Notes under the pieces: model-generated | The model's input: the letters and a program-made list of their open reading frames with translations, nothing else | What the model was told of the DNA's origin: nothing | Database searches by the model: none | Shown: in pieces, positions 1 through 64,000 of the stretch | Layout of the letters: each line of letters begins with the position of its first letter | Position numbering within the stretch: the first letter of the stretch is position 1 | NCBI RefSeq assembly: GCF_026810505.1 | Contig: NZ_CP101750.1 | Span: 6,319,501 to 6,383,500 of the forward strand | Reading direction: 5' to 3' | DNA length: 64,000 nucleotides | Source of the DNA: Streptomyces sp. Je 1-369 | Lineage (GTDB): Bacteria > Actinomycetota > Actinomycetes > Streptomycetales > Streptomycetaceae | Translations under genes and position numbers: made by a program

Positions 1-36
1 GGAAGGGGTCGCAGTGGGCGTGGGCTGAGCTGGAAC

Positions 37-65
37 GGGGCGCCCGGACCGGGTGCGGGCGCCCC
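37..65. terminator. Hairpin upstream of rpsP, probable terminator of the preceding gene
   Basis: Perfect 9-bp arms at 37-45 and 57-65 enclose an 11-nt loop. There is no clear T tract, which is common for Streptomyces terminators. Only the end of an intergenic region precedes it, so the gene it would terminate lies outside the window. No coding sequence is supported in 1-218. Confidence 0.5.
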
Positions 66-218
66 GCCGACGTATGGCACAATGGCTAGCTGTACTCGAC
101 AGTCGCATAGGACCCCTCTCTCCTCCGGCTGACGCGTCCATCGGGCACTCGAGTACCGCAACCCCACGCGGCATCAACGTTGTGCCCACCCACGTCAAGA
201 CCAGGAGACACCACTCCC

Positions 219-656
219 GTGGCAGTCAAGATCAAGCTGAAGCGTCTGGGCAAGATCCGTTCGCCTCACTACCGCATCGTCGTCGCCGACTCCCGTACCC
301 GCCGTGACGGCCGGGCCATCGAGGAGATCGGCCTGTACCACCCGGTGCAGAACCCGTCGCGCATCGAGGTCAACTCGGAGCGTGCCCAGTACTGGCTGTC
401 CGTCGGCGCCCAGCCGACCGAGCCGGTCATGGCCATCCTGAAGCTCACCGGCGACTGGCAGAAGCACAAGGGCCTGCCGGCCCCGGCGCCGCTGAAGGTT
501 GCCGAGCCCAAGGACAAGCGCGCTGCGTTCGAGGCCTTCACCAAGGGTCTCGAGGGCGACGACGCCAAGGGCGAGGCCATCACCCAGAAGGCCAAGAAGT
601 CGGACAAGAAGGCGGACGAGGCCGAGGTCGCGTCCACCGAGTCCACCGAGGCCTGA
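219..656 (+). CDS. rpsP: 30S ribosomal protein S16
   Basis: S16 is a structural protein of the small ribosomal subunit that binds 16S rRNA. The N-terminus ([13 protein letters not shown], then [12 protein letters not shown]) is the classic S16 start. The GTG at 219 is chosen because it begins this conserved segment and has an AGGAG element about 12 nt upstream; the frame is open further upstream but not conserved. At 145 residues it is longer than the roughly 80-90 of E. coli S16. The last 40 or so residues are a charged Lys/Glu/Ala-rich tail, which actinobacterial S16 often has. It is the first gene of a run with khpA (2-nt gap), rimM and trmD, the usual ribosome-maturation operon. Confidence 0.97.
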
Positions 657-658
657 GC

Positions 659-898
659 ATGCTCGAGGAGGCTCTCGAGCACCTCGTGAAGGGCATCGTC
701 GACAACCCCGACGACGTGCAGGTCGCCTCGCGCAACCTGCGCCGCGGGCGCGTCCTCGAAGTCCGGGTCCACCCCGACGACCTCGGCAAGGTGATCGGCC
801 GCAACGGCCGCACCGCGCGCGCTCTGCGCACTGTCGTGGGCGCGATCGGCGGCCGTGGTGTCCGCGTCGACCTCGTCGACGTGGACCAGGTTCGCTGA
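659..898 (+). CDS. khpA: KH-domain RNA-binding protein KhpA
   Basis: Small single-domain KH protein of 79 residues, the usual length of KhpA (formerly YlqC). The KH signature loop is visible as [16 protein letters not shown] near residues 41-56. The family binds RNA without strong sequence preference and usually pairs with KhpB; in Gram-positive bacteria it affects cell division and RNA metabolism. The ATG lies 2 nt after the rpsP stop, so the two genes are almost certainly translationally coupled. Position between rpsP and rimM is conserved in Gram-positive genomes. Confidence 0.93.
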
Positions 899-1008
899 AC
901 CGGGTTCCCAGGACCGATGGGTTCGTAGAACCACAGCAGCACCGGCTCGGGCCGGGGAGGGCTCCAGGGCCATCCCCGGCCCGTAGTCGTTGGATGAGGA
1001 GAAACGCA

Positions 1009-1551
1009 GTGCAGTTGGTAGTCGCCCGCATCGGCCGTGCCCACGGCATCAAAGGTGAGGTCACCGTCGAGGTCCGCACCGATGAGCCGGAGCTGCGGCT
1101 CGGCCCCGGCGCCGTGCTGGCCACGGACCCCGCCGCCACGGGCCCGCTGACCATCGAGTCCGGCCGGGTGCACAGCGGCCGCCTCATCCTGCGCTTCGAG
1201 GGCGTGCGCGACCGCACGGGCGCCGAAGCGCTGCGCAACACCCTTCTGATCGCCGAGGTGGACCCCGAAGAGCTCCCGGAGGAAGAGGACGAGTTCTACG
1301 ACCACCAGCTGATGGACCTCGACGTCGTCACCACGGACGGCGAAGAGATCGGCCGGATCACGGAGATCTCGCACCTGCCCTCGCAGGACCTCTTCATCGT
1401 GGAGCGGCCCGACGGCAGCGAGGTGATGATCCCCTTCGTCCAGGAGATCGTCGTCGAGATCGACCTGGAGGAGCAGAAGGCCGTCATCGACCCGCCGCCC
1501 GGGCTGATCGACGACCGTGCGGAGATCGCGTCCACCCGGGACGAGGCGTAA
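1009..1551 (+). CDS. rimM: Ribosome maturation factor RimM
   Basis: RimM is a 16S rRNA-processing factor that binds S19 and helps assemble the 30S head. The protein has 180 residues. It starts [15 protein letters not shown], the conserved N-terminal beta-barrel motif, and ends with a PRC-barrel domain (DQ-like segment [13 protein letters not shown] near residues 91-103, then [10 protein letters not shown]). The GTG at 1009 is preceded by GATGAGGAG. The reading frame stays open upstream of it, but that part overlaps khpA and has no conserved sequence. The stop overlaps the trmD start (TAATG). A 110-nt spacer separates it from khpA. Confidence 0.95.
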
Positions 1552-2372
1552 TGCGGCTCGACGTCGTCACGATCTTCCCCGAGTACCTGGACCCCCTGAA
1601 CGTCTCCCTCGTGGGCAAGGCACGCGCGCGTGGGCAGCTCGACGTCCAGGTGCACGACCTCAGGGAGTGGACGTACGACCGGCACAACACGGTCGACGAC
1701 ACCCCCTACGGCGGCGGCCCCGGCATGGTCATGAAGACCGACCCCTGGGGTGCGGCCCTCGACGACGTGCTCGCCGACGGGTACGAGAACGGGGCCCACG
1801 GGCCCGTCCTGGTCGTCCCCACGCCCAGCGGCCGCCCCTTCACCCAGGAACTCGCCGTGGAGCTCTCCGAGCGCCCCTGGCTGGTCTTCACGCCCGCGCG
1901 CTACGAAGGCATCGACCGCCGCGTCACGGACGAGTACGCCACCCGCATGCCCGTCTACGAAGTCTCCATCGGTGACTACGTCCTCGCGGGCGGGGAAGCC
2001 GCCGTCCTGGTCATCACCGAGGCGGTGGCCCGGCTCCTGCCCGGCGTCCTCGGCAACGCCGAATCCCACCAGGACGACTCCTTCGCCCCCGGAGCCATGG
2101 CCAACCTCCTGGAAGGCCCGGTGTACACCAAGCCTCCCCAGTGGCGCGGACACGGCATCCCGGACGTCCTCCTCAGCGGACACCACGGCAAGATCGCCCG
2201 CTGGCGGCGGGACGAGGCACTCCGGCGCACGACCCGCAACAGGCCCGATCTCATTGAGCGTTGCGACCCCAAGGCCTTCGACAAGAAGGACCGCGAGATG
2301 CTCTCGATCCTGGGGTGGCGGCCGGGGCCGGACGGCCGATTTGGGCGTAACCCCGAGGCCGTGGAAGAATAG
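1551..2372 (+). CDS. trmD: tRNA (guanine-N1)-methyltransferase
   Basis: TrmD uses S-adenosylmethionine to methylate G37 next to the anticodon of tRNAs reading CNN codons, preventing +1 frameshifting. The 273-residue protein begins [16 protein letters not shown]. It has the SPOUT knot segments YGGGPGMVMK (about residues 51-60), SIGDYVLAGGE near residue 141, and the family feature of a C-terminal helical domain (PPQWRGHGIPDVLLSGHH). Its start overlaps the rimM stop by one base, so coupling is expected. Length is slightly above the E. coli enzyme (255). Confidence 0.97.
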   Translation: MRLDVVTIFPEYLDPLNVSLVGKARARGQLDVQVHDLREWTYDRHNTVDDTPYGGGPGMVMKTDPWGAALDDVLADGYENGAHGPVLVVPTPSGRPFTQELAVELSERPWLVFTPARYEGIDRRVTDEYATRMPVYEVSIGDYVLAGGEAAVLVITEAVARLLPGVLGNAESHQDDSFAPGAMANLLEGPVYTKPPQWRGHGIPDVLLSGHHGKIARWRRDEALRRTTRNRPDLIERCDPKAFDKKDREMLSILGWRPGPDGRFGRNPEAVEE

Positions 2373-2503
2373 AACGCTGCTGTACGTCCAGCGTGCGCCC
2401 CTGCCACAGGGGGAACGACGCCCGCCCGACGCGATCAGCTACCGAAACCTCATCTACACGTTCCGCTGATGACCTGTGGCATCAGTGAAGAAAGCAGACG
2501 ATC

Positions 2504-2854
2504 ATGGCTAACCTGCTCGACTCCGTCGACAGCGCGTCGCTGCGCAGCGACATCCCGGCCTTCCGCCCGGGTGACACCGTCAACGTCCACGTCCGCGTCA
2601 TCGAGGGCAACCGCTCCCGTGTGCAGCAGTTCAAGGGCGTAGTCATCCGCCGCCAGGGTGCCGGCGTGCGCGAGACCTTCACGGTCCGCAAGGTGTCCTT
2701 CTCCGTCGGCGTCGAGCGCACCTTCCCGGTGCACACCCCGATCGTCGAGAAGATCGAGCTCGTCACCCGCGGTGACGTGCGTCGCGCGAAGCTGTACTAC
2801 CTCCGTGACCTGCGCGGCAAGGCCGCGAAGATCAAGGAGAAGCGCGACAGCTGA
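2504..2854 (+). CDS. rplS: 50S ribosomal protein L19
   Basis: L19 sits at the 30S-50S interface. The 116-residue protein contains [16 protein letters not shown] and [14 protein letters not shown], the L19 signature, and ends with the basic tail [12 protein letters not shown] 131-nt leader separates it from trmD. The leader holds a small GC hairpin (about 2398-2412, arms CCCCTG/CAGGGG), so rplS may have some control of its own, although it closes the rpsP operon in many bacteria. The ATG has a purine-rich stretch (AAGAAAGCAG) upstream. Confidence 0.97.
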
Positions 2855-2899
2855 GCTCCCGCGCGGGTCCACAGCGGGGCCGGATAGCATCTGGCCCCG

Positions 2900-3622
2900 A
2901 TGGACACCGAAGCAGAGCACACGGAGCGCGACCGCTCCTCCCCACCCTCCGATTCCGGAGACGTCACGCACGTCGCCGAAGCATCCGAGGAGACGGAGGA
3001 ACGGTCGCGCTCCGTTTTTGCGTCGCTCGTCGACCGGCTGCCAGGCGGCGGGCTCACCCTCACGTTCCTGCTGTGCATGGGAGCCCTGCTCCTGGTCAGC
3101 GCCTTCGTGGTGCAGCCCTTCCAGATCCCGAGCGGCTCCATGGAGCCCGCGTTCCGCTCCGGGGACCGGGTACTCGTCAACAAGTTGGCGTACCGTTTCG
3201 GTTCCGAGCCACGACGGGGTGACGCGGTCGTCTTCGACGGAAGCGGCTACTTCGGAGAGGCCGACTACATCAAGCGGGTCGTGGGCACCGGCGGAGACCG
3301 GGTGGTCTGCTGCGGCAAGCGGGGGAGGGTCCAGGTGAACGGCGAGCCGATCGACGAGCCGTACCTGTACCCGGGGGACGTCGCCTCCAAGGTGCCCTTC
3401 GACGTCGTCGTCCCCGAGGGCAGCCTTTTCCTCCTCGGCGATCACCGCAGCGACTCCCGTGACTCCCGCGACCACCTGGGCGAGCCCGGCGGGGGCATGA
3501 TCCCCGTCGACGCGGTCATCGGCAGGGCCGACTGGATCGCCTGGCCCGTCGGCCGCTGGACGTCCCTGGAGCGCCCCGACGGCTACGCGCGCGTGCCCGC
3601 ACCGGGCGGCGCGCATGGGTAG
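2900..3622 (+). CDS. sipW: Type I signal peptidase, first of four
   Basis: Membrane serine protease that removes signal peptides from Sec and Tat substrates. The protein has 240 residues: a cytoplasmic acidic N-terminus, one transmembrane segment around residues 52-72, the catalytic Ser in PSGSMEP just outside the membrane, the general-base Lys in YIKRVVG, and box E as LLGDHRSDSRDSR. No C-terminal membrane anchor follows, unlike sipY and sipZ. It overlaps sipX by 8 nt. The symbol follows the order of the S. lividans cluster (sipW-X-Y-Z), recalled from the literature; assignment of individual paralogues is by position only. Confidence 0.93.
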   Translation: MDTEAEHTERDRSSPPSDSGDVTHVAEASEETEERSRSVFASLVDRLPGGGLTLTFLLCMGALLLVSAFVVQPFQIPSGSMEPAFRSGDRVLVNKLAYRFGSEPRRGDAVVFDGSGYFGEADYIKRVVGTGGDRVVCCGKRGRVQVNGEPIDEPYLYPGDVASKVPFDVVVPEGSLFLLGDHRSDSRDSRDHLGEPGGGMIPVDAVIGRADWIAWPVGRWTSLERPDGYARVPAPGGAHG

Positions 3623-4700
3623 CCGTGGACGCACGCGCGGCGCCGGCCATCGCGTCGACACCCGGCTGCCCACGGGCTCCCGGCCGACCGACGGTCCTGC
3701 CCTGCCCGGCCGGGCCGAGCGCCGCAAGCTCGCGAGGAAGGTCAAGCGGCGCAGACGGCGCTCGGCCATCAGGGAGATACCCCTCCTCATAGGTGTGGCG
3801 CTGCTCATAGCCCTCGTCCTGAAGACGTTCCTGGTGCAGGCCTTCGTGATTCCGTCGGGGTCCATGGAGCAGACGATCCGGGTCGGCGACCGCGTCCTGG
3901 TCGACAAACTCACCCCCTGGTTCGGCTCGAAGCCGGAGCGCGGCGACGTCGTCGTCTTCAAGGACCCCGGCAGCTGGCTCGAAGAGGAACAGGGCAAGAA
4001 GAAGGACGACCCGGTGGTCGTCAAGCAGGTCAAGGAAGGCCTGACCCAGATCGGCCTGCTGCCGTCCGACAGCGAACGCGACCTCATCAAGCGGGTGGTC
4101 GGCGTCGGCGGCGACACCGTGAAGTGCTGCGACAAGAACGACAAGGTCACCGTCAACGGCGTGCCGCTGGACGAGCCCTACATCAACCCCGGGGACAAGC
4201 CCTCCGCCTTCGAGTTCGAGGTGAAAGTTCCCGAAGGCCGCCTCTTCATGATGGGCGACCACCGGAGCGACTCGGCCGACTCCCGCTTCCACCGCACCGA
4301 GAAGTTCAGCGGCACGATCGCCGAGGACCAGGTGGTCGGACGCGCCGTCGTCATCGCATGGCCTTTCGGACACTGGCGCAAGCTCGAAGCACCGGACACA
4401 TATGCGTCAGTTCCCGACGCGCGTGCGGGATCGGACATCGCCACAGGAGCGTCGCATAGGCTGACCCCTGACGATCGATACGGATTGATCCGGCTCCCGA
4501 CCCCTGCGGAACTCCCGCTCGTTATGGGAGTGGTGGGCCTGCATCGCATCTGGGGCAGGCGGCGGCACGGACTGAGGAGTGGATGTGGGGGATTTGGCGG
4601 TCGGCGCACGATCCGGACACGAGGGACCCGAAGATCGGCCGGGACGATCCGGCGAGCCGGACGTCGAGGCCGTCGCGGACGGCACGACCCCCGGGAGTGA
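3615..4700 (+). CDS. sipX: Type I signal peptidase, second of four, with overlapping tail
   Basis: Signal peptidase I paralogue of 361 residues. It has a basic N-terminus (KRRRRR), a transmembrane segment at about 55-75, catalytic Ser in PSGSMEQ, Lys in LIKRVVG and box E in MMGDHRSDSADSR. After the catalytic core comes a weak hydrophobic stretch (LPLVMGVVGL) followed by about 40 Arg/Gly-rich residues. That last part is read out of frame through the first 116 nt of sipY and looks like non-coding translation. A TGA in the next frame at 4573-4575, just before sipY, would end the protein near residue 320. The end at 4700 may therefore result from an indel. The gene starts inside the sipW stop. 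Confidence 0.88.
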   Translation: MGSRGRTRGAGHRVDTRLPTGSRPTDGPALPGRAERRKLARKVKRRRRRSAIREIPLLIGVALLIALVLKTFLVQAFVIPSGSMEQTIRVGDRVLVDKLTPWFGSKPERGDVVVFKDPGSWLEEEQGKKKDDPVVVKQVKEGLTQIGLLPSDSERDLIKRVVGVGGDTVKCCDKNDKVTVNGVPLDEPYINPGDKPSAFEFEVKVPEGRLFMMGDHRSDSADSRFHRTEKFSGTIAEDQVVGRAVVIAWPFGHWRKLEAPDTYASVPDARAGSDIATGASHRLTPDDRYGLIRLPTPAELPLVMGVVGLHRIWGRRRHGLRSGCGGFGGRRTIRTRGTRRSAGTIRRAGRRGRRGRHDPRE

Positions 4701-5565
4701 CGCCGTGGGCGACGACGGCGACGGTGACGGCGGCGCGACGCGCGCGCAGGACCCCGAGCAGCCGCGGAAGAAGCCCCGCTCCTTCTGGAAGGAGCTGCCG
4801 CTCCTCATCGGCATCGCCCTGGTCCTGGCGTTGCTCATCAAGACGTTCCTGGTCCAGGCGTTCTCGATTCCGTCGGACTCGATGCAGAACACGCTGCAGC
4901 AGGGCGACCGCGTCCTCGTCGACAAGCTGACGCCGTGGTTCGGTTCCGAGCCCGAGCGCGGCGAAGTCGTCGTCTTCAGGGACCCCGGCCACTGGCTGGA
5001 CGGCGAGCCCACGCCCGACCCGAACGCGATCCAGCGGGTCCTCGGCTGGGTCGGCCTGATGCCGTCAGCCGACGAGAAGGACCTCATCAAGCGCGTCATC
5101 GGCGTCGAGGGCGACACGGTGGAGTGCAAGGGCACCGGCCCGGTGAAGGTCAACGGCAAGGCGCTCAACGAGCCGTACGTCTTCGCGGGCAACACCCCGT
5201 GCAGCGTCGACGACCAGGGCGGCCAGTTCAAGATCAAGGTTCCCCAGGGCAAAATCTGGGTCATGGGTGACCACCGGCAGAACTCGCTGGACTCCCGCTA
5301 CCACCAGAAGCAGCCGGGCGGCGGCGCCGTCCCCGTGGACAACGTCGTGGGCCGCGCCATCGTGATCGCCTGGCCGCCCACCCGCTGGGCGACGCTGCCC
5401 AAGCCGGACACCTTCGACCAGCCGGGCATCAACGCGCTCTCCAGCGCGGCGCCGGGCGTCCTCGGGCTCGCGGGTGCCGTGCCGCTCGTGCTGTGGCGCA
5501 GGCGCCGCCTCACGGTGGCTGCCGCGCGCGATGCGAGGGTTTCTGGCTGCAGTACCGCCGGGTAG
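4585..5565 (+). CDS. sipY: Type I signal peptidase, third of four
   Basis: Signal peptidase I paralogue of 326 residues. Order: acidic Gly/Asp-rich cytoplasmic N-terminus, transmembrane segment near residues 73-93, catalytic Ser in PSDSMQN, Lys in LIKRVIG, box E VMGDHRQNSLDSR, then a C-terminal transmembrane anchor (VLGLAGAVPLVLW) followed by RRRR. The second anchor is a known oddity of streptomycete Sip proteins. GTG 4585 is preferred because TGAGGAG sits about 6 nt upstream; GTG 4579 in the same frame is too close to that element. The closest relative in the cluster is sipX, with which it shares the FLVQAF and DKLTPWFGS segments, so the pair is a recent duplication. Confidence 0.93.
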   Translation: MGDLAVGARSGHEGPEDRPGRSGEPDVEAVADGTTPGSDAVGDDGDGDGGATRAQDPEQPRKKPRSFWKELPLLIGIALVLALLIKTFLVQAFSIPSDSMQNTLQQGDRVLVDKLTPWFGSEPERGEVVVFRDPGHWLDGEPTPDPNAIQRVLGWVGLMPSADEKDLIKRVIGVEGDTVECKGTGPVKVNGKALNEPYVFAGNTPCSVDDQGGQFKIKVPQGKIWVMGDHRQNSLDSRYHQKQPGGGAVPVDNVVGRAIVIAWPPTRWATLPKPDTFDQPGINALSSAAPGVLGLAGAVPLVLWRRRRLTVAAARDARVSGCSTAG

Positions 5566-5645
5566 GGTGCCGTCCCAGATCGCCGATCTTCCGCCGACCG
5601 TAGGCACGTGCGGCGAGGTCGGTTCCGAGATGGGGGAGCACTGGG

Positions 5646-6404
5646 ATGAGCAGGACACAACGTACGAACGAGGGCCGCGGACGGCTCGGCAGCGTGCTGT
5701 CGGGCATCGCCGTGGCCCTCGGCTGTGTGCTCTTCCTCGGAGGGTTCGTCTGGGGCGCGTTCCTGTACCAGCCGTACACCGTGCCCACCGGCTCGATGGC
5801 GCCGACGATCGGCTCCGGTGACCGTGTGCTCGCGCAGCAGATCGACGGCGATGAGGTGCGCCGCGGCGACGTCGTCGTCTTCAAGCAGTCCACGTGGGGC
5901 GATCTGCCGATGGTGAAGCGCGTCGTCGGCGTCGGCGGCGACCGGATCGCCTGCTGCGAGGACGGCAAGCTGACCGTCAACGGCAAGGAAGTCGCAGAAC
6001 CGTATCTCCTCGATCAGGGCGACGCCGCCGTGGCCACCCGCATCCCTGCCACCACGGTCCCCAAGGGCCGCCTGTTCCTGCTCGGTGACGAGCGCAGCGG
6101 TTCGCTGGACTCCACCGCGCACCTGACCGACGGGGAGAACGGCACGGTGGCCCGGGACGCCGTGAAGGCGCGGGTCGACGCGGTGGCCTGGCCGATGGAC
6201 AGCTTCGGCATGCTGGAGCGGCCCGACGGCTTCGCGGCCGTGCCGGGCGGCATCTCCGAACCGGGTCCGCTGCGCCTGATGGTGATCGCGGTCGTGGCGG
6301 GCATGGTCCTCGTCCTGGGCGGCGCGGCCTACGGCCCCGTGGCCAGGCGGGCGGGCCGTCGCCGTGCCGGGAGCGGTGCGCAGGAGGCCGCCGGTGTCGG
6401 CTGA
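5646..6404 (+). CDS. sipZ: Type I signal peptidase, fourth of four
   Basis: Signal peptidase I paralogue of 252 residues. It has an N-terminal transmembrane segment (about residues 15-40), catalytic Ser in PTGSMAP, Lys in MVKRVVG, box E as LLGDERSGSLDS, and a C-terminal anchor (LMVIAVVAGMVLVLGGAAYG) followed by a basic tail. The start has GGGGGAG upstream. An 80-nt gap separates it from sipY, so it probably has its own promoter and leads a second transcription unit with the NUDIX gene, whose start it overlaps. It is the most divergent of the four. Confidence 0.93.
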   Translation: MSRTQRTNEGRGRLGSVLSGIAVALGCVLFLGGFVWGAFLYQPYTVPTGSMAPTIGSGDRVLAQQIDGDEVRRGDVVVFKQSTWGDLPMVKRVVGVGGDRIACCEDGKLTVNGKEVAEPYLLDQGDAAVATRIPATTVPKGRLFLLGDERSGSLDSTAHLTDGENGTVARDAVKARVDAVAWPMDSFGMLERPDGFAAVPGGISEPGPLRLMVIAVVAGMVLVLGGAAYGPVARRAGRRRAGSGAQEAAGVG

Positions 6405-6882
6405 CCTGCGCAGGGTCGCCCGCGTGATCCTGCTGGACCCGAGCGACCGCATCCTGCTGATGCACGGCTTCGAGCCGGAGAACGCGTCGGACGACTGGTG
6501 GTTCACGCCGGGCGGCGGGGTCGAGGGCGACGAGACGCGGGAGCAGGCGGCCCTGCGTGAGCTCCGGGAAGAGACCGGCATCACGGAGGTCGAGCTCGGC
6601 CCGGTCCTGTGGCAGCGCGTCTGTTCGTTCCCCTTCGCGGGGCGGCGCTGGGACCAGGACGAGTGGTACTACCTGGCCCGTACGTCGCAGACCACGATTG
6701 CCGCTGAGGGCCTCACGGAGCTGGAAAGACGCAGTGTCGACGGAGCACGTTGGTGGACGTGCCGAGAACTGACCGAGGCTCATGAGACGGTGTATCCGAC
6801 CAGGCTCGCCGAGCTGCTTCGCAGACTGCTCGACGAGGGGCCCCCGGAAAGGCCCGAGATCCTCGCCACGGAAATCGTGTAG
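6394..6882 (+). CDS. NUDIX hydrolase
   Basis: NUDIX enzymes cleave nucleoside diphosphates linked to another group. The Nudix box is clear: GGGVEGDE, then AALRELREETGI, near residues 37-60. The substrate cannot be read from the sequence. GTG 6394 is chosen because a perfect AGGAGG ends 6 nt before it; this gives 162 residues and an 11-nt overlap with sipZ. The longer frame from GTG 6364 has no good ribosome site. Translational coupling to sipZ is likely. Confidence 0.9.
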   Translation: MSADLRRVARVILLDPSDRILLMHGFEPENASDDWWFTPGGGVEGDETREQAALRELREETGITEVELGPVLWQRVCSFPFAGRRWDQDEWYYLARTSQTTIAAEGLTELERRSVDGARWWTCRELTEAHETVYPTRLAELLRRLLDEGPPERPEILATEIV

Positions 6883-6937
6883 GGGCTCGCGGGGCTGACG
6901 CACAATAGGGGGACGCACGGCTGAAGGGGAACATGCC

Positions 6938-7246
6938 ATGAGCGCCGAGGACCTCGAGAAGTACGAGACCGAGATGGAGCTGAAGCTCTACCGGGAGTAC
7001 CGCGATGTCGTCGGGTTGTTCAAATACGTGATCGAGACCGAACGTCGTTTCTACCTCACGAACGACTACGAGATGCAGGTGCACTCGGTTCAGGGTGAGG
7101 TCTTCTTCGAGGTCTCCATGGCGGATGCCTGGGTGTGGGACATGTACCGGCCCGCCCGGTTCGTCAAGCAGGTGCGGGTGCTCACGTTCAAGGACGTGAA
7201 CATCGAGGAGCTCAACAAGAGCGACCTGGAGCTGCCGGGCAGCTGA
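6938..7246 (+). CDS. DUF2469 family protein
   Basis: Small acidic protein of 102 residues, rich in Glu, Tyr and Phe, starting MSAEDLEKYETEMELKLYRE. I recognise it as the DUF2469 family, which is near-universal and highly conserved in Actinobacteria and always found near the signal peptidase, yraN and comM genes. No catalytic motif or membrane segment is visible and no function is established. The ATG is preceded by AAGGGGAAC. The conserved location suggests a housekeeping role. Confidence 0.9.
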   Translation: MSAEDLEKYETEMELKLYREYRDVVGLFKYVIETERRFYLTNDYEMQVHSVQGEVFFEVSMADAWVWDMYRPARFVKQVRVLTFKDVNIEELNKSDLELPGS

Positions 7247-7352
7247 GTTCACTCGGCGGGGTGGCGGGGTTATCCACAACCGGCGAGTAATGCACCAAGA
7301 TCCAATAGGTGCGGGCTGAACCGTGATCGTGGGTGTCGGAGGTGATGCCGAC

Positions 7353-7730
7353 ATGAACGCACGGGGAGCACTCGGCAGGTACGGCGAAGATCTGGCCGCA
7401 CGGCGGCTGATCGACACGGGGATGACGGTCCTGGAGCGCAACTGGCGCGCAGGCAGGACCGGTGAGATCGACATCGTGGCCATGGACGGCGAGGCACTCG
7501 TCGTCTGCGAGGTCAAGACGCGCAGAGGGGGCCCGGGCGGTTCCCCTCCCTTCGAACATCCGATGGCGGGCGTCGGCCGCACCAAGGCGGAGCGGCTGCG
7601 AAGGCTCGCCGAGCGCTGGATCGAGGAGCGCGGCGGCCCACCGCCGGGCGGCGTCCGCATCGACCTGATCGGAGTCCTCATCCCGCGCCGCGGCGTTCCC
7701 GTGGTCGAGCACGCGCGCGGGGTGGCCTGA
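7353..7730 (+). CDS. yraN: YraN (UPF0102) endonuclease-like protein
   Basis: Protein of 125 residues with the UPF0102 motifs [26 protein letters not shown] and [10 protein letters not shown]. The E...GEID...EVK pattern is the PD-(D/E)XK nuclease-like core, so DNA binding or Holliday-junction-type activity is possible but unproven for the family. ATG 7353 is chosen because GGAGG lies 10 nt upstream and conservation begins there; the frame opens at GTG 7323. Its stop overlaps the ATG of the ComM-like gene by one base, and with dprA it forms a three-gene set commonly tied to natural transformation and recombination. Confidence 0.9.
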
Positions 7731-9349
7731 TGGGATTCGCGCGTACGTGTTCGGTGGCGCTCGTCGGCGTCGAGGGCGTGGTCGTCGAGGTGCAGGCCGA
7801 CCTGGAGCCCGGAGTCGCGGCCTTCACGCTGGTGGGGCTGCCGGACAAGAGCCTCACCGAGAGCCGCGACAGGGTCAGGGCGGCGGTGGTCAACTCCGGT
7901 GGTGAGTGGCCGCAGAAGAAACTCACGGTCGGACTGAGCCCGGCGTCGGTGCCGAAGGGCGGCAGCGGCTTCGATCTTGCCGTCGCCTGTGCTGTCCTCG
8001 GGGCGGCCGAACGGATCGATCCACGGGTCCTCACCGACATCGTGATGATCGGAGAGCTCGGACTCGACGGCCGGGTGCGCCCGGTCCTCGGGGTGCTGCC
8101 CGCGGTGCTCGCGGCGGCCGACGCCGGGTACGAACAGGTGGTCGTCCCGGAGTGCACCGCCGCCGAGGCCTCCCTGGTGCCGGGCATCTCGGTCCTCGGG
8201 GTGCGCAGCCTGCGACAGCTCATCGCGGTGCTCACCGACGAGCCGGTGCCGGAGGAGGAGCCGGACGAGCCCGGGCGGCCCGACCCGCTGCTCGCCGGGC
8301 TCTGTGTGCCGGGCACCGGCGTCGGCACGGGCCTCAGCGGCGCCCTGGACGACGCCCACGCGCTCGACCTGGCCGATGTCGTCGGGCAGGTGGCGGCCAG
8401 GACGGCCGTCGAAGTGGCCGCGGCGGGAGCGCACCATCTGTTTCTGCAAGGCCCGCCGGGCGCGGGAAAAACGATGCTCGCGGAACGGCTCCCGGCGGTC
8501 CTGCCCCGGCTGACCCGGGAAGAGTCCCTGGAAGTGACGGCGGTGCACTCCGTGGCGGGCATGCTGCCGCCGGGCAGACCGCTGGTGGACATCGCCCCGT
8601 ACTGCGCGCCGCACCACTCCGCGACCATGCAGTCGCTCGTGGGCGGCGGCAAGGGAATCGCACGGCCGGGCGCGGTCTCGCTCGCTCATCGCGGAGTGCT
8701 TTTCCTGGACGAGGCGCCCGAGTTCAGCAGCCAGACCCTGGACTCACTGCGGCAGCCCCTGGAGTCGGGGCACGTGGTCATCGCGCGCAGCGCCGGCGTG
8801 GTGCGGCTGCCCGCCAAGTTCCTGATGGTGCTCGCGGCGAACCCCTGCCCGTGCGGCCGGCACACGTTGCTGGGCGACGGCTGCGAGTGCCCCACTTCCG
8901 TCATCCGCCGCTATCAGGCCCGCCTCTCGGGCCCGCTGCTCGACCGCATCGACCTGAAGGTCGAGGTGGAGGCCGTCACCCGCTCCGAACTGGCGGGGTA
9001 CGGCACGCCGGGGGAGTCCACCCGGACCGTCGCCGACCGGGTGAGTGCCGCGCGCGAGAGAGCCGCCGCCCGTCTGGCCGGCACCGGCTGGCGGACCAAC
9101 AGCGAGGTCGCGGGACACGCCCTGCGCACCCGCTGGCCCGCGGCGCCCGGCGCGCTGGAGGCGGCCGAGCTGGACCTGGAGCGGGGTTTCCTGACGGCCC
9201 GGGGACTGGACCGCGTGCTGCGGGTCGCCTGGACCGTCGCCGACCTCGCGGGGCACGACCGGCCCCTCGCGCAGGACGTCGCCCTCGCACTGCAACTGCG
9301 CACCGGGATCGCCCGGGGCGTGCCGATGGTCATCGGGGCGTCCTCGTGA
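7730..9349 (+). CDS. comM: YifB/ComM family Mg-chelatase-like AAA ATPase
   Basis: AAA+ ATPase of 539 residues. It has an N-terminal Lon-protease-like fold segment (about 1-170, GLPDKSLTESRDRVRAA), a Walker A GPPGAGKTM at about residue 240, Walker B LFLDEAPEF at about 324, a Cys cluster (CPCGR...GDGCECP, residues 368-388) and a C-terminal Mg-chelatase helical domain. In Haemophilus and Vibrio ComM is a hexameric helicase promoting branch migration during transformation; the role in Streptomyces is inferred. It is coupled to yraN (ATGA) and dprA (GTGA). Confidence 0.92.
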   Translation: MGFARTCSVALVGVEGVVVEVQADLEPGVAAFTLVGLPDKSLTESRDRVRAAVVNSGGEWPQKKLTVGLSPASVPKGGSGFDLAVACAVLGAAERIDPRVLTDIVMIGELGLDGRVRPVLGVLPAVLAAADAGYEQVVVPECTAAEASLVPGISVLGVRSLRQLIAVLTDEPVPEEEPDEPGRPDPLLAGLCVPGTGVGTGLSGALDDAHALDLADVVGQVAARTAVEVAAAGAHHLFLQGPPGAGKTMLAERLPAVLPRLTREESLEVTAVHSVAGMLPPGRPLVDIAPYCAPHHSATMQSLVGGGKGIARPGAVSLAHRGVLFLDEAPEFSSQTLDSLRQPLESGHVVIARSAGVVRLPAKFLMVLAANPCPCGRHTLLGDGCECPTSVIRRYQARLSGPLLDRIDLKVEVEAVTRSELAGYGTPGESTRTVADRVSAARERAAARLAGTGWRTNSEVAGHALRTRWPAAPGALEAAELDLERGFLTARGLDRVLRVAWTVADLAGHDRPLAQDVALALQLRTGIARGVPMVIGASS

Positions 9350-10512
9350 GCGCCGATCCGCCTTCGGAAGGAGAGCGGCTGGCCCGCGTCGCGTTGACGC
9401 GGGTCCTCGAACCGGGGGACGCGGTCGGCGGGCGGTGGCTGCGCGAGGTCGGGCCGGACGAGGTGCTGCGGCGTCTCACTGGAACGGAGGACGAGGCGCG
9501 GCTGCCGGGGGTGACGGCGCGGCGGTGGGAAGGGCTGCGGGCGCGGGCCGCCGCGGTGCGGGCGGAGCGGGATCTGGCGGCGGCGCGGGATGTCGGGGGG
9601 AGGTTCGTGTGTCCGGGGGACGCGGAGTGGCCGGTCACCCTGGACGACCTGGGGGACGCGCGTCCGGTCGGGCTCTGGGTGCGGGGGCGGCCCTCCCTGC
9701 GCATATGGGGCCTGCGGTCGGTGGCCGTCGTCGGCTCGCGGGCCTGTTCGGCGTATGGCGCGCACATGGCGGCCGAGCTCGCCGCGGGGCTCGCGGAGCG
9801 CGGCTGGGTCGTGATCTCCGGAGGGGCGTACGGCGTGGACGGCGCCGCACACCGCGGGGCCCTCGGGGCCGGTGGTGCAACCGTGGCCGTCCTTGCCTGC
9901 GGGGTCGACCGGCCCTATCCGCGTGGGCACGCCGGGCTGATCGGCCGGATCGCGGAACAGGGCCTCGTGGTGGGTGAGTTGCCACCGGGCGACCATCCGA
10001 CGCCGAGCCGGTTCATTCTGCGGAACAGGGTGATCGCGGCGCTGACCAGGGGAACGGTGGTGGTCGAGGCCGCGTACCGCAGTGGGGCGCTCGCCACGGC
10101 GCGCGGTGCCCAGGAGTTGGGGCGGTTCGTCATGGGGGTGCCGGGGCCCGCGACCAGCGGCCTGTCGGCCGGGGTGCACGAGCTGCTGCGGGGTGACGGA
10201 GTCCTCGTCACCGATGCCTCCGAAGTCGTCGAGTTGGTGGGTGACATGGGGGAGCTCGCGCCGGCCAGGCGTGGGCCCGTCGTGCCGCGTGACCTGCTCG
10301 CTCCCGGAGTGCGGCGCGTCCTCGCCGCCCTGCCTGCGCGGGGGTGCGTGGCGGTGCGGGACATCGCGATCGGTGCGGGGACGACCGAGGACGACGCGGT
10401 CGGGCGGCTGTACGAACTTCAGTCGTTGGGGTTCGTCGAACGACACGGCGACGGCTGGCAGTTGACACGCCAGGCGTTTCTGTCCGTCTTCGCCCCTGGG
10501 GAGGAATCGTGA
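9346..10512 (+). CDS. dprA: DNA-processing protein DprA
   Basis: DprA (Smf) binds single-stranded DNA and loads RecA onto it. The protein has 388 residues. It has an N-terminal SAM-like helical region (about 1-100), a Rossmann-like DprA core (SVAVVGSRACSAYG, SGGAYGVDGAAH, ACGVDRPYP, RFILRNRVIAAL, from about residue 120) and a winged-helix C-terminus (ALPARGCVAVRDIAIGAG). The GTG start overlaps the ComM-like stop by 4 nt. It ends the yraN-comM-dprA operon; a 370-nt gap to whiG follows. Confidence 0.95.
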   Translation: MSADPPSEGERLARVALTRVLEPGDAVGGRWLREVGPDEVLRRLTGTEDEARLPGVTARRWEGLRARAAAVRAERDLAAARDVGGRFVCPGDAEWPVTLDDLGDARPVGLWVRGRPSLRIWGLRSVAVVGSRACSAYGAHMAAELAAGLAERGWVVISGGAYGVDGAAHRGALGAGGATVAVLACGVDRPYPRGHAGLIGRIAEQGLVVGELPPGDHPTPSRFILRNRVIAALTRGTVVVEAAYRSGALATARGAQELGRFVMGVPGPATSGLSAGVHELLRGDGVLVTDASEVVELVGDMGELAPARRGPVVPRDLLAPGVRRVLAALPARGCVAVRDIAIGAGTTEDDAVGRLYELQSLGFVERHGDGWQLTRQAFLSVFAPGEES

Positions 10513-10882
10513 CCGAGCGTGTTCCGCCGGACGGATGACCCCCGACGACCTTGGTAAATCGTGCAGTTGGCACTCAGGGGCTGTCACGCAGAGCGACGGC
10601 ACCGACTCCTGAAGGGGGTAAGCGGAACGTATCTGCGCACGCGCGATCCCATACTCTTCGCTCACTGCGACACTTCAGTCACGCTACGCTCACACAGATT
10701 CCGACGCGGACAGGCAACAGACGGACGACCTCATTCACTCCACGCACGCTCTCCATCGCTCCGGCGCGAGCGACACCGGTGGTTCCACCGGCTCGCGCGA
10801 CCTCACCGACCCACGCGACCTCCCCGGTTCAGGCGACCTCCCCGACCTCCTAGGTTCACGGCAGAACGGCTCAAGGCGACGA
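10513..10882 (+). other. 370-bp intergenic region between dprA and whiG
   Basis: No coding sequence is supported here. It holds a two-step hairpin at 10764-10798: inner arms CCGGTGG/CCACCGG around a TT loop (10776-10791) and outer arms GCGCGAG/CTCGCGC (10764-10770 and 10792-10798), with a 5-nt bulge on the 5' side. The last 80 nt before whiG contain several CGACCTC(CCC) repeats (near 10799, 10819 and 10834). The region is expected to hold the dprA terminator and the whiG promoter; I could not place promoter elements with confidence. Confidence 0.5.
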
Positions 10883-11725
10883 ATGCCCCAGCACACCTCA
10901 GGGTCCGATCGGGCAGCGGTTCCCCCCGCCGCCCGTAGCGGCGAGCAGGAGCGGCCCCCCGCGCCCTCGTCGCTGGACGAGTTGTGGCGCTCGTACAAGG
11001 AGACGGGGGACGGGCGGCTGCGGGAGCAGCTGATCCTGCACTACTCACCGCTGGTGAAGTACGTCGCGGGCCGGGTCAGCGTGGGGCTGCCGCCCAATGT
11101 CGAGCAGGCCGACTTCGTGTCGTCCGGAGTGTTCGGGCTCATCGACGCGATCGAGAAGTTCGACATCGAGCGGTCCATCAAGTTCGAGACGTACGCGATC
11201 ACCCGCATCCGCGGGGCGATGATCGACGAGCTGCGCGCGCTCGACTGGATCCCGCGTTCGGTGCGGCAGAAGGCGCGCAACGTCGAGCGGGCGTACGCCA
11301 CGCTGGAGGCGCAGCTGCGGCGTACTCCATCGGAGGGTGAGGTCGCCGCCGAGATGGGAATCGCGCTGGAGGAACTACACGCGGTTTTCAGCCAGTTGTC
11401 ACTGGCTAACGTGGTGGCCCTCGAAGAGCTGCTCCACGCGGGCAGCGAGGGCGGCGACCGGCTCAGCCTGATGGACACGCTCGAGGACCACGCGGCCGAC
11501 AACCCCGTGGAGGTCGCCGAGGACCGGGAACTCCGCAGGCTGCTCGCGCGGGCCATCAACACGCTGCCGGAACGAGAGAAAACCGTCGTCACGCTCTACT
11601 ACTACGAAGGGCTCACGCTCGCCGAGATCGGCAACGTGCTCGGTGTGACCGAGAGCCGAGTCAGCCAGATCCACACCAAATCCGTGCTGCAGCTGCGCGC
11701 GAAGCTGGCGAGTTTTGGGCGCTGA
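10883..11725 (+). CDS. whiG: RNA polymerase sigma factor WhiG
   Basis: FliA-type group 3 sigma factor that commits aerial hyphae to sporulation in Streptomyces. The 280-residue protein has region 2 ([17 protein letters not shown]...[22 protein letters not shown]), region 3 and region 4 ([23 protein letters not shown]...[11 protein letters not shown]). The ATG is used because the conserved part begins about 25 residues later and the N-terminal tail is variable; the ribosome site (AAGG) is weak. It stands alone behind a long leader, fitting developmental control. In the family, anti-sigma RsiG with c-di-GMP holds WhiG inactive; no rsiG is in this window. Confidence 0.96.
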
Positions 11726-11806
11726 GTGTCGCTGAATCGTCCCTGCCCGAGAGCGTGCGCGTGGGAGCGGCTCCCGTACGCGGCGTCCCGTCCGTAAAGT
11801 GGAGCT

Positions 11807-12388
11807 GTGCCAAGGATTCGAGCGGCCTCCGTGGCCGAGCACCGGTCGATGCAGCGCGGCGCCCTGCTGGACGCCGCGCGTTCCCTGCTGTCCGAAGGCG
11901 GTACGGAGGCGCTGACCTTCCCCGCGCTCGCCGAGCGCACCGGTCTTGCCCGGTCGTCCGTGTACGAGTACTTCCGGTCGAGGGCGGCCGTGGTCGAAGA
12001 GCTGTGCGAGGTCGACTTCCCCGTCTGGGCGGCGGAGGTCTCGGCGGCGATGGAGTGCGCGGAGTCGGCCGAGGGCAAGGTAGAGGCCTACGTACGACGA
12101 CAGCTGGCGCTGGTCGGGGACCGACGGCACCGCGCCGTCGTCGCCATCTCCGCGAGCGAGCTGGACGCCGGGGCCCGGGAGAAGATCCGCGCCGCGCACG
12201 GTGGCCTCATCGCGATGATCGTCGAGGCGTTGGACGAGCTGGGCCACGAGCAGCCCCGGATGGCGGCGATGCTGCTCCAGGGCATCGTGGACGCCGCGGT
12301 CCGGCGCATCGAGCTCGGGGTGGCGGAGCGGCCGGACGCCATCACGGAGGCAGCCGTGGCCATGGCGCTGCGGGGGGTCCGGGGCTGA
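11807..12388 (+). CDS. TetR family transcriptional regulator
   Basis: Protein of 193 residues with a TetR-type helix-turn-helix at about residues 18-65 (ALLDAARSLLSEGG, ALAERTGLARSSVYEYF) and a helical ligand-binding C-terminus with no recognisable specificity. GTG start preceded by GTGGAG. No target gene is adjacent in an obvious way: whiG is upstream in the same direction (81-nt gap) and the M23 gene is convergent, with the 3' ends overlapping by 47 nt. The regulated pathway is unknown. Confidence 0.88.
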   Translation: MPRIRAASVAEHRSMQRGALLDAARSLLSEGGTEALTFPALAERTGLARSSVYEYFRSRAAVVEELCEVDFPVWAAEVSAAMECAESAEGKVEAYVRRQLALVGDRRHRAVVAISASELDAGAREKIRAAHGGLIAMIVEALDELGHEQPRMAAMLLQGIVDAAVRRIELGVAERPDAITEAAVAMALRGVRG

Positions 12389-13079
12389 GCCCTGGTCTGT
12401 AGCTGATCTCTGGCCTGTAGCTGAGCTCTGGCCTGTAGGCGTTGGCGGGCGGCCCCCCGAGAGGTCCGTGGAACGGTGCTCGTGCCTGGCCCGGCGGTGG
12501 GCCGTACAGGGGTGGGCGTGTGCGGTGCGGCAGTGGGGCGTGGAGCGGCAGCAGGCGGGACGGGCCGTGGTGCAGGAGCCACGGCGGTAGGAGCGTCAGG
12601 GGGTTCAGGTAGGTCCGCGCTCTGAGCAGACCCCAGTGGAGGCAGCTCGTCGGGCAGTGGCCCATGGGGCGTTCCAGGAAGCCCACCGAAGCGCCCGCCG
12701 CGACCGTGTCGCCCCTCTTCACCGTCGCCCGCACCGGTTCGTACGTCGTGCGCAGGGGCGGATCCCCCGTGCCCTCCAGCTCCACCGCGACCACGCCCCG
12801 GCCCGCCACCCGGCCCGCGAACGAGACACGGCCCGGCGCCACCGCGCGTACCGCGGAGCCCGGGGCGGCGGCAAGGTCCACGCCCCGGTGCCCCGCGCCG
12901 TACGCGGTCGCCGGAGGACTCCAGCCCCGTACGACAGAGGGACGGGCACCGACCGGCCAGGTCGAGGCCAGAGGGGTTGAGGCCAGAGGGGCCGAGGCCA
13001 CAGGGGTCGGAGCCGAGGCCGGGGCCAGGAAGGTCACGAGCAGGGCCGCCAGCGTGGGCAGCAGCAGTTCAGGGCGCAT
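12342..13079 (-). CDS. Secreted M23-family peptidase-like protein
   Basis: Protein of 245 residues with a signal peptide (MRPELLLPTLAALLVTFLAP) and an M23/LytM domain from about residue 50: GAGHRGVDLAAAPGSAV carries the HxxxD zinc pair, then APGRVSFAGRVAGRGVV. The final metal motif of M23 enzymes is HxH; here it reads CLHWGLL, so the first His is replaced by Cys. It may be non-catalytic or have altered metal binding. The C-terminus is a Pro/Tyr-rich low-complexity tail with tandem YRPEL/I-S units, encoded by an imperfect 18-bp repeat at about 12395-12440. Expected in the cell envelope. The 3' end overlaps the TetR gene. Confidence 0.8.
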   Translation of the reverse strand: MRPELLLPTLAALLVTFLAPASAPTPVASAPLASTPLASTWPVGARPSVVRGWSPPATAYGAGHRGVDLAAAPGSAVRAVAPGRVSFAGRVAGRGVVAVELEGTGDPPLRTTYEPVRATVKRGDTVAAGASVGFLERPMGHCPTSCLHWGLLRARTYLNPLTLLPPWLLHHGPSRLLPLHAPLPHRTRPPLYGPPPGQARAPFHGPLGGPPANAYRPELSYRPEISYRPGLSPGPPAAPWPRLPP

Positions 13080-13437
13080 GCGAGAACCGTCCCGCGCCGG
13101 GCCCGCCCGCGGGGATCATGGACCATTTCTGTGGACGACCAGCCGCTTGTGGACAACCGCGTCACCCGTGCAGGGGACCGTCTCCACCCGGCAGGGAAAG
13201 CGTCCTCACCCGGTCAAGGGAAGCGGCGTCACCTGCCACCCCGCGGGTCCCGTACACTTCTTTTGGCGATCCGGGTCACCGGGTCGACTTCGCACGCCCC
13301 GACACCACGCCATGAAAAAGCCGGTGTCAGCGCCCCTCGGTCCCTAGTGACAACTAGTGGCAAGGCGCACAGCGGGCGTCAGGCGCGAGTGCCGTCCGGC
13401 ACACGCGGCACAACCGAGATTCTCAAGGAGAACGGCC
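13080..13437. other. 358-bp divergent intergenic region between the M23 gene and rpsB
   Basis: No gene is supported. The region must contain the rpsB promoter and the divergent M23 promoter. Two DnaA-box-like 9-mers lie 9 nt apart at 13130-13138 (one mismatch) and 13148-13156 (exact TTGTCCACA on the minus strand). A short hairpin CTAGT/ACTAG sits near 13346-13359, in what is probably the rpsB leader, and a longer pairing GACACC/GGTGTC spans about 13300-13327. The rpsB ribosome site AAGGAGAA is at about 13424. Confidence 0.5.
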
Positions 13438-14373
13438 ATGGCCGTCGTCACGATGCGGGAGCTGCTGGAGAGCGGCGTCCACTTCGGTCACCAGACCCGT
13501 CGTTGGAACCCGAAGATGAAGCGCTTCATCTTCACGGAGCGCAACGGCATCTACATCATCGACCTGCTCCAGTCGCTGTCGTACATCGACCGCGCCTACG
13601 AGTTCGTCAAGGAGACCGTCGCCCACGGCGGCACGGTCATGTTCGTCGGCACGAAGAAGCAGGCGCAGGAGGCCATCGCGGAGCAGGCCACCCGCGTCGG
13701 CATGCCCTACGTCAACCAGCGCTGGCTGGGCGGCATGCTCACCAACTTCTCGACCGTCTACAAGCGTCTGCAGCGCCTCAAGGAGCTCGAGCAGATCGAC
13801 TTCGAGGACGTCGCCGCTTCCGGTCTCACCAAGAAGGAGCTTCTCGTGCTCTCGCGCGAGAAGGCCAAGCTGGAGAAGACCCTCGGTGGTATCCGCGAGA
13901 TGTCCAAGGTGCCCAGCGCCGTCTGGATCGTGGACACCAAGAAGGAGCACATCGCGGTCGGCGAGGCCCGGAAGCTCAACATCCCGGTCGTCGCCATCCT
14001 CGACACCAACTGTGACCCCGACGAGGTCGACTACAAGATCCCGGGCAACGACGACGCGATCCGCTCCGTCACCCTGCTCACCCGCGTGATCGCCGACGCC
14101 GTCGCCGAGGGCCTCATCGCCCGTTCCGGCGTTGCCACCGGTGACTCGAAGCCGGGCGAGAAGGCCCAGGGCGAGCCGCTCGCCGAGTGGGAGCGCGACC
14201 TGCTCGAGGGCGAGAAGAAGGCTGACGAGCCCAAGGCCGACGAGGCCAAGGCCGAGGAGCCGAAGGCCGACGAGGCCGAGGCCGAGGTTCAGAAGTCCGC
14301 CGAGACGGAGAAGGCTGCCGACGCCGAGCAGGCCGACGCCCCCGCCGCGGCCGCGGACGCCGAGCAGGCCTGA
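13438..14373 (+). CDS. rpsB: 30S ribosomal protein S2
   Basis: S2 is a late-assembling small-subunit protein that recruits S1 and docks mRNA. The protein has 311 residues: [20 protein letters not shown] at the N-terminus, [12 protein letters not shown] near residues 97-108, and [17 protein letters not shown] near 184-200. After the usual S2 body (about 240 residues) comes a 70-residue Lys/Glu/Ala/Asp tail with repeated KADE(A/P) units, typical of streptomycete S2. ATG chosen for the AAGGAGAA 7 nt upstream and the conserved start; the frame opens earlier at 13357. Confidence 0.97.
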
Positions 14374-14394
14374 CCTCACAGGTTCGGTTGTTGA

Positions 14395-14421
14395 CGGCGG
14401 GGGCCCCATCGGCCCCCGCCG
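14395..14421 (+). terminator. Hairpin between rpsB and tsf
   Basis: Perfect 11-bp arms (14395-14405 and 14411-14421), almost all G/C, with a 5-nt loop, about 20 nt after the rpsB stop. There is no U tract. It probably acts as a partial terminator or attenuator that sets the ratio of S2 to EF-Ts transcripts. Confidence 0.7.
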
Positions 14422-14474
14422 TTCACCCGTAGACCTCCGTAGATCTTTCAGACTTCGAGAGAGAATTTTCGATC

Positions 14475-15311
14475 ATGGCGAACTACACCGCCGCTGACGT
14501 CAAGAAGCTCCGTGAGCTCACGGGCGCCGGCATGATGGACTGCAAGAAGGCGCTCGACGAGGCCGAGGGCAACGTCGACAAGGCCGTCGAGGCGCTCCGC
14601 ATCAAGGGCCAGAAGGGCGTCGCCAAGCGCGAGGGCCGTTCCGCCGAGAACGGCGCCGTGGTCTCCCTCATCGCCGACGACAACACCTCCGGTGTCATCG
14701 TCGAGCTGAAGTGCGAGACGGACTTCGTCGCCAAGGGCGAGAAGTTCCAGGCCGTCGCGAACAACCTCGCCGCCCACATCGCCAAGACGTCCCCGGCCGA
14801 CCTCGACGCGCTGCTCGCGTCCGAGATCGAGGCCGGCAAGACCGTCCAGGCGTACGTCGACGAGGCCAACGCCAACCTCGGCGAGAAGATCGTCCTGGAC
14901 CGCTTCGCGCAGTTCTCGGGCGCCTACGTCTCCGCGTACATGCACCGCACGATGCCCGACCTGCCCCCGCAGATCGGTGTCCTCGTCGAGCTGGACAAGG
15001 CCGACGCCGGTCTGGCCAAGGGCATCGCGCAGCACATCGCCGCCTTCGCGCCGAAGTACCTCACCAAGGAGGACGTGCCGGCCGACGTCGTCGAGACCGA
15101 GCGCCGCGTCGCCGAGGAGACCACTCGCGCCGAAGGCAAGCCCGAGGCTGCCCTCCCGAAGATCGTCGAGGGTCGCGTCAACGGCTTCTTCAAGGAGGCC
15201 ACCCTCCTCGGCCAGCCGTACGCGCTGGACAACAAGAAGTCGGTCGAGAAGGTTCTCGCCGAGGCCGGTGTCACCCTGAAGCGCTTCTCGCGCATCAAGG
15301 TCGGCATCTGA
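14475..15311 (+). CDS. tsf: Elongation factor Ts
   Basis: EF-Ts exchanges GDP for GTP on EF-Tu. The 278-residue protein begins with the UBA-like domain and EF-Ts signature 1 (ELTGAGMMDCKKALDEA, residues 12-28) and carries the dimerisation-domain motif ECETDFVAK-type segment CETDFVAKGEKF near residue 80. Length matches actinobacterial EF-Ts. The ATG is preceded by GAGAGAG. It lies 101 nt after rpsB with a strong hairpin between, and is followed by a second terminator before pyrH. Confidence 0.97.
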   Translation: MANYTAADVKKLRELTGAGMMDCKKALDEAEGNVDKAVEALRIKGQKGVAKREGRSAENGAVVSLIADDNTSGVIVELKCETDFVAKGEKFQAVANNLAAHIAKTSPADLDALLASEIEAGKTVQAYVDEANANLGEKIVLDRFAQFSGAYVSAYMHRTMPDLPPQIGVLVELDKADAGLAKGIAQHIAAFAPKYLTKEDVPADVVETERRVAEETTRAEGKPEAALPKIVEGRVNGFFKEATLLGQPYALDNKKSVEKVLAEAGVTLKRFSRIKVGI

Positions 15312-15362
15312 GTCCGTACCGCGATCGACGGTAGACCCGTATAGGGTCGACAGCGGTCGCCC

Positions 15363-15456
15363 GCGCACGGTCCCGTGCGCGACGTACGACCGCAGGATCT
15401 GACGAGGAGGCCACTGCCGAGCATGGGATGCGAACGACACCCCACCGGCAGTGGCC
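15363..15456 (+). terminator. Terminator between tsf and pyrH
   Basis: The main element is an 11-bp perfect stem, 15409-15419 with 15446-15456 (GGCCACTGCCG/CGGCAGTGGCC), a 26-nt loop and TTCTTCGT after it. A second compact hairpin, 15363-15370 with 15373-15380 (8 bp, 2-nt loop), lies just upstream. Together they should end tsf transcription about 50-150 nt after its stop and separate it from pyrH. Confidence 0.75.
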
Positions 15457-15496
15457 TTCTTCGTATGTTGTGCCGAGTAAGAGAAGCGAGAACCAC

Positions 15497-16258
15497 ATGA
15501 CCACCCAGGCCGACTCGAAGAGTGATGACGGCAAAGTTGCCGGACGCTTCCTGCTGAAGCTCTCCGGCGAGGCGTTCGCCGGTGGGGGCGGCCTCGGGGT
15601 CGACCCCGACGTGGTGCACGCCATCGCCCGGGAGATCGCCGCCGTCGTCCGTGACGGCGCCCAGATCGCCATCGTCATCGGCGGAGGCAACTTCTTCCGC
15701 GGTGCCGAGCTCCAGCAGCGCGGCATGGACCGGGCCCGCTCCGACTACATGGGCATGCTCGGCACCGTCATGAACTGCCTCGCGCTGCAGGACTTCCTGG
15801 AGAAGGAAGGCATCGACTGCCGCGTCCAGACCGCCATCACCATGGGGCAGGTCGCGGAGCCGTACATCCCGCTGCGCGCCGTGCGCCACCTGGAGAAGGG
15901 CCGTGTGGTCATCTTCGGCGCCGGCATGGGCATGCCGTACTTCTCCACCGACACCACCGCCGCGCAGCGCGCCCTGGAGATCGACGCCGAGGCGCTGCTG
16001 ATGGGCAAGAACGGCGTGGACGGCGTCTACGACTCCGACCCGAAGGCCAACCCCGACGCGGTGAAGTTCGACTCCCTCGGCTACGGCGAGGTCATCACGC
16101 GCGACCTCAAGGTCGCCGACATGACCGCCATCACGCTGTGCCGGGACAACAAGCTGCCCATCCTGGTCTTCGAGCTGCTCTCCGAGGGCAATATCGCGCG
16201 GGCCGTCAAGGGTGAGAAGATCGGCACACTCGTGGGCGACCAGGGAAGCCGGGCCTGA
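15497..16258 (+). CDS. pyrH: UMP kinase
   Basis: Phosphorylates UMP to UDP, the first committed step from UMP to the pyrimidine triphosphates; a hexameric enzyme of the amino-acid-kinase fold. The 253-residue protein has [13 protein letters not shown] near residue 16, [11 protein letters not shown] near 57, and [15 protein letters not shown] near 172. ATG 15497 begins the poorly conserved N-terminal tail; the frame is open to 15428, but that part lies inside the terminator. The site GAAGCGAGAA upstream is a weak ribosome site. Followed by frr after 156 nt. Confidence 0.96.
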
Positions 16259-16414
16259 CCCCGAGGGACCTGGGCCAGCCTCAAGGAACGTCTGGGAGAC
16301 GGGCCTTGAGGGGATGGACAAAGCCCTGCCGGTCGGACACCGTGCAGGAAAGAGACGCGACGCAGCCGGCCGCCCCGTGCTAGCCGGGCCACTCAAGACA
16401 CGCAGGAGCAAGTG

Positions 16415-16972
16415 GTGATCGAAGAGACCCTCCTCGAGGCCGAGGAGAAGATGGAGAAGGCCGTCGTGGTCGCCAAGGAGGACTTCGCCGCGATCCGCAC
16501 CGGCCGTGCGCACCCGGCGATGTTCAACAAGATCGTGGCTGACTACTACGGCGCGCTGACGCCGATCAACCAGCTGGCCTCGTTCTCGGTGCCCGAGCCG
16601 CGGATGGCCGTGGTGACCCCGTTCGACAAGAGCGCGCTGCGCAACATCGAGCAGGCCATCCGGGACTCCGACCTCGGCGTCAACCCGAGCAACGACGGCA
16701 ACATCATCCGGGTGACCTTCCCCGAGCTCACCCAGGACCGCCGCAAGGAGTTCATCAAGGTCGCCAAGACCAAGGCCGAGGACTCCAAGATCTCGATCCG
16801 GTCGATCCGTCGCAAGGCCAAGGAGGCCTTCGACAAGGCGATCAAGGACGGCGACGTCGGCGAGGACGAGGGGCGCCGCGCCGAGAAGGAGCTCGACGAC
16901 ACCACCGCGAAGTACGTCGCCCAGGTGGACGAGCTGCTCAAGCACAAGGAAGCCGAGCTGCTCGAAGTCTGA
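16415..16972 (+). CDS. frr: Ribosome recycling factor
   Basis: RRF works with EF-G to split post-termination ribosomes. The 185-residue protein has the family length and its motifs: [27 protein letters not shown] helix near residues 9-30, PLNQ-like [15 protein letters not shown] near 49-63, [21 protein letters not shown] near 87-107. GTG 16415 gives a 6-nt spacing from AGGAG (16404-16408) and the usual RRF length; the neighbouring GTG at 16412 in the same frame is the alternative. It lies 37 nt ahead of cdsA, probably cotranscribed. Confidence 0.96.
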
Positions 16973-17009
16973 GCCGAGGCTCGAGTCCGAGGAATCAGGA
17001 AATCGATCC

Positions 17010-18119
17010 GTGAACGACTCTTCCTGGGGGGCGCCGCCCAGAACCGGGTATTGGGGGCCGTCCGACCAGGGGCCCGGCCAGGGGGCGACCCCGCCGGGTC
17101 CCGCGTACGATGCGCAGGACGCGCTGTTTCCGTCCGAGACGCAGCCCATGCCCATCGTGCCCGACGTACCCGTGACCGGCGGAGACCAGGACGACGACCG
17201 GGGGGCCACTCGGATGGGCGGCCCCCTGTTCCGTGACGAGCCTCCGCAGGAGCCCATGCCCAGCGCACCACAGCCGCAGCCCGCCCCGGCCGCACCGCAG
17301 AAGAAGAGCGCGGGCCGCGATCTCGGGGCAGCCATAGGAGTCGGTGTGGGACTCGGCGCGGTGATCATCGCGTCGCTGTTCATCGTGAAGGCCGTCTTCA
17401 TCGGCGTCATAGCGGTCGCCGTCGTGGTCGGTCTGTGGGAGCTCACCTCCCGCCTGGAGGAGCGCAAGGGCATCAAGGCGCCCCTCGTGCCGCTCGCGGT
17501 GGGCGGCGCGGCGATGGTCGTCGCGGGGTACGTGCGCGGGACCGAGGGCGCGTGGGTCGCGATGGCGCTCACCGCGCTCGCCGTCCTCGTCTGGCGCATG
17601 ACGGAGCCGCCCGAGGGCTATCTGAAGGACGTCACGGCGGGGGTCTTCGCGGCCTTCTACGTCCCGTTCCTCGCGACCTTCGTGGCGCTGATGCTCACCG
17701 CGGACGACGGTCCGCAGCGGGTCCTCACGTTCCTGCTCCTGACCGTGGTCAGCGACACGGGTGCGTACGCGATCGGCTGGCGCTTCGGCAAGCACAAGCT
17801 GGCGCCGCGCATCAGCCCCGGCAAGACCCGTGAGGGCCTGGTCGGCGCGGTCACCTTCGCGATGGCGGCGGGCGCGCTGTGCCTGCACTTCCTCATCGAC
17901 GACGGTGTGTGGTGGCAGGGCCTGGTGATCGGCTTCGCCGTCGCGGCGAGCGCCACGCTCGGCGACCTCGGTGAGTCGATGATCAAGCGCGACCTCGGCA
18001 TCAAGGACATGGGCACGCTGCTGCCCGGCCACGGCGGCATCATGGACCGCCTGGACTCCCTGCTGCCGACCGCCCCAGTGGTGTGGCTGCTGCTCGTGGC
18101 GTTCGTGGGGTCCGGCTGA
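17010..18119 (+). CDS. cdsA: Phosphatidate cytidylyltransferase (CDP-diglyceride synthase)
   Basis: Integral membrane enzyme that makes CDP-diacylglycerol from CTP and phosphatidic acid, the branch point of phospholipid synthesis. The 369-residue protein has a long Pro/Gln-rich cytoplasmic N-terminus (about 1-100), then around eight hydrophobic segments. The CdsA signature is clear near residues 325-350: [25 protein letters not shown]. The N-terminal extension is larger than in E. coli CdsA (285 residues) but usual for actinobacteria. GTG start 37 nt after frr. Confidence 0.95.
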
Positions 18120-18211
18120 CACGGGGTCTGACCTGCGTAGATGTGCGTGAGGGGTTCGTTGTCCACAGGGCGGCGGGCCCCTTGTCGTATGTCTGCGACA
18201 CTGGAAGGACC

Positions 18212-19318
18212 ATGCCTGTACCCGGAGAACTCACTTTCGTCGCGCCCCGCGGTGCCAAGAAGCCCCCGCGGCACATCGCTGACCTCACGCCCGCCGAGCG
18301 CAAGGAAGCCGTCGCCGCCACTGGCGAGAAGCCGTTCCGTGCCAAGCAGCTGTCGCAGCACTACTTCGCGCGGTATGCGCACGACCCGGCCGAGTGGACC
18401 GACATTCCGGCCGGGTCGCGCGAGAAGCTGCGGGAGGCGTTGCTGCCCGATCTGATGTCCGTGGTGCGGCACATCAGCTGTGACGACGACACGACGCGCA
18501 AGACGTTGTGGCGGCTGTTCGACGGGACGCTCGTCGAGTCGGTGCTCATGCGGTATCCGGACCGGGTCACCATGTGCATCAGCTCGCAGGCGGGCTGCGG
18601 CATGAACTGTCCGTTCTGTGCCACGGGACAGGCCGGTCTCGACCGGAACCTGTCGACCGGTGAGATCGTGCATCAGATCGTTGATGGCATGCGTGCGCTC
18701 CGGGACGGTGAGATTCCGGGCGGGCCCGCCCGGCTGTCGAACATCGTGTTCATGGGCATGGGCGAGCCGCTGGCCAACTACAACCGCGTGGCCGGGGCCA
18801 TTCGACGCCTCACCGACCCCGAGCCCGACGGCCTGGGGCTCTCGCAGCGCGGGATCACCGTGTCGACCGTGGGTCTCGTGCCCGCCATCCACCGGTTCTC
18901 GGACGAGGGCTTCAAGTGCCGGCTCGCGATCTCGCTGCACGCGCCGGACGACGAGCTGCGCGACACCCTCGTGCCCGTCAACACGCGGTGGAAGGTGCGG
19001 GAGGTGCTGGACGCGGGGTGGGAGTACGCCGCGAAGTCCGGGCGCCGGCTCTCCATCGAGTACGCGCTGATCCGCGACATCAACGACCAGGCCTGGCGTG
19101 GTGACCGGCTCGGGCGGCTGCTGAAGGGCAAGCCCGTGCACGTCAACCTCATTCCGCTCAACCCGACGCCGGGCTCCAAGTGGACGGCCTCGCGGCCCGA
19201 GGACGAGAAGGCCTTCGTGGAGGCCATCGCCGCCCACGGTGTGCCGGTCACGATCCGGGACACCCGGGGCCAGGAGATCGACGGGGCGTGCGGCCAGCTG
19301 GCGGCGGCCGAGAGGTAG
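18212..19318 (+). CDS. rlmN: Dual-specificity 23S rRNA/tRNA methyltransferase RlmN
   Basis: Radical-SAM enzyme that methylates C2 of A2503 in 23S rRNA and of A37 in some tRNAs. The 368-residue protein has the 4Fe-4S cluster motif CGMNCPFC (Cys near 129, 133, 136), GMGEPLANY near residue 187, SLHAPDD near 248, and the mechanistic Cys in the C-terminal [11 protein letters not shown] 18212 has GGAAGG upstream; the open frame upstream (from 18083) overlaps the cdsA end and is not conserved. Separate from cdsA by 92 nt that contain a DnaA-box-like 9-mer at 18159-18167. Confidence 0.96.
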
Positions 19319-19361
19319 TCTGGCGGGCGTACGGCTCCGTACGAGTACACACATCTGCATA

Positions 19362-19466
19362 TTCCGACAGGGGAGCGCCACAGCGCTGAGAGTGCGGCCA
19401 CTTGGACAGGTGGGCCGCAGACCCTCTGAACCTCGCCCAGGTCATTCTGGGTAGGAAGTTCGGGCA
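19362..19466 (+). ncRNA. TPP riboswitch (THI element)
   Basis: The conserved thi-box is present: ACAGGGGAGC at 19367-19376, CTGAGAGTGCGG at 19385-19396, and GCAGACCCTCTGAACCT at 19417-19433, followed by the CCCAG...CTGGG stem and GTAGGAAG. These match the pyrimidine-sensing and pyrophosphate-sensing arms of TPP aptamers. It lies between rlmN and the thiamine-transport genes, so it should shut thiBPQ expression when TPP is plentiful. Boundaries are approximate to a few nucleotides. Confidence 0.95.
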
Positions 19467-19483
19467 TCACTCAAGCTGTAGCG

Positions 19484-19543
19484 CCCTGCCCGCGTGCCAT
19501 TGGCGTGCGGGCGGGGCCGCGTCTTCTCCTGGTCACCCAGGAG
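19484..19543 (+). promoter_or_regulatory. Expression platform of the TPP riboswitch
   Basis: Two hairpins follow the aptamer. The first has 15-bp arms at 19484-19498 and 19502-19516 with three G-U pairs and a 3-nt loop. The second has 7-bp perfect arms at 19526-19532 and 19537-19543 (CTCCTGG/CCAGGAG), and its 3' arm contains most of the thiB Shine-Dalgarno AGGAGG (19539-19544). The ribosome site is thus buried when this hairpin forms, which suggests translational control. The alternative anti-sequestering pairing was not worked out. Confidence 0.7.
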
Positions 19544-19551
19544 GAAAGTCA

Positions 19552-20637
19552 GTGAGCAGCACCAAGAAGGTCACGTTCACCGCCGTGGCGGTGGGCATCG
19601 GGCTCGTCGCCGTCTCCGCGTGCGGCAGCTCCGACGGTGGGTCCGGCACATCCGACTCGAAGAGTGTCACCCTCGTCAGTCATGACTCCTTCAATGTCTC
19701 CAAGGACGTGTTGAAGGACTTCGAGAAGCGGTCCGGGTACAAGGTCAAGGTCCTCAAGGACGGTGACGCGGGTGCCGCCGTGAACAAGGCGATCCTCTCC
19801 AAGGACAACCCCCAGGGCGACGTCTTCTTCGGCGTCGACAACACGCTGCTCTCGCGGGCGCTCGACAACGGGCTCTTCCAGTCCTACGAGGTCAAGGGCT
19901 CGGACGAGGTCAAGCCGGAGTTTCGGGTCGACGGGGGCAAGCATCGCGTCACGCCCGTCGACAGCGGTGACATCTGCGTCAACTACGACAAGAAGTACTT
20001 CGCCGACAAGAAGCTCGCGCCGCCGAAGTCCTTCGCTGATCTGACCGAGCCCGCTTACAGGAACCTGCTCGTCACCGAGAACGCCTCGACCTCGTCGCCC
20101 GGCCTCGGCTTCCTGCTCGGCACCGCCGCCAAGTACGGGGACGACGGCTGGACGGGGTACTGGAAGAAGCTCAAGGCCAACGGCGTCAAGGTCGTCGACG
20201 GCTGGGAGCAGGCCTACAACGAGGAGTTCTCCGGGTCCGCGGGCGGCAAGAAGGCCAAGGGGGACCGGCCGCTCGTGGTCTCGTACGCCTCCTCGCCGCC
20301 CGTCGAGGTCCTCTACGGCAAGCCGCAGCCCAAGCAGGCGCCGACCGGCGTCGCGACCGGCACGTGCTTCCGCCAGGTCGAGTACGCGGGCCTGCTCAGC
20401 AACGCCGGGAACGAGAAGGGCGGCAAGGCGCTCCTCGACTTCCTTGCGAGCCAGGAGTTCCAGGAGGACATGCCGCTCAGCATGTTCGTGAACCCGGTCC
20501 GCGAGGGCACCAAGCTGCCGAAGCTGTTCACCGAGCACGGCGTGACCGTCGACGCGCCGCAGACCATGGACCCGAAGAAGATCGCCGACAACCGCGAGCC
20601 GTGGATCAAGTCGTGGACCTCGCTCGTACTGAAGTAG
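19552..20637 (+). CDS. thiB: Thiamine ABC transporter substrate-binding lipoprotein
   Basis: Extracytoplasmic receptor for thiamine (or its phosphates). The 361-residue protein has a lipoprotein signal peptide with lipobox VSAC near residues 21-24 and a family-1 iron/thiamine-type periplasmic fold (VTLVSHDSFNVSKDVLKDFE; GDVFFGVDNTLLSRALDNGL; ASTSSPGLGFLL). GTG 19552 lies 7 nt after the AGGAGG held in the riboswitch hairpin. The riboswitch and the following permease and ATPase fix the thiamine assignment. Overlaps thiP by 25 nt. Confidence 0.95.
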   Translation: MSSTKKVTFTAVAVGIGLVAVSACGSSDGGSGTSDSKSVTLVSHDSFNVSKDVLKDFEKRSGYKVKVLKDGDAGAAVNKAILSKDNPQGDVFFGVDNTLLSRALDNGLFQSYEVKGSDEVKPEFRVDGGKHRVTPVDSGDICVNYDKKYFADKKLAPPKSFADLTEPAYRNLLVTENASTSSPGLGFLLGTAAKYGDDGWTGYWKKLKANGVKVVDGWEQAYNEEFSGSAGGKKAKGDRPLVVSYASSPPVEVLYGKPQPKQAPTGVATGTCFRQVEYAGLLSNAGNEKGGKALLDFLASQEFQEDMPLSMFVNPVREGTKLPKLFTEHGVTVDAPQTMDPKKIADNREPWIKSWTSLVLK

Positions 20638-22304
20638 CGAAACCCCGTCCACACGCGGGGTCCCGGCGCGGGAGCGCGGCGCGGCTCGGTCTGATGGCCG
20701 TACCCGTCGCGTTCTTCGCGCTCTTCTTCGCCTACCCGGTCTCGGCGATCGTCGCACGCGGGCTGCACATCGGCGGCGTCTGGCAGTTCGGGCGGATCAC
20801 GGACGTGCTCGGGGAGTCCGACATCCGGCACGTGCTGTGGTTCACCACCTGGCAGGCGCTCGCGTCGACGGCGCTGACGCTGCTGATCGCGCTCCCCGGC
20901 GCGTACGTCTTCGCGCGCTTCGACTTCCCGGGCAAGCGGGTGCTGCGGGCCGTCGTCACCGTGCCGTTCGTGCTGCCGACGGTCGTCGTCGGCACGGCGT
21001 TCCTCGCGCTGATCGGGCGGGGCGGGCTCTTCGACGAGCTGTGGGGCGTACGCCTTGACACCACGGTGTGGGCGATCCTGCTCGCGCACGTCTTCTTCAA
21101 CTACGCCGTCGTCGTACGGACCGTGGGCGGCCTCTGGTCACAACTCGACCCGCGCCAGGAGGAGGCCGCGCGGATGCTCGGCGCCTCCCGGTGGACGGCG
21201 TGGCGGACGGTGACGCTGCCCGCGCTCGCACCGGCCGTGGCGGCCGCCGCGCTCATGGTCTTCCTCTTCACCTTCACCTCCTTCGGCGTGGTGCAGATCC
21301 TCGGGGGTCCGGCGTACTCGACGCTCGAAGTGGAGATCTACCGGCAGACCGCGCAGCTCCTCGATCTGCCGACGGCCGCCGTCCTGACCCTCGTGCAGTT
21401 CGCCGCGGTCGGCCTGATCCTGGCGATCCACGCGTGGACGGTGCGGCGGCGCGAGAGCGCGCTGAAGCTCGTCGACGCGTCCGCCGTGGCACGCAGGCCG
21501 CGTGGCGCCGGGCAGTGGACGCTGCTGGGGTTCGTCATGGTGACGGTTGTGCTGCTGATCCTGTTGCCGCTCGGTGTGCTGGTTCAGCGGTCCTTCGACG
21601 GGCCCGACGGCTTCGGGTTCGCGTACTACAAGGAGCTGACCTCGGCGGACGGCGGTGCCTTCCTCGTGCCGCCGATCGAGGCGATCGGGAACTCACTGCA
21701 GTACGCGATCGTCGCCACGGCCATCGCCGTGGTGATCGGTGGGCTCGCGGCCGCCGCCCTCACGCGGCGCGCGGGGCGTCTCGTGCGCGGGTTCGACGCG
21801 CTGCTCATGCTGCCGCTCGGCGTGTCGGCCGTGACCGTCGGCTTCGGGTTCCTGATCACGCTCGACAAGCCGCCGCTCGACCTGCGGTCCTCCTGGATCC
21901 TGGTGCCGCTCGCCCAGGCCCTGGTCGGCGTGCCCTTCGTCGTACGCACCATGCTGCCCGTCCTGCGCGCGGTGGACGGCAGACTCCGCGAGGCGGCGGC
22001 CGTGCTCGGCGCGTCGCCGCTGCGGGCGTGGCGCGAGGTCGACCTGCCGATGGTGTGGCGGGCGCTGCTGATCGCCGCCGGGTTCGCCTTCGCCGTCTCG
22101 CTCGGCGAGTTCGGGGCGACGGTCTTCATCGCACGGCCCGACAACCCGACGCTGCCGGTCGCCGTGGCCCGCCTCCTCGGCCGCGCGGGCGACCTCAACT
22201 ACGGCCAGGCGATGGCCCTCTCGACGATTCTCATGGTGGTGTGCGCGGTGTCCCTGCTGCTCCTGGAACGCGTACGGACCGGCCGCACCACGGGGGAGTT
22301 CTGA
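20613..22304 (+). CDS. thiP: Thiamine ABC transporter permease
   Basis: Membrane protein of 563 residues containing two fused permease halves of about six transmembrane segments each. Each half has its own EAA loop for contacting the ATPase (EEAARMLGASRWTAWRTVTLP near residue 186; REAAAVLGASPLRAWREVDLP near 460). Fusion of both halves into one chain is standard for ThiP. GTG 20613 is the most likely start because it is the closest in-frame start ahead of the first membrane segment; it lies inside the thiB end, without a strong ribosome site. Stop overlaps the thiQ ATG (TGATG). Confidence 0.92.
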   Translation: MDLARTEVAKPRPHAGSRRGSAARLGLMAVPVAFFALFFAYPVSAIVARGLHIGGVWQFGRITDVLGESDIRHVLWFTTWQALASTALTLLIALPGAYVFARFDFPGKRVLRAVVTVPFVLPTVVVGTAFLALIGRGGLFDELWGVRLDTTVWAILLAHVFFNYAVVVRTVGGLWSQLDPRQEEAARMLGASRWTAWRTVTLPALAPAVAAAALMVFLFTFTSFGVVQILGGPAYSTLEVEIYRQTAQLLDLPTAAVLTLVQFAAVGLILAIHAWTVRRRESALKLVDASAVARRPRGAGQWTLLGFVMVTVVLLILLPLGVLVQRSFDGPDGFGFAYYKELTSADGGAFLVPPIEAIGNSLQYAIVATAIAVVIGGLAAAALTRRAGRLVRGFDALLMLPLGVSAVTVGFGFLITLDKPPLDLRSSWILVPLAQALVGVPFVVRTMLPVLRAVDGRLREAAAVLGASPLRAWREVDLPMVWRALLIAAGFAFAVSLGEFGATVFIARPDNPTLPVAVARLLGRAGDLNYGQAMALSTILMVVCAVSLLLLERVRTGRTTGEF

Positions 22305-23332
22305 TGACGGACGCACTGCTGAGCCTGCGGGACGCGACGGTACGGTTCGGGGCGCGGGCCGTGCTCGACGCTGTCGACCTCGACGTCGCCGAGCACGAGA
22401 TCGTCTGTGTGCTCGGGCCGAGCGGCAGCGGCAAGTCGACGCTGCTGCGGGCCGTCGCCGGGCTCCAGGGGCTCGACGCGGGGCAGGTCGTCCTCGACGG
22501 GCGCGACCAGCGCGGGGTGCCCGCTCACAAGCGGGGCGTCGGCCTCATGTTCCAGGACCACCAACTCTTCCCACAGCGCGACGTGGCGGGCAACGTCGCG
22601 TTCGGGCTGCGCATGCACGGGGCGTCGCGCGGCGAACAGGCCGACCGGGTCGCCGAGTTGCTGGAGCTCGTCGGCCTCCCGAAGGCGCAGCGGCGTGCGG
22701 TGAGCGCGCTGTCCGGTGGTGAGCAGCAGCGGGTGGCGCTGGCGCGGGCGCTCGCGCCGCGGCCCCGGCTGCTGATGCTCGACGAGCCCCTCGGCCAGCT
22801 CGACCGCTCGCTGCGGGAGCGCCTGGTCGTGGAACTCAGGGAGCTTTTCGACGAGTTGGGTACGACCGTCCTTGCCGTGACGCATGACCAGGGCGAGGCC
22901 TTCGCGCTCGCCGACCGCGTCGTCGTCATGCGGGACGGGCGGATCGCCCAGTCCGGGACGCCGCTGGAGGTGTGGCAGCACCCGGCCGACGAGTTCGTGG
23001 CACGTTTCCTCGGCTTCGACAACGTCGTACGGGCGGCCGTGACGGGCGAGGCCGCCGACACGGTGTGGGGCAAGGTCCCCGTCCCCGTGGGCACTCCGGC
23101 CGGGCAGCGCCAGATTCTGGTGCGGCCGGCCGGGGTGCGGCTCGTGCCCGCCGAGGAGGGGCTGCCTTGCGTGGTCACGGCGCGGACCTTCCGCGGCACG
23201 CATGTCGCCGTCCACCTTCAGCCGGTGGACGGGCCGCGCCTTGAGGCGGCGTGTGCGTTGCGGCGGGCGCCCGAGGTGGGGGAGACGGTGGGCGTCGGGT
23301 TCGATGCGGAGGATGTGGTGGTGCTCGGCTGA
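22304..23332 (+). CDS. thiQ: Thiamine ABC transporter ATP-binding protein
   Basis: ABC ATPase of 342 residues that drives ThiP. Walker A GPSGSGKST (residues 39-47), Q-loop FQDHQLF, signature LSGGEQQRV, Walker B LLMLDEPLGQLD and switch His in VTHDQGEA are all intact. A C-terminal TOBE-like regulatory domain follows from about residue 245 (RQILVRPAGVRLV), making it longer than E. coli ThiQ (232 residues). It starts within the thiP stop codon and closes the operon. Confidence 0.93.
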   Translation: MTDALLSLRDATVRFGARAVLDAVDLDVAEHEIVCVLGPSGSGKSTLLRAVAGLQGLDAGQVVLDGRDQRGVPAHKRGVGLMFQDHQLFPQRDVAGNVAFGLRMHGASRGEQADRVAELLELVGLPKAQRRAVSALSGGEQQRVALARALAPRPRLLMLDEPLGQLDRSLRERLVVELRELFDELGTTVLAVTHDQGEAFALADRVVVMRDGRIAQSGTPLEVWQHPADEFVARFLGFDNVVRAAVTGEAADTVWGKVPVPVGTPAGQRQILVRPAGVRLVPAEEGLPCVVTARTFRGTHVAVHLQPVDGPRLEAACALRRAPEVGETVGVGFDAEDVVVLG

Positions 23333-23496
23333 GGGGCGCTCGGCCGGGGGTGCTCGGCTGGGGGAGCGGCAGTTGCTGGACTTCTGGCTGGAGCGGGCTT
23401 CGTTCGTGTGAGCCGGTGCGCGTGGTTGTGGTGCGGGTGGCGTGTGGTTGCCGTGGTTGCGGGTGCGGTCGGTGGTGCGGCCGGTGGTGTGGTCGT

Positions 23497-24684
23497 TCAG
23501 GTCGTGTGGGGCGGCGTCGCGCCGAGCCTTCGCAGGGCGTCAGGGGCGTCCTCCACCCGGTCCACCAGGGCGATCCGGGACTCCATCGAGCGGTCACGGG
23601 CCAGCGACCGCAGCAGGGGCCACACCGGCAGGTGTTCGGTCCAGTGGGCGCGGTCGACCAGGACCATGGGGGTGGGCTCGCCGCGGGACTCGTAGTAGTT
23701 GGGGGTGGCGTTGTCGAAGACCTCCTGGACGGTGCCCGCCGCGCCGGGAAGGAAGACGACGCCCGCGTTCGAGCGGGCCAGGAGGCCGTCCTCGCGGGTG
23801 GCGTTGGCGAAGTACTTGGCCAGGTGCGAGGCGAACGGGTTCGGGGGCTCGTGGCCGTAGAACCACGTCGGGATGCCCACGGAGGCGGCGCCGTCGGGCC
23901 ACCGCTCCCGGACCGCGAAGGCCGCCCGCGCCCACTCCGTGATCGAGGGCGTGAACGACGGGGCCTTGGCCACGAGTTCGAGGGACTCGTCCAGCATCGC
24001 GTCGTCGAGGGGTGCCGCGTAGGCGCCGAGGTTCGCCGCCTCCATCGCGCCGGGGCCGCCGCCCGTCGCGACGGTGAACCCCGCGCGGGCCAGCGCGCGG
24101 CCGAGCCGGGCCGCTCCCGCGTAGGCCTCCGTGCCGCGGGCCATCGCGTGCCCGCCCATGACGCCGACGACCGCGGCCCCGACGAGGAGCTCGTCGAGAG
24201 CGTCCGAGATGGAGTCGTCGTGTATGGCGCGCAGCATCGACGAGAAGACGTCGCCGTCGGCCTTGGTCCGCTGGAACCAGTCGTACGCGTGCGCGTCCGG
24301 CGTCGCGTCGTACCCACCGTCGGCGAGGCCGGCGAACAGGTCGTCGGGGGAGTACAGCAGGCCGCGGTACGGGTTGAACGGCAGTCCCGGCACGGGCGGG
24401 AAGACCAGCGCGCCGCCCGCCCGCACCTTCGCCGCCGCGTCCTCCCGCATGGGGCAGCCGAGGAAGACGGCGCCCGCGACGTCGGCCGCGAGGAGGGCGG
24501 AGGTGCGTTCCGTCAGGTCGACGGCCTGGACGCGGCACCCCGCGAGGGCGCCGCGGCCGGTGACCTCGTCGAACTCGGAGAGGGTCTCGATCTCGCGGTC
24601 CCCGGCGGGGAGTTGCGGGGCGGACTCGGGTGTCGCGGGAGACGCAGGTGTCTCGGGCGACGCGGGTTCGGGAGTCGGCTGCAT
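23497..24684 (-). CDS. LOG-family (TIGR00730-like) protein
   Basis: Protein of 395 residues with a Rossmann-type LOG core: VVGVMGGHAMARG near residue 168, TGGGPGAMEAANLGAY near 208, and PGAAGTVQEVFDNA near 317, the motif corresponding to PGGxGTxxE of cytokinin-activating phosphoribohydrolases. The first 30 residues are a Pro/Ser/Glu low-complexity leader, and the N-terminal third (FLGCPMREDAAAKV) is an extra domain not found in small LOG enzymes. Substrate unknown; nucleotide 5'-monophosphate ribohydrolase activity is an inference. Convergent with thiQ; 163 nt of strongly G/T-rich DNA separates the two genes. Confidence 0.85.
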   Translation of the reverse strand: MQPTPEPASPETPASPATPESAPQLPAGDREIETLSEFDEVTGRGALAGCRVQAVDLTERTSALLAADVAGAVFLGCPMREDAAAKVRAGGALVFPPVPGLPFNPYRGLLYSPDDLFAGLADGGYDATPDAHAYDWFQRTKADGDVFSSMLRAIHDDSISDALDELLVGAAVVGVMGGHAMARGTEAYAGAARLGRALARAGFTVATGGGPGAMEAANLGAYAAPLDDAMLDESLELVAKAPSFTPSITEWARAAFAVRERWPDGAASVGIPTWFYGHEPPNPFASHLAKYFANATREDGLLARSNAGVVFLPGAAGTVQEVFDNATPNYYESRGEPTPMVLVDRAHWTEHLPVWPLLRSLARDRSMESRIALVDRVEDAPDALRRLGATPPHTT

Positions 24685-24755
24685 CCGCCCATGCTATGCA
24701 GGGCGGACACGGCGGCCTCGGCCAGCCCTGTGCCTGGGTCGGCCCCGGACCTCGG

Positions 24756-25160
24756 TCAGCCCTGGACCTCGGACGGGTCCATCCACATGACCTCCCAGGT
24801 GTGGCCGTCCAGGTCGTCGAAGCCGCGGCCGTACATCGTTCCGTAGTCCTGGACCTTGCCCGCCGTGCCGCCCGCGGCGATCGCTCTGTCGACGAGCTCG
24901 TCGACCTTCTCGCGGCTCTCGGCACTCAGACAGATCAGCGCCTCGCTGACCTTCGTGGAGTCCGCGATCTCCTTCTGCGTGAAGTTCGCGTAGTGCTCCT
25001 TGCTCAGCATCATCGCGACGATGGTTTCGCTGATCGTCACGCACGCGCAATCGTCCGTCGAGAACTGCGGGTTGATCGTGTAGCCGAGCTCCGTGAAGAA
25101 CTTCTTCGACGCGGCGACGTCGGACACGGCCAGGTTCACGAAGATCATCTGCTGGTACAT
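24756..25160 (-). CDS. VOC (glyoxalase/bleomycin-resistance) superfamily protein
   Basis: Protein of 134 residues with the paired beta-alpha-beta-beta-beta units of the vicinal oxygen chelate fold: IFVNLAVSDVAASKKFFTELGY at the N-terminus and the C-terminal DLDGHTWEVMWMD. This version resembles the PhnB/YaeR-like lactoylglutathione lyase-type proteins; the reaction cannot be told from sequence. Monocistronic, with 71 nt to the LOG gene downstream and a 134-nt region to the permease gene. The stretch GGAGGGATAGACATACG upstream on the + strand reading does not reveal a clear promoter. Confidence 0.88.
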   Translation of the reverse strand: MYQQMIFVNLAVSDVAASKKFFTELGYTINPQFSTDDCACVTISETIVAMMLSKEHYANFTQKEIADSTKVSEALICLSAESREKVDELVDRAIAAGGTAGKVQDYGTMYGRGFDDLDGHTWEVMWMDPSEVQG

Positions 25161-25294
25161 GTGTGTCTCTCCCGGTGTGTGTGCGCAGTCAGCGCGTGTG
25201 CTTACGGAGGGATAGACATACGTTCGACCGGGAACTCATCGCTCGCCGCGAACTTTCTTCGGACTTCTTTCCGCGCCCTCTCCTCAGCGGTGTC

Positions 25295-26572
25295 TCACGG
25301 GGTCAGCGGCAGCGCTGCCAGCTGTGCGACGACCCAGGTCAGCGGGCCGAACACGGCGAGCAGCGCGCCCGCGCGGAGCGCCACCGAACCGCGCAGCACC
25401 GTCGCGGACGCACCGAGCCGCAGCAGCGCGGACGTCGTGTCCGAACGGGCCTGCCGGGCCTCCACGGACGCCGTGGCCAGGGTCAGCACCGCGCAGCCCG
25501 CGACGAGCAGCGCGCCGAGCGTGGTCAGCGGACCGGCCTCGGGGCGCGGACCCGCGTACAGCACGATCGACGCGTACGCCCCAGACGCCACCGCGCACAG
25601 CACGCCGAGCGGGCGTCCGATGCGCCGGGCCTCCTCCTGAAGGACGCGCCCCGCGAGCAGGCGCACCGCGCCGGGCCTGACCGCCTGCAGCAGCCGTCCG
25701 CAGAGGTAGGTGAAGCCGGGGCCCGCGAGGACGAGGCCGAGAGCGGTCAGCGCCCATCCCGCGAGTACGCCGACGGGGCTGCCGTCGGCGCTGCCGGGCA
25801 GGGGGAAACCGGGGCGCGGAACGGCGCCTGAGCGGCTCGTGTACGTCTCCACGGCGAGGCCCGCGGCGAGCAGCGCGACGCCCCAGGGGAGGCCGCTCGG
25901 GGGCGGGGTGGGGGCGGGGACGGTGGGATCGGCGCCGGGATCCGAGCGGGGTGCTGTGGGGGGTGGGGGCTCGGACCCGGGCTTCGCCCCGGTGCCGGGC
26001 CGGGGTGCGGTCGCGGGACCGGCCTTCGTCCTGCGAGTGATGCCCGCGGCTTTGGCCGTGGTCCTCGTGGAGCGCGGTCGCAGTACGAAGGCACTCGCCA
26101 CGGACGCGGCGAGCGGGACCAGCACGAGCAGGGTGAGCACGGCGGCGAGCGGCAGCGGCCGGTCGGCGGCGAGCAGATCCGCCGCCGCCCCGTCGAAGGG
26201 GAGCCCCGATACGTCGCCGCGCAGGTGCAGGAAGAAGAGCAGCGCGACCATGGAGCCGAGCGTGCAGGCGACGGCCGTCGAGATGGTGGCGAGCACCATC
26301 AGCCGTCCGGGGCCGAGGCCCACCGCGGAGAGCCCGCTGCGGGGGCGGGTGCCGGGGTCGGTACGGGCGACGGCGACGGCGAAGTAGACGGTGGCGGCGA
26401 TCGGCGCGGCGCACCACGCGAGGCGCACCCCGGCGCCTGCTCCGGGGTGCTCCATCGCGTATGCCAGGGTGCAGAGCAGCAGGAAGCCGGTGCCGGCGGA
26501 CGCGGCGGCGACGAGGAGCCGCCGGAGCTGGACGACGGGGTGGGCACCCCGGGCTAGACGGAAAGCGAGCAC
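25295..26572 (-). CDS. ABC transporter membrane protein, FtsX-like
   Basis: Membrane protein of 425 residues with roughly eight to ten hydrophobic segments: a cluster at residues 20-155, a Pro/Thr/Lys-rich cytoplasmic stretch at about 165-225, and a second cluster to the C-terminus. It follows the ABC ATPase gene on the same strand and overlaps it by 19 nt, so it is most likely the partner permease. The spacing of the hydrophobic blocks resembles MacB/FtsX-type permeases, but no family motif is decisive. Substrate unknown; export or signalling of a peptide-like molecule would be typical of the class. Confidence 0.75.
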   Translation of the reverse strand: MLAFRLARGAHPVVQLRRLLVAAASAGTGFLLLCTLAYAMEHPGAGAGVRLAWCAAPIAATVYFAVAVARTDPGTRPRSGLSAVGLGPGRLMVLATISTAVACTLGSMVALLFFLHLRGDVSGLPFDGAAADLLAADRPLPLAAVLTLLVLVPLAASVASAFVLRPRSTRTTAKAAGITRRTKAGPATAPRPGTGAKPGSEPPPPTAPRSDPGADPTVPAPTPPPSGLPWGVALLAAGLAVETYTSRSGAVPRPGFPLPGSADGSPVGVLAGWALTALGLVLAGPGFTYLCGRLLQAVRPGAVRLLAGRVLQEEARRIGRPLGVLCAVASGAYASIVLYAGPRPEAGPLTTLGALLVAGCAVLTLATASVEARQARSDTTSALLRLGASATVLRGSVALRAGALLAVFGPLTWVVAQLAALPLTP

Positions 26573-27660
26573 GCGGCCCCTTCCGTCCGGGTGGGGGAGG
26601 TGACGCCTACGGAACGACCGGCTACGGCGGTGGTGTCGGTCGTGGCACTCGTGGGGCCCGCAGAGCTCGTGGCATCCGAGGCGCTCGCGGCACGCGCAGT
26701 GCTCGTGGCACCCGTGGCATCCGAGGTGCTCGCGGCACGCGCAGTGCTCGTGGCACCCGTGGCATCCGAGGCGCTCGCGGTGCTCGCCGCACCCGCAGCG
26801 CTCGCGGCCACGGTGGTAGCTGAAGCGCTCGCGGCACCCGCCGCACCCGCCGCGCTCACCCGGCCCCTACCACCCGAGCGCTCCGCAGCCTCCGCGCTCT
26901 CCTCCCTCTCCGCGCTCTCCGCCACCGCCCCCTCGCCCACCTCAGGCCCGTCCGCCGACCCGTCCGCCCCCGGCAGATGCACCGTACTCACCCGCCGTCC
27001 GTCCAAGAGGTTGACCGTGCGGTCGGCCAGTGTGGCGACGGCCTGGTCGTTCGTGGCGAGGATGACCGTGATGCCGTGGGAGCGGGCCGCCGTCGTCAGG
27101 GTGCGCAGGGCGAGTGTGTGGTCGGCGCGGTGCAGGGGGGCGGTGGGCTCGTCGGCGAAGAGTACGGACGGCGTGGTGACCAGGGCGCGGGCGATGGCGA
27201 CGCGCTGGCGCTCCGACTGAAGGAGCGCGTGCGGCCGCTTCCGCGCGCAGGCCCCGATGTCGAGGCGGTCCAGCCACTCCTGGGCGGCGGGCTTGGAGAC
27301 CCGGTGCGAGGCGCCGCGCAGCATCAGCGGCAGGGCGACGTTCTCCCAGGCGGTGAGCTCGGGGACGAGGTGCGGTGCGGGGTCGATCCAGCCGAAGCGG
27401 TCGCGGCGCAGCCGTTCGCGTACGAGCGGACCCATCGTGTGGACGGGCGTGCTGTTGAACCACACCTCGCCCTGCTGGGGGAGCAGCTGGCCGGAGAGGC
27501 ACCGCAGGAGGGTCGTCTTGCCGCTGCCGCGTGGACCGTTGACGGCGAGGATCTCGCCCTCGCGGACACCGAGCGATACGCCGGTGAGGGCGGGGGAGCC
27601 GTTGTGTGTGACATGTAGGGCGCGTGCCCACAGCACGTCGTTGTCCGGCGGGGCCACCAT
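26554..27660 (-). CDS. ABC transporter ATPase with degenerate signature and repeat tail
   Basis: Protein of 368 residues. The N-terminal 225 residues form a MacB/LolD-type ATPase: Walker [10 protein letters not shown] near residue 41 and Walker B VLFADEP near 161. The signature motif, normally LSGGQ, reads LLQSERQRV, and the usual D-loop after Walker B is changed (TAPLHRAD). Both suggest reduced or unusual ATP hydrolysis. The last 140 residues are an Ala/Ser/Thr-rich low-complexity tail containing a 15-residue unit ([13 protein letters not shown]) repeated in tandem. ATG 27660 has GAGG 8 nt upstream and is preferred over GTG 27669. The 3' end overlaps the permease start. Confidence 0.8.
26671..26780. 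repeat. 45-bp tandem repeat inside the ABC ATPase gene
   Basis: Two full 45-bp units (26671-26715 and 26716-26760) and a 20-nt partial third unit, each beginning GGCATCCGAG, differing at a single position (GGCGCTCG versus GGTGCTCG). The unit is a multiple of three and adds 15 residues per copy to the ATPase tail, so copy number can change without a frameshift. Confidence 0.9.
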
Positions 27661-27772
27661 GGCGTACACCTCGGTTCAGATCAGCTCGACTCCCCCGTAC
27701 GGGGGAACGAAGGCGGGGCCGATCGGTCACTGGGCACGGTAGGGATATGGGTGGACTCGGCCGGAAACGACG

Positions 27773-27818
27773 CGGCCCGGGGGCCGCCGTTCTCACTCGA
27801 ACGGCGGCCCCCGGGCCG
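27773..27818. terminator. Perfect 19-bp hairpin downstream of the class III aminotransferase
   Basis: Arms 27773-27791 and 27800-27818 are perfectly complementary over 19 bp, almost all G/C, with an 8-nt loop. It lies about 50 nt past the aminotransferase stop (minus strand) and upstream of the ABC ATPase gene on the same strand. It should end the lrp-aminotransferase transcript and shield the transporter genes. Confidence 0.85.
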
Positions 27819-27823
27819 GTGTT

Positions 27824-27863
27824 GATCACACTGGATCACGCCAGATCACGACAGATCACGCCA
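27824..27863. repeat. Four 10-bp direct repeats (GATCAC)
   Basis: GATCAC recurs at exactly 10-bp spacing (27824, 27834, 27844, 27854), with the longer unit GATCACGCCA seen twice. The block sits between the aminotransferase stop codon and the 19-bp hairpin. It is one helical turn per unit, as in some protein-binding arrays, but it could equally be slipped-strand duplication. Confidence 0.8.
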
Positions 27864-27868
27864 TGAGA

Positions 27869-29236
27869 TCAGAGCTTCGTCCACGCCTCCGTGAGGACCT
27901 GCCGCAGGATGCCCTCGATCTCGTCGAAGGTCTCCTGCGTGGAGATCAGCGGCGGCGCGAGCTGGACGACCGGGTCGCCGCGGTCGTCGGCACGGCAGTA
28001 CAGGCCGTTGTCGTACAGCGCCTTGGAGAGGAAGCCGTACAGGACGCGCTCGGTCTCCTCGTCGTTGAACGTCTCCTTGGTGGCCTTGTCCTTCACGAGC
28101 TCGATGCCGTAGAAGAACCCGTTGCCGCGGACGTCGCCGACGATCGGCAGGTCGTGCAGCTTGCGGAGGGTCTGGTAGAACGCGTCCTCGTTGTCGAGGA
28201 CGTGCTGGTTGAGGCCCTCCTTCTCGAAGATGTCGAGGTTGGCTATGCCGACCGCGGCCGAGACGGGGTGGCCGCCGAAGGTGTAGCCGTGCAGGAAGGT
28301 GTTGTCGCCCTTGTAGAACGGCTCGGCGAGCTTGTCCGAGATGATGCACGCGCCGATCGGGGAGTAGCCCGAGGTCATGCCCTTGGCGCAGGTGATCATG
28401 TCCGGGACGTAGCCGAACTTGTCGCAGGCGAACATCGTGCCGAGGCGGCCGAAGGCGCAGATGACCTCGTCGGAGACGAGCAGCACGTCGTACTGGTCGC
28501 AGATCTCCCGCACCCGCTGGAAGTAGCCGGGCGGGGGCGGGAAGCAGCCGCCCGCGTTCTGTACCGGCTCCAGGAAGACGGCGGCGACCGTCTCCGGGCC
28601 CTCGAAGAGGATCTCCTGCTCGATCTGGTCGGCGGCCCAGCGGCCGAAGGCCACAGGATCATCGGCGTGAGCGTGGCTCGGGGCGCGGTAGATATTGGTG
28701 TTCGGCACCTTGTGCGCGCCGGGGACCAGCGGCTCGAAGGGGGCCTTCAGGGCCGGGAGCCCGGTGATGGACAGGGCGCCCTGCGGGGTGCCGTGGTAGG
28801 CGACCGCGCGCGAGATGACCTTGTACTTCGTGTGGTTGCCGGTGAGCTTGTGGTACTGCTTCGCCAGCTTCCACGCGGTCTCGACGGCCTCGCCGCCGCC
28901 GGTGGTGAAGAAGACCTTGTTGAGGTCGCCCGGCGCGTAGTCGGCCAGACGTTCCGCCAGCTCGACGGCCTTCGGGTGGGCGTAGCTCCACACCGGGAAG
29001 AAGGCCAGCTCCTGCGCCTGCTTGTAGGCGGTCTCGGCGAGCTCGTGACGGCCGTGGCCCGCGTTGACGACGAAGAGGCCGGACAGGCCGTCCAGGTACT
29101 TCTTGCCCTTGTCGTCGTAGATGTAGGTGCCCTCGCCACGCACGATGGTGGGCACGGGTGCGTTCTCGTAGTCCGACATGCGGGTGAAGTGCATCCACAG
29201 GTGGTCGTACGCGGTTTGGCTGAGGTCCTTGCTCAC
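27869..29236 (-). CDS. Class III PLP aminotransferase, probably polyamine or omega-amino acid specific
   Basis: Transaminase of the 4-aminobutyrate/diamine-pyruvate group, about 455 residues. Motifs: GLSGLFVVNAGHGRHELAE, TTGGGEAVETAWKLAKQY, catalytic Lys in TCAKGMTSGY, and LHGYTFGGHP. It resembles putrescine- or pyruvate-dependent aminotransferases more than GabT; the true gabT-like gene is at 53893. Its neighbours (Lrp regulator, aminobutyraldehyde-type dehydrogenase) place it in polyamine breakdown. GTG 29236 lies 2 nt after the lrp stop with GGGGAA 10 nt upstream; GTG 29254, inside lrp, is the alternative. Confidence 0.87.
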   Translation of the reverse strand: MSKDLSQTAYDHLWMHFTRMSDYENAPVPTIVRGEGTYIYDDKGKKYLDGLSGLFVVNAGHGRHELAETAYKQAQELAFFPVWSYAHPKAVELAERLADYAPGDLNKVFFTTGGGEAVETAWKLAKQYHKLTGNHTKYKVISRAVAYHGTPQGALSITGLPALKAPFEPLVPGAHKVPNTNIYRAPSHAHADDPVAFGRWAADQIEQEILFEGPETVAAVFLEPVQNAGGCFPPPPGYFQRVREICDQYDVLLVSDEVICAFGRLGTMFACDKFGYVPDMITCAKGMTSGYSPIGACIISDKLAEPFYKGDNTFLHGYTFGGHPVSAAVGIANLDIFEKEGLNQHVLDNEDAFYQTLRKLHDLPIVGDVRGNGFFYGIELVKDKATKETFNDEETERVLYGFLSKALYDNGLYCRADDRGDPVVQLAPPLISTQETFDEIEGILRQVLTEAWTKL

Positions 29237-29238
29237 GG

Positions 29239-29784
29239 CTATCGGGTTCCCCACATATAGGTCTGCTTCTTGAGCTTGAGGTAGACGAAGCTCTCGGTGG
29301 AGCGCACGCCGGGGAGGGCGCGGATGCGCTTGTTGATGACTTCGAGCAGGTGGTCGTCGTCTTCGCAGACGATCTCCACGAGGAGGTCGTGCGAGCCCGC
29401 GGTCATCACCACGTACTCGGCCTCCGGCATGGCGGCCACGGCGTCCGCGACCGGGTCCACATCGCCCTCGACGTCGATGCCGACCATCGCCTGCCTGCGG
29501 AAGCCCACGGTGAGCGGGTCCGTGACGGCGACGATCTGCATCACGCCCTGGTCGAGCAGCTTCTGGACGCGTTGGCGCACGGCCGCCTCGGACAGGCCCA
29601 CGGCCTTGCCGATGGCGGCGTACGGACGGCGTCCGTCCTCCTGGAGCTGTTCGATGATCGCCAGAGATACGGCGTCCACGGGAGGGGTGCCGTTCCCACT
29701 GCCGCTTCCGCCAGGGTTTCCGGTGCGGGAGCTGCGAGGGGTGCTGGGGTCTGCGCTGCGACTGGCCACAGGCTCACTGTGCAC
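29239..29784 (-). CDS. Lrp/AsnC family transcriptional regulator
   Basis: Protein of 181 residues. A Ser/Pro/Gly-rich leader of about 35 residues precedes the AsnC-type winged helix (IIEQLQEDGRRPYAAIGKAVGLSEAAVRQRV, about 43-75) and the C-terminal RAM ligand domain (MVGIDVEGDVDPVADAV...TAGSHDLLVEIVCED). Lrp-type proteins usually regulate adjacent amino-acid genes and respond to small amino compounds. Here it is cotranscribed with the aminotransferase and faces the dehydrogenase across 165 nt, so control of both is likely. The extended N-terminus is longer than the family norm (about 150 residues). Confidence 0.92.
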   Translation of the reverse strand: MHSEPVASRSADPSTPRSSRTGNPGGSGSGNGTPPVDAVSLAIIEQLQEDGRRPYAAIGKAVGLSEAAVRQRVQKLLDQGVMQIVAVTDPLTVGFRRQAMVGIDVEGDVDPVADAVAAMPEAEYVVMTAGSHDLLVEIVCEDDDHLLEVINKRIRALPGVRSTESFVYLKLKKQTYMWGTR

Positions 29785-29949
29785 GACGTCTCGTCACTTA
29801 CGCAAGGCTCAATCGATGTAATTCGTTGTCTGGGACTTCAATCCACACGGATTCCGCAGTTCTGGGCCGCTGGGTATGTTGAAAGCGTCGGTGCAGCGAC
29901 TAGGGTGGGTGTCTCATCCACTGGACATCTGACTTGGAGGGCCGCGGAA

Positions 29950-31389
29950 GTGACCACCGAGCTGCGCCGTCTGCGCAACTACATCAACGGAGAATTCCGG
30001 GACGCGGCCGACGGACGGACCACCGAGGTCATCAACCCGGCGACCGGCGAGGCCTACGCGACCGCCCCGCTGTCCGCCCAGGCCGACGTGGACGCCGCCA
30101 TGAAGGCCGCCGCCGACGCGTTCCCCGCGTGGCGCGACCTGACCCCCGCCGAGCGGCAGCGGGCCCTGCTCAAGATCGCCGACGCGTTCGAGGAGCGGGC
30201 CGAGGAACTCATCGCCGCCGAGGTCGAGAACACGGGCAAGCCGACCGGACTCACGCGGTCCGAGGAGATCCCGCCCATGGTCGACCAGATCCGCTTCTTC
30301 GCGGGTGCGGCCCGGATGCTCGAAGGGCGCGCCGCGGGCGAGTACATGGAGGGTCTGACCTCCATCATCCGCCGCGAGCCGATCGGCGTCTGCGCGCAGG
30401 TCGCGCCGTGGAACTACCCGATGATGATGGCCGTCTGGAAGTTCGCCCCGGCGCTCGCGGCCGGCAACACGGTCGTGCTCAAGCCGTCCGACACCACCCC
30501 CGCGTCGACCGTCCTGATGGCGGAGATCATCGGCTCCATCGTGCCGCCCGGCGTCTTCAACGTCGTCACGGGCGACCGCGACACCGGCCGCTCCATGGTC
30601 GAGCACCCCACCCCGGCGATGGCCTCCATCACCGGCTCGGTGCGCGCGGGCATGCAGGTCGCCGAGTCCGCTGCCAAGGACCTCAAGCGCGTCCACCTGG
30701 AGCTCGGCGGCAAGGCGCCGGTCGTGGTCTTCGAGGACACCGACATCGCCAAGGCCGTCGAGGACATCTCCATGGCGGGCTTCTTCAACGCGGGCCAGGA
30801 CTGTACGGCCGCCACGCGCGTGCTCGTCCACGAGTCCATCCACGACGACTTCGTGACCGCGCTCGCCAAGGCGGCCGCCGACACGAAGACCGGCCAGCCG
30901 GACGACGAGGACGTGCTCTACGGCCCGCTGAACAACGCCAACCAGCTGAAGCAGGTCTCCGGCTTCATCGAGCGCCTCCCGGCGCACGCGAAGGTCGAGG
31001 CGGGCGGCGGGCGGGTCGGCGAGAAGGGCTACTTCTACGCCCCGACCGTCGTCTCCGGCCTCAAGCAGGACGACGAGATCATCCAGAACGAGGTCTTCGG
31101 CCCGGTCATCACCGTCCAGTCCTTCACGGACGAGGCGCAGGCCGTCGAGTACGCGAACGGCGTCGAGTACGCCCTCGCCTCCTCCGTCTGGACGAAGGAC
31201 CACGCGCGCGCGATGCGCATGTCCAAGGTCCTCGACTTCGGCTGCGTCTGGATCAACACGCACATCCCGCTGGTCGCGGAGATGCCGCACGGCGGCTTCA
31301 AGAAGTCCGGCTACGGCAAGGACCTCTCGGCGTACGGCTTCGACGACTACACGCGCATCAAGCACGTGATGACGTCCATCGAGGGCTAG
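29950..31389 (+). CDS. Gamma-aminobutyraldehyde-type dehydrogenase
   Basis: NAD(P)-dependent aldehyde dehydrogenase of 479 residues. The nucleotide-binding segment APWNYPMMMAVWKFAPALAA, the general-base Glu in HLELGGKAPVVVF and the catalytic Cys in GQDCTAATR (about residue 287) are all intact. Closest in feel to gamma-aminobutyraldehyde/betaine-aldehyde dehydrogenases (PatD/PuuC group), which finish putrescine conversion to GABA. GTG 29950 follows GGAGGG by about 9 nt; the frame upstream is open but lies in the divergent promoter region. A strong terminator follows. A paralogue is at 43742. Confidence 0.88.
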   Translation: MTTELRRLRNYINGEFRDAADGRTTEVINPATGEAYATAPLSAQADVDAAMKAAADAFPAWRDLTPAERQRALLKIADAFEERAEELIAAEVENTGKPTGLTRSEEIPPMVDQIRFFAGAARMLEGRAAGEYMEGLTSIIRREPIGVCAQVAPWNYPMMMAVWKFAPALAAGNTVVLKPSDTTPASTVLMAEIIGSIVPPGVFNVVTGDRDTGRSMVEHPTPAMASITGSVRAGMQVAESAAKDLKRVHLELGGKAPVVVFEDTDIAKAVEDISMAGFFNAGQDCTAATRVLVHESIHDDFVTALAKAAADTKTGQPDDEDVLYGPLNNANQLKQVSGFIERLPAHAKVEAGGGRVGEKGYFYAPTVVSGLKQDDEIIQNEVFGPVITVQSFTDEAQAVEYANGVEYALASSVWTKDHARAMRMSKVLDFGCVWINTHIPLVAEMPHGGFKKSGYGKDLSAYGFDDYTRIKHVMTSIEG

Positions 31390-31427
31390 TACCGCCCTGG
31401 CCTGCGTTTATTGAGGTGCCCGGCCAC

Positions 31428-31492
31428 GCCGCCCCCGCGTACCGTTGCGTACGCGGGGGCGGCTCCGCGGTGTGCTTCCTTCTTTTTTCTTC
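31428..31492 (+). terminator. Rho-independent terminator after the aldehyde dehydrogenase
   Basis: Perfect 15-bp arms 31428-31442 and 31449-31463 around a 6-nt loop, followed closely by a T/C-rich run (TTCCTTCTTTTTTCTTCTC, 31474-31492). It is one of the few classical terminators in the window and isolates the next gene from the dehydrogenase transcript. Confidence 0.93.
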
Positions 31493-31561
31493 TCTGCAAA
31501 AGATCCGTAGCGCACCCACTCCCCGCCCCCGCTTCTCTCTGCACCACGGGGGTGGAACCCG

Positions 31562-34180
31562 ATGACCACGACAGCGACGACCGACGACCTGCTGGGGCTC
31601 CTGCTCCGCCGCCGACAGAGTGTGTACGTCCCTGAGGGCATCGGGCGGTCCGCCGTGACCGATGCCGGCGTCGTCGTCCTCGAAGCCGAACTCGCCGACC
31701 GCGGGCACCTGCTGACCGCCCCGCTGCGCCGCGCGCTGACCGCGTTGTCCGCCGACGACCTCGCGACGACCGGGCGCGAGCTGCTCGCCGACGTCGACGC
31801 CCTGATGGGCTCCGACCGGCACCACGCCCCGCTGTTCGCGCGGTTCCCCGCCGAGACCGCCACCCAGCCCGCGTACGAGCGCTACACCACCGTCGTCGCC
31901 GAGTACCTCGCCGCGCAGCCGCACCAGCCCTGCATGAACTGCGCGGGCACCAAGGCGAGCGTGCGTGCGCTCGACCCGTGCGCCCACCTCCTGTGCGACG
32001 ACTGCCTCGGCGCGAAGATCGTGCCCTGGAACTGCTGCGACCAGTGCTGCGAGTGGTACGAATGCCCGATCTGCGACAAGCGCTACGAGACCGACGGCCC
32101 CCTCGACCCCTGGCTCGACACCGGCGCCCACTGGGACGGTGACGGCGGCCCCGTCCTGCGCGCCCTGTCCCTCGGCGCGCCCGGCGACGCCGCCGCCGAA
32201 CTCGCCGCGCTGCTCGCCCGCCGCACGCCCCTGAACCGGCAGGACCACGACGACCTCGTCCTGCTCCTCGGCCACGTGGACCCGGCCGCCGCCGCGGAGT
32301 GGCTCCCGTCGGCCATCCCACTGCGCGAGAGCAAGGCGCTCGCCCTGGCGCCGCTCCTCGACCTGCCCGACGTGCGCCCGCTGGCCGGGCGGTACGCGGA
32401 CACGGCCACCGACGTGCTGCGCATCCTCGTCGTACGCTCCGGGGGCGACCCCGACCTGCTCGAACTCCCGCGCCTGCGCGGCCTGCCCCGTCCCGTGCGC
32501 CGCGAACTCCTCGCCCTGCTCGACGGGTTCGACTTCCGGCGCCTCGCCGAGGACATGGCACGCCACCCGCGCGCGTGGAAGCACGTCGGCGAAATCCTCC
32601 ACCCCTTTGAGCACGCACACCGCCACGCGCGCGTGGCCCTCGCTTTCGCCGCCCTGCGCGGCACCCGCGTCGGCGACGGCGCGCTCGGCGAGGTCCTGCT
32701 CGCCGAGGCCGCCCGGCACGACGATGTCCGCCTCGCGGACGACCGGCTGCGCGTCGTCACCTGGCAGGCGCGCGTCGAGGAGGCGCTCGGCCGCTGGGAC
32801 GTCGAGACCGCGGTGCGGCTGCTGCGCGAGCGGCCGGGCGAACTCCTGCGCCGCCTCGACCTGCTCCTGGCCCGCTCGGGCTCGGCGACGCTCCCTGACA
32901 CCGTCGGCGAGGCGCTCGCCGACGCCCTGCCGCACTCCGGACCCGGGCCGCTGCTCGGTGCGTACGGCCGCATGAAGATCCGTGCCGTGCCGGGGCACCG
33001 CCGCGTCTTCTTCCCGCGCGGCCGCGTCACCAAGGCGTACGCCATCGAGGACCACCGGCCGCCGCTGCCCGCCCGTGTGGCGGGCCGCGCCGGTGAGCTG
33101 ATCGAGGCCGAGGCGGTGCGACGGCTCACCGAACGGGACGGCGAGCGGTACGACGTGGCGGTCCTTGACGCCGCGCTCGCCGACCTGCCCCTGCCCTTCG
33201 CCGAGCGGGCGTCGGCCGCCTCGCTGGTCGCCGTGCCGCGCGGCAGCTCCCTGCCCATGCCCGCGGACAGCGAGACCGTGCGGCTCTTCCTGCACTGGAC
33301 GCAGCCCAAGGGCGTACGCGTCGACCTCGACCTCTCCGTCGCGCTCTACGACGACCTGTGGCGCTTCATCGGCCTCTGCGACTACACGCGGCTGGAGTAC
33401 GCGGGCGGCGCCGCCCGGCACTCCGGGGACCTGACCTCCGCGCCCGCGCCGCAGGGTGCCACCGAGTACCTGGACCTCGACCTGCCCCGGCTCGCCAACA
33501 GCGGGGTGCGGTTCGTGGTGCCCGCGGTGTTCTCGTACAACGACATCCCCTTCGACGAACTCCCGGACGCCTTCACGGGGTTCATGGCGGTCCAGGGCAA
33601 GGAGCGGGAACGGGAGCGGGCCGTCTACGACCCGCGCGCGGTCCGGCAGCGCTTCGACCTCGCGGGCGACGCGAAGCTGACCGTGCCCATGATCGTCGAC
33701 CTCCGGACGCGTCACGCCTGGTGGACCGACGTCACCCTCGCCACGACTGGCACGCACCACGCCGTGTGGGGCTACCGCAAGCAGATCGGCCGCATGGGCA
33801 ACGACCTGCTCGACACCTTCCAGCCGTGCGGCCGGGCCACGCTGTGGGATCTGGCCTGCTGGACGGCGGCGGCCCGCACGGACGGCGACGTGTACGTGCG
33901 CGGCCGCGGCCACGTCCTGTGGGGCTACCGCCGCGCGGAGGGCGAGCCGCGCGCCGACTTCGCGCTGCGCATACGGGACGCCTGGGAGCCGGACGCACTG
34001 CGTGCGGAGGCGGAGCTGGCGGGCCGCGCGGCCCTGCTGGCGCTGCTGCACGGCGACCTGCCGGGCGCGCGGGACACGGCGTCCGGCACGGCGTACCGCC
34101 TCTACCCGGGGCCGGTCGACGAGGCGGCGGTGGAGCGGGTCACGGCGGGGGACTTGGCGGGGTGGCTGGAGCCCGCGTGA
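31562..34180 (+). CDS. RING-finger and TerD-like domain protein (MXAN_6230/SCO0854-type)
   Basis: Large protein of 872 residues. Residues 124-171 form a C3HC4 RING-type zinc motif: C124-x2-C127, C140-x-H142, C145-x2-C148, C168-x2-C171, with extra Cys at 158, 159, 162 and 163. Residues 190-500 are helical and Leu/Ala/Arg-rich. Residues 573-680 look like a TerD domain (VDLDLSVALYDD, HSGDLT, GATEYLDLDL), followed by another conserved region ending at 872. I recall a database family named after MXAN_6230 and SCO0854 with a RING domain. RING fingers act in ubiquitin-type transfer or as protein-binding zinc modules; TerD proteins bind calcium and belong to stress pathways. Function here is unknown. 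No adjacent ubiquitin-like or E2 gene is seen. ATG follows GGGGGTGG; a strong terminator precedes it. Confidence 0.82.
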   Translation: MTTTATTDDLLGLLLRRRQSVYVPEGIGRSAVTDAGVVVLEAELADRGHLLTAPLRRALTALSADDLATTGRELLADVDALMGSDRHHAPLFARFPAETATQPAYERYTTVVAEYLAAQPHQPCMNCAGTKASVRALDPCAHLLCDDCLGAKIVPWNCCDQCCEWYECPICDKRYETDGPLDPWLDTGAHWDGDGGPVLRALSLGAPGDAAAELAALLARRTPLNRQDHDDLVLLLGHVDPAAAAEWLPSAIPLRESKALALAPLLDLPDVRPLAGRYADTATDVLRILVVRSGGDPDLLELPRLRGLPRPVRRELLALLDGFDFRRLAEDMARHPRAWKHVGEILHPFEHAHRHARVALAFAALRGTRVGDGALGEVLLAEAARHDDVRLADDRLRVVTWQARVEEALGRWDVETAVRLLRERPGELLRRLDLLLARSGSATLPDTVGEALADALPHSGPGPLLGAYGRMKIRAVPGHRRVFFPRGRVTKAYAIEDHRPPLPARVAGRAGELIEAEAVRRLTERDGERYDVAVLDAALADLPLPFAERASAASLVAVPRGSSLPMPADSETVRLFLHWTQPKGVRVDLDLSVALYDDLWRFIGLCDYTRLEYAGGAARHSGDLTSAPAPQGATEYLDLDLPRLANSGVRFVVPAVFSYNDIPFDELPDAFTGFMAVQGKERERERAVYDPRAVRQRFDLAGDAKLTVPMIVDLRTRHAWWTDVTLATTGTHHAVWGYRKQIGRMGNDLLDTFQPCGRATLWDLACWTAAARTDGDVYVRGRGHVLWGYRRAEGEPRADFALRIRDAWEPDALRAEAELAGRAALLALLHGDLPGARDTASGTAYRLYPGPVDEAAVERVTAGDLAGWLEPA

Positions 34181-34336
34181 GGTGGGCGGGGCGTCGTCCG
34201 GAGGGAGCGGCTGCCGGAAGGGTGCGCGCGCCGGGATGATCGACAAGGTGTCCGCTCCTCGGGGTGGGGCTCGACGCTGCGTCCATTGCCGCGCCGCCGA
34301 GCGGGGGCGCATGCTGCCGGGGTGCGAGCGAACCCC

Positions 34337-35533
34337 ATGGCCTCCATGCCCTCCTCCGTGTCCCGCCGTTCCCTGCTCCGCGTCCTGGGCGGCGGTGCGG
34401 CCGTCGGTACGGCCGTCGGCGCGCTCGCCGGATGCGGGGTGCCGGCCGCGTACATCGGGCCGGGGGAGCGGGCGGCGAGCGACCGCTCCCGCCGGGACAG
34501 GACGCTGACCTTCGCCAACTGGCCGCTGTACATCGACACCGACGACCACGACAAGACGGAGCGCCCCTCGCTGGACGCCTTCGAGAAGCGGACCGGCATC
34601 GACGTCCGCTACACGGAGGAGATCAACGACAACGACGAGTTCTTCGGCAAGATCAGCCCGTCCCTGATGAACCACCAGGAGACCGGCCGCGACCTCATCG
34701 TCATCAGCGACTGGATGTGCGCACGCTTCGTACGCCTCGGCTGGGTCCAGGAGATGGACCGCGCCCGTCAGCCCAACGTGACCACATACCTGGACCCGCT
34801 CCTGCGTTCACCGCACTTCGACCCGGGCCGGAAGTACACCGTCCCCTGGCAGTCGGGCATCACCGGCATCGCGTACAACAAGCGCAAGGTCGGCCGCGAG
34901 ATCAAGCAGGTCTCCGACCTGTGGGCGGACGACCTCAAGGGCCGCGTGACCCTCCTCTCCGGCCTCGACGAGGCGTTCGCGCTGCTCCTCCAGGGCGACG
35001 GCGTCGACATCAGGAAGTGGTCGGCGGACGACTTCCACCGGATGTGCGACAAGGTCGAGAAGATGGTGGACAGCCATCACATCCGCCGCTTCACCGGCAA
35101 CGACTACATCAAGGACCTCTCCAGCGGCGACGTCCTGGCCTGCCAGGCCTACAGCGGCGACGTCATCCAGCTCCAGGCGGACGACCCGGACATCGAGTTC
35201 GTCGTCCCCGAGGAGGGCGCCGAGCTGTGGGCGGAGTCCCTGATGGTCCCCAACCTGGCCCGCCACAAGCAGAACGCCGAGCGGCTCATCGACCACTACT
35301 ACGACCCCGAGGTCGCGGCGGAGCTCGCCGCCTGGGTCAACTACGTCTGCCCCGTCCCGGCCGCCCGCGACGTCCTCGCCTCCTCCAAGGACAAGGAACT
35401 CGCCGCCCTCGCCGAGGACCCGCTGATCTTCCCCGACGACGCGATGCGCGAGCGGCTCGTCATCGCGCGGGACATCACGTCGAAGGAGCGCACGGAGTTC
35501 GCGAAGCGGTGGAACGCGTTGGCGGGGTTGTAG
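34337..35533 (+). CDS. Orphan spermidine/putrescine-binding protein (PotD paralogue)
   Basis: Polyamine-type solute receptor of about 398 residues. It has a Tat-like signal (SRRSLLRVLGGG) and a lipobox LAGC, so it should be a lipoprotein. The body matches the PotD-like protein at 45314 segment by segment (TEEINDNDEFFGK, TGRDLI, IRRFTGNDYIKDLSSGD, AELWAESLMVPN). No permease or ATPase is adjacent, so it either shares the pot transporter of 46599-49500 or serves as a second receptor with different affinity. ATG 34337 is chosen for the signal peptide; the frame opens at 34286 and no convincing ribosome site is present. Confidence 0.88.
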   Translation: MASMPSSVSRRSLLRVLGGGAAVGTAVGALAGCGVPAAYIGPGERAASDRSRRDRTLTFANWPLYIDTDDHDKTERPSLDAFEKRTGIDVRYTEEINDNDEFFGKISPSLMNHQETGRDLIVISDWMCARFVRLGWVQEMDRARQPNVTTYLDPLLRSPHFDPGRKYTVPWQSGITGIAYNKRKVGREIKQVSDLWADDLKGRVTLLSGLDEAFALLLQGDGVDIRKWSADDFHRMCDKVEKMVDSHHIRRFTGNDYIKDLSSGDVLACQAYSGDVIQLQADDPDIEFVVPEEGAELWAESLMVPNLARHKQNAERLIDHYYDPEVAAELAAWVNYVCPVPAARDVLASSKDKELAALAEDPLIFPDDAMRERLVIARDITSKERTEFAKRWNALAGL

Positions 35534-35539
35534 CGGGCG

Positions 35540-36217
35540 TCAGGTCGTTCCGGCCGTTCCGGCCGTTCCGGTTGTTCCGGTTGTTCCGGTGATTTCGGTC
35601 GTCCTGTTTGTTCCTGCCGTTGCGGGCAGTGCCCGGTCGAGCAGGATCTCCGCCGCCGCACGTGCGTGCCGGCCGTAGTCCGGTTCGTCGAGCACCATGG
35701 CGCGGCTGGCCGCTCCGTCCGCGAGGGTGGCCAGTTGTTCGGCCAGTGCGAGGGGTTCGCGGCAGCCGAGCTCCGTCACCAGTGCGGCGATCAGCTCCAC
35801 CATGCGCAGCTTCTGCTCCCGGGCGTAGGAGTGCACCGCGTCGGCCGGATCGGGGAACTCCACGGCGGCGTCGATGAACGGGCACCCGCGGGCCGGTGAG
35901 GCGTCCGCGGCCGGCGGATCGAAGAGCTTACGGATCCGGTCCCGCGGCGGGGTGTCCTCGCGGGTCAGCACGCCTTCCAGGGTGGCTCCCGACTCGGCAA
36001 GGCCCCGCAGGTGGGCGATGACCAAGTCGTTCTTGGTGCGGAAGTGCGCGTAGAGGGTCCGTTTGGACACCGGCGCTTCGTCCGCGATCTGCTCCATGCC
36101 GGTCGCGTTGATGCCCCGAGCCGCGAAAAGGCGTGCCGCGGCGGCGAGGATGCGCTCCCGCCCGCCGCGCCCTGCCTGCCGGGGTCCCGCAGCTGTCGTC
36201 CTCGCGGTCGTCGCCAT
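35540..36217 (-). CDS. TetR family repressor of the divergent nitroreductase gene
   Basis: Protein of 225 residues with a TetR helix-turn-helix at about residues 20-66 (ILAAAARLFAARGINATGMEQIADEAPVSKRTLYAHFRTKNDL) and a helical effector domain containing RGCPFIDAAVEFPD, found in a TetR subfamily that controls reductases and efflux. ATG 36217 starts the conserved part; the frame upstream runs through its own operator. The gene is divergent from the nitroreductase, with two matched operators between. The C-terminus is a Thr/Gly low-complexity tail made by a 9-bp tandem repeat. It ends 6 nt from the convergent PotD gene. Confidence 0.9.
   Translation of the reverse strand: MATTARTTAAGPRQAGRGGRERILAAAARLFAARGINATGMEQIADEAPVSKRTLYAHFRTKNDLVIAHLRGLAESGATLEGVLTREDTPPRDRIRKLFDPPAADASPARGCPFIDAAVEFPDPADAVHSYAREQKLRMVELIAALVTELGCREPLALAEQLATLADGAASRAMVLDEPDYGRHARAAAEILLDRALPATAGTNRTTEITGTTGTTGTAGTAGTT
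35547..35589. repeat. Five 9-bp tandem repeats (GTTCCGG core) at the end of tetR
   Basis: GTTCCGG recurs at 35547, 35556, 35565, 35574 and 35583, exactly 9 bp apart, separated by CC or TT. The array encodes a Thr-Gly-rich tail of the TetR protein and lies directly against the convergent PotD paralogue. As a three-codon repeat it can vary in copy number without breaking the frame. Confidence 0.9.
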
Positions 36218-36223
36218 GAGAGC

Positions 36224-36295
36224 AAGTATACGCATCCGTTTACTTAGTGCCGGATGACGGTTAGGGTTGCGCCGCATGTAAACGCCCCCGTTTAC
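36224..36295. promoter_or_regulatory. Twin TetR-type operators between tetR and the nitroreductase gene
   Basis: Two inverted repeats share one consensus, AAGTAAACG-N4-CGTTTACTT. The first, 36224-36245, has 9-bp arms with one mismatch (AAGTATACG, CATC, CGTTTACTT) and starts 7 nt before the tetR ATG. The second, 36278-36295, has perfect 7-bp arms (GTAAACG, CCCC, CGTTTAC) and lies 30 nt before the nitroreductase ATG. The palindromes are centred 52 bp apart. Their placement fits repression of both genes by the TetR protein. Confidence 0.85.
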
Positions 36296-36324
36296 TTGAG
36301 CGTCTTGTCGTCGAGGAGTCACCC

Positions 36325-37014
36325 ATGGACAGGTCCGACCCCACCGAGCTGAGCGGCAGCGCGGAGAAATTGATACGCGCCCGTCACGCGACCCGCGCTT
36401 TCGGTCCGCGAGCGGTGCCCGAGGAGACGATGCGCGGCATCTTCTCGCTGGCCGGTGCCGCGCCCTCCAACTCCAACGCGCAGCCGTGGCGGGTGGAGGT
36501 GGCGAGCGGCGCGGCGCGCGAGCGGCTGGCCGACGCCTTGCAGGCGGCCCACGCGGCCGGGCACACCTCCGTGGACTTCCCGTACTCCGATGCGATGTAC
36601 GAGCAAGCGCACCGGGAGCGCCGGGCCGCGTTCGGTGCCGAGTTGTACGGGGCGCTGGGTATCGACCGTGAGGACCACGCGGCTCGCGCGGCCTACGACG
36701 CGCAGAGCCTGCGCTTCTACGGCGCGCCCCACGTGGCGTTCCTGTTCGTCCAGGGGGACGGGTCGGCGCGGCTGGCCGCGGACGTCGGGGCGTACATGCA
36801 GACGCTGCTCCTGGCGATGACCGCGTACGGCGTGGACAGTTGCCCGCAGGGGCTGCTCAGTTTCTACGCCGACACCGTCCGCGCCGAACTCGGCGTAACG
36901 GAGGGCAAATTGCTGGTCGGCATCTCCTTCGGCCATGCCGACGAGGCCGCGCCGGTGAACCGGGTGAGGACCGGGCGGGCCCCGGTCGCGTCAACCGTCG
37001 CCTTCCACGGCTAG
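36325..37014 (+). CDS. Nitroreductase family oxidoreductase
   Basis: FMN-dependent reductase of 229 residues. Hallmarks: RHATRAFGPRAVPEETMRGI near the N-terminus (FMN phosphate contact), SNSNAQPWRVEV near residue 48, and the second FMN segment MQTLLLAMTAYGVDSCPQG near 157. The family reduces nitro groups, quinones or enals with NAD(P)H; the natural substrate is unknown. ATG with GAGGAG 8 nt upstream. Divergent from a TetR gene with paired operators, so it is probably induced by a xenobiotic or metabolite that releases the repressor. Confidence 0.9.
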   Translation: MDRSDPTELSGSAEKLIRARHATRAFGPRAVPEETMRGIFSLAGAAPSNSNAQPWRVEVASGAARERLADALQAAHAAGHTSVDFPYSDAMYEQAHRERRAAFGAELYGALGIDREDHAARAAYDAQSLRFYGAPHVAFLFVQGDGSARLAADVGAYMQTLLLAMTAYGVDSCPQGLLSFYADTVRAELGVTEGKLLVGISFGHADEAAPVNRVRTGRAPVASTVAFHG

Positions 37015-37072
37015 GTGAGCCGCCGACCGGCACCTCCAGACGCTCTCCGGCCCGTCCGGCCCGTCCGGCCCG

Positions 37073-37558
37073 TCAGCCGGAGGAACGGCCTCCGCGTCGA
37101 CGGTTGCACAGGGCCTGCTGGATGTCCTCGGCGGCGTACGTGAGGCGCAGCCGCCAGGTCTCCAGCTTGTCCTCCACCCGCGACGCGACCTTCCGCCACT
37201 TGAACCACGGCGGCAGGTCGCGGAACGGTACGAACGTCAGGGTGTCGTCGACCGCGGTCTCGGCGAAGCCGCGGTGGCCCTCCGTGCGCAGCGCGGCGTA
37301 CAGCTCCGGGGTCAGCGCGCCGTTGAGCCGCGCCGCGTGGCCCGCCGCGGTGAACGCGAACCCGCGCTGCCCGCGGTCCGCGAGCCGCATGCCCTTGAGG
37401 ATGCGGGGTGAGGCCTCGGCCAGCGTGCAGTGGAAGGCGAGCCCGATGACCGCCGTGCCGAGCGACCGCTCCCCGCGTGCGTAGGCGGCGTCCCACTCGG
37501 CGGGGTCGTCCAGGCCGAGCAGGCCCTCGGCGGTCTCCCAGTTCCAGGTGGATGCCAT
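37073..37558 (-). CDS. Hypothetical protein
   Basis: Protein of 161 residues that I do not recognise. It is soluble, rich in Ala, Arg and Trp, begins MASTWNWETAEGLLGLDD, and has no signal peptide or membrane segment. A compact region IGLAFHCTLAEASPRILKGM and a Trp-rich stretch (DLPPWFKWRKVASRV) look structured. Codon use fits the neighbourhood, and it has the same strand as the phosphodiesterase gene 20 nt upstream, so the two are probably cotranscribed. No function is proposed. Confidence 0.7.
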   Translation of the reverse strand: MASTWNWETAEGLLGLDDPAEWDAAYARGERSLGTAVIGLAFHCTLAEASPRILKGMRLADRGQRGFAFTAAGHAARLNGALTPELYAALRTEGHRGFAETAVDDTLTFVPFRDLPPWFKWRKVASRVEDKLETWRLRLTYAAEDIQQALCNRRRGGRSSG

Positions 37559-37578
37559 GCCGGTCAGCGTGATGTCCC

Positions 37579-38271
37579 CTAGGGGGTGCCGTGAGGGGAG
37601 CGAAGGCTGTGCAGGATGTCGATGCGGTTCGTGGTGATCGCGTCGACGCCCGCGTCGATCAGGCGCCGCATCGAGCGGCGCGTGTCCGGGGTCCAGGCCG
37701 AGACGAGCAGGCCCTGGCGGTGCACGTGGAGCGACAGCTCGCGGTCGACCAGCGGGAAGCGGAAGTTGAGCCAGCGCGGCTTCACCGCGTCCAGCAGGAC
37801 CGGGCGGGGCGGGGCCAGGGTCGTCCAGGTCAGCGCGATCTCCGCGGCCGGATCCGCTTCGCGTACGGCGAGCATCGTCTGCCCGCCCGCGCAGTAGTAC
37901 ACCCGCTCCGCCGCGCCGCTCTCCGCGACGACCCCGACGACCGTGCGCACGGCGTCATACGCTGCCCCCGGCAGGTCGATCATGAGCCGTCGCCCCCCGG
38001 TGGCGGCGAGGGCCGCCGCGAGGGTCGGGACGCCGCCCTCGGTGACTCCATCGACCTCCGCGGAGGACAGGGCGGCGAGCGGTCGCTCGTACCCCCACAG
38101 GCGCTTCAGGGTCGGGTCGTGCAGCAGGACGGGTACGCCGTCGCGGCTCAGGCGGACGTCGATCTCCACCGCGTCCGCGCCCCGGTCGAACGCGGAGCGC
38201 AGGGACGGGAGGGTGTTCTCGCGGACACGGTAGGGATCGCCTCGGTGGGCCACAGCAGTCACGGTGCGCAT
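37579..38271 (-). CDS. Glycerophosphodiester phosphodiesterase family protein
   Basis: Protein of 230 residues with the GDPD signature: AHRGDPYRVRENTLPSL (catalytic His and the ExN contacts), AVEIDVRLSRDGVPVLLHD (metal-binding Glu and Asp, second His), and a TIM-barrel end WTPDTRRSMRRLIDAGVDAITTNRID. Members hydrolyse glycerophosphodiesters to glycerol-3-phosphate and an alcohol. No signal peptide is seen, so cytoplasmic action is likely. A 39-nt gap to the adenosine deaminase gene on the same strand suggests one transcription unit. Confidence 0.92.
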   Translation of the reverse strand: MRTVTAVAHRGDPYRVRENTLPSLRSAFDRGADAVEIDVRLSRDGVPVLLHDPTLKRLWGYERPLAALSSAEVDGVTEGGVPTLAAALAATGGRRLMIDLPGAAYDAVRTVVGVVAESGAAERVYYCAGGQTMLAVREADPAAEIALTWTTLAPPRPVLLDAVKPRWLNFRFPLVDRELSLHVHRQGLLVSAWTPDTRRSMRRLIDAGVDAITTNRIDILHSLRSPHGTP

Positions 38272-38310
38272 GGGCCCATTGTGGTCACGGGATGCGGACG
38301 GGAGCGTGGA

Positions 38311-39372
38311 TTACGGCGCGAGCCACGTGTCCGTGTACGCGTCGATCTCGGCGGCGATCCGCGCCTTGCCCGCCGGGTCGAGGAAGGACGCCCCGACGGC
38401 GTTCTTCGCCAGGTCCGCGATGCCGCGCTCGTCGAGGCCGAGGAGACGGGCCGCGACGGCGTACTCGTTGTTCAGGTCCGTGCCGAACATGGGCGGGTCG
38501 TCGGAGTTGATCGTGACGGTCACCCCGGCCTCCACGAACTGCCTGATCGGGTGCTCGTCGAGGGTGCGCACCGCGCGGGTCGCGATGTTCGAGGTCGGGC
38601 AGACCTCCAGCGGGATGCCGTGCTCGGCCAGGTGCGCGAGGAGCTTGGGGTCCTGCGCGGAGGTCGTGCCGTGGCCGATGCGCTCGGCGCCCAGGTGGAC
38701 GAGGGCGTCCCAGACGGTCTCGGGGCCCGTTGTCTCGCCGGCGTGCGGGACCGAGTGCAGGCCCGCCGCGATCGCCCGGTCGAAGTACGGCTTGAACTGC
38801 GGGCGCGGCACGCCGATCTCGGGCCCGCCGAGCCCGAAGGAGACCAGGCCCTCGGGGCGCAGGCGGTCGGTGGTGGCGAGCCGCACCGTCTCCTCGGCCG
38901 ACTCGAGCCCGGCCTCGCCGGGAATGTCGAAGCACCAGCGCAGTACGGTGCCGAACTCCTTCTCGGCCGACGTGCGGGCGTCCTCGATGGCGTCCATGAA
39001 GGCGCGGTCGTCGATGCCGCGGCGCACGGAGGAGAACGGGGTGAGGGTCAGCTCGGCGTAGCGGACGTTCTGCCGCGCCATGTCGCGGGCCACCTCGTAG
39101 GTGAGGAGGCGCACGTCCTCCGGGGTGCGGATCAGGTCCACCACGGACAGGTAGACCTTGATGAAGTGCGCGAAGTCCGTGAACGTGAAGTAGTCGGCGA
39201 GTGCCTCGGGGTCGGTCGGCACCGAGGAGTCGGGGTGCCGGGCGGCCAGTTCGGAGACGATGCGCGGGGAGGCCGAGCCGACGTGGTGCACGTGCAGTTC
39301 CGCCTTGGGCAGTCCTGCGATGAAGGCGTGCGGGTCTCTGACGGGCGCGGCTGCGGTCTGCTGCTCGGTCAC
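38311..39372 (-). CDS. Adenosine deaminase family protein
   Basis: Zinc hydrolase of 353 residues converting adenosine to inosine. Metal and catalytic motifs of the ADA family are present: KAELHVHHVGS near residue 24 (a variant of HxH), HAGE near 208, RIGHGTTS near 231, and SDDPPMFGT near 288. The HVHHVGSASP form differs from the textbook HLHLxG but is seen in actinobacterial deaminases. Purine salvage in the cytoplasm is the likely role; a related amine substrate is possible. ATG start; first gene of the minus-strand run ADA-GDPD-hypothetical. Confidence 0.9.
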   Translation of the reverse strand: MTEQQTAAAPVRDPHAFIAGLPKAELHVHHVGSASPRIVSELAARHPDSSVPTDPEALADYFTFTDFAHFIKVYLSVVDLIRTPEDVRLLTYEVARDMARQNVRYAELTLTPFSSVRRGIDDRAFMDAIEDARTSAEKEFGTVLRWCFDIPGEAGLESAEETVRLATTDRLRPEGLVSFGLGGPEIGVPRPQFKPYFDRAIAAGLHSVPHAGETTGPETVWDALVHLGAERIGHGTTSAQDPKLLAHLAEHGIPLEVCPTSNIATRAVRTLDEHPIRQFVEAGVTVTINSDDPPMFGTDLNNEYAVAARLLGLDERGIADLAKNAVGASFLDPAGKARIAAEIDAYTDTWLAP

Positions 39373-39495
39373 GGTTTCCTCCCCAGGAACGGGTTTGATC
39401 GGCTGATCGATGGGTCGGGATCATCGTAGGCGGCGGTCGGCGCGGGTAAAGCGGGGGCCGTAGCATGACGGAACGTACGAAAGAGGTGACCCGCC

Positions 39496-40278
39496 ATGTC
39501 CGCGAAGTCCGATGACGACGCCGTGCCCGGAGCGGGGGACGCGGGTGGCGCGGGGGCGCAGGAACGTGATCCTTGGGCGCCGCCTTCGGTTCATGAGCAG
39601 TGGACGGTTACGTCTGTGCCGGGGGCGGGGTTCGGGCCCGGGGCCGGGCCTGGGCCTGGGCCGCAGCCCCCCGCGCCTCCGGTGACCGGGGCGCAGCCGG
39701 GTGTGCAGCCCGGTGTGGGCAACCCGTTCGTGGCGCCCGGCGAGCCCGTGCCGCCGCCGCCCGTCTCGCCGGACGGGCCGGGGCAGATGCCGTACGGGCC
39801 ACCGGGGCAGGTGCCCTACGGGTACCCGGGGCCGTACCCGGGGCCGTACCCGGGGCCGTACTCGGGGTCGTACCCGGGGCAGGGGCATCAGGGTTACCAG
39901 GGCTATCCCGGGTACGGCTGGCCCGCCATGCCCGCGCCCCCGGCGAACGGCATGGGCGTGACCGCGCTCGTCCTCGGGATCATCGCGGCCGCCGGGTTCT
40001 GCCTGTGGCCGCTGGCGATCGTCCTCGGCATCCTCGCGGTGGTCTTCGGCGCGGTGGGACGCGGCAAGGCGCGGCGGGGCGAGGCGACGAACGGCGGGCA
40101 GGCGCTCGCCGGGATCATCTGCGGCGCCGTCGGCGTCGTCCTCGGCGTGGCGCTGCTCGTGATCCTCATCGTCGTGCCGGACGACGACGAGGACGGAGGG
40201 TCCTCGCGGGACGACCCGGGCTATTCGGCGGCGGCGACCACTTCCGCGGTGGGACCGCGCCTCACCCCCCGTACGTAG
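39496..40278 (+). CDS. DUF4190 domain membrane protein
   Basis: Protein of 260 residues. The first 150 are a Pro/Gly/Tyr/Gln-rich cytoplasmic region with a tandem PGPY repeat. Two or three transmembrane segments follow in the DUF4190 arrangement (MGVTALVLGIIAAAGFCLWPLAIVL..., GRGKARRGEATNGGQALAG, ...GVVLGVALLVILIVV). The GxGxA/R-R loop between the membrane segments is the family mark. No function is known; similar proteins often accompany septum or spore-wall genes. Its end overlaps the convergent MocR gene by 17 nt. Confidence 0.88.
   Translation: MSAKSDDDAVPGAGDAGGAGAQERDPWAPPSVHEQWTVTSVPGAGFGPGAGPGPGPQPPAPPVTGAQPGVQPGVGNPFVAPGEPVPPPPVSPDGPGQMPYGPPGQVPYGYPGPYPGPYPGPYSGSYPGQGHQGYQGYPGYGWPAMPAPPANGMGVTALVLGIIAAAGFCLWPLAIVLGILAVVFGAVGRGKARRGEATNGGQALAGIICGAVGVVLGVALLVILIVVPDDDEDGGSSRDDPGYSAAATTSAVGPRLTPRT
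39823..39879. repeat. 12-bp tandem repeat in the DUF4190 gene
   Basis: Units of TACCCGGGGCCG repeat at 39823, 39835, 39847 and (degenerate) 39859, with a partial fifth, encoding YPGP steps of the low-complexity N-terminal region. Frame-preserving length variation between strains would be expected. Confidence 0.85.
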
Positions 40279-41581
40279 CCTCCGACTCGTCCAGTACCGC
40301 GGCGAAGTCCGCCGCGAGACGTCCCGCGTCCGTCGCCCCGAGCGTGGACGTCGTGATGCGCACGCCGGGGGGCGCGGCGATGCGGAACCGTGCCCCCGCC
40401 GCCACCCACCACCCGCGTGACCGCAGCCCGTTGACGACCGCGGACTCGTCCCGCGCGGGGACCCACACGTTCATCCCGCTCGCCCCCCGCGCCGCGATCC
40501 CGTGCCCCGCGAGCTCGCGGATCAGCGCCTCGCGCCGCTCCCCGTAGACCCGCTCGGCCCGGTGCACCACCTCGCGGGCGGCGGGGTCGGCCAGCGTCCG
40601 TTCGACCGTCTCCTGCAGTACGTGGCTGACCCACCCCGAGGTGAGCAGCATCCGTCCCTCGTGCCTGGCCAGCGTGGTGGCGTCGCACGCGAGGGCCGCC
40701 CACCGCAGGTCGACGCTCAGGTGTTTGGAGACGGTGCGGACCTGTGCCCAGCGCGGGAGCCCGCCCGTCGCCAGTGAGTACGCGGCCGCCCCCGCGATCT
40801 CCGCGTTGTGGTCGTCCTCGACGACGAGCACGTCCGGATGCCCGGCGAGGGCGTCGAGCAGCGCATCCCGCCGCTCCGCGGTGAAGTGACCGCCCACCGG
40901 GTTCTGCCCCCGCGGGCTGCACACCAGCGCCCTCGCGCCCGCCCGCAACGCCCCGCGCAGCGCCTCCGGCCTGATGCCCTCGTCGTCCACCGCGACCGGC
41001 ACCATGCGCAACCCCAACGCCGGTACGAGGTCGAGGAGATGGTGGAAGCCCGGGTCCTCCACTGCCACCGTGTCGCCCGGCTTCAGCTCCACCGAGAGCA
41101 GCCGGGCCATGCAGTCCAGCGCGCCGTGCGCGAAGGTCACCCGGTCGCTGGGCACCCCGTCCCGCGCGAACCATTCGCGGGCCCGTTCCTCAAGACCTGC
41201 GAGGCGCGGCGACGCACGGTGCGAACCGTTCACCGGCTCCACCCGGGCCGGTGGCAGCAGGACCGGCAGCAGCTCCGGATCCGGATGCCCGCCCGCGAGG
41301 TCGCGCACCCCTTGCGGCGCCTTCGGCGGCCTGCGCGTCCCGACCGCCGGGGCCTGCGCCACGACCGTTCCGCCCCGCCCTCGCGTCACGACGATGCCGC
41401 GCTGCCGCAGTTCCTTGTAGGCCGTCGCCACCGTGCCGGCGCTGACCCCGAGATCGTCGGCGAGCCTGCGCACCGGAGGCAGGGCGGCACCCGGCGCCAA
41501 TCCGCCGTCGGCCACGGCCTGTTCGACCGACGCGGTAATCCCCTTGGCGGTCGAGCCACTGATCACATATTGTGCTGCCAC
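40262..41581 (-). CDS. MocR-type GntR regulator with aminotransferase-like domain
   Basis: Protein of about 439 residues. A GntR winged helix (about 8-75: LAPGAALPPVRRLADDLGVSAGTVATAYKEL) is joined to a fold-type I aminotransferase domain (FAHGALDCMARLLSVELKPGDTVAVEDPGF; DDHNAEI; and the PLP-Lys region TVSKHLSVDLRW). MocR proteins use PLP to sense an amino compound and usually regulate the divergent gene, here the MFS transporter. The Lys of TVSKHL is the expected PLP anchor. GTG 41581 is preferred; ATG 41605 is in frame upstream but would overlap the divergent promoter. Confidence 0.9.
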   Translation of the reverse strand: MAAQYVISGSTAKGITASVEQAVADGGLAPGAALPPVRRLADDLGVSAGTVATAYKELRQRGIVVTRGRGGTVVAQAPAVGTRRPPKAPQGVRDLAGGHPDPELLPVLLPPARVEPVNGSHRASPRLAGLEERAREWFARDGVPSDRVTFAHGALDCMARLLSVELKPGDTVAVEDPGFHHLLDLVPALGLRMVPVAVDDEGIRPEALRGALRAGARALVCSPRGQNPVGGHFTAERRDALLDALAGHPDVLVVEDDHNAEIAGAAAYSLATGGLPRWAQVRTVSKHLSVDLRWAALACDATTLARHEGRMLLTSGWVSHVLQETVERTLADPAAREVVHRAERVYGERREALIRELAGHGIAARGASGMNVWVPARDESAVVNGLRSRGWWVAAGARFRIAAPPGVRITTSTLGATDAGRLAADFAAVLDESEATYGG

Positions 41582-41642
41582 GTAAACAATTATGTACCGA
41601 TACAAAAGGCAGCGTCAAGGCACCGTTGAGCAAGGGGGATGG

Positions 41643-42989
41643 GTGAGTCCGAGGCTTAGCCCGAGTCGTAAGCGGTCCGCGCTGTACGCGCGCATACCTG
41701 GGGGTGCCGACGGGCGGCGCATGCTCTGGATCGCCCTGATCAACAAGATGGGCACCGGTCTCTGGATGGGAGCGGCCGCCCTCTACTTCACCCTGGTCGC
41801 CGGTCTCTCCGTCGCCGAAGTCGGCCTGCTCCTGGGAGTCTCGGGCGCCGTCGGCATCGCGGGCGCACCGCTCGCGGGCCACCTCGCCGACCGCTTCCCG
41901 GTCACCCGCATCCTCATCGCCGCCCAACTCCAGCAGGCCGTCGCCCTGTTGGCGCTGCTCACGACGGACAACTTCGCCCTGCTCCTGCTCTACTCCGCCG
42001 TCAACAGCCTCGCCGACCGTGGCGCCAACGTCCTCACCAAGCTGTACGCCGCCCGCATCGCGGGCCCGGACCGCACCAGGTACCAGGCCGTACAGCGCAC
42101 CGTCTCCAACGCGGGCTGGGCCATCGGCGGTCTGGCCGGCGCGTGCGCCCTCGCCGTCGGCACCACGCACGCCTACCAGGCGCTGCTCCTCGGCAACGTG
42201 GTCAGCTTCCTCGCCGCCGCGGCCCTCACCCTGCGCTGCGCGGAACCCCCGTCGCCGTCCCGCGTGGTCACCGCGTCGACGGCAGCCGCACCCGAAGCGG
42301 CAGCCGTCATCGAAGCGGCGTCCGTCCCCGGCGCGCCGACCGCCTCCAACCCCTGGCGCGACCGCTCCTTCCTGCTCTTCACCCTCACCGAGGCGGCGCT
42401 CTTCCTCGACGACGCGGTGCTCCAGGTCGGCATCCCCCTGTGGATCGTCCACGCCACCGATGCCCCGCACGGCCTCGCGCCGCTCCTCATGGTGCTCAAC
42501 TGCGTGCTGGTCGTCTGCTGCCAGGTTCCGTTGTCCCGGTTCGGCAGCACGCCGGAGCGGGCCCGCGCACTCCTCGTACCGCTCGCGGCCTGCTTCGTCG
42601 TCGGGTGTGCCGCGCTGACCGCCTCCGCGTTCGGCGGCACGGGGCTCGCCGTCGCCGCTCTCACGGTCGCCGCGGTCGCCTTGACCTTCGCCGAGATACT
42701 CCACGCCATCGCGTCCTGGGAGCTCTCGATCGCCCTCGCACCCGGCGACGCCCAGGGCGCCTACCTCGGGGTCCACGGCCTGTCCTCGTCGGCGCAGCGC
42801 AGCGGCGGGCCGCTCCTGGTCACGGCCGTGATCGCGGCGGGGCCGCTCGCCTGGCCGGTGCTCGGCGCGGGCGTGATCGTGACGGTGGCGGCGCAGAGCC
42901 GTCTCGTACGGAAGCGGCTGGACCGGCGGGTCGCCGGAGCGAGTCAGGCCCCGGTAGGCCACGCCGTGGGAGCACCCCCGGCCGTTTAG
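41643..42989 (+). CDS. MFS transporter
   Basis: Membrane protein of 448 residues with about 10-12 transmembrane segments in two halves and an Ala/Pro/Thr-rich central loop (about residues 210-235). The conserved loop motif after TM2 appears as GAPLAGHLADRFPVTRILI. GTG 41643 with GGGGG 4-8 nt upstream is preferred over ATG 41592, which overlaps the region used by the MocR gene. Divergent from the MocR regulator, so it probably exports or imports an amino compound sensed by it. Its stop overlaps the convergent NADAR gene by 4 nt. Confidence 0.9.
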   Translation: MSPRLSPSRKRSALYARIPGGADGRRMLWIALINKMGTGLWMGAAALYFTLVAGLSVAEVGLLLGVSGAVGIAGAPLAGHLADRFPVTRILIAAQLQQAVALLALLTTDNFALLLLYSAVNSLADRGANVLTKLYAARIAGPDRTRYQAVQRTVSNAGWAIGGLAGACALAVGTTHAYQALLLGNVVSFLAAAALTLRCAEPPSPSRVVTASTAAAPEAAAVIEAASVPGAPTASNPWRDRSFLLFTLTEAALFLDDAVLQVGIPLWIVHATDAPHGLAPLLMVLNCVLVVCCQVPLSRFGSTPERARALLVPLAACFVVGCAALTASAFGGTGLAVAALTVAAVALTFAEILHAIASWELSIALAPGDAQGAYLGVHGLSSSAQRSGGPLLVTAVIAAGPLAWPVLGAGVIVTVAAQSRLVRKRLDRRVAGASQAPVGHAVGAPPAV

Positions 42990-43534
42990 ACCCGCCCCCG
43001 CGCCTCCATCAGCGCGAATCCCAGCAAGTTCGGCCCCCGCCACTTCGTGGGGTCCTCCGCCCGGGGGTCGTCCGCCGCCAGGCCTATGCCCCAGATGCGG
43101 TCCATCGGGCTCGCCTCGACCAGAACACGACGGCCCGTGCCCACGAGGAAGTCCCGGAGCGCCGGGTCCGACGCGAACTTGTGCGTGCTGCCCGCGACCA
43201 CGATGCCGAAGCGCTCGCGCGCCCATATCGCGTCGTCGAAGTCCCGGACGAGGCGGCCCGCGTTCTTCGCCTCCGCCGGGGTGCGGGCCGCGAGGACCGC
43301 CCGTTCCGCGTCCGTGTCGTCGAAGAGGCGGGCCTTGGCCGCCATCATCCAGTGCTCCGCCGTCGCGTACTCCACGCCGTCCACCGTGAACGGCGACGGC
43401 CACCACTGACTCAGGCAGCTCGCGCCGAGCGTGCCGTCCCGTCGCGGGGTGTGGCCCCAGAAGTGCAGGTACTTGACCTTCTCGCCCGCGCGCACCGCGC
43501 CGACCAGCGCCTCCACCGAGTCGATCTCCGTCAT
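42986..43534 (-). CDS. NADAR family protein
   Basis: Protein of 182 residues from ATG 43534 with the NADAR (DUF1768/YbiA) features: FWGHTPRRDG near residue 25, WWPSPFTVDGVEYATAEHWMMAAKARLF near 44-70, the AxxAKxxGR-type segment TPAEAKNAGRLVRDFDD, and WGIGLAADDP near 145. NADAR proteins have been linked to removal of ADP-ribose from guanine and, for YbiA/RibX-like members, N-glycosidic bond cleavage of riboflavin intermediates. Which applies here is unknown. A longer start (43564) is in frame but less likely. Confidence 0.88.
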   Translation of the reverse strand: MTEIDSVEALVGAVRAGEKVKYLHFWGHTPRRDGTLGASCLSQWWPSPFTVDGVEYATAEHWMMAAKARLFDDTDAERAVLAARTPAEAKNAGRLVRDFDDAIWARERFGIVVAGSTHKFASDPALRDFLVGTGRRVLVEASPMDRIWGIGLAADDPRAEDPTKWRGPNLLGFALMEARGRV

Positions 43535-43741
43535 GCACGCGAGTCTGGCACGCACCACTGACACTCCGTCCTGGGTTTTCCGGGTCGACTCGACACCTGG
43601 TCGACAGATTCCGTCGCGTAACCAAAAGGCAACAACGGAATCACTTGTTGGACTATCCCTGCTCTGTCAGGATCGGCACTCAAATCGATCCGGAGCTACG
43701 CCGACCCCCGCGGGACGGGGCGGGCGGCGGAGGAGAGCGTC

Positions 43742-45244
43742 ATGCACAACTTCCAGGCGCAGGACCACTTCGCGGACGGTGCGCAGTACATCGCAGGGCG
43801 GCTGACCAAGGGCACGTCCGGCACCTCCCACGCGGTGATCGACCCCGCCACGGGCGACGAGGTCCACACGTACGAACTGGCCGGGACCGACGACGTCGAC
43901 GCCGCCGTCGCCGCGGCCGCAGAGGCGTTCCCCGGCTGGGCGGGCGCCACCCCGGGCGAGCGCTCCGACGCCCTGCACCGCTTCGCGGGCGTACTGGCGG
44001 ACCGTGCCGAGGACATCGCCCAGGCCGAGTCGCTGCAGTGCGGCAAGCCGATCAAGCTGAGCCGGGAGTTCGACGTCCCCGGGACCGTCGACAACGCCGC
44101 CTTCTTCGCGGGCGCGGCACGCCACCTCCAGGGCCAGTCGGCCGGCGAGTACACCGGCGACCACACCTCGTACCTACGCCGTGAACCGATCGGTGTCGTC
44201 GGGTCCATCGCCCCCTGGAACTACCCCCTTCAGATGGCCGCCTGGAAGGTCCTTCCGGCGATCGCCGCGGGCAACACCATCGTCCTCAAGCCCGCCGAGC
44301 TCACCCCCTTCACCTCCCTCCTCTTCGCGCAGGCCGCCACCGAGGCGGGCATCCCCGACGGTGTCGTCAACATCGTCACGGGCGCGGGGAAGGCCGCAGG
44401 TGAGCACCTCGTCGGGCACCCCGACGTCGCCATGACGTCCTTCACCGGGTCCACCGGCGTCGGCAAGCGCGTCGCCGAGATCGCCACCGCCACCGTCAAG
44501 CGGCTGCACCTGGAGCTCGGCGGCAAGGCGCCGTTCGTCGTCTTCGACGACGCCGACGTCGACGCCGCCGTGCACGGCGCGGTCGCCGGTGCGCTCATCA
44601 ACTCCGGGCAGGACTGCACGGCCGCCACGCGCGCGTACGTGCAACGTCCGCTCTACGAAGCCTTCGTGCAGGGCGTCGCCGACCTCATGGAGAGCGTGCG
44701 GCTCGGCGACCCGTTCGACCCGAGCACCGACATGGGGCCGCTCATCTCGCACGCGCACCGCGACCGCGTCGCCGGATTCGTCGACCGGGCCCGGTCCTAC
44801 GCGCGCGTGGTCACCGGCGGCGAGGCGCTCAAGCACCCCGGCGCGTACTACAAGCCGACCCTGATCGCGGACGCCGCGCAGGACAGCGAGATCGTGCAGT
44901 CCGAGATCTTCGGGCCCGTCCTCGTCGTACTGCCCTTCGACAGCGACGACGAAGGCATCCGGCTCGCCAACGACACCCCCTACGGCCTCGCCGCCTCCGC
45001 CTGGAGCCGCGACGTGTTCCGCGCCAACCGCGCGACCCGCGAGATCAAGGCGGGCTGTGTGTGGGTCAACGACCACATCCCGATCCTCAGCGAGATGCCG
45101 CACGGCGGCTACAAGGCATCCGGCTACGGAAAGGACATGTCCGCGTACTCATTTGAGGAGTACACGCAGGTCAAGCACGTCATGTTCGACAACACGGCGG
45201 TCGTCCGCAAGGACTGGCACCGCACGATCTTCGGGGACCGGTAG
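43742..45244 (+). CDS. Gamma-aminobutyraldehyde-type dehydrogenase, second copy
   Basis: Aldehyde dehydrogenase of 500 residues, paralogous to the gene at 29950. Motifs SIAPWNYPLQMAAWKVLPAIAA, HLELGGKAPFVVFDDADV, and catalytic Cys in GQDCTAATR (about residue 292) are intact. It starts the set followed by potD, potA, potB, potC and the PuuB-like oxidase, so oxidation of aminobutyraldehyde from putrescine is the likely job. ATG 43742 follows GGAGGAGAG by a few nucleotides. A 207-nt region upstream, shared with the divergent NADAR gene, should contain the operon promoter. Confidence 0.9.
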   Translation: MHNFQAQDHFADGAQYIAGRLTKGTSGTSHAVIDPATGDEVHTYELAGTDDVDAAVAAAAEAFPGWAGATPGERSDALHRFAGVLADRAEDIAQAESLQCGKPIKLSREFDVPGTVDNAAFFAGAARHLQGQSAGEYTGDHTSYLRREPIGVVGSIAPWNYPLQMAAWKVLPAIAAGNTIVLKPAELTPFTSLLFAQAATEAGIPDGVVNIVTGAGKAAGEHLVGHPDVAMTSFTGSTGVGKRVAEIATATVKRLHLELGGKAPFVVFDDADVDAAVHGAVAGALINSGQDCTAATRAYVQRPLYEAFVQGVADLMESVRLGDPFDPSTDMGPLISHAHRDRVAGFVDRARSYARVVTGGEALKHPGAYYKPTLIADAAQDSEIVQSEIFGPVLVVLPFDSDDEGIRLANDTPYGLAASAWSRDVFRANRATREIKAGCVWVNDHIPILSEMPHGGYKASGYGKDMSAYSFEEYTQVKHVMFDNTAVVRKDWHRTIFGDR

Positions 45245-45313
45245 TCACGCAGCCACGTCGTCACAGGCCGCGTGACCGGCGGCCGCCTTCCTCCCGAAAG
45301 GGCAACCACGCGT

Positions 45314-46564
45314 ATGGAGCAGTACGAGCCCCACCGCCTCGGCCCGGCCCAACTGGCCGCCACGCACCGCAGCTACCGGAACGGCAGGGCCGCCCTGACC
45401 CGCCGCAGCATGCTGCGCGCCACCACGGGCGGCGCGCTCGCGATCGGCGGCCTCGGGGCGCTCAGCGCCTGCGGCATCCCCGCCGCGGGCAAGAGCCAGG
45501 GCGAGGTCTCCTCCGACGACCACTCGGCAGGGGAGAAGCGCATCAGCTTCTCCAACTGGACCGAGTACATGGACGTCGACGAGAAGGACGAGAACCGGCG
45601 GCCCACCCTGGAGGCGTTCACGAAACGCACCGGGATCACGGTCAAGTACACCGAGGACATCAACGACAACGTCGAGTTCTTCGGCAAGGTCAAACCGCAG
45701 CTCGCCGCGGGCCAGGAGACCGGCCGCGACCTCATCTGCGTCACCGACTGGCTGGCCGCCCGGCTCATCCGCTTCGGGTGGGTCCAGAAGCTGGACCCGG
45801 CCAACCTGCCGCACGCGTACACGAACCTCTCCGCGCAGTTCCGTGACCCGGACTGGGACCCGGGAAGGTCGTACTCCTATCCCTGGACCGGCATCTCCAC
45901 CGTCATCGCGTACAACAAGAAGGCGACCGGCGGAAAAGAGATCACTTCGGTGTCGCAGCTGCTCGACGACCCGAAGCTGAAGGGGCGCGTCGGGTTCCTC
46001 TCCGAGATGCGCGACACCGTCGGCATGACGCTCATCGACATGGGCAAGGACCCCGCGGACTTCACCGACGACGACTTCGACGCGGCCATCGCCCGCCTCC
46101 AGAAGGCCGTCGACCGCAAGCAGATCCGGCGCTTCACCGGCAACGACTACACCTCCGACCTCGCCAAGGGCGACATCGCGGCCTGCCTCGGCTGGGCCGG
46201 CGACATCGTGCAGCTCCAGGCCGACAGCCCCGACGTCGGCTTCCACATCCCCGACCAGGGCTACATCACGTCCACGGACAATCTGCTGGTCCCGAACAAG
46301 GCGCGGCACAAGAAGAACGCCGAACGGCTCATCGACTACTACTACGAGCCCGAGCCCGCGGCCCGCCTCGCCGCGTACATCAACTACGTCTGCCCGGTCG
46401 ACGGGGTACGGGACGCGCTCGCGAAGCTCGACGAGGACGCCGCGTCGAATCCGCTGATCATCCCCGACAAGGAGATGAAGGAGAAGTCCCGGGCGTTCCG
46501 GTCGCTCACGCCGAAGGAAGAGACGGCGTACGAAGAGAAGTTCGCACGCCTCACCGGGGCCTAG
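45314..46564 (+). CDS. potD: Spermidine/putrescine ABC transporter substrate-binding lipoprotein
   Basis: Receptor of 416 residues. It has a twin-arginine-type signal (RRSMLRATTGG), lipobox SAC near residue 51, and a PotD fold: SFSNWTEYMDVDEK, YTEDINDNVEFFGKV, TGRDLICVTDWLAARL, IRRFTGNDYTSDLAKGD, INYVCPVDGVRDAL. The aromatic and acidic residues expected for diamine binding are in these segments. ATG 45314 is chosen over the frame opening at 45272 because the twin-arginine signal begins after it. It precedes potA by 34 nt. Confidence 0.93.
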   Translation: MEQYEPHRLGPAQLAATHRSYRNGRAALTRRSMLRATTGGALAIGGLGALSACGIPAAGKSQGEVSSDDHSAGEKRISFSNWTEYMDVDEKDENRRPTLEAFTKRTGITVKYTEDINDNVEFFGKVKPQLAAGQETGRDLICVTDWLAARLIRFGWVQKLDPANLPHAYTNLSAQFRDPDWDPGRSYSYPWTGISTVIAYNKKATGGKEITSVSQLLDDPKLKGRVGFLSEMRDTVGMTLIDMGKDPADFTDDDFDAAIARLQKAVDRKQIRRFTGNDYTSDLAKGDIAACLGWAGDIVQLQADSPDVGFHIPDQGYITSTDNLLVPNKARHKKNAERLIDYYYEPEPAARLAAYINYVCPVDGVRDALAKLDEDAASNPLIIPDKEMKEKSRAFRSLTPKEETAYEEKFARLTGA

Positions 46565-46598
46565 GCCCCCCATCCCCTCGACTTCCCCTGGACCCACC

Positions 46599-47768
46599 AT
46601 GACCTCTGCTCAAGAAACCGGCGGCGACGTCCGTCTCTCCGGGATCAGCAAGACGTACGGCTCCTTCACCGCCGTGCAGCCGCTCGACCTCACCGTGCCG
46701 CAGGGCTCCTTCTTCGCGCTGCTCGGGGCGTCCGGCTGCGGCAAGACCACCACGCTCCGCATGATCGCGGGCCTGGAGGAACCCAGCTCGGGGACCGTGC
46801 ACCTCGGCGACCAGGACGTCACGGCCCTGCCGCCGTACAAGCGGCCCGTGAACACCGTCTTCCAGTCGTACGCGCTCTTCCCGCACCTGGACATCTTCGA
46901 GAACGTCGCCTTCGGACTGCGCCGCCGCGGCATCAAGTCCGTGAAGGGCCAGGTCGGCGACATGCTCGACCTGGTGCAGCTCGGCGAACACGCCCGCAAG
47001 AAGCCGCACCAGCTCTCCGGCGGCCAGCAGCAGCGTGTCGCCGTCGCCCGCGCCCTCATCAACCACCCCAAGGTGCTCCTCCTCGACGAGCCGCTCGGCG
47101 CCCTCGACCTCAAGCTGCGCCGCCAGATGCAGCTGGAGCTCAAGCGCATCCAGACCGAGGTCGGCATCACCTTCGTGCACGTCACGCACGACCAGGAGGA
47201 GGCCATGACCATGGCCGACACCGTGGCCGTGATGAACGGCGGCCGCGTCGAGCAGCTCGGCGCCCCCGCCGACCTGTACGAGAATCCGCGCACGACGTTC
47301 GTCGCGAACTTCCTCGGCACGTCCAACTTCATCGAAGCGGACATCCAGGAGGGCGCCGCCGGAAGCGGCGACGACATGGTCGTCAAGGCGGGCGACTGCA
47401 AGCTGACCCTGCCCGCCGCCCGATGTACCGGCCCCACCGCCACCGGCGGCAAGATCCTGGTCGGCGTACGCCCGGAGAAGATCTCCCTCACCCACGCCGA
47501 CGACGCGGGACAGATCCCCGAGGGCCGCAACCGCATCACCGGGCGCATCGCCGACAGCAGCTTCATCGGAGTGTCGACGCAGTACGTCGTCCACAGCCCC
47601 GTCTGCCCCTCCTTCGAGGTGTACGCGCAGAACATCGAGCGCGACGGCCGCCTCACCCCCGGCGCCGAGGTCGTCCTGCACTGGAACCCCGCACACACCT
47701 TCGGCCTGGACGCCGCCCAGGACGCCGAGGCGGGCGTCGAGAAGGTCGAGGAGGACGCCTCCGCATGA
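46599..47768 (+). CDS. potA: Spermidine/putrescine ABC transporter ATP-binding protein
   Basis: ATPase of 389 residues. Walker [10 protein letters not shown] (about 43-51), Q-loop FQSYALF, signature LSGGQQQRV, Walker [12 protein letters not shown] and switch VTHDQEEA are complete. A TOBE domain follows from about residue 290 ([10 protein letters not shown]) and carries the usual regulatory region. Tail is acidic. ATG 46599; its stop overlaps the potB ATG by 4 nt. Confidence 0.95.
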
Positions 47769-48700
47769 CGACCGTGACCGACGCACCACCGCCGACGGCG
47801 CCCGCCCCGGAGGAGCCACCCGCACGCCCACCCCGCAAGCGCGGGCGGCTCGTCCCCTACTGGCTGCTGCTCCCCGGCATCCTCTGGCTGATCGTCTTCT
47901 TCGCGCTGCCGCTCGTCTACCAGGCATCGACGTCCGTGCAGACCGGCTCCCTCGAAGAGGGCTTCAAGGTCACCTGGCACTTCGCGACCTACTGGGACGC
48001 GCTCACCGACTACTGGCCGCAGTTCCTGCGCTCGGTGCTCTACGCGGGCGCCGCCACGATCCTGTGCCTGCTGCTCGGCTATCCGCTCGCCTACCTCATC
48101 GCGTTCCGCGCGGGCCGCTGGCGCAACCTCATCCTCGTCCTGGTCATCGCGCCGTTCTTCACCAGCTTCCTCATCCGTACGCTGGCGTGGAAGACGATCC
48201 TCGCCGACGGCGGCCCGGTGGTGGGCGCCCTCAACTCCCTGCACGTCCTGGACGTCACCAGCTGGCTCGGCGTCACGGCGGGCGACCGGGTCCTCGCCAC
48301 ACCCCTCGCGGTGATCTGCGGACTCACGTACAACTTCCTGCCGTTCATGATCCTGCCGCTCTACACCTCGCTGGAGCGCATCGACGGCCGGCTGCACGAG
48401 GCCGCGGGCGACCTCTACGCCAAGCCGTCCACCACGTTCCGCAAGGTGACCTTCCCGCTCTCCATGCCGGGAGTCGTCTCCGGGACACTGCTCACCTTCA
48501 TCCCGGCGGCCGGTGACTACGTCAACGCCGACCTGCTCGGATCCACCGACACCCGCATGGTCGGCAACGTCATCCAGACGCAGTTCCTGCGCATTCTGGA
48601 TTACCCGACGGCCGCCGCGCTCTCCTTCATCCTCATGGCCGCCATCCTCTTCATGGTGACCTTCTACATCCGCAAGTCGGGGACGGAGGATCTCGTCTGA
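47765..48700 (+). CDS. potB: Spermidine/putrescine ABC transporter permease
   Basis: Membrane protein of 311 residues. After a Pro-rich cytoplasmic leader (about 1-25) there are six transmembrane segments; the EAA loop is seen as [22 protein letters not shown] near residue 217. ATG 47765 overlaps the potA stop by 4 nt and the frame upstream lies inside potA. The gene pairs with potC, and the stop shares a base with the potC start, so translation is coupled. Confidence 0.93.
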
Positions 48701-49500
48701 TGGCCGCCTTCTTCCGCTGGCTCCGGCGCAATGTCGTCGTCATCGCGGGCCTGCTGACACTCGCTTACCTGCTCCTGCCGAACATCGTCGTCACGGTCTT
48801 CTCCTTCAACAAACCGAAGGGCCGCTTCAATTACTCGTGGCAGGAATTCTCGCTCGACGCGTGGCAGGACCCGTGCGGCGTCGCCGACATGTGCGGCTCC
48901 CTCTCCCTGAGCCTGCAGATCGCCACCTGGGCGACGATCGGCGCGACCGTGCTCGGCACGATGATCGCCTTCGCGCTCGTGCGCTACCGGTTCCGCGCCC
49001 GCGGCGCCATCAACTCGCTGATCTTCCTGCCGATGGCGATGCCCGAGGTCGTCATGGCCGCCTCGCTGCTCACGCTCTTCCTCAACATGGGCGCGCAGCT
49101 CGGCTTCTGGACAGTCCTCATCGCCCACATCATGTTCTGCCTCAGCTTCGTGGTGACCGCCGTCAAGGCGCGCGTCATGTCGATGGACCCGCGCCTGGAA
49201 CAGGCCGCCCAGGACCTCTACGCCGGTCCCGTGCAGACGTTCCTGCGGGTGACGCTGCCGATCGCCGCACCCGGTATCGCGGCGGGCGCGCTGCTCGCCT
49301 TCGCGCTCTCCTTCGACGATTTCATCATCACGAATTTCAACGCGGGCTCGACTGTGACCTTCCCCATGTTCGTCTGGGGATCGGCGCAGCGGGGCACGCC
49401 CGTTCAGATCAATGTGATCGGCACGGCGATGTTCCTCGTCGCCGTCCTTCTCGTACTCTCCGGAATGCTCATCGGAAAGCGCCGCAACAAGCAGGCGTGA
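48700..49500 (+). CDS. potC: Spermidine/putrescine ABC transporter permease
   Basis: Second permease subunit, 266 residues, six transmembrane segments. EAA loop: [22 protein letters not shown] near residue 165; [13 protein letters not shown] (about 206-218) is a strong PotC mark. The ATG overlaps the potB stop (TGATG). Completes a potDABC set that imports polyamines for the catabolic genes around it. Confidence 0.94.
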
Positions 49501-49534
49501 CAGCGCACCAACTGTTTCTGAAGGAGTGGAAATC

Positions 49535-50953
49535 ATGGCCCCTGGTGCCATGACCCGTTTCACCGAGTCCCTCTCCGACGCCAAGCGGGTGTCCTTCTGG
49601 CTCGACGACCCCGGCAGGCCCGCCCCCGAGTCCGCCCTCACCGGCGACGAGCGGTGCGACCTGCTCGTCGTCGGCGGCGGGTACAGCGGCCTGTGGACCG
49701 CGCTCATCGCCAAGGAGCGTGACCCGAGCCGCGACGTCGTCCTCGTCGAGGGCCGCGAGGCGGGATGGGCCGCGTCCGGCCGCAACGGCGGCTTCTGCGC
49801 CGCCTCCCTCACCCACGGCATCGCCAACGGCCTGTCCCGCTGGCCCGGCGAGATCGAGAAGCTGGAGGAGCTCGGCGCCCGCAACCTCGACGAGATCGAG
49901 GCGGCCGTCAAGCGGTACGCCATCGACTGCGACTTCGAGCGCACCGGCGAGATCGACGTCGCCACCGAGCCGCACCAGATGGCCGAACTCCGCGAGATGT
50001 ACGAGGAGATGGCGGAGCACGGCCTCGCCGCGGGCTCCGAGCTCCTGGACGCGGACGCGCTGCGCGAGCACGTCGACTCGCCGACGTTCCTGGGCGGTCT
50101 CTGGGACCGCGAGGGCGTCGCCATGCTGCACCCGGCGAAGCTGGCGTGGGGCCTGAAGCGGGCCTGCCTGGAGAAGGGTGTACGCGTCTACGAGCACACG
50201 CCCGCGCTGGAACTGGCGTCCTCCGGCGCCGGCATGGCCGTCCGCACGCCGTACGGCAGGGTCTTCGCCCGCCATGTCGCGCTCGCCACGAACGTCTTCC
50301 CCTCGCTGGTCAAGCGCCTGCGCCCGTACACCGTGCCGGTCTACGACTACGCGCTGATGACCGAGCCGCTGACCGACGAGCAACTGGCGGCGATCGGCTG
50401 GAAGAACCGCCAGGGCCTCGGCGACAGCGCCAACCAGTTCCACTACTTCCGGCTCTCTGCCGACAACCGCATCCTGTGGGGCGGCTACGACGCGATCTAC
50501 CCGTACGGCGGGAAGGTGCGCGCCGAGTACGACGACAGGCCCGAGACGTACGCGAAGCTCGCCGAACACTTCTTCACGTGCTTCCCGCAGCTGGCGGGGG
50601 TCCGCTTCACGCACGCGTGGGGCGGCGCGATCGACACGTGCTCGCGGTTCTCGGCCTTCTTCGGCACGGCCCACAAGGGGCGCGTCGCGTACGCGGCGGG
50701 CTACACGGGCCTCGGTGTCGGGGCCTCCCGGTTCGGCGCCGACGTCATGCTCGACCTCCTCGCGGGCGAGCGGACGGAGCGTACGGAGCTGGAGATGGTG
50801 CGGACCAAACCGCTGCCGTTCCCGCCCGAACCGTTCGCGTGGACCGGTGTCGCGCTGACCAAGTGGTCGCTGGCCCGCTCCGACGCCAACGGCGGCAGGC
50901 GGAACCTGTGGCTGAAGACGATGGACAAGCTGGGGCTCGGCTTCGACAGCTGA
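49535..50953 (+). CDS. FAD-dependent oxidoreductase, PuuB-like
   Basis: DAO-type flavoenzyme of 472 residues. The dinucleotide site is CDLLVVGGGYSGLWTALIAKE near residue 41, followed by AGWAASGRNGGFC and, at the C-terminus, GYTGLGVGASRFGADVMLDL. PuuB (gamma-glutamylputrescine oxidase) and related amine oxidases belong to this group. The gene is last in the polyamine operon, 34 nt after potC. ATG 49535 follows AAGGAG by 9 nt; GTG 49526 is too close. The likely substrate is gamma-glutamylputrescine or a free diamine; sequence alone cannot say which. Confidence 0.87.
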   Translation: MAPGAMTRFTESLSDAKRVSFWLDDPGRPAPESALTGDERCDLLVVGGGYSGLWTALIAKERDPSRDVVLVEGREAGWAASGRNGGFCAASLTHGIANGLSRWPGEIEKLEELGARNLDEIEAAVKRYAIDCDFERTGEIDVATEPHQMAELREMYEEMAEHGLAAGSELLDADALREHVDSPTFLGGLWDREGVAMLHPAKLAWGLKRACLEKGVRVYEHTPALELASSGAGMAVRTPYGRVFARHVALATNVFPSLVKRLRPYTVPVYDYALMTEPLTDEQLAAIGWKNRQGLGDSANQFHYFRLSADNRILWGGYDAIYPYGGKVRAEYDDRPETYAKLAEHFFTCFPQLAGVRFTHAWGGAIDTCSRFSAFFGTAHKGRVAYAAGYTGLGVGASRFGADVMLDLLAGERTERTELEMVRTKPLPFPPEPFAWTGVALTKWSLARSDANGGRRNLWLKTMDKLGLGFDS

Positions 50954-51061
50954 GGATTGCCGCAAGAAGCAACTGGCCGTCGAAACCCGCGTAATGCTCC
51001 GGCCCGTGGCCTCTCTCCCCCGTGACGCGCATGTTGTCGCACAGGGAAGGAAGGTCTTGCC

Positions 51062-51547
51062 ATGACTGGCTCGGGTGACTCGGGAGCGAGGTCGGCGCGG
51101 TCGGCTATCGAATGGCTGGTGTCGGTGGCGCCGGATCCGGAGGTCTGCCGCTGGGAGTGGGAGCGCAACCCTGCGGGGGTGGCTCTCCTGCCGGCGGGCC
51201 GGCGCTGGGACGTGCTGATCCTGCCCGGCGAACTCGGCTACCCCACGCTCGACGTGCTTGCCCGCTGCGTCGACCGCCCCGGCCCCGTGCTCGCCGACTT
51301 CGGCGACGAGCGCATGGGGTTCTTCGTGCCACCGGGCACGGTGTCCCGCTGGCTCGGCACGGGGGTGCGGGGTGCGGGGCGCGGCACCTGGGTCGTCGTG
51401 CCCCATCCGGGGCGGGCCGCGGGCGGCGTCCGCTGGCTGGTCCCGCCGGACGGCTCGGGGACGCTGACCGACCCGGGCGTCCTGGAACTCGCGATGCACG
51501 AGGCGGCGGCGCGGCTGGCGGACAACGGCCACGACGGTGAGGCGTGA
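51062..51547 (+). CDS. Small conserved hypothetical protein
   Basis: Protein of 161 residues with no signal peptide or membrane segment. It is Pro/Gly/Val/Arg-rich: EWLVSVAPDPEVCRWEWERNP, WDVLILPGELGYPTLDVLARC, ADFGDERMGFFVPPGTVSRW, GVRWLVPPDGSGTLTDPGVLELA. I recall similar sequences in streptomycetes labelled as primase/polymerase-like, but no catalytic motif of that family is evident, so I leave it unassigned. ATG with AAGGAAGG upstream. A 108-nt gap separates it from the PuuB-like gene. Confidence 0.72.
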   Translation: MTGSGDSGARSARSAIEWLVSVAPDPEVCRWEWERNPAGVALLPAGRRWDVLILPGELGYPTLDVLARCVDRPGPVLADFGDERMGFFVPPGTVSRWLGTGVRGAGRGTWVVVPHPGRAAGGVRWLVPPDGSGTLTDPGVLELAMHEAAARLADNGHDGEA

Positions 51548-51625
51548 GCCGCCGCGGACGGTGAGGCGTGCGCCGCGGAGGACGGCGTGGCGTGCGCGTG
51601 CGCTGCCGGAAACCTTGACAACTCG

Positions 51626-51641
51626 ATTGGTCTGGACCAAG
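51626..51641. promoter_or_regulatory. DasR-responsive element (dre) upstream of the chitinase
   Basis: ATTGGTCTGGACCAAG fits the 16-bp dre consensus ACTGGTCTAGACCACT, with the core palindrome GGTCTGGACC. It begins 6 nt after a TTGACA (51615-51620) that is a good -35 element, and lies 46 nt before the chitinase GTG. DasR blocks chitinase genes until N-acetylglucosamine-6-phosphate or glucosamine-6-phosphate releases it. Confidence 0.85.
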
Positions 51642-51687
51642 TTGTGCGCGACCCGCCCTCCCATTCCCCCCATGTACGGAGGCAGTT

Positions 51688-52860
51688 GTGGATCGCTCCG
51701 TGTTTCCCCGAACCAGCCCCGCGAGCCGCGTGAGACGCGCCGCCGTGGTCGCCGTCGCGGCCTGCGCGCTCGCCGCGTCCGGCCTGCTCTCGACCCGCGC
51801 GACGGCGGCCCCTGAGGCGACGGCCCCCGTGACGGCAGCCCCCGCGGCGGCCGACCACGCCCTCGTCGGCTATCTGCACACCAGCTTCGCCAACGGCTCC
51901 GGCTACACGCGGCTCGCCGACACCCCCGACAGCTGGGACATCATCGACCTCGCCTTCGGCGAGCCGACCTCCGCGACCTCGGGGGACATCCGCTTCGACC
52001 TCTGTCCCAAGGCGGAGTGCCCGAACGTCGAGACGAAGGACGAGTTCAAGGCCGCGATCAAGGCCAAGCAGGCGGCGGGCAAGAAGGTCCTGATCTCCAT
52101 CGGCGGCCAGAACGGGCAGGTCCAGCTGAAGACGGCGCAGGCCCGCGACACCTTCGTCGCCTCGGTCTCGAAGATCATCGACGAGTACGGACTCGACGGC
52201 CTGGACATCGACTTCGAGGGCCACTCGCTCTCGCTCAACGCCGACGACACCGACTTCAAGAACCCGAAGACCCCGGTGATCGTCAACCTGATCTCCGCGG
52301 TGAAGACCCTCAAGGCCAAGTACGGCGCGGGCTTCACGCTCACCATGGCGCCCGAGACCTTCTTCGTGCAGCTCGGCCACCAGTTCTACGGAACGGGCAA
52401 GTGGGGCGGCCAGGACCCGCGCGCGGGCGCGTACCTGCCGGTCATCCACGCCCTGCGCGACGACCTGACGCTGCTGCACGTCCAGGACTACAACTCGGGG
52501 CCGATCATGGGCCTGGACAACCAGTACCACTTCATGGGCGGCGCGGACTTCCACGTCGCGATGACCGACATGCTGCTCACCGGCTTCCCCGTGGCGGGCG
52601 ACAAGAACAACGTCTTCCCGCCGCTGCCGCCCCGGAAGGTCGCCATCGGCATGCCCGCCTCTGTCAACGCGGGCAATGGCCATGTGTCGACGGGCGAGGT
52701 CAACAAGGCCCTGGACTGCCTCACCAAGGGCAGCAACTGCGGCTCGTACAAGACCCACGGGACCTGGCCGGACCTGCGCGGCCTCATGACCTGGTCGATC
52801 AACTGGGACCGCTTCAACAACCGGGAGTTCTCGAAGAACTTCGACGCGTACTTCGGCTGA
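51688..52860 (+). CDS. Secreted GH18 chitinase
   Basis: Endo-acting chitinase-type protein of 390 residues. It has an N-terminal signal peptide (basic SRVRRAAVV, then VAACALAASGLL) and a single GH18 barrel: SIGGQNGQ near residue 135 and DGLDIDFEG near 170-178, where the last Glu is the general acid and the DxxDxDxE pattern is complete. No carbohydrate-binding module is visible. GTG 51688 follows GGAGGC. The dre site just upstream suggests DasR control by amino sugars. Its 3' end overlaps the PAP2 gene by 47 nt. Confidence 0.95.
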   Translation: MDRSVFPRTSPASRVRRAAVVAVAACALAASGLLSTRATAAPEATAPVTAAPAAADHALVGYLHTSFANGSGYTRLADTPDSWDIIDLAFGEPTSATSGDIRFDLCPKAECPNVETKDEFKAAIKAKQAAGKKVLISIGGQNGQVQLKTAQARDTFVASVSKIIDEYGLDGLDIDFEGHSLSLNADDTDFKNPKTPVIVNLISAVKTLKAKYGAGFTLTMAPETFFVQLGHQFYGTGKWGGQDPRAGAYLPVIHALRDDLTLLHVQDYNSGPIMGLDNQYHFMGGADFHVAMTDMLLTGFPVAGDKNNVFPPLPPRKVAIGMPASVNAGNGHVSTGEVNKALDCLTKGSNCGSYKTHGTWPDLRGLMTWSINWDRFNNREFSKNFDAYFG

Positions 52861-53476
52861 CCACCAGCACCATCGCCCACAGCAGCACCGCGGCCAGGCA
52901 CCAGCTCGCCACCACGTCCAGCGGCCAGTGGTAGCCCCGCCGCACGAGTCCGAACCCGATCGCCACGTTCAACAGGCAGCAACCGATGACCAGTTCGCGA
53001 CGGCCGTACGCGCCACGGAGCAGCGGCAGCAGGAGCAGTACCGCCGCTCCGTAGGCGACGGCGGCCGTCGCCGCGTGGCCGGAGGGGTAGAAGCCGCCGT
53101 CGCCCGCCATACCGGGCGGCCCCGGGCGGTCGATCACCGCCTTGAGCGGGGCGACCAGCGCGGGCACGGCCGCCATGGCGACGAGCGCGGCGACGGCGGG
53201 CAGCCACCACCGGAACGTACCGCTCCGGCGCGCGTGCCAGGCGGTGTACGCGGCCACGGCCACCAGCACCGGCACGGCCACCGTGGCGTTGCCGAGGTCG
53301 GCGAGGAACTCCGCGGCACGGTCCGGCAGCCGACTGCCGGTGAGGGCGCGCGCCGCGCGTTCGTCGGCGCGGCGCAGCGGCCCTTCGGCGACGACCTGCC
53401 AGGTCAGGAGCGTGAAGAGGAGAACACTCAGCGAGGGGGTGAGGGCCGGCCGCCGCGGGGCCGGGGTTGCGGACAT
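52814..53476 (-). CDS. PAP2 family membrane phosphatase
   Basis: Membrane protein of 220 residues with about five transmembrane segments. The three PAP2 phosphatase motifs are present: KAVIDRPGPP (K-x6-RP) near residue 115, YPSGH near 132, and RRGYHWPLDVV (SRxxxxxHxxxD-like) near 180. Members dephosphorylate phosphatidic acid, diacylglycerol pyrophosphate or polyprenyl pyrophosphate; the substrate cannot be read. The C-terminal Ser/Arg tail is encoded within the region overlapping the chitinase. ATG start. Confidence 0.92.
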   Translation of the reverse strand: MSATPAPRRPALTPSLSVLLFTLLTWQVVAEGPLRRADERAARALTGSRLPDRAAEFLADLGNATVAVPVLVAVAAYTAWHARRSGTFRWWLPAVAALVAMAAVPALVAPLKAVIDRPGPPGMAGDGGFYPSGHAATAAVAYGAAVLLLLPLLRGAYGRRELVIGCCLLNVAIGFGLVRRGYHWPLDVVASWCLAAVLLWAMVLVVSRSTRRSSSRTPGC

Positions 53477-53892
53477 GCGCTACAGCCTGGCACGGCGTAA
53501 GACCCGGACATGCCGAAGGGCCGACGCAAGGGGGGGGAGTGCGCCGGCCCTTCGGTGGCCGACCGGCCCGGACTGTCCGAGGGGACCTGCTCACGCGGGT
53601 CCGTCGGGGGAGTCTCCGAAGCGGTCTTCCGGATCGGGGGTCCGCGCGCCCCGGGGGGTGTGGGGCGAGCGGCCGTCCGATCGGTGAGGAGTTCCGGAGC
53701 TGGAGGCTCCGGGTGTGTGCGCGAAGGCACTACCAGGACGGGGCTGGGGAGGCTCCGCCGTGGTGTCGCCCACAGTCCCCTGTGGGCGGGGTGTTTCTCT
53801 CATCTGCAGAAACCGTACGGCAGCGGATGGCGGGCCGACAGACGGAACAGCAACCCGTCATGGGGCCCGCACACCTTCTTCACATGCCGCGC
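53477..53892. other. 416-bp intergenic region between the PAP2 gene and gabT
   Basis: No coding sequence is supported. Two hairpins are present: 53694-53712 (7-bp CCGGAGC/GCTCCGG, 5-nt loop) and 53767-53788 (9-bp CGCCCACAG/CTGTGGGCG, 4-nt loop, with TGTTTCTCTC after it on the + strand). The second lies about 105 nt past the gabT stop and may terminate its minus-strand message, although the T-rich side faces the other way. The PAP2 promoter should lie at the lower end. Confidence 0.5.
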
Positions 53893-55227
53893 TCAGACGC
53901 GGGCGAACGCGCCCTCGATGATGTCCAGACCCTCGTTCAGCAGGTCCTCGCCGATGACCAGCGGCGGCAGGAACCGCAGGACGTTGCCGTACGTGCCGCA
54001 GGTCAGCACGAGCAGGCCCTCCGCGTGGCAGGCCTTGGCCAGCGCGGCGGTCGCCTCGGGGTTCGGCTCCTTGGTCGTGCGGTCCTTGACCAGCTCGATG
54101 GCGATCATCGCGCCGCGGCCGCGGATGTCGCCGACGATGTCGAACTTCTCGGCCATGGCGGTGAGGCGGGCCTTCATCGTGGCCTCGATGTTCTTCGCCT
54201 TGGCGTTGAGGTCGAGCTCCTTCATGGTCTCGATGGCGCCGAGCGCACCGGCGCAGGCCACCGGGTTGCCGCCGTAGGTGCCGCCGAGGCCGCCCGAGTG
54301 CGGGGCGTCCATGATCTCGGCGCGGCCCGTGACGGCGGCGAGCGGCAGACCGCCCGCGATGCCCTTGGCGGTGGTGATGAGGTCCGGGACGATGCCCTCG
54401 TCCTCACAGGCGAACCACTGGCCCGTACGGCAGAAGCCGGACTGGATCTCGTCGGCCACGAACACGATGCCGTTGTCGTTGGCGTACTTCACGATCTCCG
54501 GCAGGAAGCCCTTGGCCGGCTCGATGAAGCCGCCCTCGCCGAGCACCGGCTCGATGATGATCGCGGCGACGTTCTCGGCGCCGACCTGCTTGCCGATCAT
54601 GTCGATGGCCTGCTTGGCGGCCTCGGGACCGGCGTTCTCGGCGCCGGTCGGCCAGCGGTAGCCGTAGGCGACCGGGACGCGGTAGACCTCGGGGGCGAAC
54701 GGGCCGAAGCCGTGCTTGTACGGCATGTTCTTGGCGGTCAGCGCCATCGTCAGGTTCGTACGGCCGTGGTAGCCGTGGTCGAAGACGACGACGGCCTGGC
54801 GCTTGGTGTACGCACGGGCGATCTTGACGGCGTTCTCGACGGCCTCGGCACCGGAGTTGAACAGCGCCGACTTCTTCTCGTGGTCACCCGGCGTGAGCTC
54901 CGCGAGCGCCTCGGCGACGGCGACGTAGCCCTCGTACGGCGTGACCATGAAACAGGTGTGGGTGAAGTCCTGGAGCTGGGCGCTCGCCCGGCGGACGACC
55001 GCCTCGGCGGACGCGCCCACGGAGGTCACGGCGATACCGGAACCGAAGTCGATCAGACGGTTGCCGTCGACGTCCTCGATGATGCCGCCGCCCGCACGCG
55101 CGGCGAACACGGGCAGCACGGAGCCCACGCCACCGGCGACCACGGCGGTACGGCGGGCCTGCAGCTCCTGCGACTTCGGACCGGGGATGGCGGTGACGAC
55201 GCGGCGCTCCTGCGGAAGGGCAGTCAT
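53893..55227 (-). CDS. gabT: 4-aminobutyrate aminotransferase
   Basis: Class III PLP transaminase of 444 residues, converting GABA and 2-oxoglutarate to succinate semialdehyde and glutamate. Motifs: FNSGAEAVENAVKIARAYT, DHGYHGRTNLTMALTAK, IIEPVLGEGGF, VADEIQSGFCRTG and catalytic Lys in TTAKGIAGGLP. ATG 55227 follows AGGAG on the minus strand; the open frame extends to 55380 without conservation. It is the downstream partner for the aminobutyraldehyde dehydrogenases elsewhere in the window. Upstream (55228-55468) lies a divergent region shared with the ATPase gene. Confidence 0.92.
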   Translation of the reverse strand: MTALPQERRVVTAIPGPKSQELQARRTAVVAGGVGSVLPVFAARAGGGIIEDVDGNRLIDFGSGIAVTSVGASAEAVVRRASAQLQDFTHTCFMVTPYEGYVAVAEALAELTPGDHEKKSALFNSGAEAVENAVKIARAYTKRQAVVVFDHGYHGRTNLTMALTAKNMPYKHGFGPFAPEVYRVPVAYGYRWPTGAENAGPEAAKQAIDMIGKQVGAENVAAIIIEPVLGEGGFIEPAKGFLPEIVKYANDNGIVFVADEIQSGFCRTGQWFACEDEGIVPDLITTAKGIAGGLPLAAVTGRAEIMDAPHSGGLGGTYGGNPVACAGALGAIETMKELDLNAKAKNIEATMKARLTAMAEKFDIVGDIRGRGAMIAIELVKDRTTKEPNPEATAALAKACHAEGLLVLTCGTYGNVLRFLPPLVIGEDLLNEGLDIIEGAFARV

Positions 55228-55468
55228 GAGGGGCTCCTGTTGCTGACGGGGGTGGGGCGACGATACGGACGCTCTACTGCTTTCTTCGCAGATTAGGGGC
55301 GGCACCAGGGGGTGGGCATGCTCCATGGGGGAGTCGTTCGGCGTGGCGGTTGTCCGTGGTGGACATAGCGGAGCGCGCACCGCCGGGCGCGTATCCGGTG
55401 AGCTCCCCCCGCGGGGGCACTAGATTGACCCGCGAAACAGGAGAGCGGCTGGCCAGGGGGCAAGAATC

Positions 55469-57649
55469 GTGGATTCCGACGGCACGCAGGACGCGCAGGG
55501 CACGCATGCCACGCCGGTGCCGCGCCCGGCATCGCCCCCACTGGGGGCCGTACCGCCTGCGCACGGGTCCGTGCCGCCTCCGCCGGGCGCGCGGGGCCCG
55601 GCCGCAGGTCTGCCGCCCCGGCCCCCGCAGGCCCCTGGAGCGTCGGCGCTGCCCGACGGTGCCGCCTTCCTCGCCTGGCTGCGCGCGCCCCGGCCCGCCG
55701 CCCTGCCCGGCATCTGGCGGTTCGCGCACAAGCCACGGCCGGAGCTCGAGCCGGAGATCGTCCCTACGCGGCAGCTGCTGAGCGGCGCGCTGATCTCGTT
55801 CCTGGTCGGGTGGCTGCTCTGGTCGCTGCTGTGGAACGGGTACCTGGGCGGCTGGTGGGTGCTGCCGATCGAGCTGTTCCTGCCCGACGCCTGGCTCTAC
55901 GACGGGGGCCGCATCGGCAACGCCGTCGTATGGAACGGCTACTACGTCGTCATCGTGCTCGCCATCATGATCGGCGTCGGCAGGCTCGGCCGCTGGGGCG
56001 AGGTCTGGCGCCGCTTCGTCGCCCCCCGGCTGCGCCGCCCCGACGCGCCCCCGCCGCCGCCCGCCCCCGAGGACGACCCCGCCCGCTGGCCACAACTGCG
56101 GGCCGCGGGCGCGGAGGCCGCCGCCGACCGGCTCGCCGCCGACGCACAGGCGGGACTGATGCGGGACGTGGACCACGCGCGGATCGCGCGGGCCTGGCGC
56201 TCCGTACGCGCCGGACGCAGCCCCATGTCGGTCTTCAGCGACGCCGTCGTACGCGACGGCGCCCGCGCCTGCCCGCACCCCTCGGGGGACCGGGACCTGC
56301 CCGCGCGCGCCGCCCGGCACGACCTCGCCACGGCGCAGGTGCGCCTCGGGACGACGGCCGACGACCCCCGCAACCCCTACGCCTACCGCGGCACCGGGCT
56401 CGCCCTCGGACCCGACCTGCTCGGCACCTCACTGCTCGCCGTCGGCCCCGGCGGCACCGGCAAGACCGCCCGCGTGGTGTGGCCGCTCGCCGAGTCGCTC
56501 TGCCTCGGCGCGCTCGCCGGGCGGGCCGCCGTGGTCGTCGTCGGGGCGGCCGGCGCGGGGCTCGGGCCCGCCGAGGACTACGACGTCATCGTCCGGATCG
56601 GGCAGCCCGACTCCGTGTACGACCTCGACCTGTACGGCGGCACCAACGACCCGGACGAGGCCGCGGCCGTGCTCGCCGAGGCCCTCGTCGGCGACCTCGT
56701 CGACCCGCACCCGAGCGGTGACAGCCGCCGCTCCACGACCTGCCTCGCCCAGCTCCTCGGCCCCTTCCTCGCCGTCCACCGGCGCTTCCCCTCGGTGCCG
56801 GAGCTGCGCGCCCTGCTCGACGGCTCACCGGGACCGCTCGCCGCCCTGCGCAAGGCGCTGCAGTCGGCGGGGCAGGACGCGATGATCAGGGAACTCGACG
56901 CCCGCGAACGCCAGTTGGGCCACCCCGGCGACCCGGGCGCGGTCCTCGCCGACCGCATCGCCCTCCTGGACCGCCCCGCCTTCGCACCGTTCTTCGACAC
57001 CTCGGGCCACAGCACCCCGTTCTCGCTGCGCGCCCTCGACCACCCCGTACGGGTCCGCATCGACCTCCCCGAGCGCGGGCACGCCGACGCCTCCCGGATC
57101 CTGGCCCGCCTCGTCCTCGCCCAGTTCACGGCGACCGCCGCCGGACGCGAGGACCGCTCCCTCTTCGCCTGCCTGGTCCTCGACGACGCGTCGGGCACGA
57201 TCACCCCGGAATCCGTACGCCGGGTCCAGCGGCTGCGGTCCGCCAACGCGGGCGTCGTCATGACCCTGCGTACGCTCGACGACGTACCCCGTCCGCTGCG
57301 CACACCGCTGCTCGGCGCGATCGGCTGCCGCATGGCGCTCTCCGGGCTCACGCCGTGGGACGGCCAGGACTTCGCGGAGGTCTGGGGCAAGGAGTGGACA
57401 GAGGCGCGCGATGTGACCGACCGGCAGATCATCGCCGAGACCCCACTCGGCAAAACCGTGCACATGCTGCGCCGCGTCATCACCGGCAACGCGCCGACGG
57501 CCCGCGCCGTAACCGTCCGGCAGGTCGAACGTGAGCGATGGTCCGCGTCCGAGCTGGCACACGGGGTGCCGCCGGGACACGCGGTGCTGTCCCTGACGGA
57601 CGTAGGCGGGGAGCACGCGCCCCCGCTCCTGGTGGACCTGCGCTCCTGA
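55469..57649 (+). CDS. Membrane-anchored P-loop ATPase, VirD4/TraG-like layout
   Basis: Protein of 726 residues. Order: a Pro-rich cytoplasmic leader (1-80), two transmembrane segments (about 107-140 and 148-170), a linker, then a P-loop domain with Walker A VGPGGTGKTARV near residue 328 and a possible Walker B CLVLDDASG near 570. The end (SVRRVQRLRSANAGVVMTLRT; GCRMALSG) follows the pattern of type IV coupling ATPases, with a Gln/Arg-type motif before the last strand. No relaxase or conjugation gene is adjacent. Similar chromosomal genes are common in streptomycetes, recalled without check. Substrate unknown. GTG start; ribosome site weak (GGGGCAAG). Confidence 0.75.
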   Translation: MDSDGTQDAQGTHATPVPRPASPPLGAVPPAHGSVPPPPGARGPAAGLPPRPPQAPGASALPDGAAFLAWLRAPRPAALPGIWRFAHKPRPELEPEIVPTRQLLSGALISFLVGWLLWSLLWNGYLGGWWVLPIELFLPDAWLYDGGRIGNAVVWNGYYVVIVLAIMIGVGRLGRWGEVWRRFVAPRLRRPDAPPPPPAPEDDPARWPQLRAAGAEAAADRLAADAQAGLMRDVDHARIARAWRSVRAGRSPMSVFSDAVVRDGARACPHPSGDRDLPARAARHDLATAQVRLGTTADDPRNPYAYRGTGLALGPDLLGTSLLAVGPGGTGKTARVVWPLAESLCLGALAGRAAVVVVGAAGAGLGPAEDYDVIVRIGQPDSVYDLDLYGGTNDPDEAAAVLAEALVGDLVDPHPSGDSRRSTTCLAQLLGPFLAVHRRFPSVPELRALLDGSPGPLAALRKALQSAGQDAMIRELDARERQLGHPGDPGAVLADRIALLDRPAFAPFFDTSGHSTPFSLRALDHPVRVRIDLPERGHADASRILARLVLAQFTATAAGREDRSLFACLVLDDASGTITPESVRRVQRLRSANAGVVMTLRTLDDVPRPLRTPLLGAIGCRMALSGLTPWDGQDFAEVWGKEWTEARDVTDRQIIAETPLGKTVHMLRRVITGNAPTARAVTVRQVERERWSASELAHGVPPGHAVLSLTDVGGEHAPPLLVDLRS

Positions 57650-57878
57650 AGCGGTGCGGGGCCCGGCCTGAAGCGGTGTGGACGGGGCACCCGGAAGGTC
57701 CGGTGCCGAGAAGGCGCCGGATCACACGTACGGGGAGTTCGGTCTCTGGCGCACCATACGGTGAGGCAGAATCGACACAGGTCGTTCATACGGACCGGCC
57801 AAAAGATCCACATCCGGCGCCCGCGAACCGGGGGCCGGGAAAACCACCCGCCCCGCCTGCCGCAGACCTGAAGGTCCC

Positions 57879-59573
57879 ATGCCGCCCACGCTCGCCTCGC
57901 TCGTCCACCACTCCGCGCTCAAGCTGACCGTGCGCGCGGGTGAGGAACGCCTGGACGCCCCCGTGCGCTGGGCGCACGCGAGCGAGCTCGCCGACCCCGT
58001 GCCCTACATGGAGGGCGGCGAACTCCTCCTGATCACCGCGCTCAAGCTGGACGCGGAGGACCCGGACGCCATGCGGCGGTACGTGAAGCGGCTGGCCGAC
58101 GCCGGAGTCGTCGGGCTCGGCTTCGCCGTCGGCGTGCACTACCCCGACATCCCGCAGGCCCTCCTCGACGCCGCGGCCGAGGCCGACCTGCCGCTCATCG
58201 AGGTGCCGCGGCGCACCCCGTTCCTCGCCATCAGCAAGGCCGTGTCCGCCGCGATCGCCGCCGAGCAGTACCGCGCCGTGACGGCGGGCTTCGCCGCCCA
58301 GCGCGAGCTGACCAAACAGGCGCTGAGCGACGGCCACGAGGGGCTGCTCCTCGCGCTCGCCGGGCAGGTCGACGGGTGGGCCGCGCTGTACGACGCGTCG
58401 GGCGCCGTCGTCGCCGCCGCGCCGGAGTGGGCCAACCGCAGGGCCGCCCGGGTCACCGCCGACGTGGAACGCCTCAGGGAGCGTCCGGCGCCCGCGAGTT
58501 CCGTCGTCGCGGGCACCGAGGACCGCGTGGAGCTGCACTCGCTCGGCACGGGACGCAGGCCGCGGGCGGCGCTCGCAGTGGGCACGGCGTCAACCCTGGG
58601 CACCGCCGAACGCTACGCGGTCCACTCCGCCATCGCCCTCCTCACCCTGACCACCGAACGCTCCCGCTCCCTGCACGCCGCCGAGCAGCGGATCGGCGCG
58701 GCGGTCCTGCGGATGCTGCTCGCGGGGGAGCCCGACCACGCGCGGACGGTCGCCGGTGAGCTGTACGGAAGCCTCCTCGACGCGCCGTTTCGCCTCGTCG
58801 TCGCCCAGGTGGCGTCCGCGTCCGCGGCGCGGGTGCGGGCGGGCGCCGAGGACAACGGCGCGGCCGACGCGAGGCCCGGCACCGCCTCCGCCGCGGTGCT
58901 CGCCGCGGTGGCCGACGCCTCCGGGAACGGCGACCCGCTCGCCGGACTCGTCGACGTCGTCGAGGCCGCGGCCGCACGCTCCGGCGAGGCGCTGCTCGTC
59001 GTCCCGTACGGGGAACGGCTCGTGCTGCTCGTCGTGGACGGGGGCGCGGGCGTGCGGGCGTGCGGGGAGTATGCGGCGGCGCTTGAGGCGGGCCGGGGCG
59101 CGGCGGGACGCGACGCCGCTGTATCCGCCTCCGTCGAGGAGGGCGAACTGGTGATGGGCCTGTCCGCGCCGGCCGGGCCGATCGCCGCGGCGACGGCGTA
59201 CAAGCAGGCGGAACAGGCGCTGTCCGTCGCACGGCGCCGCGGCCGCGCGCTCGTCGAGCACGAGGAGCTGGCCGCGGGGTCCGTCCTGCCGCTCCTCGCG
59301 GACGACGCGGTGCGGGCGTTCGCGGATGGCCTCCTCCGCGCCCTGCACGAACACGACGCGACCGGCCGCGGCGACCTCGTCGCCTCCCTCCGCGCCTGGC
59401 TCTCCCGCCACGGCCAGTGGGACGCGGCCGCGGCGGACCTCGGCGTCCACCGCCACACCCTCCGCTACCGCATGCGCCGGGTAGAAGAAATCCTCGGCCG
59501 CTCCCTGGACGACCCGGACGTCCGCATGGAGCTCTGGCTCTCCCTGAAGGCAACGTCAACGAACTCGGACTGA
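57879..59573 (+). CDS. PucR family transcriptional regulator
   Basis: Protein of 564 residues with a PucR N-terminal sensor domain (VRWAHASELADPVPYMEGGELLLITAL, residues 29-55), a long helical middle with a GGDEF-like remnant region, and the C-terminal PucR helix-turn-helix (LRAWLSRHGQWDAAAADLGVHRHTLRYRMRRVEEILG, about 506-542). Members activate purine, GABA or other nitrogen-catabolism genes in response to a small ligand. It is followed 176 nt downstream by an aldehyde dehydrogenase on the same strand, the likely target. ATG follows CAGACCTGAAGG. Confidence 0.92.
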   Translation: MPPTLASLVHHSALKLTVRAGEERLDAPVRWAHASELADPVPYMEGGELLLITALKLDAEDPDAMRRYVKRLADAGVVGLGFAVGVHYPDIPQALLDAAAEADLPLIEVPRRTPFLAISKAVSAAIAAEQYRAVTAGFAAQRELTKQALSDGHEGLLLALAGQVDGWAALYDASGAVVAAAPEWANRRAARVTADVERLRERPAPASSVVAGTEDRVELHSLGTGRRPRAALAVGTASTLGTAERYAVHSAIALLTLTTERSRSLHAAEQRIGAAVLRMLLAGEPDHARTVAGELYGSLLDAPFRLVVAQVASASAARVRAGAEDNGAADARPGTASAAVLAAVADASGNGDPLAGLVDVVEAAAARSGEALLVVPYGERLVLLVVDGGAGVRACGEYAAALEAGRGAAGRDAAVSASVEEGELVMGLSAPAGPIAAATAYKQAEQALSVARRRGRALVEHEELAAGSVLPLLADDAVRAFADGLLRALHEHDATGRGDLVASLRAWLSRHGQWDAAAADLGVHRHTLRYRMRRVEEILGRSLDDPDVRMELWLSLKATSTNSD

Positions 59574-59749
59574 AGCGCCCCGCAAGGTCAAAAGGCGGCT
59601 TTCGGGGGGCCGACCTGCCGGGACACATACAGAGCGGCGCAAGGCCCCCGGCCAGTACTCCGCGTAGGACAAACGTCAGCTCCTCCCCCTGCCCCTACCG
59701 TGAGGGACGTACCCCCCAGACACACCACCGCGGAAGGGCCGGAATCGAC

Positions 59750-61195
59750 ATGACTTCCATCCACGCCTTCTGGCTCGCCGGTCGCCAGACCACCGGCGAG
59801 ACCACCTTCGACGTCACCTCTCCCTGGGACGGACGGGTGGTCGGCAAGGCCGCCGTACCGACCGACGCCCAGGTCGAGGAAGCCGTCGCCGCCGCGTACG
59901 CCGTGCGCGACGAATTCGCCGCCACCCCGGCCCACGTCCGCGCCGCCGCCCTCACCCACGTGTCGAACCGCCTGGTCGAGCGCACCGAGGAGATCGCCCA
60001 GCTGATCTCCGCCGAGAACGGCAAGCCGATCAAGTGGGCCCGCGGCGAGCTCGGCCGCGCCGTCTCCGTGTTCCGGTTCGCCGCGGAGGAAGCCCGCCGC
60101 TTCAACGGTGGCGAGGCCCAGCGCCTGGACACCGACGCCGGCGGCCAGGGCCGTCTCGCCCTGACCCGCCGCTTCCCCAAGGGCGTCGTCCTCGGCATCG
60201 CACCGTTCAACTTCCCGCTGAACCTCTGCGCGCACAAGATCGCCCCGGCCATCGCGGTCGGCGCGCCGATCATCCTCAAGCCCGCCCCGGCCACCCCGCT
60301 CTCCGGCCTCATCCTCGGCGAGCTGCTCGCCGAGACGGAGCTGCCCGCCGGTTCGTGGAGCATCCTGCCGGTCGCCAACGACAAGATGCCCGCCCTCGTC
60401 CAGGACGAGCGGATGCCGGTCATCTCCTTCACGGGTTCCGAGAAGGTCGGCTACGCGATCATGGACTCGGTGCCGCGCAAGCACTGCACCCTGGAGCTCG
60501 GCGGCAACGGCGCGGCCGTCGTCCTCGGCGACTACTCCTCCGACGAGGACCTCGACTGGGCCGCCTCGCGCATCGCGACGTTCTCGAACTACCAGGGCGG
60601 CCAGTCCTGCATCTCCGTGCAGCGTGTCATCGCGGACGCGTCCGTGTACGACCGGCTCGTGCCGCGCGTGGTCAAGGCCGTCGAGGCGCAGGTCACCGGT
60701 GACCCGTCCGACCCGGCGACCGAGGTCGGCCCGCTGGTCAACGAGGACGCCGCCAAGCGCGTGGAGTCCTGGGTCGACGAGGCCGCGAAGGCGGGCGCCA
60801 AGGTGCTCACCGGCGGCAAGCGCGACGGCGCGTCCTACGCGCCGACCGTCCTCGCCGACGTACCCGCCGACACCACCGTCGCCTGCGAGGAGATCTTCGG
60901 CCCCGTCCTCACCCTGAAGAAGGTGGACGGCGAGGCCGAGGCGTTCGACGCCGTCAACGACTCCAAGTACGGCCTCCAGGCGGGCGTCTTCACGCACGAC
61001 CTCCAGACCGCCTTCCGCGCGCACCGCGCCCTGGAGGTCGGCGGCGTGGTCATCGGCGACGCACCCTCCTACCGCGCCGACCAGATGCCGTACGGCGGCG
61101 TGAAGCAGTCCGGCGTGGGCCGCGAGGGCGTGCGCTTCGCGATGGACGACTACACGTACGAGCGCGTCATGGTCCTGACGGGCCTCGCCCTGTAG
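59750..61195 (+). CDS. Aldehyde dehydrogenase, PucR-linked
   Basis: NAD(P)-dependent aldehyde dehydrogenase of 481 residues. Its nucleotide-binding part reads LGIAPFNFPLNLCAHKIAPAIA, with general-base Glu in CTLELGGNGAAVV and catalytic Cys in GGQSCISVQR (about residue 287). It is clearly different from the two polyamine-type enzymes (29950, 43742) and resembles the glyceraldehyde-3-phosphate/semialdehyde-type group. Substrate not determinable; a semialdehyde from GABA or a related amine fits the context (gabT at 53893). ATG 59750 has GGAAGGG upstream. A perfect 14-bp terminator follows at 61233. Confidence 0.87.
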   Translation: MTSIHAFWLAGRQTTGETTFDVTSPWDGRVVGKAAVPTDAQVEEAVAAAYAVRDEFAATPAHVRAAALTHVSNRLVERTEEIAQLISAENGKPIKWARGELGRAVSVFRFAAEEARRFNGGEAQRLDTDAGGQGRLALTRRFPKGVVLGIAPFNFPLNLCAHKIAPAIAVGAPIILKPAPATPLSGLILGELLAETELPAGSWSILPVANDKMPALVQDERMPVISFTGSEKVGYAIMDSVPRKHCTLELGGNGAAVVLGDYSSDEDLDWAASRIATFSNYQGGQSCISVQRVIADASVYDRLVPRVVKAVEAQVTGDPSDPATEVGPLVNEDAAKRVESWVDEAAKAGAKVLTGGKRDGASYAPTVLADVPADTTVACEEIFGPVLTLKKVDGEAEAFDAVNDSKYGLQAGVFTHDLQTAFRAHRALEVGGVVIGDAPSYRADQMPYGGVKQSGVGREGVRFAMDDYTYERVMVLTGLAL

Positions 61196-61232
61196 GACCG
61201 CGCGTCCCGGAGACCGATCGCGTCCCGAGGCC

Positions 61233-61269
61233 AACGGCCGGAGCCCACTGTGCGGGGGCTCCGGCCGTT
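61233..61269 (+). terminator. Terminator after the PucR-linked aldehyde dehydrogenase
   Basis: Perfect 14-bp arms (61233-61246 and 61256-61269) around a 9-nt loop, about 40 nt past the stop codon, with a short TTCTCGT after the stem. It separates the aldehyde dehydrogenase from the SDR gene. Confidence 0.85.
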
Positions 61270-61359
61270 CTCGTACTCCGCGGGGTCTGCCTGGTGGTGG
61301 TGACACCAGGCCCCGCACGCTCTCCCCACCCGCCTCCCCGCGCCCTCAGCGTGGTCCGC

Positions 61360-62241
61360 ATGGACAGACACACCACCCTCGTCACCGGCGCGTCCCAGGG
61401 CCTGGGCCGCGGCATCGCACTCGACCTCGCCGCCCGCGGCCACACCGTCCTCCTGCACGGCCGCGACCGCGCCCGCCTGGACGCCGTCGCCGCGGAGGTG
61501 CGGGACCACGCCCCGGACGCCGCCGTCCGCACCTATCTCGCCGATCTGGCCGACCTCGACCAGGTGCGCGCACTGGCCGCCGAGGTCGCCGCCGCCGAAC
61601 CCCGGCTCGACGGGCTCGTCAACAATGCCGTCGCGGGCGGTGGCGCCGAACCCCTCCGGCGGGAGTTCAGCGCGCAGGGCCACGAGCTGCGGTTCGCCGT
61701 GAACCACCTCGCCCCCTACGCCCTCGTACGCGGACTCCTGCCCCTGCTCACCGCGTCCGCGCCCGCCCGCGTCGTCAACGTCGCCTCGATCGGGCAGGAG
61801 GCGGTCGACTTCGACGACGTCATGCTGGAGCACGGTTACGAAGGGCTGCGCGCCTACTGCCGCAGCAAGCTCGCCATGATCATGGCGACCGTCGAGCTCG
61901 GAGCCGAGCTCGAAGGCACCGGCGTGACCGTGAACGCCCTCCACCCGGCGCACCTCATGGACACCGAGGGCGTGCGGGCGTACGGCCTCGCCCCGCTCGT
62001 CGGCGTGGAAGAAGGGGTGCGGCCCACCGTGCGGCTCCTCGTCGACCCCGAACTCGACGGCACCACCGGCCGTTACTTCGACCGGTACACCGACACCCGC
62101 GCCCACGAGCAGGCGTACGACACCGGGGCGAGGGCCCGACTGATGGAGCTGACCCACCGTCTCCTCGGCCTCCCCCGAGGGAGCGAACGCTGCGCGAGGA
62201 CTGGTAGGAGCGGGGCGGATCGGGTACCAACGATCCAGTAG
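61360..62241 (+). CDS. Short-chain dehydrogenase/reductase
   Basis: SDR enzyme of 293 residues. NAD(P) site TGASQGLGRGIALDLA near residue 9 (TGxxxGxG), LHGRDR after beta-2 (Arg suggests NADP), VNN near 87, Ser and YCRSK (Y-x3-K catalytic pair) near 164. It resembles the retinol dehydrogenase-like or protochlorophyllide-type SDR group that appears in streptomycetes as an orphan. ATG 61360 begins the Rossmann fold; the frame opens at 61294 and no clear ribosome site is seen for either start. Substrate unknown. Confidence 0.9.
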   Translation: MDRHTTLVTGASQGLGRGIALDLAARGHTVLLHGRDRARLDAVAAEVRDHAPDAAVRTYLADLADLDQVRALAAEVAAAEPRLDGLVNNAVAGGGAEPLRREFSAQGHELRFAVNHLAPYALVRGLLPLLTASAPARVVNVASIGQEAVDFDDVMLEHGYEGLRAYCRSKLAMIMATVELGAELEGTGVTVNALHPAHLMDTEGVRAYGLAPLVGVEEGVRPTVRLLVDPELDGTTGRYFDRYTDTRAHEQAYDTGARARLMELTHRLLGLPRGSERCARTGRSGADRVPTIQ

Positions 62242-62319
62242 CACCAGTCAGTAACCGACCGGGTCACGATCGGGCCGACCGGCCCGACGGCCCCCACTCC
62301 GCGGCGAGGTGAGCTCCTC

Positions 62320-64000
62320 ATGTCCGCACCAACCCCCAAACCGTCCGTGAGCGAACGCGAGGCCCGGCAGGTCGCCGAGGCCGCCCGCGAACAGGACTGG
62401 CGCAAGCCGAGCTTCGCCAAGGAACTCTTCCTCGGCCGATTCCGTCTCGACCTCGTCCACCCGCACCCGATGCCGCCCGACGAGGACGCGCAGCGCGGCG
62501 AGGAGTTCCTCGCCAAGCTCCGCGACTTCTGCGAGACGAAGATCGACTCGGCCCGCATCGAACGTGAGGCGAAGATCCCCGACGAGGTGCTCAACGGCCT
62601 CAAGGAGCTCGGCGCCCTCGGCATGAAGATCGACACGAAGTACGGCGGACTCGGCCTCACGCAGGTCTACTACAACAAGGCCCTCGCCCTCGTCGGCTCC
62701 GCCAGCCCCGCGATCGGCGCGCTGCTCTCCGCGCACCAGTCGATCGGCGTACCGCAGCCCCTGAAGATCTTCGGCACGCAGGAGCAGAAGGACGCCTTCC
62801 TGCCCCGCTGTGCCCGTACCGACATCACCGCGTTCCTGCTCACCGAGCCCGACGTCGGTTCGGACCCAGCACGTCTGGCCACCATGGCGGTGCCCGACGG
62901 CGACGAGTACGTCCTGGACGGCGTGAAGCTGTGGACCACCAACGGCGTCGTCGCGGACCTGCTCGTCGTCATGGCGCGGGTGCCGAAGTCCGAGGGGCAC
63001 AAGGGCGGCATCACCGCGTTCGTCGTGGAAGCGGCGGCCGAGGGCGTCACCGTCGAGAACCGCAACGCGTTCATGGGCCTGCGCGGGCTGGAGAACGGCG
63101 TGACCCGCTTCCACAACGTACGGGTCCCCGCCGCCCACCGCATCGGACCCGAGGGCGCGGGCCTCAAGATCGCCCTCACCACCCTCAACACCGGTCGGCT
63201 CTCGCTGCCCGCCATGTGCGTCGGCGCGGGCAAGTGGTGTCTGAAGATCGCCCGCGAGTGGTCGGCCGCGCGGGAGCAGTGGGGCAAGCCCGTCGCGTTC
63301 CACGAGGCGGTCGGCGCGAAGATCTCCTTCATCGCGGCGACGACGTTCGCACTGGAGGCCGTCCTCGACCTCTCCTCGCAGATGGCCGACGAGGACCGCA
63401 ACGACATCCGCATCGAGGCGGCCCTCGCCAAGCTGTACGGCTCCGAGATGGCCTGTCTGATGGCCGACGAGCTCGTCCAGATCCGCGGCGGCCGCGGCTT
63501 CGAGACCGCCGAGTCCCTCGCGGCCCGCGGCGAGCGCGCCGTGCCCGCCGAGCAGATCCTGCGCGACCTGCGCATCAACCGCATCTTCGAGGGCTCCACC
63601 GAGATCATGCATCTGCTGATCGCCCGCGAGGCGGTGGACGCCCACCTGAAGGTCGCGGGTGACCTCATCGACCCCGACAAGACCCTGTCCGACAAGGCGA
63701 AGGCGGGTGCGCGGGCCGGCGGCTTCTACGCCCGCTGGCTGCCGAAGCTGGTGGCCGGGCCCGGCCAACTACCGCGCTCGTACGCCGAGTTCCACCCGGA
63801 GGGGCACCCCGACCTCTCCGGTCATCTGCGCTACGTCGAGCGGGGCTCCCGCAAGCTGGCCCGCTCCACCTTCTACGCCATGTCCCGCTGGCAGGGGAAG
63901 ATGGAGACCAAGCAGGGCTTCCTCGGCCGTGTCGTCGACATCGGCGCCGAGCTGTTCGCGATGAGCGCGGCGTGCGTACGCGCCGAACTCCTGCGCACCA
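62320..64000 (+). CDS. Acyl-CoA dehydrogenase, cut by the window end
   Basis: FAD-dependent beta-oxidation-type dehydrogenase. The reading frame is open from ATG 62320 to the last base, giving at least 560 residues with no stop in the window. Features: an N-terminal region of about 90 residues rich in Glu, Arg and Ala, then LTEPDVGSDP (FAD/substrate motif, about residue 176), the middle beta domain, TLNTGRLSLPAMCVG, and the C-terminal helical motif IFEGSTEIM near residue 428. It continues beyond a typical 380-residue enzyme, so it belongs to the longer subfamily with an extra C-terminal helical domain. The ATG lies after GAGGTGAG. Its 3' end and full length are unknown. Confidence 0.9.
   Translation, partial: MSAPTPKPSVSEREARQVAEAAREQDWRKPSFAKELFLGRFRLDLVHPHPMPPDEDAQRGEEFLAKLRDFCETKIDSARIEREAKIPDEVLNGLKELGALGMKIDTKYGGLGLTQVYYNKALALVGSASPAIGALLSAHQSIGVPQPLKIFGTQEQKDAFLPRCARTDITAFLLTEPDVGSDPARLATMAVPDGDEYVLDGVKLWTTNGVVADLLVVMARVPKSEGHKGGITAFVVEAAAEGVTVENRNAFMGLRGLENGVTRFHNVRVPAAHRIGPEGAGLKIALTTLNTGRLSLPAMCVGAGKWCLKIAREWSAAREQWGKPVAFHEAVGAKISFIAATTFALEAVLDLSSQMADEDRNDIRIEAALAKLYGSEMACLMADELVQIRGGRGFETAESLAARGERAVPAEQILRDLRINRIFEGSTEIMHLLIAREAVDAHLKVAGDLIDPDKTLSDKAKAGARAGGFYARWLPKLVAGPGQLPRSYAEFHPEGHPDLSGHLRYVERGSRKLARSTFYAMSRWQGKMETKQGFLGRVVDIGAELFAMSAACVRAELLRT

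Follow-up and report, generated by a model that had tools for sequence, protein, structure and literature searches.

The protein encoded at positions 31562-34180 (+) of the window, by which we mean the whole stretch of 64,000 nucleotides analyzed here, combines a RING finger and a TerD domain, both recognizable from its sequence, with a large helical middle part whose predicted fold resembles Ro60, an RNA-binding ring. We rate the chances as about even that this 872-residue protein is an RNA-handling factor of several domains, resembling Ro60 in its build but equipped with other attachments; the window protein itself probably binds RNA. Should this reading hold, a family of bacterial and phage proteins that has no assigned function could be tested for a role as machinery of RNA quality control. 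The Ter stress domains, for which the molecular role is to our knowledge unsettled, would then be linked to Ro60-type RNA surveillance, and the family would provide a RING finger working without ubiquitin. Furthermore, the phage setting beside tRNA genes leads to a concrete substrate hypothesis.

The reading frame is open over its entire length, and by its profile score the protein is a member of an already named family, NF041916 (MXAN_6230/SCO0854 family RING domain-containing protein; 936 bits vs. a cut-off of 600), with a full-length match between residues 13-865 and profile positions 4-841/842. The description of this model gives no function, and our literature search found no paper on MXAN_6230 or SCO0854 and, judging by titles, nothing on Prok-RING, PF14447, or RING finger family 4. 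In the AlphaFold model, an N-terminal helical part (residues 1-123; 31562-31930, +) with helices at 7-18, 31-46, 53-60, 64-82, and 101-118 precedes the RING finger, and the C-terminal tail (residues 746-872; 33797-34177, +) has pLDDT values below 50 at 783-791 and in the low-confidence segment 805-860. The first-pass annotation of this DNA had named both RING and TerD correctly and had missed the large helical middle part. Such a RING/helical-repeat/TerD architecture has probably been described before. The Pfam text on PF14447 reportedly associates this RING with a helical domain at the N-terminus, repeats of the ROT/TROVE-like kind, and TerD at the C-terminus, citing Burroughs, Iyer and Aravind 2011. 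While we found the likeness to Ro60 by structure, this was done with the Pfam text in mind, and we therefore treat the architecture as probably described earlier.

Of 147 genomes belonging to the same order, 19 have a family copy above the cut-off, as do 3 of 296 genomes in a phylum sample, all 3 belonging to the window's genus and one being the window's own genome; phyla outside the sampled one were covered through plasmids, phages, and IMG/VR contigs only. The window's genome also encodes a RING-less paralogue (C1:178205-180130, within an open frame of 790 codons). Matches were obtained in 29 plasmid records, including those from Deinococcus, Variovorax, Vibrio, and Niallia, and in 65 IMG/VR contigs (predicted viruses) of up to 500 kb, where the copies mostly comprise ~690-750 aa. 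Among the latter, a full RING is present in L060 alone, which may be a plasmid-like element, and a half RING in three, with L100, L102, and L110 being too short to judge. A phage with a named host, Rhodococcus phage Weasels2, carries a family copy as well. The window protein (7.6e-40) and seven listed viral-contig relatives match phrog_33734, a PHROG of unknown function, and in an overlapping set of ten viral-contig relatives subjected to a Pfam scan, 3 exceed the cut-off of PF14447. Two Streptomyces copies (L044 and L048) are split over several frames, via either mutation or assembly error.

According to a structure comparison of the model, residues ~209-541 (32186-33184, +) are predicted to form a helical ring of the kind known from Ro60/Rsr (TROVE, PF05731). 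Neither a Foldseek search with the helical domain alone (E <= 0.001) nor a profile-profile comparison with TROVE (hhalign, 0.1%) returned a match, and PF05731 matched nothing anywhere in the window's genome. Whereas Ro60/Rsr carries a vWA domain at its C-terminus, TerD takes this place in the window protein (residues ~560-745), for which Pfam matched no vWA family. Y RNAs were absent from the Rfam matches in the window, where a Y RNA of divergent sequence would escape detection and the sole match is an unrelated Streptomyces sRNA (Scr5676; 53676-53805, -, 123 bits), as well as from those in 8 of the 65 viral loci. We propose that the Ro60/TROVE-like ring would bind structured or damaged RNA, perhaps tRNA or tRNA fragments.

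The latter suggestion is derived from the phage relatives, which are often located beside tRNA genes, a setting that is more suggestive of quality control of RNA than of tagging with ubiquitin. ARAGORN identified tRNA genes in 42 of the 65 viral loci. In each of the 15 contigs longer than 100 kb, the family stretch was compared with a single control stretch of similar size taken half a contig away; 10 of the 15 family stretches contain tRNAs (106 in total, 35 of them in L060), as opposed to 0 of 15 control stretches. Across 37 contigs, 33 of which have tRNAs, 196 tRNAs were observed near the family gene compared to 69.7 expected from whole-contig totals (161 vs. 64.2 without L060), a ratio that is approximate, since stretch tRNAs were called by ARAGORN and contig totals by Infernal (for L060, 35 vs. 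a contig total of 33). Counted per contig, 22 lie above expectation and 11 at or below it (sign test, p 0.04). Within loci, the family gene also ranks closer to tRNA genes than most other ORFs do (30 of 52 dereplicated loci, those containing a tRNA; mean rank 0.37, p 0.003), in a test biased in its favor by its central position and its length. In Weasels2, nine tRNAs lie in the stretch around the family copy, one of them 319 bp off, and RtcB is encoded 3.2 kb downstream. As side observations, tmRNA genes occur in 5 of the 65 viral loci (L067, L084, L091, L093, and L121), ARAGORN reported tRNA-Pyl, perhaps suppressor tRNAs, at L065:371-444 and L093:6034-6108, and one SmpB was among the matches listed for neighbors around phage copies.

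A recurrent operon partner of the phage copies was not found: among the families listed (25 of 86 and 25 of 66, in each case the first ones), no Pfam family occurred in more than 4 members of either of the two sets scanned (124 and 125 members). Neighbors shorter than 100 aa were excluded, as was a very long ORF in L078. RNA-repair and NAD genes are present around phage copies, mostly singly and counted without a background, hence we make no claim of enrichment; RtcB was found in 3 of 16 phage records searched, contigs chosen by hand before any tRNA count. Bacterial Ro60 (Rsr) is described as part of some RtcR-controlled RNA repair operons responding to damaged tRNAs (PMC7790460), and a survey of jumbo phages reports that these encode ROT/TROVE proteins and mentions TerD separately (PMC7824862). 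Around RING-bearing Streptomyces copies, no tRNA was found in 18 stretches, so these copies do not share the setting seen in phages; we infer that they may act as the phage copies do.

In its full form, our proposal becomes more tentative, with the chances leaning against it: the family would be a second lineage of Ro60-like rings, not recognized by sequence, with TerD in the place of vWA; phage copies beside tRNA genes would bind attacked tRNAs and protect or sort them; a mainly actinobacterial branch would have gained a full RING for zinc docking without ubiquitin; and the window's clade would have added a third cysteine site. The carriage by phage contigs near tRNA genes and the sporadic spread within the order would also fit a host-defense or phage counter-defense factor against tRNA-cleaving toxins, for which RNA binding serves conflict only. 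We regard this as possible, though rather doubtful: PADLOC returned no match for six family proteins, and chromosomal copies keep one site within each of two Streptomyces clades. PADLOC also gave no match for the VWA protein encoded beside the Streptomyces halstedii copy and only weak, short-stretch matches for the adjacent AAA protein.

The TerD domain (residues ~560-745; 33239-33796, +) was assigned by its predicted fold and by the DLDxS and HSGD Ca2+ motifs, which are common to the window protein and TerD proteins of solved structure (PF02342; 3ibz, 2qz7, and 2kxt). Unlike in the latter, the domain forms part of a fusion, near the end of a large protein. Of the profile and structure check envisaged in the first-pass annotation, the structural part bears out the domain, whereas the PF02342 gathering score is not reached and the window copy has no match at E <= 1. 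Both TerD-type Ca2+ motifs are located where they had been placed earlier, DLDLS at residues 588-592 (33323-33337, +) and HSGD at residues 620-623 (33419-33430, +). In 61 sequences, D590, G622, and D623 are invariant, and D588, L591, H620, and S621 are conserved in at least 90%. We take DLDLS to have a role in Ca2+ binding; the domain, standing in for the vWA of Ro60, may bind Ca2+ and/or a signal and may gate the helical ring or recruit partners.

Proximity of Ro60 and TerD was also seen outside the family. Canonical Ro60 genes are present in 79 of the 147 genomes of the order, and among 20 Streptomyces loci sampled from these (every fourth listed row, from the 3rd to the 79th), 12 have a TerD gene (~415 aa) within ~9.5 kb of the Ro60 gene (L222:8591-11473 and 11 further loci of L208-L227). 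The same was true for 0 of 46 Streptomyces-type family stretches, in which the three TerD matches obtained (phmmer, E <= 1e-5) correspond to the family gene itself. In 12 of 12 loci, the Ro60 and TerD genes lie on opposite strands and are convergent (52 bp apart in L222), and, therefore, do not share a common operon. The link between Ro60 and TerD drawn from this gene proximity is suggestive, and the inherited gene order of one lineage could explain it.

Alternatively, the protein could be a stress component of a Ter system, with TerD as its functional core and the helical repeats as a protein-binding scaffold without an RNA role. TerD is the better supported of the two large domains, and some neighbors would be in line with such a function: MoxR/AAA and VWA genes near the Deinococcus QL22 and S. 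halstedii copies, and, for the Deinococcus KNUC1210 copy, a TerB gene nearby. The lack of a separate TerD gene in the 46 Streptomyces-type family stretches speaks against this explanation, as do the tRNA proximity and the retention of the helical part together with TerD, and not of TerD alone, in phage relatives. We consider a Ter-system role unlikely. The S. halstedii copy resides on a plasmid beside VWA, AAA, and WGR genes (L054:13966-20391), with an RNA ligase gene further on, and the VWA-MoxR pair adjoining the QL22 copy is similar.

The RING finger (residues 124-171; 31931-32074, +) has the eight-ligand spacing of the C3HC4 type, and the spacing from C124 to C171 given in the first-pass annotation is exact. 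A general RING pattern arose in 0 of 200,000 shuffles of the window protein, the eight ligands show no variation across an alignment of 21 family RINGs, and a profile built from this alignment matches solved eukaryotic RINGs (RNF4, 1.2e-8; CBL, 5.5e-6; MEX3C, 1e-5). With 12.9 bits, the window copy stays below the gathering score (27) of PF14447 (Prok-RING_4), whereas relatives reach 70.2 bits (1.4e-19, S. halstedii) and 61.1 bits (9.5e-17, viral contig L060); the AlphaFold model is of middling confidence in this stretch (block means 56-81). The half RINGs (L056, L059, L061, L080, and L104) have lost C1 and C2 as well as C5 and C6, except for C5 in L080, and keep C3, H4, C7, and C8, which together constitute zinc site 2 of a cross-brace. 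The joint retention of these ligands, which are distant from each other in sequence, is what a cross-brace predicts, while sequential pairing predicts otherwise.

The RING is optional within the family. Pattern-based scoring of 109 dereplicated rows (the 125 scored loci minus 17, plus the window) revealed 32 full RINGs, 5 half RINGs, and 72 copies with neither, the latter including L057 and L058, which keep some Cys. Before dereplication, 33 full RINGs, 5 half RINGs, and 87 copies with neither were counted in 125 of the 127 loci given (L047 and L100 were left out as too short), the 87 including near-identical contigs and partial copies that do not span the RING (e.g., L042, L044, L048, L102, and L110); L162 and L163, which repeat L038 and L035, are among the scored loci. 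With 72 of 109 copies lacking even a half RING, the core function of the family does not need one. In a quick tree of the post-RING part (109 rows, 514 columns), a branch with 99% SH-aLRT separates the 32 full RINGs from all other rows; some branches of this tree are long, including those of L057 and L059. We propose that a single bacterial branch acquired the RING or reinforced it, with many relatives doing without, and that it would act as a zinc-held docking or structural module and not as a ubiquitin ligase. The four extra Cys noted earlier, at residues 158, 159, 162, and 163, form a CC-x2-CC cassette (32033-32050, +) between RING ligands 6 and 7, which is found in 13 of 13 rows of the window's clade, the more distant L164 included (98% SH-aLRT, same quick tree), and is absent from all other full RINGs among those listed. 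This insert, which distinguishes the window's clade within NF041916, could perhaps be a third zinc site or a redox site.

The ubiquitin-like or protein-targeting pathway put forward in the first-pass annotation would imply a true E3, whose RING recruits an enzyme of unrecognized, E2-like type and attaches a ubiquitin-like protein to targets that the TerD and helical parts select. While the family RING profile matches the E3 RINGs RNF4, CBL, and BRE1, the ligands are fully conserved, and the genome contains one JAB-domain gene, located far from the family gene, little besides the RING itself favors this reading, and we consider it improbable. In addition to the many copies without a RING, the Ro60 likeness of the largest part, and the tRNA genes near phage copies, the position preceding C127 is occupied by Asn in the window copy, in contrast to Ile in CBL (alignment). 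Furthermore, no E1, E2, or JAB was named in the annotated neighborhoods examined or among the families listed, and no E2 (PF00179, PF14461) was found in the 8.8-Mb genome, a weak negative, since the control genomes were equally silent.

In a second Streptomyces clade, a DEDDh exonuclease gene (NF004719) follows 3' of the family gene on the same strand in 9 loci (L152:11412-12503 and 8 similar loci; gaps of -52 to 133 bp by our gene calls). It was considered as a partner and may be an old neighbor. In the window, the family gene is preceded by a 14-bp perfect GC-rich hairpin (31429-31462), which was read from the sequence as terminator-like and which the terminator scan does not call. The flanking genes, which we place outside the system, encode an aminobutyraldehyde dehydrogenase upstream (29950-31389, +, start approximate; NF010000, 709.5 bits vs. 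a cut-off of 615) and a PotD/PotF-like polyamine-binding protein downstream (34331-35533, +, start uncertain; best NCBIfam PotD match E 1.8e-28, 99.4 bits, under the cut-off of 582).

The polyamine setting, described as unexpected in the first-pass annotation, is real and recurs in the window's close subclade, where the dehydrogenase precedes the family gene in 14 of 14 stretches and the PotD-like gene follows it in 13 of 14 (12 distinct genomes, window included, as L162 and L163 are repeats). However, a close PotD-like gene (72-83% identity) is also present in 15 other Streptomyces, of which 11 have the dehydrogenase adjoining it and no family gene between, two have different genes between, and two lack a dehydrogenase in the stretch examined. 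The setting is therefore incidental and best explained by the family gene being an extra gene placed in a pre-existing gene pair, and a role in polyamine catabolism, e.g., as a regulator, is very improbable, also given that L164, from the same clade, and other Streptomyces clades have different neighbors. A second PotD-like gene, sharing 49% identity with the one at 34331, is located at ~45392-46558 (+) of the window.
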